Assembly: GCA_016282685.1 (NCBI GenBank)
Contig: JAEELM010000033.1
Span: 1 to 48,160, forward strand
Reading direction: 5' to 3'
Length of the DNA stretch: 48,160 nt
Source: Elusimicrobiaceae bacterium
GTDB lineage: Bacteria > Elusimicrobiota > Elusimicrobia > Elusimicrobiales > Elusimicrobiaceae
Positions 1 through 48,160 of this stretch are shown here, in pieces. Below the pieces are notes generated by a model. That model did no database searches, was not told the origin of the DNA, and was given only the letters and a program-made list of their open reading frames with translations. The translations under genes and the position numbers were made by a program. Position 1 is the first letter of the stretch. Every line of letters begins with the position of its first letter.

Positions 1-50
1 CTCTGTTCCATAACTACTATTAAATGAAATCTTGGCCTTTGGTGCAAGCC

Positions 51-746
51 TTAAGGTTTGTAAATAAAGGATAACAGCATATTACGCTGGTGATCCCTCC
101 GCCAAGAAAAGAAATTTTCTTTATCGCAACAGGTGCAATCGTACGAGAAAAAACAACGCTCCGGCTCCATAGCAGCCTGCTCTAATTGCAAGCGGATGGC
201 AGCGTTTAAATCTACAAACAATTTTTCCTTCCGCTGGATAATTGTTTGCGGCGGGAATTGGCAAGCAGTATCTTGCTGTACTTCAAAACAGCAAGTTTGA
301 ATGTGAGGGCCGGCCCAGCAATACAGGGGTTGCCGGGTACAGGCTTGCAGGGCTTGTATCGTTTTTAAGGGTAATTGCTGAACTACACCCCGCCAACCGC
401 AATGAGATAGTGCCCATGCACTGCCATCTTGTGCCCAAACGAAAAAGGGAACACAATCGGCGGTGATAATCGTAGCTCCCCAGCCGGTTGGAGCGGGTGC
501 AAAAACCCAGCCGTCTGCATCTGTACACGGTTGATTTGAAAAAGAAGAACATTGGTCAGCCGAGGAAAATGAGAGCAGCACATCACTATGAATTTGGTGC
601 AAGTGAAGCATTCTTTGGGGGGGAATGCCCAACGGGGTTAATACGCGGGCCTGGTCGGCCGCTTCTTTAAGGGAACCTGCATGGCGGGAACACGTACCGC
701 CAATGAGCCCGGCCTGTAACAAAGCCGGTGGTGTAAAAATTTTCAT
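51..746 (-). CDS. pgeF: Peptidoglycan editing factor PgeF (YfiH/laccase-domain family)
   Basis: The 231-residue protein has the hallmarks of the YfiH/PgeF (formerly multicopper polyphenol oxidase) family: QIHSD at about 51-55, TADCVP at 95-100, HCGWRG at 115-120 and GPHI at 146-149. The expected metal-binding triad would be H53, C98 and H115. Family members are zinc-dependent enzymes that remove wrongly incorporated amino acids from muropeptide precursors; some also act on purine nucleosides. The ATG overlaps the murI stop codon in an ATGA arrangement (743-746), so the two genes are translationally coupled, and both serve cell-wall precursor quality. Length is normal for the family (about 230-250). 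The function is inferred from family motifs. Confidence 0.88.
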   Translation of the reverse strand: MKIFTPPALLQAGLIGGTCSRHAGSLKEAADQARVLTPLGIPPQRMLHLHQIHSDVLLSFSSADQCSSFSNQPCTDADGWVFAPAPTGWGATIITADCVPFFVWAQDGSAWALSHCGWRGVVQQLPLKTIQALQACTRQPLYCWAGPHIQTCCFEVQQDTACQFPPQTIIQRKEKLFVDLNAAIRLQLEQAAMEPERCFFSYDCTCCDKENFFSWRRDHQRNMLLSFIYKP

Positions 747-1543
747 ACGTTTAATTTTTTTAAGTGAACGGTTTGAATAGGGGCACTGAGTACTAATTTA
801 GCCAAACGCTTAAAGCGTGCGGGATCATCGCTGGCATAAAAACGGGCCGAACCGCGGCCGGTGGTTTGAGATTGCCCCAGCTTGGTTAACAAACGGTGTA
901 CCTCTTCAGCCAACGTATCCGACGGATCCACCAACGTGATATTCTCTCCTGCAATTTGCCGCAGTAACGGTTTCAAAATGGGGTAGTGGGTGCAACCTAA
1001 AATAATTGTGTCCACCCGCTTTTTTTGTAAAGGGGCCAGGTATTCCTGTGCAATTAATCGGGCGGCCGGTTTATGTGTCCAGTTTTCTTCTACTAACGGG
1101 ACAAAAAGCGGACAAGCTTTGGCAAAGAAACGGATATCTTTTCTTTTTTTCTTTAAAGCTTTTTCATAGGCACCGCTACGGACAGTCCCTTCTGTTCCTA
1201 AAAGGGCAATGCGTCCGCTACGGGTCAGGCGAATGGCTTTTTGGGCCCCGGGTTCAATTACACCTAAGACGGGGACATGGCATTTTTTCTGTAAAGTGGG
1301 CAGAGCTTGTGCGGAAGCCGTATTACAAGCCACAATAATTAATTTGGCATCTTGTTGTTCCAAAAACTGTGCAATGGCAACGGATAATTTGGTAACCGTT
1401 TGACGGGATTTTGCCCCATAGGGAACATTGGCACTGTCACCGAAATAAATAAAATGTTCATGCGGTAATTTTTTGCGCAAGGCTTTGAGAACGGTTAACC
1501 CTCCCAAGCCGGAGTCAAAAATTCCAATCGGACGCGTTTTCAT
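743..1543 (-). CDS. murI: Glutamate racemase
   Basis: This 266-residue enzyme makes D-glutamate for peptidoglycan in the cytoplasm. Its motifs are typical: GIFDSGLGGL at 7-16, ACNTAS with catalytic Cys73, and GCTHYP with catalytic Cys184. The full-length form matches the usual 255-285 residues. It is the first gene of a two-gene unit with pgeF, whose start overlaps its stop. A TATAAT hexamer (minus strand, 1550-1555) lies only 6 nt before the ATG, so the transcript may be leaderless. The divergent kinase gene lies 66 nt away and has the same arrangement. Confidence 0.95.
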   Translation of the reverse strand: MKTRPIGIFDSGLGGLTVLKALRKKLPHEHFIYFGDSANVPYGAKSRQTVTKLSVAIAQFLEQQDAKLIIVACNTASAQALPTLQKKCHVPVLGVIEPGAQKAIRLTRSGRIALLGTEGTVRSGAYEKALKKKRKDIRFFAKACPLFVPLVEENWTHKPAARLIAQEYLAPLQKKRVDTIILGCTHYPILKPLLRQIAGENITLVDPSDTLAEEVHRLLTKLGQSQTTGRGSARFYASDDPARFKRLAKLVLSAPIQTVHLKKLNV

Positions 1544-1549
1544 ACCTTT

Positions 1550-1555
1550 ATTATA
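1550..1555 (-). promoter_or_regulatory. Candidate -10 box of murI (leaderless start)
   Basis: On the minus strand TATAAT is followed by six bases (AAAGGT) and then the murI ATG. A transcription start 6-9 nt after a -10 box would fall on or next to the start codon. No clear -35 box is visible. Inferred from spacing only. Confidence 0.5.
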
Positions 1556-1597
1556 GATAATTTGACAGAGAAAAAGGACAAAAGGCTTTCTTTGTGC

Positions 1598-1603
1598 TAA
1601 AAT
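1598..1603 (+). promoter_or_regulatory. Candidate -10 box of the kinase gene (leaderless start)
   Basis: TAAAAT is preceded by GTGC and followed by six bases before the ATG at 1610, leaving no room for a ribosome binding site downstream of the expected transcription start. The similar string GCTAAAAT occurs before buk and lptF. Confidence 0.45.
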
Positions 1604-1609
1604 AATCTT

Positions 1610-3106
1610 ATGTTACGTAAAGGGATATTGGTATTTTTGAGTGTTTTTTTATTGGCGGGGACAGGTGCCTGGGCACAAGATGCCTCTGCCTTAATTGTAG
1701 GTGGGAATTTTTCCACTTACACCAATACATCTTCTCAAACACGTGCTTTTGACCAAGCAGCGCGTGATGCTGAAGTTGCCCAGTTGCGTGCCCAACTGCA
1801 AGAGGGTAAATACCAAGAAGTAATTAACCGCATCAACACATTGTACTCCAATAATTTCTTGGATGACCGTTTCTATCTGCTTTTAGCCATTGCGTATGAC
1901 GGCTTAGAACAAACAGAAGATGTTATTTACTCGTCGGGGCAAGCCATTGCGGTATCTCCACAAGATGCCCGCCCCTATTTGTTGCGGGCAGGAGCATACA
2001 TCAAACAGGGCAATTATGAACGGGCCCAGCTTGACTTGGATACAGCCTTGAAGTTAAATCCATCTTCCTTTATGGGCCAATCCTTGCAAAAAGAATTAAA
2101 TGAAAAAAATCCTGCGGCAGCCCGGCCGTTAGCGTCTGATAAGAAAGACCCGGCCAAGACAAATAGTCAGCGTCCGCGTTGGATGTATATTTATTTTGTA
2201 GCGATATTTTTAGCGGTTTTATTGTTTATTTATTGCCGTTACGAAGACCTTTTCCGTCAACCTCAAAATGCTTATTCGCGTAAGGAAGTGGAGATTAAAG
2301 AACAGTACGATTTTATTCGCCAAATCGGGGAAGGCGGCATGGGGCAAGTATATGAAGCCTATGACAAAGTTCTTAAACGCAAAGTGGCTATCAAACGAGT
2401 ACGCCCTGAATTGGTGCGCAGTTCTTATATTCGTGAACAATTTCTTTCCGAAGCCCGCACGCTGGCGTTGTTGCGCCACCCGGATATCGTGGAAGTCTAT
2501 ACTGTTATAGAATCTGAAAATTCCCTTTATTTAGTGTTTGAGTATGTTGACGGACAAACCTTGGAAACACGCTTGGATATTGACGGCCGGATCTTGTTTT
2601 CACAGGCTAAAGAAATTTTCAAATACGTGTGTCAGGGATTGGCGTATGCTCACTCTCAAGACATTATTCACTGCGATTTGAAACCGGGTAACATTATGAT
2701 TTTAGAGAACAACAGAGCCAAGGTAATGGATTTCGGTGTTGCCCGCAAAGCAGTTGATACGCAAACCGGTGCCCGTACCGTAGCCGGAACGCCCGCCTAC
2801 ATGGCCCCCGAACAACAAAAGGGATATATGCGCAAACAATCCGACGTTTATTCCTTGGCCCTTTGTTTTTACGAGGCGTTGGTGGGGCAGGTACCTTGGA
2901 CGGTAAAAGGATTTGATATTGCAAACAAAAAAATTGTGCCGCCTTCTAAGTTGGCTCCATTTATCCCGCCGGCGGTAGATGCGTTGATTGAGAATGCTCT
3001 TAAAGAGGATCCGAACGAGCGTACCCAATCGGTTACAGAGTTTTGGAATCAACTGGAGGCCATTGAACCTATACACGAAGATGATCCTTCCAAAACACAT
3101 TACTAA
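1610..3106 (+). CDS. Membrane Ser/Thr protein kinase with exported N-terminal TPR domain
   Basis: The 498-residue protein starts with a signal peptide (1-22, ending GAWAQ), followed by an extracytoplasmic TPR-like region (about 45-165), a transmembrane helix (about 191-211) and a cytoplasmic Hanks-type kinase domain (about 232-490). Kinase motifs are the GEGGMGQVY glycine loop, VAIK with Lys262, HCDLKPGN with catalytic Asp356, DFG with Asp374, and GTPAYMAPEQ. The residue before the catalytic Asp is Cys355 rather than Arg, which makes it a non-RD kinase. The order is the reverse of PknB-type kinases, whose kinase domain is N-terminal and sensor domain C-terminal. A plausible role is sensing envelope conditions through the TPR domain; ligand and substrates are unknown. 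It appears monocistronic, ending at a strong terminator. Confidence 0.9.
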   Translation: MLRKGILVFLSVFLLAGTGAWAQDASALIVGGNFSTYTNTSSQTRAFDQAARDAEVAQLRAQLQEGKYQEVINRINTLYSNNFLDDRFYLLLAIAYDGLEQTEDVIYSSGQAIAVSPQDARPYLLRAGAYIKQGNYERAQLDLDTALKLNPSSFMGQSLQKELNEKNPAAARPLASDKKDPAKTNSQRPRWMYIYFVAIFLAVLLFIYCRYEDLFRQPQNAYSRKEVEIKEQYDFIRQIGEGGMGQVYEAYDKVLKRKVAIKRVRPELVRSSYIREQFLSEARTLALLRHPDIVEVYTVIESENSLYLVFEYVDGQTLETRLDIDGRILFSQAKEIFKYVCQGLAYAHSQDIIHCDLKPGNIMILENNRAKVMDFGVARKAVDTQTGARTVAGTPAYMAPEQQKGYMRKQSDVYSLALCFYEALVGQVPWTVKGFDIANKKIVPPSKLAPFIPPAVDALIENALKEDPNERTQSVTEFWNQLEAIEPIHEDDPSKTHY

Positions 3107-3107
3107 A

Positions 3108-3143
3108 TTAAAAAGGAGTGCTAAAAACACTCCTTTTTAATTT
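3108..3143 (+). terminator. Intrinsic terminator after the kinase gene
   Basis: The arms AAAAAGGAGTG and CACTCCTTTTT flank a short CTAAAAA loop and are followed by a T-rich run. Because the stem is flanked by A and T runs it could also act on the convergent nucleoside phosphorylase transcript. Confidence 0.85.
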
Positions 3144-3163
3144 TTAACGTGCCAAAAAAGTCT

Positions 3164-3910
3164 TTACTTTAATATTTCTTTGGCGCTTTCAAAAATCACT
3201 TCCAAAGTGCGATAAATGGGCTTTTCTCCGAAGTGTGTTTCCCATCGATATTTGCACAACTTATCGCTAATGCTGTAAGCGGCCACGGCTTTTATTTTGC
3301 GTCGTTGAGAAACAGCGTAAAAAGCAGCAGTTTCCATTTCTACGGTCAGCACTGTGTGTTTTTGATAATGCTTAATAGCAGGTTGCGTCTCTCGGAAAAT
3401 AGCATCTGTGGACCAGTTGCGCCCGATATGAAAATTCTGCCGGCGTGCTTGTAAGGATTTCTGTAAATTTTTTAAAAACAGGGCCGAAGGTTTTACCGTC
3501 TCTTTTGCGGTATAGCAGGGGGAGGTGCCGTCTTCGCATAGGGCCTCGTTGCACAGCACAATATCGGAAGGTTGTACTTCTTCCTGTAAACTGCCTGCCA
3601 AACCGATAAATACAGCTTCTTTCACGCCCAGGGCGATAAGCACTTCCAGCGTCATTGCCATGGTGGGAGAGCCGTAGCCGAAATTGGTAACGTAACAAAT
3701 GTTTTTTCCTTCCAACACATAAATGTCGGCTTCGCAACGGTACTGTTTGTATTTGTGGTGCGAAGTAACATATTTGGTAAGAGATGAAATCGGGCAGATA
3801 ATTGCCTTGGGAGGCAATTTTAAACCGCCGGCAATATGGGTGACATAATTGGCCGGAGTGGAAATTTCTTTGTAGCGTGATTTTTCTTTTTTGGGAAATA
3901 ACAATGTCAT
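3164..3910 (-). CDS. Nucleoside phosphorylase family protein (PNP/UDP type)
   Basis: The 248-residue protein belongs to the purine/uridine phosphorylase superfamily. Visible motifs are GLAGSL at 103-108 (phosphate/substrate loop), VEMETAAFY around Glu191-Glu193 (ribose/base-binding segment) and SISDKL with Asp216. Family enzymes cleave nucleosides with phosphate (or water, in MTA/SAH nucleosidases) in salvage. The EMETAAF form is more like uridine phosphorylase/PNP than MTA nucleosidase, but substrate cannot be fixed from sequence. It is a single gene between two convergent or divergent neighbours. A nucleoside permease (28747) elsewhere in the window could supply its substrate. A TATAGT hexamer lies six bases before the ATG. 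Confidence 0.82.
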   Translation of the reverse strand: MTLLFPKKEKSRYKEISTPANYVTHIAGGLKLPPKAIICPISSLTKYVTSHHKYKQYRCEADIYVLEGKNICYVTNFGYGSPTMAMTLEVLIALGVKEAVFIGLAGSLQEEVQPSDIVLCNEALCEDGTSPCYTAKETVKPSALFLKNLQKSLQARRQNFHIGRNWSTDAIFRETQPAIKHYQKHTVLTVEMETAAFYAVSQRRKIKAVAAYSISDKLCKYRWETHFGEKPIYRTLEVIFESAKEILK

Positions 3911-3916
3911 GTCTAT

Positions 3917-3922
3917 ACTATA
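3917..3922 (-). promoter_or_regulatory. Candidate -10 box of the nucleoside phosphorylase gene (leaderless start)
   Basis: Minus-strand TATAGT is separated from the ATG by six bases (ATAGAC), with no purine-rich ribosome binding site between. This is the same geometry as at murI and the kinase gene. Confidence 0.4.
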
Positions 3923-4009
3923 GCATTTACGAAGATGTTAAAAAACACTTTACAACTTCCTAAATTAGGTGTTATCATATAAGTATATTTTGTTTTTAGG
4001 GCGTGCGCT

Positions 4010-4924
4010 ATGTTGAAAACATATCAAATTATTGATAAAAAATTACAAGAAGTAGATGAAAAAAACGCACAGGTATATGTTTATACTAACCCGACGGCAA
4101 AGGAACAGCGTTTTTTGGTGGAACAATGCCAAATCGACGAACATACTTTGGCCAGCGCGTTGGACCCTGATGAATTGCCGCGGCTTGAGTTTGAGCCGGA
4201 GCATACCGTGATGATTTACAAACGCCCCAAAAATTATTCCGGGAAAGACCAGCTGGAATTTAAAGTGGCGTCTGTAGGAATGTTTTTATTTAAGGACAAG
4301 CTGATTTTGGTATTGGCCGAAGATATCCCTTTGTTTGTAGGCAAACGTTTCCAAGCCGTCAATTCTATTAAAGAAATTTTCTTAAAACTGGTATATAATT
4401 CTATTTCTCATTATGTAGAACACTTACGTATTATTCATATGATATCCGAAGAAATCGAAGATAAAATTACGGAATCAATGGACAATACTTACCTGCTCAA
4501 TTTATTTAGTTTGGTAAAAAGTTTGGTTTATTATGCCGAGGCGATTACCTCCAATGGTTTCGTGTTTGAGAAAACACGCACCCTGGCCAACCGCATTGGT
4601 TTTGATGAACAAAATATGGAAATGTTGGACGATATTATTGTGGAAAATATGCAGTGCAAGGCCCAGGCGGATATTTATTCCAACATTTTGGCCCAGCTGT
4701 TAGATGCACGTTCTTCCATTGTCAATAATAACTTAAACCAGTTGATGAAAAAACTGAACGTTATTACCATTTGGATGATGGTGCCTACCTTGGTGGTAAG
4801 TGCTTATGGTATGAACGTGGCCTTGCCGATGGCTGAACACCCCTATGCTTTCTGGATGTTGATGGGGGTTTGTTTGGTGTTGGTATGGGGCGTAATGATT
4901 TATTGGCGCAAGAAAAACTGGTAG
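4010..4924 (+). CDS. corA: CorA-family magnesium/divalent cation transporter
   Basis: The 304-residue protein has a long soluble cytoplasmic domain (1-245) and two C-terminal transmembrane helices (about 248-267 and 276-297). The signature pore motif YGMN is present, with Gly-Met-Asn at 267-269 at the end of the first helix, followed by a short acidic/His loop and a positively charged tail. CorA forms pentameric channels for Mg2+ (Co2+ and Ni2+ in some members). Length and arrangement are normal. It stands alone and ends at a strong bidirectional terminator. A transcript leader of some 30-40 nt is likely, from AT-rich sequence around 3976-3990. Confidence 0.9.
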   Translation: MLKTYQIIDKKLQEVDEKNAQVYVYTNPTAKEQRFLVEQCQIDEHTLASALDPDELPRLEFEPEHTVMIYKRPKNYSGKDQLEFKVASVGMFLFKDKLILVLAEDIPLFVGKRFQAVNSIKEIFLKLVYNSISHYVEHLRIIHMISEEIEDKITESMDNTYLLNLFSLVKSLVYYAEAITSNGFVFEKTRTLANRIGFDEQNMEMLDDIIVENMQCKAQADIYSNILAQLLDARSSIVNNNLNQLMKKLNVITIWMMVPTLVVSAYGMNVALPMAEHPYAFWMLMGVCLVLVWGVMIYWRKKNW

Positions 4925-4943
4925 GAAGTAAAATTTATTTGAT

Positions 4944-4978
4944 TAAAAAACCCCCGGTTTGTATACCGGGGGTTTTTA
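4944..4978. terminator. Bidirectional terminator between corA and the small anchored protein gene
   Basis: An A-run, the arm CCCCCGGT, a short loop, the arm ACCGGGGG and a T-run form a symmetric rho-independent terminator. It serves corA (plus) and the minus-strand operon ending at 4990. The same CCCCCGG-type stem is used at 26815 and 37588. Confidence 0.88.
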
Positions 4979-4989
4979 ATGGAAAGGAG

Positions 4990-5565
4990 TTATTCTGCAG
5001 AGGGAGTCTCTTTTGGGGAGGGGGTGGTAGCAATTATTTTACCCCGTTTATCAAAAACGATTGTGCTTTTATCCGGCCACGTCAACGTAACTTCTCCAAT
5101 GTTAGGAGACCCCAACGCCCAGTTTTGATGTAAATGTATATCGTTAGAAAGGATATAAGTTTGCGAACCGCCGTCTTTATATTGGAACCGGTTGGTGATG
5201 AACAGGCCGAGCTCTTCTAACGGTTCATTCTTATATTCTATTTGTTCCCACCATTTTTCCACCGTTCGTTTGACTTCATCACTGGGATCAATAGCTTGGG
5301 TTTTATCAAAAACAATTCGTATTACGTCCCAACAAGGAGCACCGTTGATGTCGCAATCATTATTTTTCTTGGTCATTTTTTCGTCAACGGGGGTGGCCGC
5401 ATCCGGCAGGTCGATTGCCTTATCAGCAGGGGAGTTTTCAATAGCTGCTTGGGGGGACAAAGATAACGTTTGAGAAGCGGCATGATTTTGGAAGAAGCGA
5501 TCTTTCATCACCCAGGCTGCTGCCACAACTCCTAAAATCAGGAAAAGCCCAATTATTTTTTTCAT
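4990..5565 (-). CDS. Small membrane-anchored or exported protein of unknown function
   Basis: I do not recognise this 191-residue protein. Residues 4-20 (IIGLFLILGVVAAAWVM) form a single hydrophobic N-terminal segment with a Lys-Lys start, suggesting an uncleaved anchor with the rest outside the membrane. The remainder is acidic and soluble-looking. Two Cys about seven residues apart near the middle (CDINGAPC) could form a disulfide, and the C-terminus is Pro/Ser/Thr rich. It starts 12 nt after the pssA stop, so it is probably the last gene of the psd-pssA unit, but no ribosome binding site is clear. A phospholipid-related job would be guesswork. Confidence 0.6.
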   Translation of the reverse strand: MKKIIGLFLILGVVAAAWVMKDRFFQNHAASQTLSLSPQAAIENSPADKAIDLPDAATPVDEKMTKKNNDCDINGAPCWDVIRIVFDKTQAIDPSDEVKRTVEKWWEQIEYKNEPLEELGLFITNRFQYKDGGSQTYILSNDIHLHQNWALGSPNIGEVTLTWPDKSTIVFDKRGKIIATTPSPKETPSAE

Positions 5566-5577
5566 ATATTTATTAAA

Positions 5578-6363
5578 TTATTTTTCCACTTTAATACCTA
5601 AGAAGGCACGGTACAACACGGCCAACAACCCAAACAATACGTAGAGAGAGAATACAATAAGCACTACGTCTTGGGGGAATTTGATCATCAACACCACCAA
5701 GCACACCAGCAAAAGCAGAAACCAAATAGAAAATCTCTTTTCGCGCTTGGCTTTAAAAGCAGCATAGGGAACGTTGGAAACCATCAATAAGGAAAAGAGC
5801 AACATTGCGAACCATACGCAATTATACAGGTGCGGTAAGTAGTGATCCAAATAGGGCAAGTTATGCCCTTTCCCTTGCATAATAGTGTAGGAGATGGCAA
5901 AAGAAGCCAAAATGGCTGCCGGCGTAGGAACCGGAAGCCCGTTGAAATATTTTTTAGATCCCTTGCCTTCTTTGGCCATGGTATTGAATTTGGCTAAACG
6001 CAGCACGCCGAAACAAGTGAAAATACAAGCCACCATTCCACCCCAAAGCGGTTGGGATTGCAGGACAAAAAAGTACATGAGAAATGCCGGGGCCGCACAG
6101 AAAGAAACAGTGTCTGCCAATGAGTCCATTTCAATACCGAATTGTGATTCCGTATCCAGTAATCGGGCTACACGTCCGTCGAACATATCAAATACGGCGG
6201 CAATTAAAATCAACCAGCCGGCGTGAGCATAATTACCTTTGGCAGAAGCCAAGATGGAGAAAAAACCACATGCTAAATTACCCAAGGTAAAAAGCGAAGG
6301 CGCTGTAACAGCACCGGTGTGTTTAAGCTTGTCTACAACATTGGAATTTTGTTCCGTTTGCAT
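5578..6363 (-). CDS. pssA: CDP-diacylglycerol-serine O-phosphatidyltransferase
   Basis: The 261-residue polytopic membrane enzyme makes phosphatidylserine from CDP-diacylglycerol and serine. The CDP-alcohol phosphatidyltransferase signature D-x2-DG-x2-AR-x8-G-x3-D is seen as DMFDGRVARLL followed by FGIEMDSLAD. Several hydrophobic helices follow. The open frame continues 56 codons upstream, but that part overlaps psd and has low-complexity, non-family sequence. I chose the ATG at 6363, two bases after the psd stop, where family-like sequence (KHTGAVTAPSLFTLGNLACG) begins soon after. The gene pair psd-pssA completes phosphatidylethanolamine synthesis. Confidence 0.9.
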   Translation of the reverse strand: MQTEQNSNVVDKLKHTGAVTAPSLFTLGNLACGFFSILASAKGNYAHAGWLILIAAVFDMFDGRVARLLDTESQFGIEMDSLADTVSFCAAPAFLMYFFVLQSQPLWGGMVACIFTCFGVLRLAKFNTMAKEGKGSKKYFNGLPVPTPAAILASFAISYTIMQGKGHNLPYLDHYLPHLYNCVWFAMLLFSLLMVSNVPYAAFKAKREKRFSIWFLLLLVCLVVLMIKFPQDVVLIVFSLYVLFGLLAVLYRAFLGIKVEK

Positions 6364-6365
6364 AC

Positions 6366-7034
6366 TTATTTCCACAAGGCCAAAACAGTGATATTTCCTT
6401 GTACTTTTTGACCTTCTTTTACAATAATACGCACTTTGTCTTTGGGAAGATAAACAGCTACTTGAGAGCCAAAGCGTACCAAGCCTAACCGGCGGCCCAT
6501 AACAACTTCTTGTTGCGGTTTTACCCAACATTCAATGCGCCGCGCAATTGCGCCGGTGATTTGTTCCACATGGGCGAAACGGGTAGGATCTCCGTCTTTG
6601 AAAATTTGAATTAAATTGCGTTCATTGCGTACAGAGTCCGGATTATCGGCAAATAGGAAGGTGCCTTTGTTGTAGAAAATATCTCCGGTTTTTCCTTTTA
6701 CAGTTGTGCGCTGTACGTGAATGTCAAAAATAGAAAGGAAAATGCGGATCACAACAGAATTGGGGTCTTCTTCGGTTTTAATCGAGAGAACGGTTCCGTC
6801 TGCCGGGCAGGCAATTTCATCATCTGCAAATTCAGTATAGCGGTTGGGATCGCGGAAGAAATAAGCGCAAAAAATGCCCAAAATTACGAAGGCAACACCT
6901 GTTTTATTGCAGTTAAAAACAAAAAACACCACTGCGATTAACATCGCACCGGCGCAATATTTTAACCCTATCGCCAAAACTGTATTTATCCAACTTACAC
7001 TTTTTGTGAGTGTACGTATAATATCTGCAATCAT
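6366..7034 (-). CDS. psd: Phosphatidylserine decarboxylase proenzyme, short type
   Basis: The 222-residue protein is the short (archaeal-like, PSD-A) form. It has an N-terminal membrane segment (about 18-60), the conserved FRDPNR, the CPADGTV motif and [12 protein letters not shown] with the catalytic His. The self-processing site is Gly189-Ser190 in RFGSQV near the C-terminus; cleavage there would create the pyruvoyl group on Ser190. It removes CO2 from phosphatidylserine to give phosphatidylethanolamine. It is followed directly by pssA. Upstream on the same strand lies tRNA-Leu, 40 nt away, so its transcript may be processed from a mixed tRNA/mRNA precursor. Confidence 0.92.
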
Positions 7035-7074
7035 ACTTTTTTACCGGTGGGATAAATTAATGGCAGTTTGTAAG

Positions 7075-7157
7075 TGGGCAGGGGGGGACTTGAACCCCCA
7101 CGGCCTTGCGGCCAACAGATTTTAAGTCTGTCGCGTCTGCCATTCCGCCACCAGCCC
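7075..7157 (-). tRNA. tRNA-Leu (UAA anticodon)
   Basis: An 83-nt cloverleaf can be folded on the minus strand. The anticodon stem ACAGA/TCTGT encloses the loop CTTAAAA (anticodon TAA). There is a D arm with GCG/CGC, a long class II variable arm with GGCC-GCAA-GGCC as in Leu tRNAs, and a T arm GGGGG-TTCAAGT-CCCCC. The acceptor stem has one U-U mismatch (position 5 with 68). The CCA end is not encoded: the discriminator A is followed by CTT. It lies between the NYN gene and psd on the same strand. Confidence 0.93.
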
Positions 7158-7198
7158 TCTTATTATTATTGTAACAAAAATTTTTTATCTTTGCACGC

Positions 7199-7609
7199 TT
7201 ATTTGCCGGAGTGTTTAAAACTGTTGTAGAACTTGCGGCAAAAAAGAGTCTTTACACCCATTTCTTTCAAATCATTTTGGAGGGAACGGTCATCTGTTAC
7301 GGCAATTACACGCCGGCCGGATTGTGATAAGTAGCCGGCCCGTTCACGTATGATTTGATCGGCAGAATCCCCCTCAGAAAACGAAATATGCACGCCGCCG
7401 CGGTACAAGGGCCCAATCGGACGGAAAGAACCGTCAAAAATCACTTCATATTCATTCATGGCGTATAGCTCGTCGCAAGACATATCCGCCAAAAATTCCA
7501 GGAAATCTTCGGTTACTTCTTCTTCCGTGCGGGAAAATTCGTACAAAAAACTGCGTACGATATTGAGGCCGTCTATTAGATAGATAGTGGGTTTGGTACT
7601 AATATACAT
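7199..7609 (-). CDS. NYN/PIN-like domain protein (YacP-like)
   Basis: The 136-residue protein has the NYN/PIN-like nuclease core: YLIDGLNIV near the start (metal-binding Asp), FDGSFRP in the middle, SADQIIRERAGYL, and AVTDDRSLQNDLKEMGV with paired Asp. This matches the YacP/Rae1-type family, whose B. subtilis member is a ribosome-associated endoribonuclease. Catalytic activity here is inferred. The open frame extends 64 codons upstream, but that part runs antisense through the tmRNA gene and its promoter. The ATG at 7609 has a fitting AAAGG upstream and begins exactly at the domain. It is first in the run of minus-strand genes that includes tRNA-Leu, psd and pssA. Confidence 0.75.
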   Translation of the reverse strand: MYISTKPTIYLIDGLNIVRSFLYEFSRTEEEVTEDFLEFLADMSCDELYAMNEYEVIFDGSFRPIGPLYRGGVHISFSEGDSADQIIRERAGYLSQSGRRVIAVTDDRSLQNDLKEMGVKTLFCRKFYNSFKHSGK

Positions 7610-7632
7610 GGTTTGCCTTTTTTTGCATAAAT

Positions 7633-7660
7633 TTGCTATAAGAAAATGATACAATATAAT
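7633..7660 (+). promoter_or_regulatory. Promoter of ssrA (tmRNA)
   Basis: TTGCTA (7633-7638) and TATAAT (7655-7660) are separated by 16 nt. Transcription would start near 7667, giving a precursor with about 30 extra 5' bases before the mature tmRNA end. The divergent NYN gene starts 24 nt to the left. Confidence 0.75.
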
Positions 7661-7698
7661 ACCTGTTTTAGGTGGGTTCTCTGACAATTTCCGTATCC

Positions 7699-8039
7699 GG
7701 GGGTGTAATAGATTCGACGGGTATCTGTTGCCGCTGGGGAGCAAGTGCCGGTTGGCCAGGCCGGCTAAAATAGGGCCACAAAAATAAGCAACAACAATCA
7801 AGTTGCCTGGGCTAACGCTTAGTCCACTGCGCCTTTTGTGTTTTCTATGCGCAAAAGGGTCGCAGTTACTACATAGAATGCGGCAAAAGGGGCGCGGTTC
7901 GTCCGCTTTTGCTTAAGACTTACGAACCACCCGCAAACGTGCTGTTTCGCGCTTAGTTTGCGGTAACCGAGCGAAACTAAACTTGTAGTGCCCGAGAGGA
8001 GAAGATGTTCGGACGGGGGTGCGAATCCCCCCACCTCCA
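7699..8039 (+). ncRNA. ssrA: Transfer-messenger RNA (tmRNA)
   Basis: The tRNA-like ends pair as GGGGGTG (7699-7705) with CACCTCC (8032-8038), followed by discriminator A. The conserved GATTCGACGGG-type 5' segment and a T arm (GGGGG-TGCGAAT-CCCCC) are present. The tag reading frame, placed by alignment with the E. coli AAAAATAG... context, most likely runs from 7790 to the TAG at 7820-7822 and encodes NNNQVAWANA; adding the charged alanine gives A-NNNQVAWANA. The exact resume codon is inferred. CCA is not encoded. tmRNA with SmpB rescues stalled ribosomes and marks the products for proteolysis. The gene is full length (341 nt) and one-piece. Confidence 0.93.
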
Positions 8040-8142
8040 CTTTGCTAACATTTTGTACGCATGAAATAACCCCAAGGGGGAGTGCCCGGGCAAACCAAAA
8101 GACACGGAAATTTTCATTCACCTTCTATATTAAGGAGAAGAT
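8040..8142 (+). other. ssrA-pgm spacer
   Basis: No gene is visible. The stretch contains short GC-rich strings (CCCCAAGGGG and GCCCGGGC) that could form a small processing or termination hairpin after tmRNA, but no clear T-run follows. AAGGAG at about 8132-8137 is the ribosome binding site of the next gene. Confidence 0.5.
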
Positions 8143-9552
8143 ATGGCAACAGAACTGAGATTTGGTACTGACGGTTGGAGAGGCATTATGGCCTGGGATT
8201 TTACTTTTCGCAATGTGCACCGTATGGCGCAGGCCCTGGCCGATTACATTAACGAAAATGCCCCCAGCGACGAAAAAGGCAAAATGCCGAAAATTTTTGT
8301 AGGGTACGATTGTCGCTTTATGTCTGACCAATTTGCCGCCCATATTGCTCATATTTTCCGTTCCAATAAATTAGATGCTACCTTGTCTTCCGTGCCGATA
8401 ACTTCTCCGGTAGCTTCTTGTTTGAGTTTGCATAAATTTTGGATGAGTATTATAGTCACGGCCAGCCATAACCCGGCAGAGTTTAACGGCATTAAAATCA
8501 AAATTAACGGGGGGGCTGCTCCAGCGCGCGTAACGAAAGATGTGGAAGCTTTGCTGGATCAAAATTCCGTTTTAATGCTTTACGGATACAAACCCGAACA
8601 GAAAGATTTGACCGACGTTTATTTGAAATATGTGGCGGCACACAGTTTAACCAAGAAAATAAAAAATTTTAAAGGCAAAGTGGTTATTGATTATATGCAT
8701 GGGGCGGCCGCCGGATATTTGGAACATTTCTTGCCGGCTAAACAAGTGATTGCCTTGCACGATAAACATGATCCCACTTTTGGCGGGATACAACCGGAAC
8801 CGGTAGAGAAAAATTTGGCAGAGTTGAAAAAAACCGTAGTGGCCAAAAAAGCCGCATTGGGGATTGGCTTCGACGGTGGTGGGGACCGTGTCGCTTTGGT
8901 GGATGAAAAAGGCGTTTATTTGACGCCGTGCCAAATTGCAGCCGTTGTGTGTGACTATCTCATTAAACACAAAAAACTCAGCGGGCACATTGTGCAAACG
9001 GTATCCATGGGGTATTTGCTTAAACGGATTGCCCGTCAATTTGAGATGCATTTTGAAGAAGTAAATGTGGGCTTTAAGAACGTAGCCGAACGAATGAATT
9101 TGGATGATGTCGCCTTTGGTGTGGAAGAATCCGGCGGATTTGCGTGGAAAGGCAGTTTGCCGGACCGCGACGGTCTGGCGTTGGCCTTGGCTTTTATTGA
9201 AATTATGACGGTTACCCATAAGAAGGCCAGTGAATTGTACGCTGATATTGTAAATGAATACGGATCTTCTGTCTATATACGACGGGATATTGCACTTTCC
9301 AAGCCGTTGGATAAAGCTTCGTTTGTGGATAAATTGCGTAAAAAAATGCCTAAAAAAATCAATGGCTATAAAGTGGCAGAAATGCTGACTTTCGACGGAT
9401 TAAAAGTGATTTTAGAAAATGATGAATGGATGTTAATCCGTCCTTCCGGCACGGAGCCGTTGTTGCGTATCTATGCAGAAACCGCTACTAAAAAAGGTAC
9501 GCTAGCCTTATTAGATTTAGGGGAAAAATTAGCTTCTCCTTCTTCCAAGTAA
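8143..9552 (+). CDS. Phosphoglucomutase/phosphomannomutase family phosphohexomutase
   Basis: The 469-residue alpha-D-phosphohexomutase has all four family motifs. FGTDGWRG (8-15) lies near the start, and TASHNPAEFNGIK holds the phosphorylated Ser108. The metal loop GFDGGGDR contains Asp244, and VEESGGF is the sugar-binding loop. The C-terminal phosphate-binding loop is RPSGTEPLLRIY. It interconverts hexose-1-phosphate and hexose-6-phosphate for glycogen, LPS or wall sugar synthesis; glucose, mannose or glucosamine specificity is not decidable here. FGTDGWRG is typical of the bacterial/archaeal PGM-PMM group. An AAGGAG ribosome binding site lies 6 nt upstream. A receiver-domain gene follows 3 nt after the stop. 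Confidence 0.9.
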   Translation: MATELRFGTDGWRGIMAWDFTFRNVHRMAQALADYINENAPSDEKGKMPKIFVGYDCRFMSDQFAAHIAHIFRSNKLDATLSSVPITSPVASCLSLHKFWMSIIVTASHNPAEFNGIKIKINGGAAPARVTKDVEALLDQNSVLMLYGYKPEQKDLTDVYLKYVAAHSLTKKIKNFKGKVVIDYMHGAAAGYLEHFLPAKQVIALHDKHDPTFGGIQPEPVEKNLAELKKTVVAKKAALGIGFDGGGDRVALVDEKGVYLTPCQIAAVVCDYLIKHKKLSGHIVQTVSMGYLLKRIARQFEMHFEEVNVGFKNVAERMNLDDVAFGVEESGGFAWKGSLPDRDGLALALAFIEIMTVTHKKASELYADIVNEYGSSVYIRRDIALSKPLDKASFVDKLRKKMPKKINGYKVAEMLTFDGLKVILENDEWMLIRPSGTEPLLRIYAETATKKGTLALLDLGEKLASPSSK

Positions 9553-9555
9553 TGT

Positions 9556-9912
9556 ATGCTTAAATTTGCTTTGGTAGATGATTCCGTTATTCTGCGTTCC
9601 GCCATTAAAAATGTGCTGGAATCCTCCGGCTACGAAGTACCGATAGAGGCCGACGGTTCCAAAGAGTTGTTTGAACAACTTGGCCGTCAGGAAGTGCAGG
9701 TTGTATTGCTAGACGTGTTTTTCCCGACGGAAAATGGCCTGGATATCTTATCTGATTTGAAAGCCCGTTACCCGCATCTAAAGGTGCTTTTGGTAACCGG
9801 TTTGCGTAAAGATAACATATTGGCAGAGGCACAAAAACGCGGGGCTAACGGAGTGTTATATAAGCCGTTTGATACAGATGATTTATTGTCGGCTGTACGG
9901 CGTCTGCAATAA
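9556..9912 (+). CDS. Stand-alone response-regulator receiver domain (CheY-like)
   Basis: The 118-residue protein is a single receiver domain. It has acidic pocket residues Asp8 and Asp9, phosphoacceptor Asp53 (VLLDVFFP), Thr81 (VTGL) and Lys103 (YKPF). There is no DNA-binding output domain, so it probably acts by protein-protein contact, as in CheY or Spo0F. The gene begins 3 nt after the phosphohexomutase stop and is thus co-transcribed. No histidine kinase is nearby, so its partner is unknown. The Ser/Thr kinase at 1610 is not an expected partner. Confidence 0.9.
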   Translation: MLKFALVDDSVILRSAIKNVLESSGYEVPIEADGSKELFEQLGRQEVQVVLLDVFFPTENGLDILSDLKARYPHLKVLLVTGLRKDNILAEAQKRGANGVLYKPFDTDDLLSAVRRLQ

Positions 9913-9915
9913 TTT

Positions 9916-9948
9916 AAAAACCCCGGGGTAGAAACCCCGGGGTTTTTT
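9916..9948. terminator. Bidirectional terminator between the receiver gene and lptG
   Basis: A-run, arm CCCCGGGGT, short loop, arm ACCCCGGGG, T-run. It sits between convergent genes and could stop both. Confidence 0.88.
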
Positions 9949-9961
9949 CAATTTTTTTACA

Positions 9962-11047
9962 CTACATTTGTAGCCATTTAAATTCTGCCACTACCAGCGC
10001 ACTGCAAAGCAGTACCGGCCCCCATCCGGCCAGAAGAGGATGTAACATTCCATTTCCACCAATAGAAGTACATACCGATATCAACCACCAAAACACAAAA
10101 GCGATTACAATGGCCATTAAAATGTTGAGTAATTTGCTTTTTCGCCGTGTGCTGATGGCAAAAGGCATTCCCAATAAACACATAAGTATCGTAACAAATG
10201 GGGCAGCCAATTTAGATTGGCGGACAGTTTCCGTAGGATAAGAGACAAGACCGCTACGTTTGTAAAAACGAATACGTTTGGTCAATTCGCGTATGCTAAG
10301 CAAATCATCTTCCGTTTTGCTGACGGACATTTGTTCCGGTTTTAATTTTACAGGGGAGGGAGCTTGATCAAAGTGTTTTTCGGTCGTATCCAACGGATCA
10401 ATGTAAAAACGTTCAATACCGTTGGAAAATAGCCACGATTGGGAGGGTTTGTCCCATATCATTTTTTCGGCTACAATTTGATGGGAAATATTCCAAGCAT
10501 CATTGTATGTGTCCAGCGCCACTTTACTCATAACTCCCTTAGATAAATCCACTTCTTTGGCAAACAACATTTGAGTGGGGGAGAGTTTAATTAATACGTC
10601 GTTTTCTGTATTGGGATTGAACGTCTCCACCGAGCGTTTGACACGGGTGTAATAAAGCTCGTCTGCTTTTAAATTGATAGACGGAATAATAAATTCTTGG
10701 GCAAGGAATGTAGCTAAAACTACAATCAATACGCAGGCTAAAATCGGATTGAAAAGTTGTTTCGGAGAAAAACCGCCTGCCACACAAGCTGTCCATTCTC
10801 CGTTGGAAATCATTTCCGAAATAACAAATATAGCTCCTAACAAGCAAGCCACCGGGATAATGGTAGCCAGCCAATTGGGTACGGTCAACGCACTGTAAGA
10901 CAACACATCCCATAAAGTGGTTACACCGTTGCTCATTTTTTTCATTTTTTCAAAAACGTCTCCCAACAGCACCAGTGTTGTAAAAATTCCCAGTGCAAAA
11001 AAGAACGGCCCCCAAAATTTACGGGCAATGTAACAGTACAAACGCAT
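9962..11047 (-). CDS. lptG: LptF/LptG family LPS-export permease (second copy, LptG-like)
   Basis: The 361-residue protein belongs to the YjgP/YjgQ family. It has three N-terminal transmembrane helices (about 12-34, 55-75 and 95-120), a periplasmic jellyroll-type middle region (about 125-260) and three C-terminal helices. With LptF it forms the membrane part of the LptB2FG ABC exporter, which pulls LPS from the inner membrane. I start it at the ATG at 11047, which overlaps the lptF stop as TAATG and has AGAGG upstream; an ATG eight codons earlier lacks a binding site. Naming F versus G is by gene order only. Confidence 0.85.
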   Translation of the reverse strand: MRLYCYIARKFWGPFFFALGIFTTLVLLGDVFEKMKKMSNGVTTLWDVLSYSALTVPNWLATIIPVACLLGAIFVISEMISNGEWTACVAGGFSPKQLFNPILACVLIVVLATFLAQEFIIPSINLKADELYYTRVKRSVETFNPNTENDVLIKLSPTQMLFAKEVDLSKGVMSKVALDTYNDAWNISHQIVAEKMIWDKPSQSWLFSNGIERFYIDPLDTTEKHFDQAPSPVKLKPEQMSVSKTEDDLLSIRELTKRIRFYKRSGLVSYPTETVRQSKLAAPFVTILMCLLGMPFAISTRRKSKLLNILMAIVIAFVFWWLISVCTSIGGNGMLHPLLAGWGPVLLCSALVVAEFKWLQM

Positions 11048-12141
11048 TAAATATTTAACCTCTTTTTCCACAAATACTTAGCAACGACTAGGCCGATTAT
11101 AATGGGTAACCAAGGGGCCCAATAAGCTAAAACGGCATAACGTTTGCCCAATGTAAGTCCGCAAGCCCCTATAGTGTAGAACGTTAAAATAATGATAACA
11201 CTAAATAACATTCCCCAACCCTTGTTGGTGCGTTTCCCTAACGAAAACCCAATCGGGCAGCTAATCAGTAACAATACAATGGGGGCGATAGCCAAAACAT
11301 TGCGCAAGCTGACTTCTGTTTTAAATTCATTTTGCGTACGCTGGGGCAACGGTGTTTTATAAATATAGCGAATCAAGCGCGGGGTTCCCATTTCGCTGGC
11401 ACGTTTTTCGCGCTGGTTTTCACGTGTTAAAGGGATATTCATGGTATATTCGTCAAAGTTGGCCGCAATAAAAGAGGAGGGATCTTTGGCGTCCAGCCGT
11501 TGCATTTGCCCTTCTTTCAAGTTGAGTCCGATAGCTGTTTTGGATAAAATTACTTTTCCGTAGGCGGCGTTTACTTTTGTGCTCAATGCGCCGGAATCAT
11601 CTTTTTTAATCAAGTGAATTTGTTTGGCTTGGTGATCGGAACCGTTGAGGTCTTCTACGTATAATTGCCACTCTCCCAAGTCCAAAAAAGTTTTGGGTTC
11701 CAGGTTTACCCGGGTAATTTTGCTGCGGGCTTCTTGACGTAAGTTGAGTACGCGCTTGAAACAATGGGGGGTTAACCAATTGTTGCACGCAAACAGTGCT
11801 ACAGATAGCAGGATTGCACAAACCAACAATGGTTTTACAATTGCTTTGAAAGAAAAACCGGCAGCCCGCAAAGCAATCAATTCGCCTTGCTCGCTCATGG
11901 TAGAAAGGGTAAATAAAATAGAAATTTGGAAGGCCATCGGGGCGCTGAGCCCAATAACATCAGGCAACATATTAAGCAACGTCATGCCGATCCAACCCCA
12001 ACTGGTGCCATAGCGCAAGGCCATACTTACTACGCGGATAAAATTATTCATAAAAATTACCAGCGTTAAAATTCCTAAAATTCCCAAAAAGAAAATGGCC
12101 CAGTTTTTGGCGATATATTTATTAAATATTCCAATGCGCAT
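11047..12141 (-). CDS. lptF: LptF/LptG family LPS-export permease (first copy, LptF-like)
   Basis: The 364-residue YjgP/YjgQ family protein has the same layout as its downstream neighbour. The cytoplasmic coupling segment SEQGELIALRAAGFSFKAI, between helices two and three, is typical of LptF/LptG, where it contacts the LptB ATPase. A periplasmic beta domain lies in the middle, with helices near residues 275-350. It is first of the two-gene unit. A TAAAAT hexamer eight bases before the ATG again suggests a leaderless transcript. LptB, LptA, LptC and LptD are not in the window; an LptE-like lipoprotein is at 44355. Confidence 0.87.
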   Translation of the reverse strand: MRIGIFNKYIAKNWAIFFLGILGILTLVIFMNNFIRVVSMALRYGTSWGWIGMTLLNMLPDVIGLSAPMAFQISILFTLSTMSEQGELIALRAAGFSFKAIVKPLLVCAILLSVALFACNNWLTPHCFKRVLNLRQEARSKITRVNLEPKTFLDLGEWQLYVEDLNGSDHQAKQIHLIKKDDSGALSTKVNAAYGKVILSKTAIGLNLKEGQMQRLDAKDPSSFIAANFDEYTMNIPLTRENQREKRASEMGTPRLIRYIYKTPLPQRTQNEFKTEVSLRNVLAIAPIVLLLISCPIGFSLGKRTNKGWGMLFSVIIILTFYTIGACGLTLGKRYAVLAYWAPWLPIIIGLVVAKYLWKKRLNI

Positions 12142-12149
12142 ATATCATC

Positions 12150-12155
12150 ATTTTA
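12150..12155 (-). promoter_or_regulatory. Candidate -10 box of lptF (leaderless start)
   Basis: Minus-strand TTTGCTAAAAT is followed by eight bases and the lptF ATG. The upstream bases match those before buk (TTTTGCTAAAAT). Confidence 0.45.
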
Positions 12156-12249
12156 GCAAATATCACTCACGACGGGGAAAAAAGTTATTTTTCTCTTTCA
12201 AATACCAGTAAATTTTATAGAATGAAAGAATGAGGGATTTTTTCTTCTT

Positions 12250-15200
12250 ATGAAAATAAGCCGCTTGTTGCTTGCTTGTGTATTGCTGATAGAATTTATC
12301 TACGCTCCTGTGGCCGCGCAGACGTTGCCTTACAGCTTGGTAGATAAAGACCAATACAGTATTTTTGAAGAAGAGCAAGCTGCCAAACGAGAGGAAGAAT
12401 TAGCTCTGCCGGAACCGCAAGATGATGCGCAGTTGTTGCGTTATTCCAATGAGTTTTGGCGTCAGGCGGTAACTTCTGTCGACGGTTCATACGAATTAGA
12501 CAAAGCCCCCGAGCCTATCCCGGATTTGACCCTTTTAAATCCTACGCTTTCCTTACCGCTATATGGTACCAGTATCGCCTTAACGGGCCGGTATGTGTTG
12601 GGGGCCAAATTGGCCGGCAAGCGTTTCAAAACAGATCCCAACAGCAACGTTACCAACCGCAATGCCCACAGCGTGCAAATGGATCAACAATTGCAATTGA
12701 AAATGCAAGGTAAAATTTTGGACCGTGTGTTCGTCGATATCGATTATGATGACAAACGGGAAGAAGAAAAGACGATTTCTGTGGCCTACCGCGGCAAACC
12801 CGGGGAATTGGTACAGCTGGCACAATTCGGCGATATTAATTTGTCTTTGCCGGGTACCGAATTTATTACCTATGACAAGCAGCTATTCGGTGCTAAGATG
12901 CATCTGCAACATAAAAATGCCAATTTGTACGTTATTGGTTCGCAAACGAAAGGTTCCAGCAAACAAAAACGTTTCGTGGGATCGAGCGTGTCGGAAATTG
13001 TAACGGTGGAGGACATTGCCTACAAGCGTCGTGTATATTATGATTTAACATTCGGCGGTAATGTTCACCCCGCTATTAAAAGCGACGGAACGATTGTCCC
13101 CTCTATTGATACGACGGCGAATGCTCATTGGAGTAGTGCTATTGGAGCTATTTCTCCCGGTACGGAAGAAATTTATTTGGATAGCAATACAACTTCTTCC
13201 GATTATGTGCCGGTATATAAGACAGCTACCGATTATTTGGGCGGGGGCGATTATGAGGCCAAGTGGCAGCTATTGACCCGTGGGGTAGATTACACTATTG
13301 ACTATGACAAGGGATACATTACATTTAAACGTTCTATTACGGCGGCCAGCGTGCTTGCCATAGATTATGTGGGCACCAACGGCACCCGTTTAAGTGATTT
13401 GGGCACCCCCAATACGATTAAATTTATTAAAACTGCCAACGATAAGCCCGTTACTTCCGAAATTACGGAAACGGCTAACAAATTAGAATTAAAAACATTT
13501 TATTCCATTGGTGCGCAAAAAATCACGCAGGACAACGGCAAAGGTAATTTTATCTTGCAACTACTGGATGCCAACGGGCAAGCCGTTGCCAATCCCTACT
13601 TTGTTTATCCCACGTATGTGAATGTTGATTTTGACAGCGGCGTTTTTGATTTGGCTTATCGGTTAGATGATCCGGGGGTTTATGCCGCTACACCTACATC
13701 TTCTCAAAACCAGACGTTCAAAATTCAATATGAAAGTACCGTTAAAACGTATTTTATTGAAGCGGGAATTGTGGTGCAATCTGAAATCGTGAAGTTAAAC
13801 GGCGTGACGTTGGCCCGCAATAATGATTACTACATTGATTATACTTCCGGTTTTATTACCTTCTACAAAGGGGAACAAATTACAGAAAACACCGTTATTG
13901 ATATTACGTACGATACAACGGTGGGAGCGGATACCAATAATTCCGTGATTGGGGGGCGTTTAGATTATCGGTTGTTTGAAAAAGTATTATTGGGAACTAC
14001 TTTGATTAAGGAGGGGGGAGAGAAACCTACTACTGTCCCACAGGTAGGGGCCTATTCCAAAGATATTTTAGTATACGGTGCAGATATCAATGGAAAAGAT
14101 ATTAAATTAGCTGCGCCCCTTTCTATGGATTTTTCTGCGGAAGCTGCCCACAGTGAGAGGAAGCAAAATTTGTTCGGCTATGCTATGGTGGACAGTATGA
14201 ATGACACCAACGAACAAGTAGCCGGCTCCCGTGTTTTTAGAGATTGGCGCATTGCCGCTAACCCCAACGGGAAACCCAACTTTTTAGATGCCGTGCATTG
14301 GGATACGGAAGAATTACCTGCATTGGAAATCAATCCCCATTCAATTGTCAGTTATAATGAAAAGCAACAAGTGTTGGTGCTGGATTATGATTTTACGCAG
14401 GGGCAAGCTTATACGGATGAAGTTTCTATCGTTTATCCCATTAGCCAGAGCGGGGTAGATCTATCGGAAAAAACCTCCTTTGAATTAACCTTACTGGGAG
14501 AAGAAGGCGGCCCGCAGGTTAATTTCACTTTTGGTAACATCAATGAAGATTCGGACAATTCCGGCGGAATGGAAACCGCTTGCGGTAGCGGTGTGCCCAA
14601 AACGGAAGACGTAAATTGCCGCAACTCTTTGGCCCCCAGCGAAGATATCGGCTGGCTTTACACCAACCCGGACGGAACACAGGAACGTTACAATCCGTTT
14701 GCTCACAATACGTTTAACTATGAATCTCAACCCAACGGTCGTATTGATACACAGGATCTAAACGGAAACGGAAAATTTGATGAAGAAAAAATACCCACGG
14801 ATGGGAATTTCGGTTTTGGCGGAACGGCTATTGAAGGGATGAGTGATAACCGGGCCACCAATACCACCTGGCAAACTTATTCTATGCCGGTTACGTTTAC
14901 AGACAAGCAGGAATGGACAGCTGTGCGCCACTTGCGTATTACGTTAAAACAAGGCAGTAAATTAAAAGGGCGCATCAAAATTGCCAATGTGGCCTTGTCG
15001 GGCACTTCGTGGAATTCTACGGTAGAAGATCCGGCTGTTTTTTCCATCTCCGGCATTAACAACGTAGATAACCGTGATTATGAACCGATTTTCAGCGATA
15101 CCACCGGTGATGGTCAACGCGTATTTAATTACCTGTACGGATCGGTGCAAAATTTTAAAGACATTACCGGTTCTACCAACGCACTGGATCAATCTCTTAG

Positions 15201-17589
15201 CTTAAAATTTGATACTTCTTCCGCCTCATTTGCTTCGGTTTGTACGGACGGAGAATGTTATGCCAACCGAAATTTTAATTCCATGGATTTCAGCCAACAT
15301 CGCCAGTTGCGTTTCTTGTTACACGGTGCCGTGCAGTTGGGGAGTAACACTCCGCTTAATCAAGACGGAACGGAATTTTTCTTAAAAATTGGTACTCAAA
15401 CCAATTACGACAAAGTAATTGTTCCAACGAATTTTACCGGTTGGCGTTTAATTGAATTACAAATGGTGGATACCAATGGAGACGGTATCGCCGATACATT
15501 ACAGAACGTATCGGACGCATCTTATGATGTACGGGTGGAATCTGTTCGTGCTGTAAACGGGTTGTTGAATTTTAGAGAAATTAGTTTGGTTTTGGCCGGG
15601 GTACAACAACAAGAAGGTACTTCCGGTAGTGCCGGGGAAGTGTGGCTCAATGTCATTCACTTGGCTCAAGCTATCCAACTCACAGGTGAAGCTTACAAAG
15701 GACAAGTAGATTTGAAATTGGATGAGTGGGGAAGTGCCGGCGTACGTTATATTCATAAAGACAGCAATTTTGAAACACCTCTTTCGGTTTCCAAACAACA
15801 GGAAACTACGGAAGAAGATTATTATTTGAAGATTAACCGTATCAAAGAATTCCCCATGACAGCGAACTTCAACCGTTCAACGGTTATTACCCCGCTGGTG
15901 ACGGATACTACCGATTATAACACGGTGAGCCTTTTGGATAAAGGAGAAGTAAAACGGGAACGGGCCGTGGTGCGTGGAGAATTTGTAAAAGAAAAATATC
16001 CTACTATTGGTTTGGAATATACGCAAAACAAAACCGATTATCAGTTACTCAAACGCCAGGATGATTCACGGGCCTATGGGGTAACACTCAATCATACGGC
16101 AGGAAGTTTTAAAAACATTGTGGCCGGCTATCATTACATTGATTCGGATGTGCAATATGATACGGCCCGCCACTATGAGAGCGACACTTACTACGATACA
16201 CAGGAAAATACGCAGAAACTGAACATGAAGGCCACTTTCCAACCCAGCAGTTCCTTTCAGTTTACGCCCAGTTATAATTTGACCAAGAGTAAAGAGGAGC
16301 GTACGCATTTTACGATAGGTTCCCGTGACGATTTGCACTATCCCAAAGCCATGACGCAATCTACCGGGTTTAACTCAACTTGGAAGATCTATAAATGGTT
16401 GGCTCCTTCGGTTAGTTACAATATCAGCACGGTGGAAAACAACAATTTAACCGAAAAACAAAGTGTGGACGGTTCCCATTTGTTTGCGGTAGGGGAAGTA
16501 AAAACGGTCAACCGTAATGCAGATGGGGGCGTGTCGCTTACTTTGAACGGAAATGAAATTTTACCCAAGAGTAAATTATTCAATACACTGGTGATGTCGG
16601 CCAGTTACCGTATTCAAGATGCGGATTCCTGGTTGGATGTGGATAGCGGATTTGATTCGCGCAAAGCCTTGTGGCTGCGTGATTCGTTGGGGAATGTGGG
16701 CACCTTCGGCTATCGTCGAAATTTGACGTTGCGCGATACTATTTCCAGTACCCAACGGTGGAATCCGCTTTCACAGTACGATCTAAAGGGAGCGGTTGCG
16801 CCGTTAAAAACATTGTCCATTATTAATAACTTTTCCAAAACGGTACAAAACAACGAACAAACCGGTACGGTTTACGATTCCACCAGCCGTACGTTGCCTG
16901 ACCTAACGGTTTCTATTTCCGATTTGGAAAAAATGTTTTATGCCGGCCGTTGGCTGAGTGCTTCTAATTTGAAATTACGTTATAGCCAAGTGGAGCAAAC
17001 CAATATCGGAACAGACGACCGTTCTTCTACTCAATATGGGGCAGATGTGCGCTTCATGTTATTTAATTACTTTGATACAGTTTTCAATTATACGCATCAA
17101 ACGGTAGATCGAAATGATTTGCGCGCCGGAGCCAGTTTGGAACGGTTAAAGAAAGACGATCTTTCTGCCCAAACTTCCTTTTATATTAAGTCGCTGCGTG
17201 TTACTCCCAAACTTTTGTACGGTGCCACTGAAAAGAGCGTGGCGTTGGGCCGCGCCAGCGAAGACAGCACTTTTTGGACACCCAGTCTCAACTTGCGGTG
17301 GGATTTTAATATCCCGCGCGGATTTAAGCTGCCCTTTATCCATAAAGTGTATAACACAACTAACCGCGTGATTTGGAATACAACTTTTTCTTATACAAAT
17401 AAAAAATCACCGATTGAAGTAAAAGACAACTATCAATTATTTGATTTTGTGTCTTCTTTGGATTATGAGTTTTCGCAAAATTTACGCTTTACGTTATCGG
17501 GCGGATTTACGCTGATGGACCATGCCTATGTAGAGTCCGAAGATTATACCGCTTACAATGTGGCCGCCAATGTTACGGTTCAATTCTAA
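12250..17589 (+). CDS. Giant outer-membrane beta-barrel protein, SprA/Sov-like
   Basis: The 1779-residue protein has a signal peptide (1-23, ending PVAAQ) and ends in the aromatic TVQF expected of BAM-inserted barrels. Features recall SprA/Sov, the type IX secretion translocon. FGDINLSLPGTEF at 193-205 and nearby KQLFGAK resemble the SprA segment that precedes its QSLFGVK motif. Two copies of a DYxIDYxxGxITF motif occur (near 347 and 526), matching the DYTIDYxxGRV motifs of SprA. A mid-protein region reads NGRIDTQDLNGNG and later NTTWQTYSMPVT, as in SprA strand-rich domains. It is shorter than typical SprA (about 2400). From about residue 1190 on it is alternating beta sequence fit for a large barrel. 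No other type IX genes are in the window, so translocase function is inferred. comF follows, overlapping its end. Confidence 0.72.
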   Translation: MKISRLLLACVLLIEFIYAPVAAQTLPYSLVDKDQYSIFEEEQAAKREEELALPEPQDDAQLLRYSNEFWRQAVTSVDGSYELDKAPEPIPDLTLLNPTLSLPLYGTSIALTGRYVLGAKLAGKRFKTDPNSNVTNRNAHSVQMDQQLQLKMQGKILDRVFVDIDYDDKREEEKTISVAYRGKPGELVQLAQFGDINLSLPGTEFITYDKQLFGAKMHLQHKNANLYVIGSQTKGSSKQKRFVGSSVSEIVTVEDIAYKRRVYYDLTFGGNVHPAIKSDGTIVPSIDTTANAHWSSAIGAISPGTEEIYLDSNTTSSDYVPVYKTATDYLGGGDYEAKWQLLTRGVDYTIDYDKGYITFKRSITAASVLAIDYVGTNGTRLSDLGTPNTIKFIKTANDKPVTSEITETANKLELKTFYSIGAQKITQDNGKGNFILQLLDANGQAVANPYFVYPTYVNVDFDSGVFDLAYRLDDPGVYAATPTSSQNQTFKIQYESTVKTYFIEAGIVVQSEIVKLNGVTLARNNDYYIDYTSGFITFYKGEQITENTVIDITYDTTVGADTNNSVIGGRLDYRLFEKVLLGTTLIKEGGEKPTTVPQVGAYSKDILVYGADINGKDIKLAAPLSMDFSAEAAHSERKQNLFGYAMVDSMNDTNEQVAGSRVFRDWRIAANPNGKPNFLDAVHWDTEELPALEINPHSIVSYNEKQQVLVLDYDFTQGQAYTDEVSIVYPISQSGVDLSEKTSFELTLLGEEGGPQVNFTFGNINEDSDNSGGMETACGSGVPKTEDVNCRNSLAPSEDIGWLYTNPDGTQERYNPFAHNTFNYESQPNGRIDTQDLNGNGKFDEEKIPTDGNFGFGGTAIEGMSDNRATNTTWQTYSMPVTFTDKQEWTAVRHLRITLKQGSKLKGRIKIANVALSGTSWNSTVEDPAVFSISGINNVDNRDYEPIFSDTTGDGQRVFNYLYGSVQNFKDITGSTNALDQSLSLKFDTSSASFASVCTDGECYANRNFNSMDFSQHRQLRFLLHGAVQLGSNTPLNQDGTEFFLKIGTQTNYDKVIVPTNFTGWRLIELQMVDTNGDGIADTLQNVSDASYDVRVESVRAVNGLLNFREISLVLAGVQQQEGTSGSAGEVWLNVIHLAQAIQLTGEAYKGQVDLKLDEWGSAGVRYIHKDSNFETPLSVSKQQETTEEDYYLKINRIKEFPMTANFNRSTVITPLVTDTTDYNTVSLLDKGEVKRERAVVRGEFVKEKYPTIGLEYTQNKTDYQLLKRQDDSRAYGVTLNHTAGSFKNIVAGYHYIDSDVQYDTARHYESDTYYDTQENTQKLNMKATFQPSSSFQFTPSYNLTKSKEERTHFTIGSRDDLHYPKAMTQSTGFNSTWKIYKWLAPSVSYNISTVENNNLTEKQSVDGSHLFAVGEVKTVNRNADGGVSLTLNGNEILPKSKLFNTLVMSASYRIQDADSWLDVDSGFDSRKALWLRDSLGNVGTFGYRRNLTLRDTISSTQRWNPLSQYDLKGAVAPLKTLSIINNFSKTVQNNEQTGTVYDSTSRTLPDLTVSISDLEKMFYAGRWLSASNLKLRYSQVEQTNIGTDDRSSTQYGADVRFMLFNYFDTVFNYTHQTVDRNDLRAGASLERLKKDDLSAQTSFYIKSLRVTPKLLYGATEKSVALGRASEDSTFWTPSLNLRWDFNIPRGFKLPFIHKVYNTTNRVIWNTTFSYTNKKSPIEVKDNYQLFDFVSSLDYEFSQNLRFTLSGGFTLMDHAYVESEDYTAYNVAANVTVQF

Positions 17590-18325
17590 TTTATTGTCTT
17601 TTTTGCGCAAAGCCGGGAAATGTTTTTTACACGTTTGGTTTCCGCGGGTTTGCTTTGCTTGTCAAACAGATTTGCCATATGATGAATCGCAACCGCTTTG
17701 TGCCGCCTGTAGGCAACAGCTCACGCTGCCGGGGCCGTTGATTTGCCAACGGTGTGGCGTGGAATTAAAATCGGGCGGTGCACATTGTTTTTCTTGCCGA
17801 GGAAGCAAAGGTGAACAATTTAAGTGCAAATGTATTCGCTCCGCTTTTGTGTTTAACAATTCTTCGCGTGCGTTGGTACATGCCCTTAAATACCAAGGGG
17901 CTGATTACGTGGCTTCATTTATGGGACAAGAAATGGCCCGTTGTTATGCTCGCTTGCCGGAGTTGTCATCTGCCCAAGTGGTAGTGCCGGTGCCGTTGTA
18001 CCCCAAACGCCGACGCAAACGGGGATATAATCAAAGTGAATTGCTGGCTCGTGCCTTTGCCGCCCAAACGGGACTTGTTTTAGATACCCAATGTTTAATT
18101 CGCACGCGTGACACTTGCAGCCAAACTCAATTGGGCCGCCGGGAACGGTTGGAAAATATGAACGGTGCTTTTGTTTGTGTAACACCGCAAACAATCAACA
18201 AAAAAATTGTTTTATTGATAGATGATGTGGCCACTACAGGAGCTACCCTAGAGGGGTGTGCCCGGGCATTACGCCAAGCGGGAGCCAAACGTGTGTTGGC
18301 CTATACCTTTGCACGGGAAAATTAA
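17558..18325 (+). CDS. comF: ComF family phosphoribosyltransferase-like protein
   Basis: The 255-residue protein has an N-terminal zinc-finger region with Cys pairs (CFAC, CAAC, CQRC, CFSC at about 32-78) and a C-terminal phosphoribosyltransferase fold. The latter shows VVVPVPLYPKRRRKRGYNQSE, typical of ComF, and the PRPP loop LLIDDVATTGATL. In naturally transformable bacteria ComF helps single-stranded DNA enter the cytoplasm; many non-competent bacteria also carry it. The start lies within the end of the SprA-like gene (32-nt overlap); ATG at 17570 is an equally possible start. It meets radC tail to tail with a 4-nt overlap. Confidence 0.87.
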   Translation: MWPPMLRFNSNLLSFLRKAGKCFLHVWFPRVCFACQTDLPYDESQPLCAACRQQLTLPGPLICQRCGVELKSGGAHCFSCRGSKGEQFKCKCIRSAFVFNNSSRALVHALKYQGADYVASFMGQEMARCYARLPELSSAQVVVPVPLYPKRRRKRGYNQSELLARAFAAQTGLVLDTQCLIRTRDTCSQTQLGRRERLENMNGAFVCVTPQTINKKIVLLIDDVATTGATLEGCARALRQAGAKRVLAYTFAREN

Positions 18326-19008
18326 ATATCTCCCTGCGTGCGCATACTGTAGTAATTATTTTTCCCGATAATAATGTGGTCACGTACCGCAATGGAAAAT
18401 AATCGGGCGGCGGCAATAGTATCTTTTGTCCAAGCAATATCTTGTTTGGAAGGATAGGCATTCCCAGACGGGTGGTTATGCACTAAAATAATAGAGGCGG
18501 CTTTTGCGGTTAATGCCGTTTCTATAATTTTACGCGGGGTGACGGCTACCCGGTCAATTAACCCGGAGGATAGCACTTGCGTTCCTATCAGCGTGTTGCG
18601 TACGGATAAAAAGATAACTTCCAGACATTCTTCCTTTTTACCGGCCAAAGAAGCTTTACAATAGTTTAATAATTGTTGGGGAGAAGAGATTTCCACATTT
18701 CCTTTTACTTCTCCCAAAGAGTAACGTTTGAAAACAGCGCGGATTAGTTTTAAGAAATGGGCCGCATTGGGGCCGATACCGGGCACTTGGACCAACTGTT
18801 GCGGGGTTGCGTCTAAAATATCGGCCAATGTGCCGAATTTTTTGAGCAACGCCCATGCCAACGGCTTGGTATCTTTCCGGGCAATAACATAAGTTAATAA
18901 TAGTTCCAATACTTCGTGATCTAAAAAGGGATCCAAGCCCGTAGAAATAAATTTTTCACGCAGACGTTGTCGGTGACCTTGATGTGGTGCAGTTGTCTTG
19001 TTAGGCAT
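18322..19008 (-). CDS. radC: RadC family JAB/MPN-domain protein
   Basis: The 228-residue protein has an N-terminal helix-hairpin-helix region (VPGIGPNAAHFL at about 75-86) and a C-terminal JAMM metalloprotease-like domain. The latter's metal motif is VHNHPSGNAYPSKQD, with His177, His179 and Asp190. RadC was named for DNA repair, but its biochemical role is unsettled. Length is normal. The stop overlaps the comF stop by 4 nt with no terminator between. A TATAAT hexamer on the minus strand at 19024-19029 and an AAGGA site before the ATG give a conventional leader. Confidence 0.9.
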   Translation of the reverse strand: MPNKTTAPHQGHRQRLREKFISTGLDPFLDHEVLELLLTYVIARKDTKPLAWALLKKFGTLADILDATPQQLVQVPGIGPNAAHFLKLIRAVFKRYSLGEVKGNVEISSPQQLLNYCKASLAGKKEECLEVIFLSVRNTLIGTQVLSSGLIDRVAVTPRKIIETALTAKAASIILVHNHPSGNAYPSKQDIAWTKDTIAAARLFSIAVRDHIIIGKNNYYSMRTQGDI

Positions 19009-19023
19009 AATGAGTCCTTTTTT

Positions 19024-19048
19024 ATTATACTGTTTTTAATGGTACAAT
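19024..19048. promoter_or_regulatory. Divergent -10 boxes of radC and lpdA
   Basis: TATAAT on the minus strand (19024-19029) faces radC, and TACAAT on the plus strand (19043-19048) faces lpdA. Both give leaders of some 10-25 nt with a ribosome binding site, unlike the leaderless set. Confidence 0.5.
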
Positions 19049-19076
19049 AGGTATATATTTCGGCAAGAGGTTGGTT

Positions 19077-20408
19077 ATGAAAAAAATTGTAGTAATCGGT
19101 GGAGGCCCGGGGGGATATCCGGCCGCATTAAAAGCAGCTGCATTGGGGGCGCAAGTAACGCTTATTGAGAAAAAACACTTGGGCGGCGTGTGCCTTAATT
19201 GCGGATGCATTCCCTCTAAATCTTTTTTGCAACAAGCCCACCGTTATCAAATTGCACGTGAAGAAGGCTTTACGGGCGTTCCCGATTTTGAAAAAATCAA
19301 ACGTACGCAGCAGACTGCCACACAAAAGTTAGTACAGGGAATTTCTTTTTTACTTAAAAAAGCCGGTGTGACGGTAGTACAAGGGGAAGGCTCTTTGAAA
19401 GATGAACATACCGTAAGCGTACGCTTGCCTTCGGGAGAAGAAAAGATTTTACAAGCCGACGGTATCATTTTAGCGGTTGGGTCCGAATCTTTTTTACCGC
19501 CTCCGTTAGACCGTTTCAAAGACCAAATTTATGATAATTCCAATTTTTTCACTTTACCCGCTTTGCCCAAAACACTGGCCATTGTAGGGGGAGGTGTAAT
19601 CGGTTGCGAAATGGCCGACTGCATGCAATCTTTGGGAGTAGAAGTCCATTTGATTGAAATGCAACCGCGCCTGTTGCCGTTGGAAGATGAAAGTGCTTCA
19701 CGCGTTTTAACGCAATCTTTTACCAAACGTTCTGTTGCCTTACATTTGGGAGTTCGCGTGACGGAAATGGAACGTGCAAACGGGAAATTCACGCTCACCC
19801 TTTCCGACGGAAAATCTTTACAGGTGGAAGCTGTATTAGCTGCAGTAGGGCGTGCAGTACATGCGGAAAATTTAGGGCTTGAAACCATTGGCGTAACTGC
19901 CACACGCAAGGGAGTAACGGTCCAGGCGCAAACCTTACAATTAAAAGACAATATTTATGCAGTGGGGGATATGAACGGATTGTGCTTGTTGGCTCACGCC
20001 GCTACACGCCAGGGGGAAGTGGCTGCCAGTAATTTGTGCGGAGTCCCTGCCGTGTATGACAATGCGCAAGTGCCGCGGGCCATTTATACGTCACCCGAAA
20101 TTGCCAGCGTGGGGTTAAGCCGTACACAATTGCAAGAGCAGCAGATTAATTTCAAAAGCCATAAATCTTTTTTGTTGGCAAACGGCCGTGCGGTAGCACA
20201 AGGGCAAACCACCGGCTTTGTTGAAATTTTCAGTCACGCCCAAACGGAACGTTTATTGGGGGCCGTATTGGTAGGAGCACAAGTTACCGAATGGATTCAT
20301 GTTTTTAATGTAGCGCTATCGGCCGGAATGACCGTTCCCCAATTGAAAAATGTTATTTTCGCCCATCCCACATTGGCTGAAAGTATAGGCGAGGCTCTGC
20401 GCGCATGA
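19077..20408 (+). CDS. lpdA: Dihydrolipoyl dehydrogenase-like flavoprotein
   Basis: The 443-residue class I pyridine nucleotide-disulfide oxidoreductase has an FAD-binding GGGPGGYPAA (8-17) and the redox pair Cys39/Cys44 in GGVCLNCGCIPSK. The NAD-binding region is GGGVIGCEMAD, the second FAD motif is YAVGDMNG, and the C-terminal catalytic segment is AHPTLAESI. It reoxidises dihydrolipoamide of 2-oxoacid dehydrogenase or glycine cleavage complexes. An additional Cys42 sits between the redox pair, where Val is usual. I begin at the ATG at 19077, which has AAGAGG upstream, rather than a TTG two codons earlier. trmJ overlaps its stop as ATGA. No E1/E2 genes are adjacent. Confidence 0.9.
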   Translation: MKKIVVIGGGPGGYPAALKAAALGAQVTLIEKKHLGGVCLNCGCIPSKSFLQQAHRYQIAREEGFTGVPDFEKIKRTQQTATQKLVQGISFLLKKAGVTVVQGEGSLKDEHTVSVRLPSGEEKILQADGIILAVGSESFLPPPLDRFKDQIYDNSNFFTLPALPKTLAIVGGGVIGCEMADCMQSLGVEVHLIEMQPRLLPLEDESASRVLTQSFTKRSVALHLGVRVTEMERANGKFTLTLSDGKSLQVEAVLAAVGRAVHAENLGLETIGVTATRKGVTVQAQTLQLKDNIYAVGDMNGLCLLAHAATRQGEVAASNLCGVPAVYDNAQVPRAIYTSPEIASVGLSRTQLQEQQINFKSHKSFLLANGRAVAQGQTTGFVEIFSHAQTERLLGAVLVGAQVTEWIHVFNVALSAGMTVPQLKNVIFAHPTLAESIGEALRA

Positions 20409-21109
20409 ATTTTTGTGTAATTTTAGTTCGTCCGCGCGATCCTAATAACATTGGGGCCTGTGCCCGCGCCATGAGCAATTTTGGACTCAGTGATTTGCGC
20501 GTGGTGGAGCCGTTCGCTCCTGTCTGGCGCGAGGCCACCAGTGCCGTGGGGGCCGGGGACATTATGCAAAACGCCAAACAACTGGACAGTTTGGATGAAG
20601 CCTTGCACGATACTACGTTTTCTTTGGCAGCTACAGCCTTGCGCAACCGCGGTATTGTGCAAGAAGTGATTACACTTCCCCATTTAAACGAGCGTCTCAA
20701 AGAATTGCCAACACAAAAAGTAGCTTTGGTTTTTGGAAACGAAAAAACAGGGCTTAGCAACGAAGATATCGAACGTTGTGATGCCATTTTGAACATTCCC
20801 ACCGTGGCCAAGCAACCCTCTATTAATTTGGCACAGGCCGTTATTTTAACATGCTATGAACTTTCTCGCCGGGATGATTTTACGCCGCTTCGCAGTGTAA
20901 ACGAAACGGAAGATCAGCCTACGGACCGGCAACGGGAGATGTTTTTAAACGCAGTAGAAAAACTTTGCGAAAAAACAGATTTGCGTAACGATTTATCTTT
21001 GACGCAACGCAAATCTTTTTTACGCCAAATGTGTGCACGTCATCCGCTCTCTACGGTGCAATTATTCTTTTTGAAAACGCTGGTGGACCGCTTAAACCAA
21101 CGGTTATAG
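20405..21109 (+). CDS. trmJ: tRNA/rRNA 2'-O-methyltransferase, TrmJ-like (SPOUT family)
   Basis: The 234-residue protein is a SPOUT-fold methyltransferase. It has the motif 1 VRPRDPNNIGACARAMSNFG near the N-terminus, motif 2 LVFGNEKTGL and motif 3 IPTVAKQPSINLAQAV, which together form the knotted SAM site. The C-terminal extension is typical of TrmJ, which methylates position 32 of tRNAs; another tRNA or rRNA target is possible. Its start overlaps the lpdA stop as ATGA, so the pair is one transcript despite unrelated functions. Confidence 0.88.
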   Translation: MNFCVILVRPRDPNNIGACARAMSNFGLSDLRVVEPFAPVWREATSAVGAGDIMQNAKQLDSLDEALHDTTFSLAATALRNRGIVQEVITLPHLNERLKELPTQKVALVFGNEKTGLSNEDIERCDAILNIPTVAKQPSINLAQAVILTCYELSRRDDFTPLRSVNETEDQPTDRQREMFLNAVEKLCEKTDLRNDLSLTQRKSFLRQMCARHPLSTVQLFFLKTLVDRLNQRL

Positions 21110-21140
21110 CGGCTAAAGGTAGTTTCTTCTCCCTAGCCGC
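21109..21140 (+). other. Inverted repeat between trmJ and buk
   Basis: GCGGCTA (21109-21115) and TAGCCGC (21134-21140) form a perfect 7-bp stem with an 18-nt loop, starting on the last base of the trmJ stop codon. No T-run follows at once, so it may be a weak terminator or an mRNA-stabilising hairpin rather than a strong stop. Confidence 0.5.
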
Positions 21141-21157
21141 CCCGGCTTATATTTTGC

Positions 21158-21163
21158 TAAAAT
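21158..21163 (+). promoter_or_regulatory. Candidate -10 box of buk (near-leaderless start)
   Basis: TTTTGCTAAAAT is followed by nine bases and the ATG at 21173. The preceding TTTTGC matches the sequence before the lptF box. Confidence 0.45.
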
Positions 21164-21172
21164 AAAGTAGGT

Positions 21173-22282
21173 ATGGCATACAATATTCTTGTCATTAATC
21201 CGGGGTCCACTTCTGACGATATCGGTTACTATCGCGGCAATAAAGCCGTGTTTGAAGTAACTGTCCGCTACTCCATGACAGATTTAGAGCCTTACGAAGG
21301 GAAAAACGTAACGGATCAAATTCCCTTGCGCCGCAAATTAATTTTAGATTACCTGTTAGACCATAACGTTCCGCTTAAAGAAATCAATGCTGTTATTGGA
21401 AGAGGCGGATTATTGCACGCTTTGGAAGGCGGTGTTTATGCCGTCAACGAACCCATGATGAAAGATTTAACGGTAGGAAAATACGGCAGCCATGCCAGTA
21501 ATTTAGGCGGTATTTTGGCGCACGATATTGCCAAATATGCCGGTTGCCCCAGTTTTATTGCTAACCCTGTTATTGTAGATGAATTAGAACCGGTGGCACG
21601 CTATTCCGGCATGCCGGAGAATCCGCGAATTTCCATTTTTCACGCACTTAGTCAAAAACGTGTAGCGCGTTTGATTGCCGGTAAACGCGGTAAAACTTAC
21701 GAAGAAGTCAATTGCGTAGTTTGCCATGGCGGCGGGGGCGTTTCTGTTGGAGCACACCGCAAGGGACGCGTGATAGATGTAACGAACGGTTTTGAAGGAG
21801 ACGGCCCCATGACCCCTCAACGTAGCGGTTCTACTCCTGGGTCTAAACTGGTGCAGATGTGTTTTTCCGGCAAATATACGGAAGAAGAAATTCGTTTTAA
21901 AATGCGCGGCAAGGGGGGGCTTGTGGCATACACGGGTACGTCAGACGTAAAAGAATTGGAAGAATATATCTCCAAAGGAAAGAAACGTCCCGGCAGTTTA
22001 ATTACTTGTTCCCGTGCGGAAGCTAAACTGGCGTTGGAAGCATTGATTTACCAACTTTCCAAAGCGATAGGTGAAATGGCCGTTGTGTTGGAGGGGAAAG
22101 TAGATTTTATTGCGTTGACCGGAGGGTTAATGCATAGCCAATATATTCCGCAACGTATCAGTGAATATGTAGGCTGGATTGCTCCGCTATATGTGTTCCC
22201 GGGTAGTGAAGAAAAAGATGCCCTGCGCGAAGCTGCCCGTCGTGCATTGGAAAACCCGAAAATTGTAAAACAATATAACTGA
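21173..22282 (+). CDS. buk: Butyrate kinase family protein
   Basis: The 369-residue ASKHA-fold kinase resembles butyrate kinase (acetokinase family). It has the N-terminal phosphate loop INPGSTS, GRGGLLHALEGGVYAVN with the conserved Arg, VCHGGGGVSVGAH, and TPQRSGSTPG. The next gene, ptb, supports the assignment: together they convert an acyl-CoA to the free acid with ATP gain. Butyrate, isobutyrate or branched chains are possible. Where other family members have STSTK, this one has STSDD, so the usual active-site Lys (Lys14 in acetate kinase numbering) is Asp16. Whether it is active is therefore open. Confidence 0.88.
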   Translation: MAYNILVINPGSTSDDIGYYRGNKAVFEVTVRYSMTDLEPYEGKNVTDQIPLRRKLILDYLLDHNVPLKEINAVIGRGGLLHALEGGVYAVNEPMMKDLTVGKYGSHASNLGGILAHDIAKYAGCPSFIANPVIVDELEPVARYSGMPENPRISIFHALSQKRVARLIAGKRGKTYEEVNCVVCHGGGGVSVGAHRKGRVIDVTNGFEGDGPMTPQRSGSTPGSKLVQMCFSGKYTEEEIRFKMRGKGGLVAYTGTSDVKELEEYISKGKKRPGSLITCSRAEAKLALEALIYQLSKAIGEMAVVLEGKVDFIALTGGLMHSQYIPQRISEYVGWIAPLYVFPGSEEKDALREAARRALENPKIVKQYN

Positions 22283-22310
22283 TTTTAACTTACTTGAAGG
22301 AGAATTGTAT

Positions 22311-23228
22311 ATGAAATTCAACAGTTTTGCGGATTTGATTAACCAAGTAAAAGGCAAATCAAACCGTGTAGTCGTACCGGGGGCCAATAATAAAGAAGCC
22401 CTTACTGCCATTAAAATGGCGGATGAAAACGGGCTTATTTCCCACGGTATTTTGATCGGTCCTTTAGCGGCTGTGAAAGAAATGGTAGCACAAGTGGGGC
22501 TCAATGAAAGCAAATTTGAATTTATTGATTGCGAAGATGTTCCCACTATGTGCAAATTGGCAGTTGACCAAATTTTAGCGGGCAAAGGGGATTTTTTAAT
22601 CAAAGGGTTGGTAGATACCAAATACTACATGAAAGCCATTTTGAATAAAGAAGCTCACCTGGTACCGGAAGGGGCGTTGCTCTCTCACTTTGTGCTTTTC
22701 AGCACGCCCAAATACAGAAAACCGTTTGCCGTTACGGATTCTGCCGTTGTGATTGCGCCGACTCTGGAACAAAAAGTAAAAATTATTAATAACGCCGTTG
22801 ACACCATGCATAAATTGGGGCTTGATAATCCCAAAGTAGCCTGTGTTTGCCCGGTAGAAAAAGTAAATGAAAAAATTCCCAGCACGGTGGAAGCCGCTGC
22901 TTTAGAGCAAATGAACAAAGAAGGGAAAATTACCGGTTGTGTGGTGGAAGGGCCGTATGATTTCTATATTTCCATGAGCCAAGAACGCGCCAAAGAAAAA
23001 GGGATTACCGGCAAAGTAGTAGCCGGAGATGCAGATATTTTAATGCTGCCGGATTTGGATGCGGCCAACCCGCTCTATAAAGCGTTGGCTTTCTTCGGGG
23101 CCGATATGGAAGCAGCCGCAGTGCTTGTGGGGCCGAAAATCCCGGTCATCTTGCCTTCCCGTGCCGACGATCCGAAAGTTAAACTCAACGCCATTGCGTT
23201 GTGTTCTTTCTTAAAAGATCAAAAATAA
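22311..23228 (+). CDS. ptb: Phosphate butyryltransferase family protein
   Basis: The 305-residue protein belongs to the phosphate acetyl/butyryltransferase family. It shows the N-terminal NRVVVPGANNKEAL, LVDTKYYMKAILNKE, SHFVLFSTPKY and the C-terminal GPKIPVILPSRADD. It exchanges CoA of an acyl-CoA for phosphate, feeding butyrate kinase, whose gene lies just upstream (28-nt gap). I start at the ATG at 22311 with AAGGAG nine bases upstream, not at an in-frame TTG two codons before. A strong terminator follows the stop. Confidence 0.92.
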   Translation: MKFNSFADLINQVKGKSNRVVVPGANNKEALTAIKMADENGLISHGILIGPLAAVKEMVAQVGLNESKFEFIDCEDVPTMCKLAVDQILAGKGDFLIKGLVDTKYYMKAILNKEAHLVPEGALLSHFVLFSTPKYRKPFAVTDSAVVIAPTLEQKVKIINNAVDTMHKLGLDNPKVACVCPVEKVNEKIPSTVEAAALEQMNKEGKITGCVVEGPYDFYISMSQERAKEKGITGKVVAGDADILMLPDLDAANPLYKALAFFGADMEAAAVLVGPKIPVILPSRADDPKVKLNAIALCSFLKDQK

Positions 23229-23232
23229 TCAG

Positions 23233-23264
23233 CCGGGGGCGGTCGACCCGCCCCCCTGTTTTTT
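23233..23264 (+). terminator. Intrinsic terminator after ptb
   Basis: GGGGGCGG and CCGCCCCC form a perfect stem around GTCGAC-type loop bases, followed by TGTTTTTTG. The T-run ends three or four bases before the ATG of the peptidase gene, an unusually close spacing. Confidence 0.88.
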
Positions 23265-23267
23265 GTT

Positions 23268-24554
23268 ATGAAAGAAACATTTTTTGCTTTTATTCAAAAT
23301 CATTACCGCCGATTTCACGACGTATTTTTTTACGTTGTGATGCTTGTTATCATTATTGTATGTACATGGTTGGCGGTGCGTGTTACGCGGGAAAACAAAG
23401 AGAAAGAACATTCCTTTTTGGTTTCCCGGGACATACCGGTAGTAGAATATTCTGTGAAAGAAAAGCCCATTTATGTGGCTTTGCAAGAGGCCGGCTTATC
23501 GGCACAAGAGGTAGTGCAAGTAGTAAATAAATTATCTTCCGTAGTGGATACGCGCAAACTGCAGCCGCGGGATACTTATTCTTTGTCCGTGGCGGACAAT
23601 CAATTTATTTTATTGGTTTTGATGCAAGGGTTTAAACGATATTATGTGGCCAATGTGGAAGATTTTCTTGTTTCCGGTGTGAGCGAGGTGGAAATCAAAA
23701 CCCGTATTAAAACAGCCCATGGAACAGTGCAAAATTCACTTTTTAACAGCATGTTGAAAGAAGGATTACAAACCGCTCTAATTTTGGATTTTACAGATGC
23801 GTTTTCCTGGACAATTGATTTTAATACCGATACCCGTAACGGCGACGAATACACGGCCTTGTGGGAAGAAAATTATGTCGAATCGGGTGAAATAACCAGC
23901 CAAGATTTATTGGCGGCTTCTTATACCAGTAAATTTACCGGCAGTACCACCTATGCACTTTATTTTGATGGGGAATTTTATGATGAGAAAGGGAAAATCA
24001 GTAAAAAAATGTTCTTAAAATCTCCCATCAGTTTCCGCAACTATCGTATTTCTTCACATTTCTCTTATGGACGGCTACATCCTATTTTGAAGATACGCCG
24101 CCCGCATTTGGGCATTGACTATGCTGCCCCTACCGGCACACCGGTGCAAGCCGTGGCAGACGGACGGGTTACCTTTGCCGGGCGCAAAGGCGGTTTTGGC
24201 AATTTTGTGGAAATAAAGCATGCCAATAACTTTACTACTATGTACGGTCATCTGAGTAAATACGGCAAAGGCATCAAAGCAGGGACGCATGTGAAGCAAG
24301 GCCAAACCGTAGGTTATGTAGGCAGTACCGGGCTGGCTACGGGGCCTCATTTGGATTTTCGCATCCGGGAAGGAAACAAATTCTTAGATTTCCTGCGCAT
24401 GCGTAACCGCAATTCCGCCGTGCGGGATATTACAGGCGAACAACGCAAAGAATTTGAGGAATTAAAAGTGCTATACTTAAAAGAGTTAAACGCAGCCCAA
24501 CAAGCGCTCGGAAGTACTCCGACCGCTGCTACGGAGGAAGCACATGAAGCGTAA
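23268..24554 (+). CDS. M23 (LytM-type) metallopeptidase, membrane anchored
   Basis: The 428-residue protein has a short cytoplasmic N-terminus, one transmembrane helix (about 21-38) and an extracytoplasmic portion. The C-terminal M23 domain (about 275-375) carries HLGIDYAAPTGTPV, MYGHLSKYGKG and GPHLDFRI, which hold the zinc ligands (H-x3-D and H-x-H type). It probably cuts peptide crosslinks of peptidoglycan. The region before it looks like the OapA/LysM-like spacer of Gram-negative M23 enzymes. The start lies right against a terminator and no ribosome binding site is visible, so how it is expressed is unclear. The first of two AAA genes overlaps its end by 11 nt. Confidence 0.88.
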   Translation: MKETFFAFIQNHYRRFHDVFFYVVMLVIIIVCTWLAVRVTRENKEKEHSFLVSRDIPVVEYSVKEKPIYVALQEAGLSAQEVVQVVNKLSSVVDTRKLQPRDTYSLSVADNQFILLVLMQGFKRYYVANVEDFLVSGVSEVEIKTRIKTAHGTVQNSLFNSMLKEGLQTALILDFTDAFSWTIDFNTDTRNGDEYTALWEENYVESGEITSQDLLAASYTSKFTGSTTYALYFDGEFYDEKGKISKKMFLKSPISFRNYRISSHFSYGRLHPILKIRRPHLGIDYAAPTGTPVQAVADGRVTFAGRKGGFGNFVEIKHANNFTTMYGHLSKYGKGIKAGTHVKQGQTVGYVGSTGLATGPHLDFRIREGNKFLDFLRMRNRNSAVRDITGEQRKEFEELKVLYLKELNAAQQALGSTPTAATEEAHEA

Positions 24555-25113
24555 AAAAGTTGCCTTAACCGGCGGACCTAACAGCGGAAAGACGACGGCG
24601 CTTTCCGTACTGAAAGAAACATTCGGCCCACAGGTGGAAATGGTACGTGAAGCCGCTACAATGATTTTTAGTGGTGGTTTTCCCCGGCAAGATAATAGCC
24701 GGTATCATATAGAAGCAGCCCAGAAAATTATTTTTGTAGCCACCCGCGAAATGGAAGCTTTGGCGGAAGAATCTTCCCAGGCGTCGCTGATTGTGTGTGA
24801 TCGCGGTACAGTAGATGCGGCTGTTTATTGGCCCGGCGGGGTGGAAGATTTTTTTGCCACAATGGGGACTTCACTGGAAGCAGAGATGGCTCGCTATGAT
24901 GCGGTATTGCATTTGTCTCCGCCTACCAACCCGGCTTTTTATCAATCTACCCACGTGCGTACGGAAAGTTTACACCAGGCTTTTGAGATTGATGACAAAA
25001 TTTTAAAAATTTGGGAAAAACACCCCAATCGTTTGATTGTTCCGGGGAAGGAACATTTTATAGAGAAGGCAGAAATTATTAAGAATTTTGTAGAAAAAAT
25101 TATTAAAGGATAA
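24544..25113 (+). CDS. P-loop ATPase (AAA_28-like), tandem copy 1
   Basis: The 189-residue protein has a Walker A loop GGPNSGKTT at 10-18 and EAATMIFSGGFPRQDN. The likely Walker B is SLIVCDRGTVDAAVYWP, and the C-terminal region ends [12 protein letters not shown]. This resembles the AAA_28/NadR-type nucleotide-binding family, related to small-molecule or nucleotide kinases. No substrate can be named. It begins within the last codons of the M23 gene and is followed 3 nt later by a close paralogue (about two thirds identical by eye). Confidence 0.75.
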   Translation: MKRKKVALTGGPNSGKTTALSVLKETFGPQVEMVREAATMIFSGGFPRQDNSRYHIEAAQKIIFVATREMEALAEESSQASLIVCDRGTVDAAVYWPGGVEDFFATMGTSLEAEMARYDAVLHLSPPTNPAFYQSTHVRTESLHQAFEIDDKILKIWEKHPNRLIVPGKEHFIEKAEIIKNFVEKIIKG

Positions 25114-25116
25114 TGT

Positions 25117-25683
25117 ATGAAAAAAATCGTTTTAACTGGCGGCCCCAGCGGGGGCAAAACAACGGCTCTTTCTATTTTGAAAGAAACCTTCGGCAAGAAA
25201 ATTGCCTTAGTACAAGAAGCGGCCACGCTGATCTACAGCGGCGGTTTTCCTCGTACGGACAACAGCCCTATTCATATTGTCCATGCGCAAAATATTATTT
25301 TTTATACCGTTCACCAATTAGAAGAATTGGCAGAGAAAACTTCTGACGCTTCTTTGATGGTTTGTGACCGCGGGTCCATTGACGGGGCTGTTTACTGGCC
25401 GTACGGACCGGAAGACTTTTTCAAAGCCATGCATTCTTCTTTGGAAGCGGAATTGGCCCGCTATGATGCCGTTATTCACCTTTCTCCGCCACCGGAAAAA
25501 GATTATTACCAAGCCACCAACGTGCGCACAGAGAATTTACAGCAGGCATTTGAGATTGATGACAAAATTTTAAAAATCTGGGAAAAACACCCCAACCGCC
25601 TGGTAGTGCCGCGTGAAAAACATTATTTTGAAAAAGCGGAAATCATTAAAAACTTCGTAGAGAAATTGCTGAACGAAAAGTAG
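25117..25683 (+). CDS. P-loop ATPase (AAA_28-like), tandem copy 2
   Basis: The 188-residue paralogue of the preceding gene has Walker [10 protein letters not shown] (8-16), [16 protein letters not shown] and [16 protein letters not shown]. The C-terminal 40 residues are nearly the same as copy 1 ([20 protein letters not shown]), and the DNA there is also nearly identical. The middle (residues 48-75) has diverged more, including the segment after the Walker A helix. This suggests a fairly recent tandem duplication followed by change of the substrate or partner face. Function is not known. The SEC-C gene follows 8 nt later. Confidence 0.75.
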
Positions 25684-25691
25684 GAGTAAGT

Positions 25692-26087
25692 ATGATATGG
25701 AATCCATTTAAAAAGAAAGCGGATACGTCCGCTTCCAAGCCGGAGCAGTCTTCTAAATCTTCCAAGAAAGAAACATTAGAAGAACGCTTGGAACGGGAGA
25801 TGGAATCGTTACCGGCTGTATTCAAAAGCAAATTACAGGACCCGACCATTAAAAAACGTTTGATGGATATTGCCAAACGCATGGAAGCGGATGGCGTGAA
25901 TTTCAAAAGTATTCGTCAAATGAAAAAATGGATGAAAGACCACGAAAAAGAACTGCGTGAGGAAAACCCGGAAGCCCAACCTAAAGTGGAAACCGTGGTA
26001 CATGAGGGGCCGCGTATCGGCCGCAATGACCCTTGCCCTTGTGGTAGCGGTAAGAAGTATAAGAAATGTTGTGGTATCGGGAAATAA
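25692..26087 (+). CDS. SEC-C motif protein
   Basis: The 131-residue protein has a charged, low-complexity N-terminus (about 1-35) and a helical middle. The C-terminal SEC-C zinc motif is [19 protein letters not shown], with four Cys as in the SecA tail. In SecA this motif binds SecB and ribosomes; stand-alone SEC-C proteins are common and mostly of unknown role. GGAG precedes the ATG. It ends the peptidase-ATPase-ATPase transcript and is followed by a terminator. Confidence 0.8.
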
Positions 26088-26107
26088 TGGTTCTTGAAGT
26101 AAACTGA

Positions 26108-26140
26108 CCGCCCTGCGAATTAGTAGCAGGGCGGTTTTTT
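26108..26140 (+). terminator. Intrinsic terminator after the SEC-C gene
   Basis: CCGCCCTGC (26108-26116) pairs with GCAGGGCGG (26126-26134) around a 9-nt loop and is followed by TTTTTT. Confidence 0.9.
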
Positions 26141-26235
26141 ATCTTGGCGTGTTGGCAGATTTCTTAACAAGGTGGAATTTTTTCGTATTTTTATTACAAT
26201 TAAAGAAAGGGCTCTTAATAAAAAAGGTAAAAGGT

Positions 26236-26802
26236 ATGATTAAAAACGAAAAGCGTGGCTTTACGCTAATAGAACTTTTAGTAGTGGTTTTGATTATTGG
26301 CATTTTAGCTTCCATTGCTTTGCCACAATATCGGAAAGCGGTGCAAAAAGCACGCTTTGCGCAAATGGATGTGGGGATTCAAGCTGCCAAGCAAAACATC
26401 GCTGCATTTCTACTTGCCAACGGAATGCCCAACGGCAATGTTTATTTTACGGGACACGACCGGGTGGGGGATGTTGAAATGCCCGGAGATTGCAACCAAG
26501 CGGGAAGTTTATTATGTGAGGGAGCGCATATGTCCTGGGGGGCAGGTTGTATTAAATCAGATATCAAGCCTTCACCTGGTGAGGGTTCGGCTCGTTGTCA
26601 AATTGTTATATTTATGAAAGGGACTTGGTTGAAGGAAAATGCGGGGCTGGAGCTTACTTTGGACGAGGGAAGTGGTACATGGTACATTTCTGCTATTCGA
26701 GAACCTCAAAAAGTATTGTGTGAATGGCTTAAAGAGAGAAAATATCCGGCTCAAACTACCGATTGTTCAACGGTGGGAGTGGAATTGGAACCGTTTGGGT
26801 AA
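26236..26802 (+). CDS. Type IV pilin-like protein (prepilin)
   Basis: The 188-residue protein has a prepilin leader MIKNEKRG, cleaved before Phe9, then FTLIELLVVVLIIGILASIALPQYRKA. Glu at mature position 5 is conserved. The head domain has at least six Cys, including pairs (CNQ...LLC, CIK...ARC, VLC...DCS) that could form disulfides. Such pilin-like proteins are numerous in Elusimicrobia and may serve in pili, secretion pseudopili or cell surface adhesion. The frame is open 29 codons upstream, but AAAGG and the KRGF leader fix the start at 26236. It stands alone between two terminators; no pilus assembly genes are near. Confidence 0.88.
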   Translation: MIKNEKRGFTLIELLVVVLIIGILASIALPQYRKAVQKARFAQMDVGIQAAKQNIAAFLLANGMPNGNVYFTGHDRVGDVEMPGDCNQAGSLLCEGAHMSWGAGCIKSDIKPSPGEGSARCQIVIFMKGTWLKENAGLELTLDEGSGTWYISAIREPQKVLCEWLKERKYPAQTTDCSTVGVELEPFG

Positions 26803-26814
26803 CTATTTTTTTAT

Positions 26815-26845
26815 AAAAAACCCCCGGGGATTCCCGGGGGTTTTT
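26815..26845. terminator. Bidirectional terminator between the pilin and TPR genes
   Basis: An A-run, CCCCCGGG, a short loop, CCCGGGGG and a T-run, centred between convergent genes. Confidence 0.88.
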
Positions 26846-26858
26846 GTATGTAGAGCGG

Positions 26859-28118
26859 TTATTTTCCTAATTTTAAGATGCGGCCTTGGGCTTTGGAAGC
26901 ATATTTCCCCGAAGGGGCCGTTAGAATCAGTTTTTTGTACATGGCTATAGCTTGTGCTGTTTTTCCTTGCTCTTCATAAGCTTGTGCCAAGTCGTACATG
27001 ATCTCCGGTGCTTGGGCGGCTTTGGGGAATACCATAAGTGCTTTTTCCAATGCCTGTGTGTATCTTACGTCATCACGCAATTTCTTTTTGGCAATTTGAG
27101 AGGCTTCCAACAAGGGGTCTACAAATTTATTTTCATCGGCAATAAATGCATTTGCCGTCTTTTGCAAGGCAGTGTATGCCTGCTCATAATCTTTCATTTT
27201 TTTATAAACATCTGCTTTGCCCCTATAAGCTTCATAGGCAGAAGGAGTATCTCCCAAATGTTCAATCGCTTTATCATAATGGGTAAGTGCGGCGGGATAA
27301 TCCTTATTGTTTTCTTCCAAAATTGCCATATGTTTATAAACAATGCCTATTTCGTTAGAAGAGGGATATTCTTTCAATACTTGGTTGTATATTTCCAGCG
27401 CCTTGGTTGTATCGTTGAGATGATCGGCGTAGATATCCCCTGTCAGGCGTAAGCTAGCGGCGCGATAGGGAGTATTGGGATAGAGCATTGCCGCTTTTTT
27501 ATATTGAGAAATAGCCGCTAAATAATTGCCATGGGTGCGGTGCAAATCTCCGTACCATAATTCTACCTGGTCATTTTTCCCATAAGAAGGATAGCGTTGG
27601 AAAAAGCTTTCAAAAGCGGCTGCTGCCGGGGTATAGAGATTTTTCCCCTCTAAATTTGAAAGTATATACAGCACGTCTGCCTCGCGTTCCGGCAATGTGG
27701 TCTGATCTGTCGGGCGCGTGGAAAGAAGTTGCGCTGCATAAGTGGTGCGTTGCGCAGAAGCCACGGCTTGGAGTGCTTCTTCCCACTGGGCTTGGAAGGA
27801 GGGAAACTGTGCTTGCGGATACATTTTGTAGGCTTTTAACAGACTGATTAAGGCTTGGGGACGGTCTTGTGCCAACAAATACAAACGCGCCTGCGTAAAC
27901 AATACTTGGGGTGCGTTGGCGTCTGTTGGGTTTTGTAGTGCCCATGTGCCTAAATTGTCCGCTAATGAACGGGCGTATGCGCGTTCTTCGCTGCGCGAAG
28001 CCCCTGCAAAAGCGTCGGCCTGTTGTTTATAAAACAAAAGGGCGGCGCGGCTTTCGGCGGCGGAACACACCCCCGCAAAACAGAAAAAAGCGACCCATAA
28101 AAAAATTTTTTTCATCAT
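26859..28118 (-). CDS. Exported TPR-repeat protein
   Basis: The 419-residue protein has a cleavable signal peptide (about 1-20, FAGVCSA/AES) and then a series of TPR-like helical hairpins for almost its full length. Clear repeats lie around 185-320, such as YPNTPYRAASLRLTGDIY and YPAALTHYDKAIEHLG, and again at the C-terminus. It resembles periplasmic scaffold proteins of the YbgF/BamD/Tol-associated style, but I see no family-specific signature. There is no lipobox Gly/Ala/Ser before Cys18, so it is probably not a lipoprotein. Its ATG overlaps the yajQ stop as TAATG, so the two are co-translated. Confidence 0.75.
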   Translation of the reverse strand: MMKKIFLWVAFFCFAGVCSAAESRAALLFYKQQADAFAGASRSEERAYARSLADNLGTWALQNPTDANAPQVLFTQARLYLLAQDRPQALISLLKAYKMYPQAQFPSFQAQWEEALQAVASAQRTTYAAQLLSTRPTDQTTLPEREADVLYILSNLEGKNLYTPAAAAFESFFQRYPSYGKNDQVELWYGDLHRTHGNYLAAISQYKKAAMLYPNTPYRAASLRLTGDIYADHLNDTTKALEIYNQVLKEYPSSNEIGIVYKHMAILEENNKDYPAALTHYDKAIEHLGDTPSAYEAYRGKADVYKKMKDYEQAYTALQKTANAFIADENKFVDPLLEASQIAKKKLRDDVRYTQALEKALMVFPKAAQAPEIMYDLAQAYEEQGKTAQAIAMYKKLILTAPSGKYASKAQGRILKLGK

Positions 28119-28612
28119 TAGCGGTAATTGGTAAATTGCAATTCTACGCCAAAATCTTGCCCTTTAAGCAGAGCAATGACGGCCTGCAATTCATCTTTGG
28201 ATTTAGAGGAAACGCGCAGTTGGTCTCCCTGAATAGAGGCGGAAACTTTTAATTTGGCCTCTTTGATAGTTTTGGTAATGTCTTTGGCTTTATCGGCAGG
28301 AATGCCTTGTTGGATTTTAACGGTTTGTTTGGCATTTCCACCTAAGGCAGCTTCTATCTTTTGCGGCATTAAATTTTTAAGGGCGATTCCCCTTTTTGCC
28401 ATACGGGTAAAAATAATATCGCGCAAGGTATTTACCTTATATTCGTCACTGGAAGCCAATTTCAGCTCGTTGTCTTTTTGGTTCAGTTCAATAGAGGAGT
28501 TGGTCCCTTTAAAATCGTAACGATTGGTAATTTCTTTATTTGCGGCACTGACGGCTTCGCTAATTACATTTAAATCTACTTTGGACACCACGTCAAAACT
28601 GTAATCTGCCAT
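28118..28612 (-). CDS. yajQ: YajQ family nucleotide-binding protein
   Basis: The 164-residue protein matches the conserved YajQ (UPF0234) family. The N-terminus runs ADYSFDVVSKVDLNVI, followed by EITNRYDFKG, MAKRGIALKN and the C-terminal DDLQAVIALLKGQDFG type segment (here DELQAVIALLKGQDFGVELQFTNYR). Family members bind nucleotides, and some bind cyclic-di-GMP as effectors. The length is normal. GAGG lies just before the ATG. The gene is followed directly by the exported TPR gene. Confidence 0.93.
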   Translation of the reverse strand: MADYSFDVVSKVDLNVISEAVSAANKEITNRYDFKGTNSSIELNQKDNELKLASSDEYKVNTLRDIIFTRMAKRGIALKNLMPQKIEAALGGNAKQTVKIQQGIPADKAKDITKTIKEAKLKVSASIQGDQLRVSSKSKDELQAVIALLKGQDFGVELQFTNYR

Positions 28613-28700
28613 AGAGGCCTCCTTTCGCGTTTATTTTCCTATATTATACTTTTTTTGTACAATGGTTTTAACGGCAGGGATTGGTTTACTGCTAATTTTA

Positions 28701-28757
28701 GGGAGGTCGGCTTGCATGGAGTCGCCCGGGCAACCGGGAATCACTTATGAAAATTAA
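28701..28757 (+). promoter_or_regulatory. Leader ORF and GNRA hairpin before the nucleoside transporter gene
   Basis: GGGAGG (28701-28706) stands nine bases before an ATG at 28716 that opens a 13-codon frame (MESPGQPGITYEN), ending at TAA 28755-28757. This overlaps the transporter ATG at 28747 in another frame. CCCGG-GCAA-CCGGG (28725-28738) forms a stable tetraloop hairpin inside the leader ORF; its 3' arm contains the only weak ribosome-site-like bases (CCGGGA) of the transporter. A promoter-like TACAAT lies at 28658-28663. The arrangement suggests translational coupling or attenuation. Confidence 0.45.
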
Positions 28758-30045
28758 AATTCGTTTAACAGTAATGAACTTCCTCCAGTACGGTTTATGG
28801 GGTGCCTATTTAACGTCAATGGGCGCGTTCTTGGCCGGAGCTGGGTTTGGAAGCCAAATCGGTTGGTTTTATGCGACACAAGGTTTTGTGTCTCTTTTTA
28901 TGCCGGCAATTATCGGCATTGTGGCAGACCGTTGGGTACCTGCCCAAAAATTATTGGGACTTTGCCATTTAATAGCGGCGGCATCAATGGCCGGTGCGGC
29001 GTATATGGGGGCCCAAACGCACATTAACTTTGCGTGGATGTTTACGTTCTACACTATCAGTGTGGCGTTCTACATGCCTACGATTGCGCTTTCCAATTCG
29101 GTGGCTTATACGGTGTTGCGTCAAAATAATTTTGACACAATTAAAGCTTTTCCGCCCATTCGCGTGTTTGGAACGGTGGGTTTTATTTGTGCTATGTTGA
29201 CCACCAACTTCGCAGGGTTTCAAACCAGCTATACCCAATGGTATTTTTCCGCCGTATTGGGAACCATTTTGGGAATTTACTGTTTTACTTTGCCCAACTG
29301 CCCCACCAACAAAGCAGAGGCCAAATCTCTTGCTGAGGCAATGGGTTTGAAAGCTTTTGCCCTGTTCAAAGAAAAAAAGATGGCCATTTTCTTCATTTTC
29401 TCCATGATGCTGGGGATGATGCTGCAAATTACCAACGGTTTTGCCAACCCGTTTATTACCGGGTTTAATGAACTGGCCGGTTATACCGGTTCGTGGGGGG
29501 CCAACAATGCCAATGCATTGATTTCACTGTCGCAAATGTCTGAAACGCTTTGTATTTTGCTCATCCCGTTTGCCTTAAAACGGTTTGGGATTAAGAAAGT
29601 AATGTTAATCAGTATGTTTGCCTGGGTTTTGCGCTTTGGCTTTTTAGGTCTGGGCAATCCTTCTACCGGTGTAGGAATTACGCTTTTGATAACCTCTATG
29701 ATTGTTTACGGGGTGGCCTTTGATTTCTTTAACGTTTCCGGTTCCTTATACGTAGACCAAGAAACGGACCCAGCCATTCGCTCCAGTGCACAAGGGGTAT
29801 TTATGTTGATGACCAACGGTTTCGGTGCGGCAATCGGGTCGCTGGCGGCCGGGAAAGTAATCAACATGTTGGTATACACTCATTTAGATCCGGCATTGAT
29901 GGTAGACGGTGTTTATCCGCCGGCCATTTCTCAGCAGATTATGAGCGGGTGGAGTAATTCCTGGTTCATTTTCGCCGGGTTTGGATTAGTAACGGCCGTG
30001 TTGTTTGCAATATTGTTCAAATACAAACACGTACCGCAAAACTAA
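28747..30045 (+). CDS. NupG-like nucleoside transporter (major facilitator superfamily)
   Basis: The 432-residue integral membrane protein has about 12 helices. Its N-terminus (MNFLQYGLWGAYLTSMGAFL, then MPAIIGIVADRW) closely follows the pattern of E. coli NupG and XapB, nucleoside:H+ symporters; a later segment, FAGFQTSYTQWYFSAVLG, is also NupG-like. The likely role is uptake of purine and pyrimidine nucleosides for salvage, in line with the nucleoside phosphorylase at 3164. It is monocistronic, between yajQ (divergent) and metG (convergent), and ends at a perfect palindrome. Substrate specificity is inferred from the family. Confidence 0.85.
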   Translation: MKIKIRLTVMNFLQYGLWGAYLTSMGAFLAGAGFGSQIGWFYATQGFVSLFMPAIIGIVADRWVPAQKLLGLCHLIAAASMAGAAYMGAQTHINFAWMFTFYTISVAFYMPTIALSNSVAYTVLRQNNFDTIKAFPPIRVFGTVGFICAMLTTNFAGFQTSYTQWYFSAVLGTILGIYCFTLPNCPTNKAEAKSLAEAMGLKAFALFKEKKMAIFFIFSMMLGMMLQITNGFANPFITGFNELAGYTGSWGANNANALISLSQMSETLCILLIPFALKRFGIKKVMLISMFAWVLRFGFLGLGNPSTGVGITLLITSMIVYGVAFDFFNVSGSLYVDQETDPAIRSSAQGVFMLMTNGFGAAIGSLAAGKVINMLVYTHLDPALMVDGVYPPAISQQIMSGWSNSWFIFAGFGLVTAVLFAILFKYKHVPQN

Positions 30046-30061
30046 TTATTCTGTAATCATT

Positions 30062-30099
30062 CAATAACAAGCCCCTTCCTAGGAAGGGGCTTGTTATTG
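30062..30099. terminator. Perfect 38-bp palindrome between nupG-like and metG genes
   Basis: Two 19-bp arms (CAATAACAAGCCCCTTCCT and its exact complement) meet with no spacer. The GC core GCCCCTTCCTAGGAAGGGGC is flanked by TTGTTATTG on either strand. It most likely works as a bidirectional terminator between the convergent genes. Confidence 0.75.
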
Positions 30100-30114
30100 G
30101 TAATTACCTGAATA

Positions 30115-31617
30115 CTATTTATCTATGCGCGGGAAAAGCGGCGCATACTTTTCAATTTTGCCGGGAGATAACCGTTTCTGCATTTCTTTGGCAACGGTGG
30201 GCATGAACGGTTCTAACCATAAGGCCACTTTGCGTTGGCAAGCAATCAATTCCAACAATACCTGTTTAGCTCCTTCGGGGTCGGTTTTCGCCAACTCCCA
30301 CGGTTTTTTATCGTTTACCAATTTATTGAGCTCACTGGAATAACCGTAGATTTGTTCCAAAACTTTATCAAACGATAATTGTTCGTAAGCATCATCAATG
30401 GCTTTTTCAACCGTTTGTGCTTGGGCCAGGAGGGGATAATTGCCTTCAATTTTTTCCGGCAAATCGCCCACGTTTTTAGCTGCCATATTAAGCGTGCGGG
30501 ACAAGAGGTTGCCGATATTATTGGCCAAATCGGAATTATACCGGTTAATGAAACTGGCCATGGAAAAGTCTCCGTCTTGGCCAAAGGGAACTTCACGGAA
30601 TAGGAATACGCGCACGGGATCTACACCGTATTTTGCAGCCAATTCCGCAGGGTTGATGACATTTCCCAAGGTCTTAGACATTTTTTCTCCTTCTACAGTC
30701 CACCAACCGTGAGCAAATACTTTTTGGGGTAAAGGTAACTGCAAAGCCATTAATACTGCCGGCCAAATAACCGAGTGGAAACGGAAGATTTCTTTGCCTA
30801 CCATGTGAATATCGGCCGGCCAAAGGTCTTCAAATTTTTCAATACGGATATCTTTTAATTGTTCTTCGTGTTCAGCTTTTTCTTCGCACAACAAAGTGCC
30901 CACTCCGGCGGCGGTGATATAGTTAATCAGCGCATCAAACCATACGTAAATGGTGTGAGCCGGATTACTTTTTACGGGGATTCCCCATTTTACTTTTGTA
31001 CGGGTAACGGACAAATCCTGCAAGCCGCTTTTGACGAAATTAATAATTTCATTGGCTCGGTATTTGGGGCTTAAAAACTCCGGGTGTTCTTCATAGTATT
31101 TTAAAAGAGGTTTTTCATAGCGGGAGAGTTTAAAGAAATAGGTTTCTTCATTTACTTCCGTTAGTGGTTTTTTGTGAACCGGACAAAGGTTCCCTTCCAA
31201 AATTTCGCTTTCATTGAGGTACTGTTCACAGGAAGTGCAATACTTGCCCGAATAAGAACCTAAATAAATATCGCCGCTTTTGAGCAATTTTTCGAATACA
31301 GCTTGTACTACGTGTTCGTGGTTGGTATCGGTAGTACGGATAAAGTCATCATAAGAAATGTTTAAAACTTTCCACAATTCCTTATATTGTGCCGATACAA
31401 TATCGGTCCATTCTTTAGGGCTGACTCCTTTGGCCGCGGCGGATTTTTCAATGTTGGCCCCGTGCTCGTCCGTACCGGTTAAGAAACGCACGTCAAAGCC
31501 TTTTTGACGTTTGTAGCGGGCCAAAATATCGTCGGCAATTGTAGTGTATGCGTGGCCCAAATGCGGTACGGAATTGACATAATAAATAGGTGTAGTGATA
31601 TAGAATTTTTTAGTCAT
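30115..31617 (-). CDS. metG: Methionyl-tRNA synthetase
   Basis: The 500-residue class I synthetase charges tRNA-Met in the cytoplasm. The HIGH motif is HLGH at 19-22 and the KMSKS motif is KMSKT at 312-316. A zinc-binding CTSCEQYL...CPVHK segment lies near 125-148. It has no C-terminal tRNA-binding dimerisation domain, so it is the short form. It is the last gene of the kdsC-tmk-holB-metG run, 12 nt after holB, with AAGAGG before the ATG. Confidence 0.95.
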   Translation of the reverse strand: MTKKFYITTPIYYVNSVPHLGHAYTTIADDILARYKRQKGFDVRFLTGTDEHGANIEKSAAAKGVSPKEWTDIVSAQYKELWKVLNISYDDFIRTTDTNHEHVVQAVFEKLLKSGDIYLGSYSGKYCTSCEQYLNESEILEGNLCPVHKKPLTEVNEETYFFKLSRYEKPLLKYYEEHPEFLSPKYRANEIINFVKSGLQDLSVTRTKVKWGIPVKSNPAHTIYVWFDALINYITAAGVGTLLCEEKAEHEEQLKDIRIEKFEDLWPADIHMVGKEIFRFHSVIWPAVLMALQLPLPQKVFAHGWWTVEGEKMSKTLGNVINPAELAAKYGVDPVRVFLFREVPFGQDGDFSMASFINRYNSDLANNIGNLLSRTLNMAAKNVGDLPEKIEGNYPLLAQAQTVEKAIDDAYEQLSFDKVLEQIYGYSSELNKLVNDKKPWELAKTDPEGAKQVLLELIACQRKVALWLEPFMPTVAKEMQKRLSPGKIEKYAPLFPRIDK

Positions 31618-31629
31618 AAGTTCCTCTTG

Positions 31630-32610
31630 TTAAATAGTTAAATCCATCCCGTCTAAACCCATCAAAGCGGTTTCCACCACCAACGCAGGCGAAACGTTGC
31701 GTGTGATGCTTCGTTTATAATTTTCAAAACGTTGGAGTGCCCTCCGGCAGCGCAGTGCCAGAGCCGGGTCCTGGGTTTGCAGCCATTTTTGATGAATGGC
31801 TTTACTGAGTACATCTAAAATGCATTTTGCTTCCCGTCGGGAAGTAACCAGCGTGTGCGACAGGCCGGCTGCCACTTCTATCGGGCCGGTGGGTGTATTT
31901 AAGGCGCCGTTACTCAGTAATCCAATGGCTTGGGCTGCGGCCAAAGCTCCTGTTACCGATCCTCCGCTGTAACGGGCGGCCAGAGCGGCATTTTCCACCT
32001 GGTCTTGGGTTAATTGGGTTATCACTTCCTGTGATAGCGGCGCAAATGATAACGGCTGGCAGCGCGATAAAATGGTTTTTAGCATGGCCGAACGTTTATA
32101 GGTTATTAAAATCCATACAGTTTTGGCCGGTGGTTCTTCAATAAATTTTAATAAAGCGTTGGCAGCGGCTCCTTGCATGGTTTGGGCCTGGTCCACAATT
32201 AGTACTTTCCATCCGCCGGTACCGATCGGTTTTTGTAACGATTTGGTAGCCACTTCCCGTATGGTGGTTACACTTAAATGTTGTTGCTTGGCAATTTCTT
32301 TTTCCAGTTCTTCTTCGTAGCTTTTGCTGGAAACATCTTTTTTGATTTCCAAGCGGGCCTGGTAAGCAAAATCTACTACGGTTACATCAGGGTAAGTGCC
32401 CTTTTCAATGGCTTGGCAATTGGCACAATTATGGCAAGCACGTCCCTCTTGCGGGTGGAGGCAATTAAGTGCTTGGGCAAAATCCACAGCGGCCATTTTT
32501 TTCCCTACACCGTCGGGTCCGTAAAACAAAAAAGCCCCGGGCACCCGTTGGGTTCGCACCAAACCGGCCAAATAAGAAAGGGCTTTTTCTTGTCCGAGGA
32601 TTGCTGTCAT
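31630..32610 (-). CDS. holB: DNA polymerase III delta' subunit (clamp-loader ATPase-like)
   Basis: The 326-residue protein has the AAA+ clamp-loader fold. Its N-terminal ILGQEKALSYLAGLV is followed by a degenerate Walker A (GPDGVGKK, with Lys instead of Ser/Thr) and a four-Cys zinc module (CHNCANC preceded by CLHP). ANALLKFIEEPP is the hallmark of DnaX/HolB proteins. Delta' opens and loads the sliding clamp but need not hydrolyse ATP. I start at the ATG at 32610, one base after the tmk stop; the longer frame reads into tmk. tmk-holB adjacency is widespread in bacteria. Confidence 0.9.
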   Translation of the reverse strand: MTAILGQEKALSYLAGLVRTQRVPGAFLFYGPDGVGKKMAAVDFAQALNCLHPQEGRACHNCANCQAIEKGTYPDVTVVDFAYQARLEIKKDVSSKSYEEELEKEIAKQQHLSVTTIREVATKSLQKPIGTGGWKVLIVDQAQTMQGAAANALLKFIEEPPAKTVWILITYKRSAMLKTILSRCQPLSFAPLSQEVITQLTQDQVENAALAARYSGGSVTGALAAAQAIGLLSNGALNTPTGPIEVAAGLSHTLVTSRREAKCILDVLSKAIHQKWLQTQDPALALRCRRALQRFENYKRSITRNVSPALVVETALMGLDGMDLTI

Positions 32611-32611
32611 A

Positions 32612-33226
32612 TTAAAAAATTTTATGATGGTGCAACCATTGTTGTACACCGGCTTGTACTTCTTCTACGCTCTGGTCTGCATTAATTAAATGGGCGTTGG
32701 GGGTCATTTTGAGCAATTCCAAATACCCCTGGCGCATTTTTTGACGGAAAGAAACATCTTCTTTTTCCAAACGGTCCGAGAAGAGATATTCCCCACGTTC
32801 CACGAAGTATTTATCCGACATTAAAAACACGAGCGTTACGTCAGGAACCAAACCCAGCGTGGCGATATGATTTAACGTTTGAATTTGATTCAAATCAATA
32901 CCGCGTCCATAGCCCTGATAGGCGCAAGTGGACATAGTATAACGCTCACAAATAACGATTTTTCCCTCTTCCAACGCCGGTAAAATTCTTTCTTGTGTAT
33001 GTTGCGCGCGGGAAGCTTCATAGAGTAGTAATTCGGCCATGGGGCGCACTTTCAAATCAGGGTTGAGCACCACACTGCGGATTTCTTCCGCGGTGGGAGT
33101 TCCGCCTGGTTCACGCGTGAGCAACACGTCTTTGCCTTGTTCTTGTAGAAATTTTGCCAGTAACTTTGCTTGGGTAGATTTGCCGCAACGGTCCGGCCCT
33201 TCTAAAACGATAAACTTTCCCTTCAT
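32612..33226 (-). CDS. tmk: Thymidylate kinase
   Basis: The 204-residue kinase phosphorylates dTMP to dTDP. It shows the P-loop LEGPDRCGKST (8-18), the DR-type motif TREPGGTPTAEEIR at about 36-49, and the family segment ERYTMSTCAYQGYGRG. The P-loop has Arg-Cys where most enzymes have Gly-Ala or Gly-Ser. Its ATG overlaps the kdsC stop as TAATG, so it is translationally coupled to kdsC. Confidence 0.93.
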   Translation of the reverse strand: MKGKFIVLEGPDRCGKSTQAKLLAKFLQEQGKDVLLTREPGGTPTAEEIRSVVLNPDLKVRPMAELLLYEASRAQHTQERILPALEEGKIVICERYTMSTCAYQGYGRGIDLNQIQTLNHIATLGLVPDVTLVFLMSDKYFVERGEYLFSDRLEKEDVSFRQKMRQGYLELLKMTPNAHLINADQSVEEVQAGVQQWLHHHKIF

Positions 33227-33819
33227 TAGTTCAGTCCTTCTTGGGAGGTAATAATTTCAAATGATGGTTTGGGGGTTTGGGTCCACGCGGCGGGGTTATC
33301 CACCAGTGAATCTAATTTTCCTTGGGCGGCTAAAATAAAATCGACCACTTCCCGGAAAGCGCCGTCTCCTCCGGCCCGGCGGGTAACGTAGTGGCAATGT
33401 TGTTTTACCACGTCTAACGCCCCCGGTACGGTAGCGGCAAAGCCCACTTTTTTTAGCAAGGGTAAATCGGTAATATCGTCGCCGATATAGGCTACTTCTT
33501 CGGGGCGGATGTGTTCTCTTTTGAGCACATCTTCCAAAGGCCCTAATTTGGTTAAAAACCCTTGATACATATATTTAAATCCCAAATTACGTGCGCGGGC
33601 CACGGTTGTTTCATGGCGTCGTCCTGTAATAATTCCCACAATTAACCCGGCGCTACGGCACAACAAAACAGCCACGCCGTCTTGCGTGTGAAAAGATTTG
33701 AATTCTTCTATGCGGCCGTCGGATGCTATAAAAAAATTTACTTTTCCGTCGGTTAAAATACCGTCTACATCCGTTAAAAGCACTTTGATGGGTTTGGCCC
33801 GTTGAATCTTATTTTCCAT
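33226..33819 (-). CDS. kdsC: KDO-8-phosphate phosphatase-like HAD enzyme
   Basis: The 197-residue HAD phosphatase of the KdsC family has the catalytic DVDGILTDG with Asp17 and Asp19, and SFHTQDGVAV, a segment typical of KdsC. IITGR is motif II and AYIGDDITDLPLL is motif IV. It releases phosphate from KDO-8-phosphate in the pathway to the LPS inner core. N-acylneuraminate-9-phosphatase-like activity is less likely. There is a C-terminal tail of about 25 residues. It heads the operon with tmk, holB and metG, with a TATAAT nine bases before the ATG. Confidence 0.87.
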   Translation of the reverse strand: MENKIQRAKPIKVLLTDVDGILTDGKVNFFIASDGRIEEFKSFHTQDGVAVLLCRSAGLIVGIITGRRHETTVARARNLGFKYMYQGFLTKLGPLEDVLKREHIRPEEVAYIGDDITDLPLLKKVGFAATVPGALDVVKQHCHYVTRRAGGDGAFREVVDFILAAQGKLDSLVDNPAAWTQTPKPSFEIITSQEGLN

Positions 33820-33828
33820 ATTATAGGT

Positions 33829-33834
33829 ATTATA
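33829..33834 (-). promoter_or_regulatory. Candidate -10 box of the kdsC operon (near-leaderless start)
   Basis: Minus-strand TATAAT is followed by nine bases (ACCTATAAT) and the kdsC ATG. A second TATAAT directly abuts the ATG. No ribosome binding site fits between. Confidence 0.5.
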
Positions 33835-33929
33835 CTAAATTACAATGCATAACTTTTTATTTCTGTTTGCATGTAAAACAATTCAAAATATCCTGCAGAT
33901 AAAAACTCCCGCTTTTCACACGAATTTTA

Positions 33930-33935
33930 TATAAT
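33930..33935 (+). promoter_or_regulatory. Candidate -10 box of clpC
   Basis: TATAAT lies 33 nt before the clpC ATG (33969), with ATGAGG as ribosome binding site in the leader. No CIRCE or CtsR-type repeat was seen upstream. Confidence 0.5.
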
Positions 33936-33968
33936 AGTAACAATTACAAATTTCATGAGGTTTTTACT

Positions 33969-36497
33969 ATGGCAAAACGCTTTACGGAAAACGCGCAAAA
34001 AATTATTCTCATTGCGCAAGAAGAAGCCAAACGGCTAAATCACGATTACGTCGGAACAGAACATATCTTATTGGGGTTGTGTGCGATTGAAGGGACCCTG
34101 TCTAACAAAATTCTAGCCAGTGTAGGGGTAACGTTTCGCAAGGTACGTTTAGAAATTGAAAAAATGGTTGGTATCGGCGATACGATTATGCTATTAGGGG
34201 AAATTCCTTTTACTCCGCGTGCCAAAAAAGTATTGGAATTTTCTGTAGAAGAATCGCAATTATTAAATTCGGATCATATCGGCACGGAACACATTTTGTT
34301 GGGTCTTATCCGTGAAGAAGAAGGGATGGCCGGGCGTATTTTAAATAATTTGGGAACCAATTTGTTACTCATTCGTGAAGCGGCCATGGGGTTGGTCAAT
34401 ACCGAAGAACCCGAAGCAAAAACCGATTTTCCCACCGGCGCGGCCGAAATTAACTTACCTGAAGAAGCCAGCCGCAATCCACGCCCGCAGGCAGACAAAC
34501 AAACCAAAACGCCGACGTTAGACGAATACTCGCGCGACTTAACGGCCCTGGCCGCTAAGCACGAGTTGGACCCTGTTATCGGGCGTGAAAATGAAATTGA
34601 ACGCATTGTTCAAATTTTGGCTCGCCGTACAAAAAACAACCCGGTGTTAATTGGCGAACCGGGCGTCGGTAAGACGGCTATTGTGGAAGGCTTGGCCCAA
34701 AAGATGGCTTCCGGGGAAATTTCAGACGTTTTAAGCGGTAAGCGCTTGTTGGCGTTGGATATGGCCTCTGTGGTGGCCGGTACCAAATACCGCGGTGAAT
34801 TTGAACAACGTCTTAAAAACATCATTGATGAATTGGCTGCCGCTAAAAATGCCATTGTGTTTATTGATGAATTGCATACAATTATCGGGGCCGGTGCGGC
34901 GGAAGGATCCATTGATGCTTCCAATATGTTAAAACCGGCGTTGGCCCGCGGCGAAGTGCAATGTATCGGGGCTACTACTTTTGACGAATATCGCAAATAC
35001 ATTGAAACCGATACTGCTTTGGAGCGGCGCTTCCAACCTGTGGTGGCAGATCCACCCGATGTAGAAGAAACCATTACCATTTTGAAAGGGGTGCGAAGCA
35101 AATATGAAAATCACCACAAGGTAAAATATACCGACGGTGCTATTCGCGCTGCGGCTATGATTGCCGACCGTTATATCAACGACCGTGCCATGCCCGACAA
35201 AGCCCTGGACCTTTTTGATGAAGCCGGTGCCCGTACACGTTTGGCACATGCTGTTCTGCCGCCTGAAATCAAACAAAAACAAGCAGAATATCAAGAAGCG
35301 ATAGAAGAAAAAGAAAAATTCTTAGCCGAAAAACAATTTGAAAAAGCCGCCGAAGCCAAAGCGACCGAAACACGGTTGAAAGAATACATTGACCATTTAA
35401 AACAAAAATGGACAGAAGAAAACAATAAGAATGTACCGCAGGTAACGGAAGACGACATTGCGCTGGTGGCTTCTAAATGGACAGGCATTCCCGTTACCCG
35501 CTTGACGCAAAGCGAAACCGATAAGATTTTACACATGGAGGAACACCTCCACCAACGTATCATTGGGCAAGACGACGCCGTAAAGGTAGTGTCGCAAGCA
35601 ATTCGCCGCAACCGTACCGGGTTAGGTAACCCGCACCGGCCGATTGGCGGGTTCCTATTTTTGGGGCCCACCGGCGTGGGGAAAACCGAGCTGGCCAAAA
35701 GCTTGGCTTGTTTCCTGTTTGGTGATGAAGACGCCATGATCCGGTTGGACATGTCTGAATATATGGAAAAATTTGCCGTTTCCCGCTTGATTGGGGCGCC
35801 GCCCGGTTATGTGGGATACGAAGAAGGCGGCCAATTGACCGAAGCAGTACGCCGCCGCCCCTATAGCGTGGTGGTTTTAGACGAATTGGAAAAAGCCCAC
35901 CCGGACATTTACAATATTTTATTACAAGTGTTAGACGAAGGGGCCCTGTCGGACAATTTAGGCCATAAAGTCAGCTTTAAAAACTGCGTGGTGATTATGA
36001 CTTCCAACGTCGGTGCGCGGGAAATTACCAACAAAGGTAATTCCCTCGGGTTTACGGCCAATCAGTCGGAAGAAGAAACCTACAAAGATATGCGCCAAAA
36101 CGTAATGGACGAAGTGAAAAAGACGTTCAATCCGGAATTTATCAACCGTATTGATGAAATTGTAGTGTTCCACGCATTGAGCCGGGAAAATATCGGCCAA
36201 ATTTTGGACTTGTCTCTTAAACATGTGGATGAAAAACTCAAAGACCGGGAATTATCTCTCACGCTTACCCAAGCAGCCAAAGATTTCTTGGTAGAGAAAG
36301 GCTTTGATGCCAAATTTGGGGCACGTCCGCTGTTGCGTACCATCCAACGGGAACTGGAAGACCCGCTGGCAGAAAATATTTTGGTCAGCCGTTACCCGGC
36401 CCGTACCAAAATTAAGGTAGATTTTGACAAAGACTCCGGGAAACTTACGTTCTCCGGCAAGACGGCAGGGAAAAAAACAACAACCGTAACTATTTAA
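33969..36497 (+). CDS. clpC: ATP-dependent Clp protease ATP-binding subunit ClpC
   Basis: The 842-residue AAA+ unfoldase has a Clp N-terminal double repeat (about 5-145) and a first AAA domain with Walker A GEPGVGKT at 229-236. A middle segment (about 440-480) contains a UVR-like helix ([18 protein letters not shown]). The second AAA domain has GPTGVGKT at 566-573. Together these make it ClpC rather than ClpB, whose middle domain is longer, or ClpA. It feeds substrates to ClpP, which is not in the window. In ClpC, adaptors select the substrates. recA follows 19 nt later, so stress proteolysis and recombination may be co-expressed. Confidence 0.95.
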
Positions 36498-36516
36498 CAG
36501 CAGGAGGAATGTAAGC

Positions 36517-37575
36517 ATGGACGCAAACAAACAAAAAGCGTTAGATTTGGCCCTGGGCCAGATTGAAAAAGCATTTGGGAAAGAAGCCATTTGCCGTTTA
36601 GGGGCAGGCAGCGTGAAAAACGTGGAAGCCATTCCCACCGGGGCTCTTTCATTAGATTTAGCGTTGGGTGTGGGCGGTTTGCCGCGCGGACGCGTGATTG
36701 AAATTTACGGGCCGGAAGCCGGCGGAAAAACGACGTTGTCCCTCCATGTGGCAGCTCAAACCCAAAAATTGGGCGGCACGGTCGCTTTTATTGATGCCGA
36801 ACACGCATTGGACCCTGTCTATGCGGCGCATATCGGTGTGAACGTAGATGATTTGTTAGTTTCTCAACCCGATTCCGGTGAACAGGCATTGGAGATTGCC
36901 GAAAAATTGGTCCGCTCCGGTGCGATTGATTTGATTATTATAGACTCTGTAGCGGCCCTTGTTCCGCAAGCGGAAATTGAAGGAGAAATGGGGGATTCCC
37001 ACGTAGGGTTGCAGGCCCGCTTGATGAGCCAAGCCTTGCGCAAATTGACCAGCATTTTGAACAAAACCAAAACCAGCATTATTTTCATTAACCAGCTGCG
37101 TCAAAAAATCGGTATTATGTTTGGCAACCCGGAAACGACCCCCGGTGGACTGGCCCTTAAATTTTATGCTTCCGTACGCATTGACGTACGCCGCATTGAA
37201 AACTTAAAGAAAGGCGACGAAGTAGTAGGCACCCGTGTGCGTGCGAAAGTAACCAAAAACAAAGTAGCCCCGCCCTACCGCCAAGCCGAATTTACCATGA
37301 TTTTAGGGCAAGGCATTTCCCGCGAGGCTTGCATTATCGATAAAGGGGTAGAGGCCGGACTTATTGAAAAAAGCGGCAGCTGGTTCCTTTACGGTGATGA
37401 AAAACTGGGCCAAGGGGCTGACAATGCCCGCCAGTACTTAAAAGACAATAGTGAATTGGCTGCTGAAATTGAAGATAAGTTGTACGTCAAATACCTGGGC
37501 CACCACTATAACGGTAAACCGGCCGAAACGCAAGAAAACGCTCCGGCCGCTAAAGCGAAAGTAAAAGCAAAATAA
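36517..37575 (+). CDS. recA: Recombinase RecA
   Basis: The 352-residue recombinase has the usual ATP-binding site GPEAGGKTT (65-73; E. coli has GPESSGKTT) and FIDAEHALD. The signature [27 protein letters not shown] is followed by [19 protein letters not shown], with a Lys/Ala-rich C-terminus. RecA carries out homologous pairing and SOS signalling. AGGAGG stands before the ATG. It is placed after clpC and ends at a strong terminator. No SOS box was recognised. Confidence 0.98.
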
Positions 37576-37587
37576 AAATTGTATCAC

Positions 37588-37621
37588 TAAAAAAACCCCC
37601 GGTAGAAACCGGGGGTTTTTT
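37588..37621. terminator. Bidirectional terminator between recA and the ankyrin gene
   Basis: A-run, CCCCCGGT, short loop, ACCGGGGG, T-run. The arms are the same as those at 4944. Confidence 0.9.
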
Positions 37622-37634
37622 GAAATCCTACTAC

Positions 37635-39203
37635 TTATTCGTTATCGGCGCTGGCAACTCCGGAGAAGCGGTAAGAGGGTACTTGAATTTCTTCTTCTTC
37701 CACATCAGGAGTGTCCGGCATTTTGGCGGCTCTGTCCGGGTCCAAAAGTGCTACCGTTTCTTTCTTCTTGGTATGGTCAACGGCGGCTTTACCTTTTTTG
37801 TCACGAAGATCTGTTTTGATACCGCGAACAGCTAACAATTCTTCTACAATTGCGGTCTTGTTTTTGCCGTGTATCTTTTCAACAGCTAAAATCAAGGCTG
37901 TTTTGCCGTCTTTATCTTGAGCATTGATGTTTAATAAGTCCCTACTGTTTTCAGGATCATGTAGACTCCTGTAAGACAATAAGTCTTTCATAATATCTAA
38001 TTTGCCATGTGCGGCAGCATGTATCAATGCAGTGCGGCCCCGATCGTCCTGCAGGCTAAGATCGGCATTCTTGCCCAGTAAGCTTGATACCGCAGCTTTC
38101 TTACCACGCTCGGCGGCAAACATCAAGGCTGTTTTGCCTTTTTTGGCCATTTCTTTCTTTTTATCGTCACCGCTGTATTTGAGCTTGTCCATTATTGGGT
38201 TTTCAATTTGGACGTTTACATCAATGCCAGGGGCAGCCAACAATGCCAACATGGCATCTTCTTTATTTTCTTCCGCTGCGAACAGCAAGGCGGTACGTCC
38301 GTCGCCGCTAATTGCGTTCACCTGGGCACCTGCGTTCACTAAAGGTACAATCGCATCTTTTTTGCCGAATTTGCTGGCGGCCATTAGTGAGGTCTGTTGT
38401 TTTATAGTGCCGTCTCTGCGGTCTATGTTCACTCCCGCTCTCAATAATTCTTTAACAACTCTATCGCGGCCTTCAGCGGACGCTACAAACAAGGGGAATT
38501 GACCGAACTTATCATAGGCATTTAAATCTGCCGTGGCCGGTATTAACTTGATTACCACATCTTGATGGCCGGCTTTCAACGCCAGCATCAATGCCGTTTG
38601 ATCGTATTTATCTTTAATGTTGGCATTAGCTGCCGGGGCCAAGATATGATCAGTTGTCGGCTCTAACAAAGCGTCAACGGCTTTCTTTTTGTTCTTTTTA
38701 GCGGCAATCATCAACGCGGTCATCTGTTCGTTGTCTTTGGCGAGCTTATTGTCTTTTTTAACCGAAAAGGTGGCCATTGCGTTTACGTTAAGGTCTTTTC
38801 TAGCCCGCAGTTTTTTGATGACTTTAGGATTGTCATGTTCCGCTGCGTACATAAGGGCTGTCTTGCCGCGCTCATCCGGCCGGTTGACATCAACACCCGC
38901 TTCGCTAACTAAAAAGCCTACGGCATCGGCCTTGCCGTGCAAGGCGGCTTCCATTAAAGGCGTTTTCTGGTCATGCTCTGTGGAGCACTCCATGTTGTAG
39001 CCTTGCTTGAACAAGACGACTAATTTGGCTCTGTCACCTTTTTTCGCTGCTTTGATTACCTCTTCGCAGCGTTTTTGGTCGGCCTCGATTGCGCCTTTAA
39101 CAGCGTCGAATGCATTGGTTCTTTCACTTTCTTTAGCCAATGCAGGGGTCACAATACACAGTGCAAGGATAGATGCACTGAAAACTTTCAGTAGAGTTTT
39201 CAT
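37635..39203 (-). CDS. Exported ankyrin-repeat protein
   Basis: The 522-residue protein has a signal peptide (1-23, ending TPALA) and then about ten ankyrin repeats. Typical lines are KTPLMEAALHGKADAVGFLV, KTALMYAAEHDNPKVIKKL and RTALIHAAAHGKLDIMKDLL, from about residue 75 to 480. The tail is acidic (VEEEEIQVPSYRF). Ankyrin repeats bind proteins; an exported one could act in the periplasm, at the surface or outside the cell, in contact with a host. No catalytic domain is seen. It has a strong classical promoter and a GAGGAGG ribosome binding site, suggesting good expression. Confidence 0.88.
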   Translation of the reverse strand: MKTLLKVFSASILALCIVTPALAKESERTNAFDAVKGAIEADQKRCEEVIKAAKKGDRAKLVVLFKQGYNMECSTEHDQKTPLMEAALHGKADAVGFLVSEAGVDVNRPDERGKTALMYAAEHDNPKVIKKLRARKDLNVNAMATFSVKKDNKLAKDNEQMTALMIAAKKNKKKAVDALLEPTTDHILAPAANANIKDKYDQTALMLALKAGHQDVVIKLIPATADLNAYDKFGQFPLFVASAEGRDRVVKELLRAGVNIDRRDGTIKQQTSLMAASKFGKKDAIVPLVNAGAQVNAISGDGRTALLFAAEENKEDAMLALLAAPGIDVNVQIENPIMDKLKYSGDDKKKEMAKKGKTALMFAAERGKKAAVSSLLGKNADLSLQDDRGRTALIHAAAHGKLDIMKDLLSYRSLHDPENSRDLLNINAQDKDGKTALILAVEKIHGKNKTAIVEELLAVRGIKTDLRDKKGKAAVDHTKKKETVALLDPDRAAKMPDTPDVEEEEIQVPSYRFSGVASADNE

Positions 39204-39255
39204 ACTTTCCTCCTCAATACAAGGACAGTGCTGTCATACTTCGTCCTATGTAGTT

Positions 39256-39283
39256 AGTATAAGGTTATTTTGCAAAAAGTCAA
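39256..39283 (-). promoter_or_regulatory. Promoter of the ankyrin-repeat gene
   Basis: On the minus strand TTGACT (39278-39283) and TATACT (39256-39261) are separated by 16 nt. A leader of about 45 nt contains GAGGAGG eight bases before the ATG. This is the best sigma70-type promoter in the window. Confidence 0.8.
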
Positions 39284-39408
39284 CCCCTTTTTTTTACTCT
39301 ACAAGGTTTAAGCCTTGTCTTTGAGAAGTGAAAGTTGATTTTTTACAATACTTCCTATTTCCCATTTTACAACAAAGAAGTCATTTTGCCAATAGGTTTT
39401 TTCTATTT

Positions 39409-40296
39409 TTAACCATGTGGGTGAAACTTCTTATGTTTGTTTTTTAAATCCGAAACATCCAGATGAGTGTAGATTTGGGTGGTGGTCAGGTTGGCATGGC
39501 CCAACATTTCCTGCAGACTTCTTAAATCGGCCCCGCCTTGCAAAAGGTGGCTGGCAAACGTGTGACGGAATAAATGCGGGTGTAACGGCTGGGAGATGTT
39601 GGCTTTGCGGCCTAAATCGGCCAAGTCTTTCCAAACGCTTACACGGCTTAACTTGCGGCCGTTTTTATTCAAAAACAGCTCCGAACCGACGGTAGATTTG
39701 GCGGCAAATTTTACTTCCCGCGCGCGCAAATAATTTTCAATACGTTGGCAAGCCTCGCGGTGGATGGGCACAAAACGTTGTTTGCCGCCTTTGCCAAAAG
39801 CCAATACCCAGCCTTCCTTTATATTTACATTTTCCAAACGCAGGTTAATCAGTTCGCTCACGCGTAGCCCTGCCGCATATAACAAATCTACTATTGTAAC
39901 GGTGCGGATTTCTTCAAACGTTTCCGCCGGGTACGAAAGCAAACGGTTCATTTCTTCCCGGGTCAGCTGGTGGGGAATGGTTTGCGGCAGTTTGGGAGAT
40001 TTCAAAAAACGGGTAGGGTCTTGATTAATTTTTTGTTCAATTAGTAGGAATTTATAAAAACATTTTACCGCTTCGGTTTTGCGGAACACGCTGGAAGTTT
40101 GTAAATGCTCCACCACGCGTAATTGATAATTGTATTGGTCCAAAAAAGCAGGGTCTGCCAAGAGGGGGTCTTTATTATTGGCCTCGCAATATTCCAAAAA
40201 ACTTTCCACATCCGCCCCGTAGGCAGCTACCGTATTGGGGGAAAGTTGCCGTTCAAAGGAAAGATGATTTTTAAAGTCTTCCAGTAATGCTTTCAT
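39409..40296 (-). CDS. Tyrosine recombinase XerC/XerD-like
   Basis: The 295-residue recombinase has an N-terminal SAM-like core-binding domain (1-100) and the catalytic domain. Its catalytic set is complete: Arg145 (AAGLRVSEL), Lys169 (GKGGKQR), His241 and Arg244 (HLFRHTFASHLL), His267 (LGHANL) and Tyr276 (IYTHL). It resolves chromosome dimers at dif. Whether it corresponds to XerC, XerD or a lone XerH-like enzyme cannot be told. It is not next to phage or transposon genes. Its ATG overlaps the preceding glycosyltransferase stop as ATGA. Confidence 0.92.
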   Translation of the reverse strand: MKALLEDFKNHLSFERQLSPNTVAAYGADVESFLEYCEANNKDPLLADPAFLDQYNYQLRVVEHLQTSSVFRKTEAVKCFYKFLLIEQKINQDPTRFLKSPKLPQTIPHQLTREEMNRLLSYPAETFEEIRTVTIVDLLYAAGLRVSELINLRLENVNIKEGWVLAFGKGGKQRFVPIHREACQRIENYLRAREVKFAAKSTVGSELFLNKNGRKLSRVSVWKDLADLGRKANISQPLHPHLFRHTFASHLLQGGADLRSLQEMLGHANLTTTQIYTHLDVSDLKNKHKKFHPHG

Positions 40297-41738
40297 TTTT
40301 TATAACGCGGGTCCACCACTACACAGGAATGTGTGAAAGTGGCTACTTTCTCGGGAATATGGAAATCATACTGCACGGAAGTATTTACCAAACGCACAAA
40401 CCCGCACAAAGGGATAATCAATGGCACTTCTTGTTTCATCAAAGGGGCCGTTTGCTGGGTTAAAGGAATAATTTCCAAGGAATTGTCCGGCGGTACAAAA
40501 AAGCGCATCAATGGCTCTACAGAGGCTTGTGGATAAGAAAAGGGCTCTAAAAAGAAAAGTACTTTATCTGCCTTTAAGCCATGCTGGACATAGTTAAATG
40601 CATCGATAAGCCCGGAGTATTCATGCAAGCGCGGCAGAAAATTCCGGTAATAGTAAGTGGAAAAAGAGAAAAGGAGTAACGGCAACAATACAATTGTAAT
40701 TTTCCAACGGCGATACAGGTGCGCCCATAACGAAGTAAACAAAATAAAACAACAGGGTAACATAACCAAAAAATACCGATCCATAAACAGGTTGTAGCGT
40801 TTGGAAACGGCTACCAGTACCAGTATCAATACGACGATTTGGAAAACCGTTAGCGGAATTTCGGGCAGTTTTTTAAGGAGGGGTTTTTCGTTAAATGCCA
40901 CTGATACGCCCCCTATTACCAGCAGCAGTAACAAACCCAATAATATTCTTTCCTGCCCAAAGTTAAATTCCAAAATTTGCCAGGAAGAAAGCATCTTGTT
41001 GGTTTCGTACCACCAACCGGTTTCAAAATGATTCATGGAAAGATACGTGTTCCATATCCACGGTACCCACAAAAAGAAAGCCAGGGCCGTACTCCAAAAA
41101 ATCAGGCGTGCGTCGCGTTTGTAAAAACAGGCACAGATAAACAAAAACAACGCTGTAATAAAGAATAGACCGGATACAAAAAAATGCGTATAAGCCCCTA
41201 TAAACCCCGTGATAAAAAAGGCGGCCCATATTTTGGGAGAAACGGGTTGGCCATCATTGAAAGCATCTAAAATCCGTACGGCCAACAGGGTAAATACGGT
41301 AGTAAACAAAACACCCATGGAATAAGCGCGTAAAATGCAACTGTAATTGGTAAGGCCGGAGGAACAAATCAGCATACAACAAAGTGCAAATTTTTGTAAT
41401 TTTCCCCAGCGTTTAGGCGCCAACCACCAGGCCACCGGAAACGTAATAAGAGAAAATAACAACGGCAGCCCGCGCATCCAGGTGGTTGTAAAAGGCACGA
41501 TATGGGCCCACGTACGCAGCACCAAATTAAATAGCGGCAAATTGACATCCTGCCGCAGAATATCATTCCAAACGGTGGAAAAAGAAAGGGAAGGATGGGC
41601 CGTTACCCAGGAGTAAACTTCGTCGTAGATATACGTTTCTTGTAAACCGTAAAAGCGGGAGATAATCATCAGCAGCGCCAGTATGCCCGATATTCCCACG
41701 CTGACCCCGAGAATGATATTTTGTACGTGTTTTTTCAT
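40293..41738 (-). CDS. Polytopic GT-C-type glycosyltransferase-like membrane protein
   Basis: The 481-residue protein has about 10-12 transmembrane helices. An early acidic motif (YDEVYSW around residue 39, in the first periplasmic loop) is followed by DVNLPLFNLVL. This matches the PMT/ArnT (GT39/GT83-like) family, which moves sugars from polyprenyl phosphate donors to lipids or proteins. The C-terminal part (about 370-481) is a soluble outside domain. The sugar and the acceptor are not known; lipid A, protein O-glycosylation or another surface glycan are options. It is followed by xerC in the same transcript. Confidence 0.7.
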   Translation of the reverse strand: MKKHVQNIILGVSVGISGILALLMIISRFYGLQETYIYDEVYSWVTAHPSLSFSTVWNDILRQDVNLPLFNLVLRTWAHIVPFTTTWMRGLPLLFSLITFPVAWWLAPKRWGKLQKFALCCMLICSSGLTNYSCILRAYSMGVLFTTVFTLLAVRILDAFNDGQPVSPKIWAAFFITGFIGAYTHFFVSGLFFITALFLFICACFYKRDARLIFWSTALAFFLWVPWIWNTYLSMNHFETGWWYETNKMLSSWQILEFNFGQERILLGLLLLLVIGGVSVAFNEKPLLKKLPEIPLTVFQIVVLILVLVAVSKRYNLFMDRYFLVMLPCCFILFTSLWAHLYRRWKITIVLLPLLLFSFSTYYYRNFLPRLHEYSGLIDAFNYVQHGLKADKVLFFLEPFSYPQASVEPLMRFFVPPDNSLEIIPLTQQTAPLMKQEVPLIIPLCGFVRLVNTSVQYDFHIPEKVATFTHSCVVVDPRYKK

Positions 41739-41745
41739 CGACTAT

Positions 41746-41751
41746 ATTATA
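41746..41751 (-). promoter_or_regulatory. Candidate -10 box of the GT-C-xerC unit (leaderless start)
   Basis: Minus-strand TATAAT is followed by seven bases (ATAGTCG) and the ATG at 41738. No ribosome binding site fits. Confidence 0.5.
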
Positions 41752-41812
41752 ACTTATTTTCCGGGAGAGTAGTTTTCCCGTACCGTAAGTGCGGAAATGT
41801 AAAACGCCCGGG

Positions 41813-41828
41813 TATAATATGGTAAAAT
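41813..41828 (+). promoter_or_regulatory. Candidate -10 boxes of leuS
   Basis: TATAAT (41813-41818) and TAAAAT (41823-41828) lie 19 and 9 nt before the ATG at 41838. The nearer one would give an almost leaderless transcript; the farther one a leader of about 12 nt. Confidence 0.45.
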
Positions 41829-41837
41829 GTAGGGTAT

Positions 41838-44345
41838 ATGAAAACTTTTCCGCAAATAGATAAAGAACAACAATCCCGCTGGGAAAAAGAACACCTCTTT
41901 GCCAGCCCCAAAATGCCGAGTGCTAAAAAATTTTATTGTCTGGACATGTTCCCGTATCCGTCAGGAGCCGGGCTGCATGTAGGGCATCCGGAAGGATATA
42001 CCGCTTCGGATATTTTAACACGCTATAAACGTATGAACGGATATGATGTGCTGCACCCTATGGGTTGGGATGCCTTCGGGTTGCCTGCGGAAAACTATGC
42101 CATCGCCACCGGAGTACATCCTAAAATTACCACACAAAAAAATATTGATAATTTTAGACACCAAATCAAATCAATCGGTTTGTGCTACGATTGGGACCGT
42201 GAAATCGACACTACCGACCCTAACTACTACAAATGGACACAATGGATCTTCTTGCAATTGTTCAAAAAGGGCCTGGCTTATGAGTCCACCGTGCCGATAA
42301 ATTGGTGCCCTTCTTGTAAAACAGGGCTTGCCAACGAAGAAGTTTTCAACGGGAAATGTGAACGTTGCGGCCACGAAATTGAACGCAAAGCCTTGCGCCA
42401 ATGGATTTTGAAAATTACCAACTATGCCGAACAACTCTTGGAAGGACTGGAAGAGTTGGATTGGCCCGAAAGCACGTTGACCATGCAGAAAAACTGGATT
42501 GGCAAGTCCAACGGGGCCAATGTGTTGTTCAAAGTAGAAGGGCACGAGGAAACGTTAACTGTTTTTACCACCCGTCCCGATACGCTTTTCGGTGCTACGT
42601 ATATGGTCGTTTCGCCGGAACATCCTATTTTAAATAAAATCGTCACGCCCGAACAAAAACAGGCCGTGGCCGATTATCAAAAAGAAGCCGCCAAAAAAAG
42701 CGACTTGGAACGCGGCGAAATTAACAAAGAAAAAACCGGGGTATTTACCGGAGCGTATGCTATTAATCCCGTCAATAATACAAAAATTCCGATATGGACC
42801 AGCGACTATGTGTTGATGGGGTACGGCACAGGGGCCATTATGGCCGTTCCCGCACATGACGAACGCGACTATGCGTTTGCCAAAAAATTCAACTTGCCTA
42901 TCATTGAAGTAATCAAAAGCGAACAAGGCGTGGCACAAGAAGCTTTTACCGGCGACGGTGAATTGGTTAATTCCGGTTTCTTAAACGGAATGCGTGTAAA
43001 AGAAAGCAAAGCAGCTATGATTGCTTGGTTGGAGCAACACCACGTCGGCAATGCCAAAACTACCTATAAATTGCGTGACTGGGTATTTGCCCGTCAGCGT
43101 TATTGGGGGGAACCCATCCCGGTTGTGCATTGTGAAAAATGCGGGGTAGTTCCCTTGCCGGAAAGCGAATTGCCGTTGCGTTTGCCGGAAGTGGAAAAAT
43201 TTGAACCCTCCGGAACGGGCGAAAGTCCGTTGGCTACAGTGGAAAATTGGGTCAATACTACTTGTCCGCATTGTGGCGGCCCGGCCAAACGGGAAACTAA
43301 CACCATGCCTCAATGGGCCGGTTCCTGTTGGTACTATTTGCGCTATATGGACCCGCACAATACTACCGCTTTGGTAGATAAAGAAATTGAAAAAGCCTAT
43401 GGACCGGTAGATTGTTATATCGGCGGTGCGGAACATGCGGTGTTACACTTGCTTTATGCACGTTTTTGGCATCGGGTTTTGTTTGATTTGGGGATTGTTT
43501 CTCACAAAGAACCCTTCAAAAAATTACGCCACCAGGGTATGATTTTAGCTTTCTCGTATCGGGATAAAATGGGAAACTATCACGGATATGACGAAATTGA
43601 TTTTAAAGACGGTAAAGCTTATTTAAAATCTACCGGAGAAGAATTAACTTCTATGGTGGAAAAGATGAGCAAATCGAAAAAGAATGTTATCAACCCCGAC
43701 GATATTTTGAATGAATATGGAGCAGATGCCTTCCGTATGTATGAGATGTTTATGGGGCCGTTTGACGCTCAAAAACCGTGGGATATGAAAGGCATTGAAG
43801 GTATTAACCGCTTTTTGAAACGGGTGTACGGTTGGAGTGAAACGGTGGCATTTACCGATCAGGATACTCCCCGGAAATCGGCCATTTTACTCAATCAAAC
43901 GATTGCCAAAGTAGGAGATGATATTGAGAATTTCCGTTTCAATACGGCCATCTCCGCATTGATGGTGTTGTTTAACGAATTGAGCAAATTGCCTTCCGTT
44001 AACCAAGCGGCGTTTAAGATTTTCTTGCAGTTGTTACACCCTTTTGCGCCGCATTTGACCGAAGAAATTTGGCAAGCCAAAGGCTACGAAGGTTTTGTGG
44101 TGCAAACTGCATGGCCGCAAGCCGATAAAAACCTGTTGCAAGATGACACGTTGGATATCGGTGTGCAAATCAACGGCAAAGTACGTGACCGCATAAGCGT
44201 TTTACGTACAGCTTCAAAGGAAGAATTGGAAAAAGCAGCCCTTGCCAGCGAGAAAGTGCAATCCCATTTGAAGGGAATGGAAATTAAAAAGACAATCGTG
44301 GTGCCGGGCCGTATGGTCAGCCTGGTGGCCGTACCGCAAAAATAG
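41838..44345 (+). CDS. leuS: Leucyl-tRNA synthetase
   Basis: The 835-residue class I synthetase has the HIGH motif HVGH (47-50) in the PYPSGAGLHVGHPEG segment. A CP1 editing domain (about 220-420) contains TTRPDTLFGAT and the GTGAIMAVPAHDERD loop. A zinc-type CEKCG...CPHCG region follows, and KMSKS lies at 609-613. Length is normal for the bacterial form. It is followed by lptE and holA in one unit. It charges the tRNA-Leu found at 7075. Confidence 0.97.
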   Translation: MKTFPQIDKEQQSRWEKEHLFASPKMPSAKKFYCLDMFPYPSGAGLHVGHPEGYTASDILTRYKRMNGYDVLHPMGWDAFGLPAENYAIATGVHPKITTQKNIDNFRHQIKSIGLCYDWDREIDTTDPNYYKWTQWIFLQLFKKGLAYESTVPINWCPSCKTGLANEEVFNGKCERCGHEIERKALRQWILKITNYAEQLLEGLEELDWPESTLTMQKNWIGKSNGANVLFKVEGHEETLTVFTTRPDTLFGATYMVVSPEHPILNKIVTPEQKQAVADYQKEAAKKSDLERGEINKEKTGVFTGAYAINPVNNTKIPIWTSDYVLMGYGTGAIMAVPAHDERDYAFAKKFNLPIIEVIKSEQGVAQEAFTGDGELVNSGFLNGMRVKESKAAMIAWLEQHHVGNAKTTYKLRDWVFARQRYWGEPIPVVHCEKCGVVPLPESELPLRLPEVEKFEPSGTGESPLATVENWVNTTCPHCGGPAKRETNTMPQWAGSCWYYLRYMDPHNTTALVDKEIEKAYGPVDCYIGGAEHAVLHLLYARFWHRVLFDLGIVSHKEPFKKLRHQGMILAFSYRDKMGNYHGYDEIDFKDGKAYLKSTGEELTSMVEKMSKSKKNVINPDDILNEYGADAFRMYEMFMGPFDAQKPWDMKGIEGINRFLKRVYGWSETVAFTDQDTPRKSAILLNQTIAKVGDDIENFRFNTAISALMVLFNELSKLPSVNQAAFKIFLQLLHPFAPHLTEEIWQAKGYEGFVVQTAWPQADKNLLQDDTLDIGVQINGKVRDRISVLRTASKEELEKAALASEKVQSHLKGMEIKKTIVVPGRMVSLVAVPQK

Positions 44346-44354
44346 GAGCAAACT

Positions 44355-44936
44355 ATGAAAAAATTCTGGTGGACCGTATGTGCTTGTGGGGCTTTGGCCG
44401 CTTGTGCTTCAGAAGGGGCTGTCTATACTCCGCAAGCTCAAATTATGCCGCAACATATCAAAAAAGTGGCCGTACGTCCTATTCTAAACCGTACGGAAGT
44501 TTTTGCCTTGGAAGATAAATTTTACAACGAGTTGTATGACGAATTTTTGCGCAACGGTACGTATCAAATAGTATCGGAAAATAACGGTGCGGAAGGGGTG
44601 GTAATTACCACTATTTCCCGTTATCTAAACGTGCCGATACAATACGACAGCCAATTGATTCCCACCGTTTACCGCATGGATATTTGGTTGGATGTAATTT
44701 TAATGGATAAAACAAACGACACCCCCGTCTGGCGCGAACCGGCCTTTTTGGGTACGCAAATTTATGCGGCCGCTACTTTGCCGGGAGGTATGACGGAAGT
44801 GCAGGCCCGGGACGTGGTATTTGAGAAATTGTCCAAAGATATTGTCAAACGCACGGTAGACGGGTTCGGTTCTGTAATGAGTGAAAACAAAAAGAAAGTG
44901 CAGAATAACCCGCAATATACCACCATTACCGATTAA
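44355..44936 (+). CDS. lptE: LptE-like lipoprotein (LPS assembly)
   Basis: The 193-residue protein has a lipoprotein signal with lipobox LAAC (lipidated Cys17). The body begins with IKKVAVRPILNRTEVF and later RDVVFEKLSKDIVKRTV, as in LptE family members. LptE plugs the LptD barrel that places LPS on the cell surface. The context is the best evidence: it lies between leuS and holA, the same order as in E. coli (leuS-lptE-holA). Sequence identity in this family is usually low, so the call rests on lipobox, overall pattern and synteny. Confidence 0.78.
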   Translation: MKKFWWTVCACGALAACASEGAVYTPQAQIMPQHIKKVAVRPILNRTEVFALEDKFYNELYDEFLRNGTYQIVSENNGAEGVVITTISRYLNVPIQYDSQLIPTVYRMDIWLDVILMDKTNDTPVWREPAFLGTQIYAAATLPGGMTEVQARDVVFEKLSKDIVKRTVDGFGSVMSENKKKVQNNPQYTTITD

Positions 44937-44937
44937 T

Positions 44938-45945
44938 ATGCCCAAAATCACGGCAGAAAAATTGCAAGCACAATTAACGAAAGGAACGTTTTCTCCCGTT
45001 TATTTATTAACGGGAGAAGATGTCTATCGTAAAAATTTGATCATTGAACAGATCCGTACAGCCTTGAACCCGGACGACTTTAATTTTTATAAAAGCGAGG
45101 CTGACGCTGCCGACATGGCCGAGGCTTTGGCCCAAGCCAATACCACCCCTGTATTTTCCAATGCGCGTGTGATTATTTTAACGGGTATTGAAAAATTACG
45201 CAAAGAACCTAAAGAAGCGCTCATCCGTTACATAGACAATCCGTTACCTACTACCACGTTGATTTTAACACACAACGATTCTAAAAAAATGAAGACGGAA
45301 AAAATTTTAGCGCAAGTCTGTGCAGATAACGGATGTGTGGTTAATTTCGAAGAATTAAAAGGGGAAGCACTGGGCGCTTGGGTCCGCGAGAAAATGATAC
45401 AGCGCGGGCTGCGGCCGGATTTTGATTGTGTGGATTTGCTTTGCCAAAGTGTAGGCAGTGAACTGACTGCCTTGGAAAACGAAATTGAAAAACTTTATTT
45501 GTATACTTTGGACCGTACCGATAAAACAATTACACAAAAAGACGTGTTGGATTGTATCGGGTTTAGTAAAGAGCAAAACCCTTATGAATTGGCCAATTTG
45601 ATTACGGCTTGCAATAAAACGGGCGCACTTAATTTATTGGACAAATTGGTGGATGACGGCGAGGAGCCGATCGGCATTTTAAGTAAAATGACGTATCCCA
45701 TTTTGAAAATGGCCCGTATTAAACGACTCAGCGATGCAGGCGTCTCTGCTTCCGAAATTTTGCATGCGGCCGGTCTTTTCCCGTGGGAAAGCCGCCTGGT
45801 AAGTGCGGCGCGCAAATTCCCGTCTGCCAAAAATTTTGAACAGGCACTTAACCGTATTATTGAAGCGGACGGTCTTTTCAAATCTTCTTCCGTTTCCGAC
45901 CCCAAAGTCACCCTGAAAGGAATTTTACTGACGTTGTTTAGATAA
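44938..45945 (+). CDS. holA: DNA polymerase III delta subunit
   Basis: The 335-residue protein matches HolA, the clamp-opening subunit of the clamp loader. YLLTGEDVYRKNLIIEQIR is near the start, LTHNDSKKMKTEKI lies in the middle, and the C-terminal part (SASEILHAAGLFPWESRLVSAARKFP) resembles the delta collar. I start at the ATG at 44938, one base after the lptE stop; the longer frame overlaps lptE. A stray delta' partner, holB, is at 31630. Confidence 0.88.
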   Translation: MPKITAEKLQAQLTKGTFSPVYLLTGEDVYRKNLIIEQIRTALNPDDFNFYKSEADAADMAEALAQANTTPVFSNARVIILTGIEKLRKEPKEALIRYIDNPLPTTTLILTHNDSKKMKTEKILAQVCADNGCVVNFEELKGEALGAWVREKMIQRGLRPDFDCVDLLCQSVGSELTALENEIEKLYLYTLDRTDKTITQKDVLDCIGFSKEQNPYELANLITACNKTGALNLLDKLVDDGEEPIGILSKMTYPILKMARIKRLSDAGVSASEILHAAGLFPWESRLVSAARKFPSAKNFEQALNRIIEADGLFKSSSVSDPKVTLKGILLTLFR

Positions 45946-45947
45946 TT

Positions 45948-46598
45948 ATGGAATTGTTAAGTCAATTGTTGGACATTTTTTTTCATTTGGACATTCACCT
46001 CAACGCCTGGGCCGGTGTAATGGGGGGATGGTTGTATTTAATGTTGTTTGTAATTGTTTTTTGTGAAACGGGATTAGTGGTAACTCCTTTTCTGCCGGGG
46101 GATTCGCTCCTTTTTGCCTGCGGTGCTTTGGCCAGTGTGCCGGGGAGTCCTATCTCTCTTTGGTTGCTTATTCCGTTGGTGTTTGCAGCTGCTGTGCTGG
46201 GCGATTTTTGCAATTATGAAATCGGTAAATGGATGGGCCCCAAAGTATTTACACGGGAAAACAGTTGGCTTCTAAATAAAGATCATCTCAATAAGGCGCA
46301 CCGCTTTTATGAAAAGTACGGCGGAAAAACAATTATTTTAGCTCGCTTCATTCCAATCATCCGCACGTTTGCACCGTTTGTGGCCGGGATCGGTAAAATG
46401 ACATATTTGCATTTTGCATCCTACAACATAATAGGAGCCGGATTGTGGGTGTTAGTGTTTACGTTAGGGGGATATTATTTTGCAGATTTGCCGTTTATAC
46501 AACAACATTTTCATTACGTTATTGTAGCGATTATTGTGCTGTCTGTACTGCCTGCGTTGTATGAGGTGTGGGCGAATCGCCGGAAGCCGCAGTCTTAA
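45948..46598 (+). CDS. DedA family membrane protein
   Basis: The 216-residue protein has five or six transmembrane segments. The DedA/SNARE-associated (VTT) motifs are FCETGLVVTPFLPGDSLLFACG near residues 40-65 and ILARFIPIIRTFAPFVAG near 125-145. Family members act as lipid scramblases or flippases for undecaprenyl phosphate or phospholipids, and affect proton motive force and envelope integrity. It begins 2 nt after the holA stop. Its last 68 bases overlap the GH3 gene on the other strand. Confidence 0.9.
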   Translation: MELLSQLLDIFFHLDIHLNAWAGVMGGWLYLMLFVIVFCETGLVVTPFLPGDSLLFACGALASVPGSPISLWLLIPLVFAAAVLGDFCNYEIGKWMGPKVFTRENSWLLNKDHLNKAHRFYEKYGGKTIILARFIPIIRTFAPFVAGIGKMTYLHFASYNIIGAGLWVLVFTLGGYYFADLPFIQQHFHYVIVAIIVLSVLPALYEVWANRRKPQS

Positions 46599-48160
46599 TT
46601 CCGGAAAGTTGTACGGGCAATGTTCCCTTAGGTTGCAACTGGCCCAGAATTACTTGGGCCGCCGCTTGTAATACATATTTATTGATGCCGTAGGTGGCCA
46701 ACACGGTAGAGGCTTGCGGATAATGAACGATATCATACGGGCTCATGGTAGAAAGGAGCACCGTATTTTTATGTTCTTTTAATAACTGCGAAATGACATT
46801 TTTTTGATTGCTGTTGGTTTTGTCGGCCCATTGCAAACTTCCTATCACCACTAAATCTGCCCCTTTTGCACATTGTTCTGCGCGTCGACTATCTGTATTT
46901 TGCGGTGTAAAAGCGGCATTGTATGAACGCACTTTCCACCCTTTTTCTAAAAAAGGTTGGCTAAATCCCAGCAGTTGGTCTGCAAAGCGGGAAGGTGCAA
47001 AAAAGATAGAGCAAACCGTCGGCTTTTTTTTGTTGGTTGGTAAGGATTGAAAGGGAATTAACTGTGCGGAGTTACGTACCAAAGTAACGGCCTGGTTGCT
47101 GATTTTGCTTAATTGTTCCTGGTAGGCTTTCCCTGTCGGGGGAACGGTCTCTTTTTTGTTATCAAACAACCCCAAACGTTGTTTGAAAGAGAAAATCCGC
47201 CGGGCCGATTCTTCCACCCGTGCGGTGAGTTGCTTTTCTTGCACGTCTTGATAAATTTCTGTAAATACTTTCAGCGGTTTGATATAACGGCCTAATAAAA
47301 TCAGGTCTGCCCCGCTGGCCAAAGAACGTACTGCACAGCCGGAGATTGTGCAATAAGAGGTGGCCCCTTTCATATCCAAACTGTCTGTTACAATCAATCC
47401 GTTAAAGCCCATTTTTCCACGTAATAAATCTTGCAAAATCGGTTTGGAAAAAGTAGCAATATTTTCTGGATCTAAAGCAGGATAAAGTACGTGACCCGTC
47501 ATAATTCCTTCTACCTGGCGGCGCACGGCCTCCCGGAAAGGGTGAAGATGAATTTTGTAGAGTTGTTCTTTGTCTGCCCGGACTACCGGTACGGTGTAGT
47601 GGGAATCAACGGACGTATCTCCATGTCCGGGGAAATGTTTGACCATGGGCACAATGCCCGAAGCTTTGAACCCATCTATTAGAGCCAATCCCATTTTGGT
47701 TACATTTTCCGGGTCTGAACCAAATGAACGTACCCCAATAATGGGATTGTTAGGGTTATTATTGACATCTAACACCGGCGAGAAATTGATATGCACGCCT
47801 ACCCGTTTTAATTCTTGCCCTGCCAGATAGGCCAAAGAAGCCACGCCTTGTTCATCTTTTGAAGCGGCCAGCATCATGTTGGTGGGCAAATAATCAAACC
47901 CCAATGTAATGGGCGTATAAACAGTGCCACCTTCGTAGTCAACGGCTACCAATAGTGGAACTTTATGAGGGCTTTTTTGTGCCCAGCTTTGTAATTTGTC
48001 AATCAAGCGTTTGGTTTCTTCCAATGAGTAGTTTCCCCATTGTAACAATACCCCGCCGATTTGGCCCGATTCAATTACCGGGCGGACCATTTCGGCACTG
48101 TCTACATCTACAAATACCACTAAAGTTTGGGCCAGTTTTTCTTCGGGAGTTAATTGCTCA
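46531..48160 (-). CDS. GH3 beta-N-acetylhexosaminidase (NagZ-like), two-domain, 5' end outside the window
   Basis: The open frame runs past the right edge of the window, so the start is missing; the first visible residues read EQLTPEEKLAQTLVVFVDVDS, a GH3 N-terminus. The KHFPGHGDTSVDSH motif is the His/Asp catalytic signature of NagZ, and VTDSLDMKGA holds the nucleophile Asp. The protein (over 540 residues) is longer than E. coli NagZ (341) and has a second C-terminal Rossmann-like domain (about 380-530), as in the exported Gram-positive type. It likely cleaves N-acetylglucosamine from muropeptides. No signal peptide can be judged. The 3' end overlaps dedA by 68 bases. Confidence 0.88.
   Translation of the reverse strand, partial: EQLTPEEKLAQTLVVFVDVDSAEMVRPVIESGQIGGVLLQWGNYSLEETKRLIDKLQSWAQKSPHKVPLLVAVDYEGGTVYTPITLGFDYLPTNMMLAASKDEQGVASLAYLAGQELKRVGVHINFSPVLDVNNNPNNPIIGVRSFGSDPENVTKMGLALIDGFKASGIVPMVKHFPGHGDTSVDSHYTVPVVRADKEQLYKIHLHPFREAVRRQVEGIMTGHVLYPALDPENIATFSKPILQDLLRGKMGFNGLIVTDSLDMKGATSYCTISGCAVRSLASGADLILLGRYIKPLKVFTEIYQDVQEKQLTARVEESARRIFSFKQRLGLFDNKKETVPPTGKAYQEQLSKISNQAVTLVRNSAQLIPFQSLPTNKKKPTVCSIFFAPSRFADQLLGFSQPFLEKGWKVRSYNAAFTPQNTDSRRAEQCAKGADLVVIGSLQWADKTNSNQKNVISQLLKEHKNTVLLSTMSPYDIVHYPQASTVLATYGINKYVLQAAAQVILGQLQPKGTLPVQLSGIKTAASGDSPTPHTTQAVQTAQ

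Follow-up and report, generated by a model that had tools for sequence, protein, structure and literature searches.

A predicted periplasm-sensing receptor kinase of Elusimicrobiaceae with a conserved HCD catalytic loop

How a bacterial receptor kinase is controlled once the arginine of its HRD catalytic triad is gone is the question raised by a gene near the start of a 48,160-nucleotide stretch of DNA from an Elusimicrobiaceae bacterium (contig JAEELM010000033.1), here called the window. In RD kinases this arginine holds the phosphorylated residue of the activation loop. An earlier note on this DNA described a kinase with the domain order opposite to that of PknB and with a cysteine, Cys355, in place of the arginine, and it suggested a sensing domain outside the cell, independence from loop phosphorylation and possibly redox sensitivity. 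The genome from which the window derives has a size of 1.42 Mb and is 91% complete. The features of the gene and its product were as follows.

1610..3106, + strand: whole gene, predicted to encode a receptor kinase of the order signal peptide, TPR part, transmembrane helix, kinase (498 aa, ATG start)
1610..1675, + strand: predicted signal peptide, residues 1-22 (cleavage after Ala-Trp-Ala by eye; hydropathy 5-23; model helix 2-20)
1688..1714, + strand: conserved mature N-terminal motif ALIVGGNFS, residues 27-35 (low model confidence, pLDDT < 50 at residues 22-43)
1754..2107, + strand: TPR-like helical bundle, residues 49-166, predicted periplasmic (seven main helices; model and Pfam TPR matches)
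2177..2239, + strand: transmembrane helix, residues 190-210 (hydropathy and model)
2303..3064, + strand: Hanks-type kinase domain, residues 232-485, predicted cytoplasmic (Pfam, structure matches and model)
2669..2677, + strand: HCD catalytic-loop triad, residues 354-356 (Cys355 codon TGC at 2672-2674)

The architecture was assessed with Pfam, hydropathy and an AlphaFold2 model. Two hydrophobic segments (residues 5-23 and 191-209) were detected by hydropathy, and the model (mean pLDDT 86) contains a helix at 2-20, seven TPR-like helices within 49-166, a helix at 190-210 and a kinase fold; since its pTM is only 0.59, the domains are firm and their mutual arrangement is not. In the window protein the TPR repeats score marginally, staying below cut-off when the whole protein was scanned, with TPR_1 and TPR_8 rising barely over it when residues 1-189 were scanned alone. 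In the 60-row alignment A1, TPR_1 and TPR_2 each matched 56 rows at E ≤ 0.01, the remaining four rows being kinase stretches only. Among the 78 short-form orthologues described below, mean hydropathy of the transmembrane helix was at least 1.6 in all 78, an AxA motif was present at the N-terminus of 76 by a loose rule, and the N-termini of four fell under the hydropathy mark used. Net charge averages +2.3 on either side of the helix in these orthologues, so that the positive-inside rule is of no help for the orientation. Because the TPR part is separated from an ATP-dependent kinase by a single membrane helix, the two should be on opposite sides of the membrane, and the TPR part is predicted to be outside, as had been proposed. 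The order signal peptide, TPR, transmembrane helix and kinase is thus right as a prediction, and it is the opposite of that of PknB.

Membership in the Hanks-type Ser/Thr kinases was assigned by the Pkinase domain (PF00069, residues 233-473, E 9.6e-55, 186 bits against a cut-off of 31.7) and by the key catalytic residues, seven of which were checked (K262, E281, H354, D356, K358, N361 and D374) and found unchanged in 78/78 short-form orthologues. The best matches among solved structures, by sequence as well as by fold, were the kinase domains of PknA and PknB of M. tuberculosis. Residues 354-361 form the catalytic loop HCDLKPGN, and both the numbering of Cys355 and Asp356 and the HCD loop itself were thus described correctly in the earlier note. 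With Cys355 in the window protein and arginine in none of the 78 short-form orthologues, the group is classed as non-RD, defined by the lack of an Arg ahead of the catalytic Asp.

In order to see whether the cysteine is more than an accident of one genome, orthologues in the window genus were collected with the whole protein as query and without using HCD as a filter. Of the 61 genomes examined, 58 yielded a full-length orthologue, the window's own being one of these; the exceptions were a gene in two pieces (G041), a gene cut at a contig end (G058) and an 85% complete genome with the other kinase only (G012). All 58 carry Cys355. The family's other 24 genomes, whose genera are labelled g12 to g16 here, contained 20 short-form orthologues (2/3 genomes in g12, 17/18 in g15 and 1/1 in g16), 19 with HCD and one with HGD (G138, L240). 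Over the four genera, residue 355 is therefore Cys in 77/78 orthologues, Gly in 1/78 and Arg in 0/78. A chance mutation of the catalytic loop is ruled out by these counts. No evidential weight was given to the invariant HCD of alignment A1, because most loci in that alignment had been selected by their match to an HCD pattern.

Homologues with arginine at this place, for which the earlier note had asked as a possible refutation, do exist, and they lie outside the short-form clade, where they date the change instead of refuting it. The genera g13 and g14, with one genome each, have a longer homologue with HRD. In the sister family, 40 genomes were searched and the best matches of 38 were taken; after one of another type (L084, 445 aa) was set aside, 37 kinases were read, 36 with HRD and one with HCD. 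A tree of 88 kinase domains, including 12 of the 58 window-genus sequences, joined the short forms in one clade (support 0.994) with g13 and g14 as neighbours (support 0.993 with them), and the sister-family group had a support of only 0.632. Due to L084, L106, L107 and the second kinase of L089 also falling within the joint clade, strict orthology across short forms, g13, g14 and sister-family kinases is less than certain. Gene order could not be used for g13 and g14, whose neighbours were without match in the other loci compared (one of them is presumably RecN-like), and their orthology link therefore rests on the tree. Since HRD is found in g13, g14 and 36/37 sister-family kinases, the arginine was, most simply, lost once, in an ancestor of the short-form genera and before the four of them split. 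The one HCD kinase of the sister family (L078 in G092, a long form with the triad region at residues 664-671) has kept Glu at the activation-loop site nevertheless; as it sits inside the sister family in the tree, its arginine was lost independently.

What the loss means for control follows from the role of the arginine. Without it, the latch between arginine and phosphothreonine that orders the activation loop is not available, and activity should then depend on the state of assembly or ligand binding more than on loop phosphorylation. We regard it as fairly probable that the gene encodes a periplasm-sensing, non-RD type-I membrane receptor kinase controlled in this way. The signal peptide would send the N-terminus out, and the short TPR bundle in the periplasm would bind an envelope protein or peptide. 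The single transmembrane helix would pass the state of the TPR part on to the cytoplasmic kinase, most simply by the pairing of two chains, and the kinase should be active in principle, the seven catalytic residues checked being kept.

Two positions of the activation loop bear on this proposal.

2744..2746, + strand: Arg379 (DFG+3), Lys or Arg in 58/58 orthologues of the window genus
2777..2779, + strand: Thr390, placed by its spacing from the P+1 Thr

We take residue 379 to be the site of PKA Lys189 and Thr390 to be, by spacing, the equivalent of PKA Thr197. Over the short-form clade, position 390 is Thr in 65, Pro in 5, Ser in 5 and Asn in 3 of the 78 proteins. In the window genus Thr390 is kept in 58/58, and Thr386, Arg389 and Thr394 are likewise invariant. 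In g15 (n=17) the residue is Pro in 5, Ser in 5, Thr in 4 and Asn in 3, so that Thr is lost in 13/17; Gln379 occurs in 10/17, and the proteins carrying it coincide fully with those in which position 390 is Pro (5) or Ser (5). Ser390 in g15 could still be phosphorylated. All 37 sister-family kinases carry Glu, a built-in acid, at position 390, and the two HRD homologues have Leu (g13) and Thr (g14). Leu390 in the HRD protein of g13 indicates that residues 355 and 390 are not strictly tied to each other.

These data allow a different reading, in which the protein is an ordinary kinase activated by autophosphorylation of Thr390, with Lys or Arg at position 379 and Arg389 replacing the lost HRD arginine. 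The retention of Thr390, Arg389 and a basic residue 379 in 58/58 orthologues of the genus speaks for it, and with the invariant Thr386 and Thr394 it suggests that a phosphorylated loop may still matter there. Pro or Asn at position 390 in 8/17 and Gln379 in 10/17 of the g15 proteins speak against it, because the orthologue group as a whole can do without the Thr390 route. This reading is possible but rather doubtful. The loop differences, namely Glu390 in the sister family and Pro or Ser390 with Gln379 in g15, support control without the arginine-phosphothreonine latch, and as far as the alignments indicate, the pocket changed further after the loss of the arginine in part of g15 and not in the window genus. 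The proposed independence from loop phosphorylation is supported in part: it fits the kinase group, with 13/17 g15 proteins lacking Thr390, whereas the window genus, with Thr390 and the basic residue 379 in 58/58, may still use phospho-Thr390.

It was also considered whether the protein is mainly a membrane scaffold with low or secondary kinase activity. The sole point in favour of this is that Arg355 is gone, so that activation by the standard scheme is weakened. Against it stand the seven catalytic residues checked, unchanged in 78/78 orthologues, and, within the genus, a kinase part that is conserved more (0.918) than the TPR part (0.758), and we consider this reading very improbable.

The cysteine itself could act as a redox switch, with a disulfide turning the kinase off, as suggested for the HCD cysteine of DYRK kinases. 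We take the position of the DYRK partner cysteine, from the DYRK loop motif, to be DFG+3, i.e. residue 379 here. Cys355 is fixed in 77/78 orthologues and Cys341 and Cys419 are fixed in 78/78, and in DYRK1A, according to the portion of the source available, Cys286 lies at 4.4 A from Cys312 (PMC3677093). At the presumed partner position, however, the short-form orthologues have K, R or Q in 78/78 and Cys in 0/78. The HRD homologues of g13 and g14 likewise have Cys341 and Cys419, which therefore did not arise together with Cys355; Cys292 is not conserved, the window protein having Asp there; and the lineage with Gly355 needs no thiol. Moreover, the record titles of several relatives name colon, rectum, rumen or feces as the source. 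Oxygen is scarce in colon, rectum and rumen, and Elusimicrobiaceae are known largely from animal guts. With no partner cysteine found that arose with Cys355, a DYRK-like switch was rejected, and redox sensing by Cys355 in general, as raised in the earlier note, appears very unlikely.

For the receptor kinase set by assembly or ligand, the mature N-terminus offers a possible internal ligand. The N-terminal motif was recovered by a loose pattern in 73/78 short-form orthologues and is of the type APLxVGGNFS in the window genus and VxGxY in g15. The g14 protein also contains one internal copy of a PLxVGGNFS-type motif. To see whether the motif marks exported proteins in general, a corresponding DNA pattern was run over 10 genomes of the genus, where it matched 40 times (9 times in this kinase) compared with 28 times for its reverse; in six sister-family genomes the counts were 22 and 9. 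The motif may dock into the TPR groove, either of its own chain or of a second one. In an extended and admittedly speculative version, which we think improbable, the latch was dismantled stepwise (Arg355 in the ancestor, then residue 379 and Thr390 in part of g15), control moved outside the cell, and the N-terminal tail of the PLxVGGNFS type would serve as a built-in pseudo-ligand lying across its own TPR groove until pushed out by envelope peptides.

The domain order had also been taken as remarkable in itself, which did not hold, as a transmembrane helix in front of a C-terminal kinase is common in this phylum. Long Elusimicrobiota proteins share the order signal peptide, TPR, transmembrane helix and C-terminal kinase with the window protein (L064-L101 without L084 in the sister family; L253/L264 in g13) and differ in their length, 800-923 aa in the sister family and 675 aa in g13, in having HRD (36/37 and g13) and, in the sister family, Glu390. 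The membrane segment preceded the kinase in the 37 sister-family proteins read, the best match per genome had 35-48% identity, and TPR matches were obtained in 11/11 of those scanned and in g13. The g14 homologue (L263, 870 aa, HRD) has the same order of transmembrane helix and kinase, and no TPR match was found in it. Among 28 more distant genomes sampled from the phylum, 25 had matches at E ≤ 1e-30, up to 32 per genome. Twenty loci were taken from this sample and 18 proteins were read, in 12 of which the locus end truncates the N-terminus; all 18 have membrane segments followed by a C-terminal kinase, 12 being of one type and the other six having an N-terminal part that is presumably CHASE2-like. 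Five genomes of other families of the class (G182, G184, G212, G213 and G227) each gave 22-32 receptor-kinase-like matches.

HCD-type loops were found in 87 of 340 genomes of the phylum, 82 of these among the 90 Elusimicrobiaceae, by a pattern that is blind to Ser coded by TCN and left G140 (g16) and G092 unmarked, both HCD by protein. In a scan of genome_contigs, which by its description covers 84,980 species, the exact loop HCDLKPGNIM occurred in 93 stretches; the pattern is narrow and counts only part of the HCD kinases. Scored against the window protein, 74 of the 93 belonged to the Elusimicrobiaceae family (at least 284 bits). The other 19 were, by title, from Lentisphaeria/Lentisphaerae, Victivallaceae, Verrucomicrobia, Phycisphaerae, Myxococcales, a cyanobacterial bin, Bryobacterales, Sphingobium and one further bin, and an HCD kinase frame was present in 18 of them. 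In the stretch from Sphingobium fluviale (L174), the DNA match to HCDLKPGNIM stood where no kinase frame was recognised. By hydropathy, a membrane segment before the kinase was seen in 0/18 of the non-family HCD frames, three of which have a cut N-terminus. HCD thus occurs elsewhere, but its combination with the present layout was not shown by the HCDLKPGNIM scan.

Comparison with known systems gave partial likeness to several. PASTA-type receptor kinases (PknB, PrkC, StkP, Stk1) share the Hanks fold, one transmembrane helix and an outer sensor, whereas in the window protein the kinase is C-terminal, the sensor is TPR instead of PASTA and the loop is HCD instead of HRD. Assignment to this type (PknB/Stk1) was rejected on the C-terminal kinase, a Pfam scan without a PASTA match and a score of 266 bits, below the cut-off of 450, with the NCBIfam PASTA-kinase model NF033483. 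PknS of Xanthomonas citri has a cytoplasmic kinase, a transmembrane helix and periplasmic TPRs, according to the available parts of its description (PMC13147305), and shares these with the topology predicted here; in PknS, on the same source, the kinase is N-terminal, the TPRs are C-terminal and the loop is H/YRDXKXXN. The excerpts at hand for PknG of Actinobacteria describe a kinase joined to TPR repeats, the only non-RD kinase among 13 in M. ulcerans (PMC4238996), with an activation loop that is open without phosphorylation in CgPknG (PMC8546545). In these excerpts PknG differs in TPRs C-terminal to the kinase, a rubredoxin-like domain in most members and a substrate with an FHA domain (PMC8546545, PMC4238996). 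The window protein was accordingly not assigned to PknG, as its TPR part is N-terminal and the transmembrane helix 190-210 lies between TPR and kinase. DYRK kinases share the cysteine in place of the HRD arginine, which in the section available was read as a sign that the primary site is dispensable; they are eukaryotic and have a possible partner cysteine at the start of the activation loop, which is absent in the window protein (PMC3677093). A DYRK-type HCD loop with partner cysteine was rejected on the K, R or Q at residue 379. No description of this protein was among the matches listed in the open-access literature, a scope outside which most subscription journals lie, and the parts available of three papers on bacterial kinase families (PMC1821047, PMC2877116, PMC6213207) and of one on non-RD kinases of Sulfolobus islandicus (PMC5682000) contain no mention of it.

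The kinase appears as a modest but testable twist on a well-known type of receptor kinase, the activation arginine being gone in every short-form relative checked. It provides a natural experiment on how a receptor kinase of bacteria functions once the HRD arginine has gone; since one family contains both HRD and HCD homologues, each with the kinase placed C-terminally after a transmembrane helix, matched pairs are available for testing whether loop phosphorylation is needed. Additionally, it is one of only two Hanks kinases found in a small genome, with a possible link to envelope upkeep through its neighbours.

743..1543, - strand: murI (glutamate racemase), divergent neighbour, 66 bp away
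51..746, - strand: pgeF-like gene adjoining murI (PF02578 over cut-off; TIGR00726 PgeF 104.9 bits, below the cut-off of 141)
3110..3138, + strand: inverted repeat directly after the stop codon, terminator-like (read by eye; not listed by the repeat scan)

The terminator-like repeat and the position of the next gene on the other strand suggest that the kinase gene is probably transcribed alone. The divergent pair of murI and the pgeF-like gene stands beside the kinase in 58/58 full-length loci of the window genus and in the one g16 locus. Nine g15 loci extend 2.6 kb or more upstream of the kinase; five of these have murI at a distance of 2.1-3.2 kb upstream, on the strand of the kinase, and in four it was not found upstream; in g12 there was none within 5 kb (L228) and none in L266. 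MurI and PgeF have peptidoglycan roles, which gives a hint, and only a hint, of a link between the kinase and envelope upkeep. Around the sister-family kinases no recurrent helpful neighbour was seen, many clusters resembling antisense frames, and no FHA gene was found in the host genome. The other Hanks kinase of that genome (L102, G000:C3) carries its HRD kinase at the N-terminus and many hydrophobic segments after it. The only match to the two phosphatase models tried (PP2C_2 and SpoIIE) adjoins this second kinase on C3.

What the first reader, a model, noticed from the sequence alone, without database searches (positions are those of the whole stretch)
12250..17589. SprA/Sov-like giant outer-membrane protein without other type IX genes nearby
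The 1779-residue protein shares several local patterns with SprA, the 36-strand translocon of the type IX secretion system. These are the NLSLPGTEF/QLFGAK segment, two DYxIDYxxGxITF motifs, a NGRIDTQDLNGNG segment, and a TTWQTYSMPVT block, followed by a barrel ending in a terminal Phe. SprA is best known from Bacteroidota. Outside that group, a homologue could be a lone exporter, a porin-like surface protein or a different secretion route. This is the most likely undescribed system in the window.
Basis: partly seen in the sequence, partly recalled or inferred. Interest (0 to 1): 0.75.

Follow-up and report, generated by a model that had tools for sequence, protein, structure and literature searches.

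The report
SprA-type protein exporter in Elusimicrobiota
This gene encodes a giant outer-membrane channel related to the export channel of the Bacteroidota type IX secretion system; nearly every sampled bacterium of the phylum Elusimicrobiota has it, together with cargo proteins that each bring their own carrier, but without the sortase and motor proteins that the known system depends on.

Summary
The 1779-aa ORF is a full-length SprA/Sov homologue. A profile of 35 relatives matches only SprA in the whole PDB (E 1e-39), and both AlphaFold halves hit only SprA (E 1e-46 and 1e-36, then a drop of about 30 orders). It falls below NCBI's SprA cut-off (113 versus 200 bits), so automatic annotation misses it.

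The host is Elusimicrobiota. SprA is found in 162 of 199 genomes of the phylum, its tree follows the taxonomy, and its synteny (LptF/G, SprA, ComF) is conserved.

It is not a lone exporter. Type A-like sorting domains (TIGR04183) are in 95 of 150 genomes. In four sister-family genomes, 43 of 55 such cargo genes have a PorV-family gene directly downstream (0.19 expected). The window's own genome has one such pair on another contig, at the head of a Tad-pilus locus, conserved across the genus.

No PorU sortase (C25 peptidase in 1 of 150 genomes), GldM (0 of 150) or GldL was detected. Best reading: a type-9-like export route in which cargo probably stays anchored on its own carrier, energised in an unknown way. 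New variant of a known kind; I found no report of it in the paper library.

The parts
12250..17589 (+). SprA/Sov-type outer-membrane translocon homologue, 1779 aa
   Evidence: TIGR04189 5.2e-33; PDB profile hit only to SprA 1e-39; AlphaFold plus Foldseek of both halves; present in 162/199 Elusimicrobiota genomes
12838..12897 (+). N-terminal conserved block DINLSLPGTEF..Y.KQLFGAK
   Evidence: aligns with SprA residues in 6h3j
13288..13326 (+). first DYxIDYxxGxITF block
   Evidence: G.DY..DY..G...F conserved in the family alignment
13825..13863 (+). second DYxIDYxxGxITF block, aligned with DYSVDYQLGRVQIL of SprA
14734..14895 (+). NGRID..DLNGNG ... W...P block, best-scoring stretch against SprA (profile 803-1157)
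17558..18325 (+). ComF-type phosphoribosyltransferase with double zinc ribbon; start overlaps the SprA gene by 32 bp; syntenic neighbour, role in export not shown
   Evidence: Pfam DZR_2 and Pribosyltran; +1 neighbour on the same strand in 73 of 84 loci
11047..12141 (-). LptF/LptG-type LPS-export permease, divergent neighbour
   Evidence: Pfam 1.6e-69; divergent neighbour cluster in 69 of 84 loci
9962..11071 (-). second LptF/LptG-type permease
   Evidence: Pfam 3.9e-68

Best explanation
The gene encodes a SprA-type translocon, a very large single beta-barrel with periplasmic and intra-barrel domains. It exports proteins that carry a type IX-like Ig-fold C-terminal domain (CTD). Shown here by computation: homology and fold of SprA; PorV-family carriers and CTD-bearing cargo in the same genomes; cargo and carrier encoded as adjacent genes; no PorU-type peptidase, GldM or GldL detected. 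Inferred: cargo enters the periplasm by Sec; its CTD binds the loops of its own PorV-family carrier docked at SprA; the cargo-carrier complex leaves sideways into the outer membrane; because no PorU is found, the CTD is not cleaved and the cargo stays anchored on its carrier. This is the logic of type B cargo with SprF/PorP in Bacteroidota, run with type A-like CTDs and PorV-type carriers. In the window's genome the recognised repertoire has shrunk to one pair (cargo 1655 aa, contig C22:17477-22444; PorV 16418-17392) at the head of a Tad-pilus locus. The energy source is unknown: either no motor, an unrelated one, or one too diverged for the profiles used.
For: SprA identity. Phylum-wide, single-ORF (typically 1750-1950 aa) and vertical: (own-class split SH-aLRT 99; families cluster). 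Carriers: (genus PorV in 59/61 genomes, 34/34 good ones). Sorting domains: (95/150 genomes); by my comparison, 90 of those 95 also have SprA. Pairing: 43/55 CTDs followed within 545 bp by a PorV gene on the same strand, 0.19 expected; 19 of 40 in an independent sample of other families; 16/16 genus loci with upstream sequence. Genus CTD: CHU_C type IX signal 4e-7, PorZ CTD 6e-5 to 1.6e-7, with an invariant HCQKVVK near the C-terminus. No sortase. No GldM or GldL. Precedent for carrier logic: PMC10994853, PMC12635249, PMC9143113, PMC12618676.
Against: No experiment. TIGR04189 is under its curated cut-off (113 versus 200 bits), and the own-genome PorV is under NF033709's (79 versus 90). TIGR04183 itself does not match the own-genus cargo at E <= 0.001. 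FlgD_ig-like folds are also found in proteins that are not type IX cargo. Some SprA-bearing families (f10, f17-f19, gut f1 outside the genus) have CTD genes without an adjacent PorV. The Lauber 2024 work shows that without the motor the cargo is trapped on the translocon (PMC10994853), so some energy source is expected.
Confidence: 0.72

Rival explanations
1. It is a complete, ordinary T9SS whose sortase and motor have diverged beyond the HMMs used, or whose sortase belongs to another peptidase family.
For: SprA itself and the genus PorV fall below curated cut-offs, so other components could be missed. GldM and GldL searches had no control genome in which the family is known to be present. GldK, GldN, SprE and PorP were not searched.
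Against: C25 search works in this phylum (two strong hits in G046) yet is empty in the other 149 genomes. PorV, CTD and SprA profiles all ring broadly while GldM gives nothing in 150 genomes. Cargo-carrier pairing makes a shared attachment complex less needed.
Confidence: 0.3
2. The SprA-like protein has taken another outer-membrane job, for example lipid, LPS or barrel assembly, suggested by its conserved place beside LptF/LptG, and does not export the CTD cargo.
For: Conserved divergent LptF/LptG neighbours. In the own genus SprA is kept although only one PorV-cargo pair was found.
Against: Both halves of the protein keep the SprA fold. CTD-bearing genomes nearly always carry SprA (90/95). 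Cargo and PorV pairs are retained in the genus (PorV in 34/34 good genomes).
Confidence: 0.12
3. An unrelated giant porin or adhesin that resembles SprA by chance.
For: Sequence identity to SprA is low (11-14% in structural alignment), and a single-sequence search finds nothing in the PDB.
Against: Profile E 1e-39 with collinear stretches to SprA only; Foldseek top four hits are all SprA in both halves, next hits about 30 orders weaker.
Confidence: 0.02

Closest known systems
SprA/Sov, translocon of the Bacteroidota type IX secretion system (PDB 6h3i, 6h3j, 8gl6, 8gl8)
   Same: Collinear sequence blocks and the same overall fold over the whole length; single gene; partnered in the genome by PorV-family and CTD proteins
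   Different: 1750-1950 aa against about 2400; scores under the curated SprA cut-off; phylum outside the FCB group; no detected PorU, GldL or GldM
Type B CTD cargo with dedicated SprF/PorP carriers (Flavobacterium johnsoniae; PMC12618676, PMC9143113)
   Same: Carrier gene lies directly downstream of its cargo gene, implying one carrier per cargo and anchoring on the carrier
   Different: Here the CTD matches the type A model TIGR04183 (diverged in the own genus) and the carrier is of the PorV/PorQ family, not PorP/SprF
Type A CTD with PorV and the PorU sortase
   Same: CTD model TIGR04183 and PorV-family carrier
   Different: Many PorV-family genes per genome in the sister family (9-36), paired with cargo, and no PorU-type C25 peptidase

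Membership tests
SprA/Sov (NCBIfam TIGR04189 equivalog) | Score above curated cut-off of 200 bits | tested here: not met
   113.5 bits, E 5.2e-33; no genome of 199 passes it
SprA/Sov superfamily (homology in the wider sense) | Collinear profile similarity and the SprA fold | tested here: met
Type IX secretion system | SprA-type outer-membrane translocon | tested here: met
Type IX secretion system | PorV-family carrier | tested here: met
   Order and genus; own copy 79 bits, E 4e-22, under the 90-bit cut-off
Type IX secretion system | Cargo with C-terminal sorting domain (TIGR04183 type A) | tested here: met
   95/150 genomes, 93 over cut-off; own genus only through CHU_C and PorZ-CTD models
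Type IX secretion system | PorU C25 sortase | tested here: not met
   0/41 relatives; 1/150 in the phylum, and that one genome shows that the search works
Type IX secretion system | GldL/GldM (PorL/PorM) proton-driven motor | tested here: not met
   GldM 0/150; GldL only weak hits, all under cut-off, that also ring in Gram-positives and archaea. No positive control genome was available for either
Type IX secretion system | GldK/GldN hub, SprE/PorW, PorP, PorZ, SkpA, Plug | not tested
Type IX secretion system | SprA-dependent export of CTD cargo | not testable with these tools
   needs an experiment

The most novel reading that the evidence does not exclude
Elusimicrobiota run a stripped-down, possibly older form of type 9 export: SprA plus one dedicated PorV-type carrier per cargo, with no sortase and no GldLM energy chain. 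The cargo stays displayed on its carrier, including giant surface proteins of 13,000-16,000 residues. The Bacteroidota system would then be an elaborated form that added a motor and a recycling carrier.
Probability: 0.35. Interest if true: 0.85.

Novelty: new variant of a known kind. Interest (0 to 1): 0.68.

Why it matters
A 2024 paper states that T9SS genes are absent outside the FCB phyla (PMC11285876), and TXSScan found T9SS only in Bacteroidetes (PMC4793230). Here a whole non-FCB phylum carries SprA, PorV and sorting-domain cargo, with SprA always below its annotation threshold. If the motor is really missing, it tests which parts of type 9 export are essential and whether ejection of the carrier-cargo complex always needs GldLM. 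The type A-like CTD with a dedicated PorV blurs the type A / type B division and suggests that dedicated carriers may be ancestral. It also suggests where to look in Poribacteria, where CTDs were seen without any secretion genes (PMC3909097), and it gives a likely surface-display route for gut and environmental Elusimicrobia.

Tried and rejected
Single-sequence search of the PDB finds nothing; the family profile was needed. Lone-porin reading rejected by fold. The second PorV_fam hit in the own genome (C15:37460-38500) rejected as a PorV: by sequence pattern I read it as a FadL/OmpP1-type barrel in a non-CTD neighbourhood, not tested by profile. GldL hits rejected: under cut-off, mostly outside the N-terminal part of the model, and the same model rings in Bacillus, Thermotoga and archaea. 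Promoter and terminator scans around the gene are no better than shuffles. The first two region fetches failed on a length rule.

Full report
WHAT IS THERE. The ORF at 12250-17589 (+) is intact and encodes 1779 aa. NCBIfam TIGR04189 (SprA/Sov) matches in four collinear stretches, E = 5.2e-33, 113.5 bits, below the curated 200. A single-sequence PDB search is empty. A profile from 35 Elusimicrobiota homologues (A1, 27-83% identity to the window protein) matches only two distinct PDB sequences out of 177,635 at E <= 10, both SprA (6h3i/6h3j and the 8gl* series), at about 1e-39. AlphaFold models of residues 1-1200 (pLDDT 79, pTM 0.58) and 590-1779 (pLDDT 87, pTM 0.51) each return SprA as the top four PDB hits (E 5e-46, TM 0.54; and 1e-36, TM 0.61). 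The next hits are about 30 orders weaker. The C-terminal half, where sequence similarity is lost, therefore also keeps the SprA architecture.

HOST AND SPREAD. The 63 loci found in the genome collection are Elusimicrobiota where the record title names the group (54-83% identity for all but one, a 37% partial copy), mostly rumen and gut genomes; the window's genome has 1.42 Mb in 49 contigs. In the phylum, 162 of 199 genomes (132 of 143 good ones) have the gene, nearly always as one ORF of about 1750-1950 aa. It is mostly absent from small family-f10 genomes. A tree of 31 proteins separates the own class from the rest (SH-aLRT 99) and groups families, as expected for vertical descent. Synteny is old: a ComF-type gene overlaps or follows the 3' end in 73 of 84 loci and LptF/LptG genes lie divergently upstream in 69 of 84 (identities). 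The other window genes that were scanned are housekeeping or ordinary, so no other T9SS gene was seen in the window.

THE REST OF THE SYSTEM IS ELSEWHERE IN THE GENOME. PorV/PorQ-family proteins (NF033709) ring in 40 of 41 relatives, with 9-36 copies per genome in the sister family f2. T9SS type A sorting domains (TIGR04183) ring in 95 of 150 genomes of the phylum (93 over cut-off), up to more than 36 copies. By my comparison, 90 of those 95 genomes also have SprA; the exceptions are G084, G108, G142, G160 and G163. The two gene types are physically paired. In four f2 genomes, 43 of 55 CTDs are followed on the same strand within 545 bp (median about 115) by a PorV-family gene, against 0.19 expected. 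In 40 CTD loci from other families, 19 have the PorV downstream, and one more overlaps (L218). Pairing is absent in the f10, f17, f18 and f19 loci sampled, with one exception in f10, and in gut f1 genera outside the own genus.

THE WINDOW'S OWN GENOME. One search finds one clear PorV-family gene, G000:C22:16418-17392 (-), E 4e-22. Directly upstream, 39 bp away, lies a 1655-aa ORF with a signal peptide, FlgD_ig domains, and a C-terminal domain recognised weakly by CHU_C (type IX signal, 4e-7) and by the PorZ CTD (6e-5; 1.6e-7 in a relative). TIGR04183 itself does not ring in the genus genomes listed. The PorV is present in 59 of 61 genus genomes, 34 of 34 good ones. In all 16 loci with upstream sequence it follows the same cargo family, whose CTD ends in an almost invariant GR.HCQKVVKI..P. 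Downstream are Tad-pilus genes: TadE, RcpC/CpaB, secretin, TadA-type ATPase and two T2SSF proteins.

WHAT IS MISSING. Peptidase_C25, the PorU sortase fold, is absent from 41 relatives and from 149 of 150 phylum genomes; the one positive genome shows that the search can find it. GldM is absent from 150. GldL gives only noise that also rings in Gram-positives and archaea. Neither motor search had a positive control.

HOW IT PROBABLY WORKS. In Bacteroidota, a CTD binds carrier loops inside the SprA pore, and the carrier-cargo complex leaves sideways; removing the motor traps it on the translocon (PMC10994853). Type A cargo shares PorV. Type B cargo has its own SprF/PorP carrier, encoded directly downstream, and stays bound to it (PMC12635249, PMC9143113, PMC12618676). 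The Elusimicrobiota arrangement has type A-like CTDs and PorV-type carriers but type B genetics. With no PorU found, I infer that cargo stays attached to its carrier. Shown by computation: SprA, PorV, CTD, pairing and the missing profiles. Inferred: export, anchoring and uncleaved CTDs. Unknown: energy. If a motor is truly absent, ejection must be driven otherwise, for example by cargo folding outside or by an ExbBD/TolQR-type complex; neither was tested.

COMPARISON AND NOVELTY. The protein is a SprA-superfamily member that fails NCBI's equivalog cut-off. The system meets three T9SS features (translocon, carrier, CTD) and fails two tested ones (sortase, motor), so I do not file it as a canonical T9SS; it works like one. 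PMC11285876 states that T9SS genes are absent outside FCB phyla. Searches of the paper library for T9SS terms with Elusimicrobia gave no report, although most subscription journals are not held. Poribacteria pose a parallel open question, CTDs without known secretion genes (PMC3909097).

Noticed in passing
G026:C6:189665, G031:C54:24892, G034:C35:268907: CTD-bearing open frames of 13,077, 16,223 and 14,446 aa; the last two are followed by a PorV-family gene. They would be extremely large proteins for a SprA-type route.
   Followed up: partly
G000:C22:7619-17392 (L118): The genus cargo-PorV pair heads a Tad-pilus locus (TadE, RcpC, secretin, TadA, T2SSF genes), and the order is conserved in the genus. 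A functional link between Tad pilus and the cargo is unexplained.
   Followed up: partly
C-terminal domain of the genus cargo (L203:6477-11444:-): Two invariant cysteines (RCkWD and HCQKVV) in a CTD of a surface protein; a possible disulfide.
   Followed up: no
G084, G108, G142, G160, G163: CTD-positive genomes without a SprA hit; assembly gaps, divergence or loss.
   Followed up: no
G046:C83:8486-8974 and G046:C55:15182-15640: The only Peptidase_C25 matches in 150 Elusimicrobiota genomes; not checked whether they are PorU or cargo.
   Followed up: no
several f2 genomes: Many PorV-family open frames are 450-720 aa, longer than the 326-position model; extra domains or unusual starts.
   Followed up: no
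window:37635-39203 (-): 522-aa ankyrin-repeat protein in a rumen-type bacterium.
   Followed up: no
window:40293-41738 (-): 481-aa ORF without any Pfam match at 1e-5.
   Followed up: no
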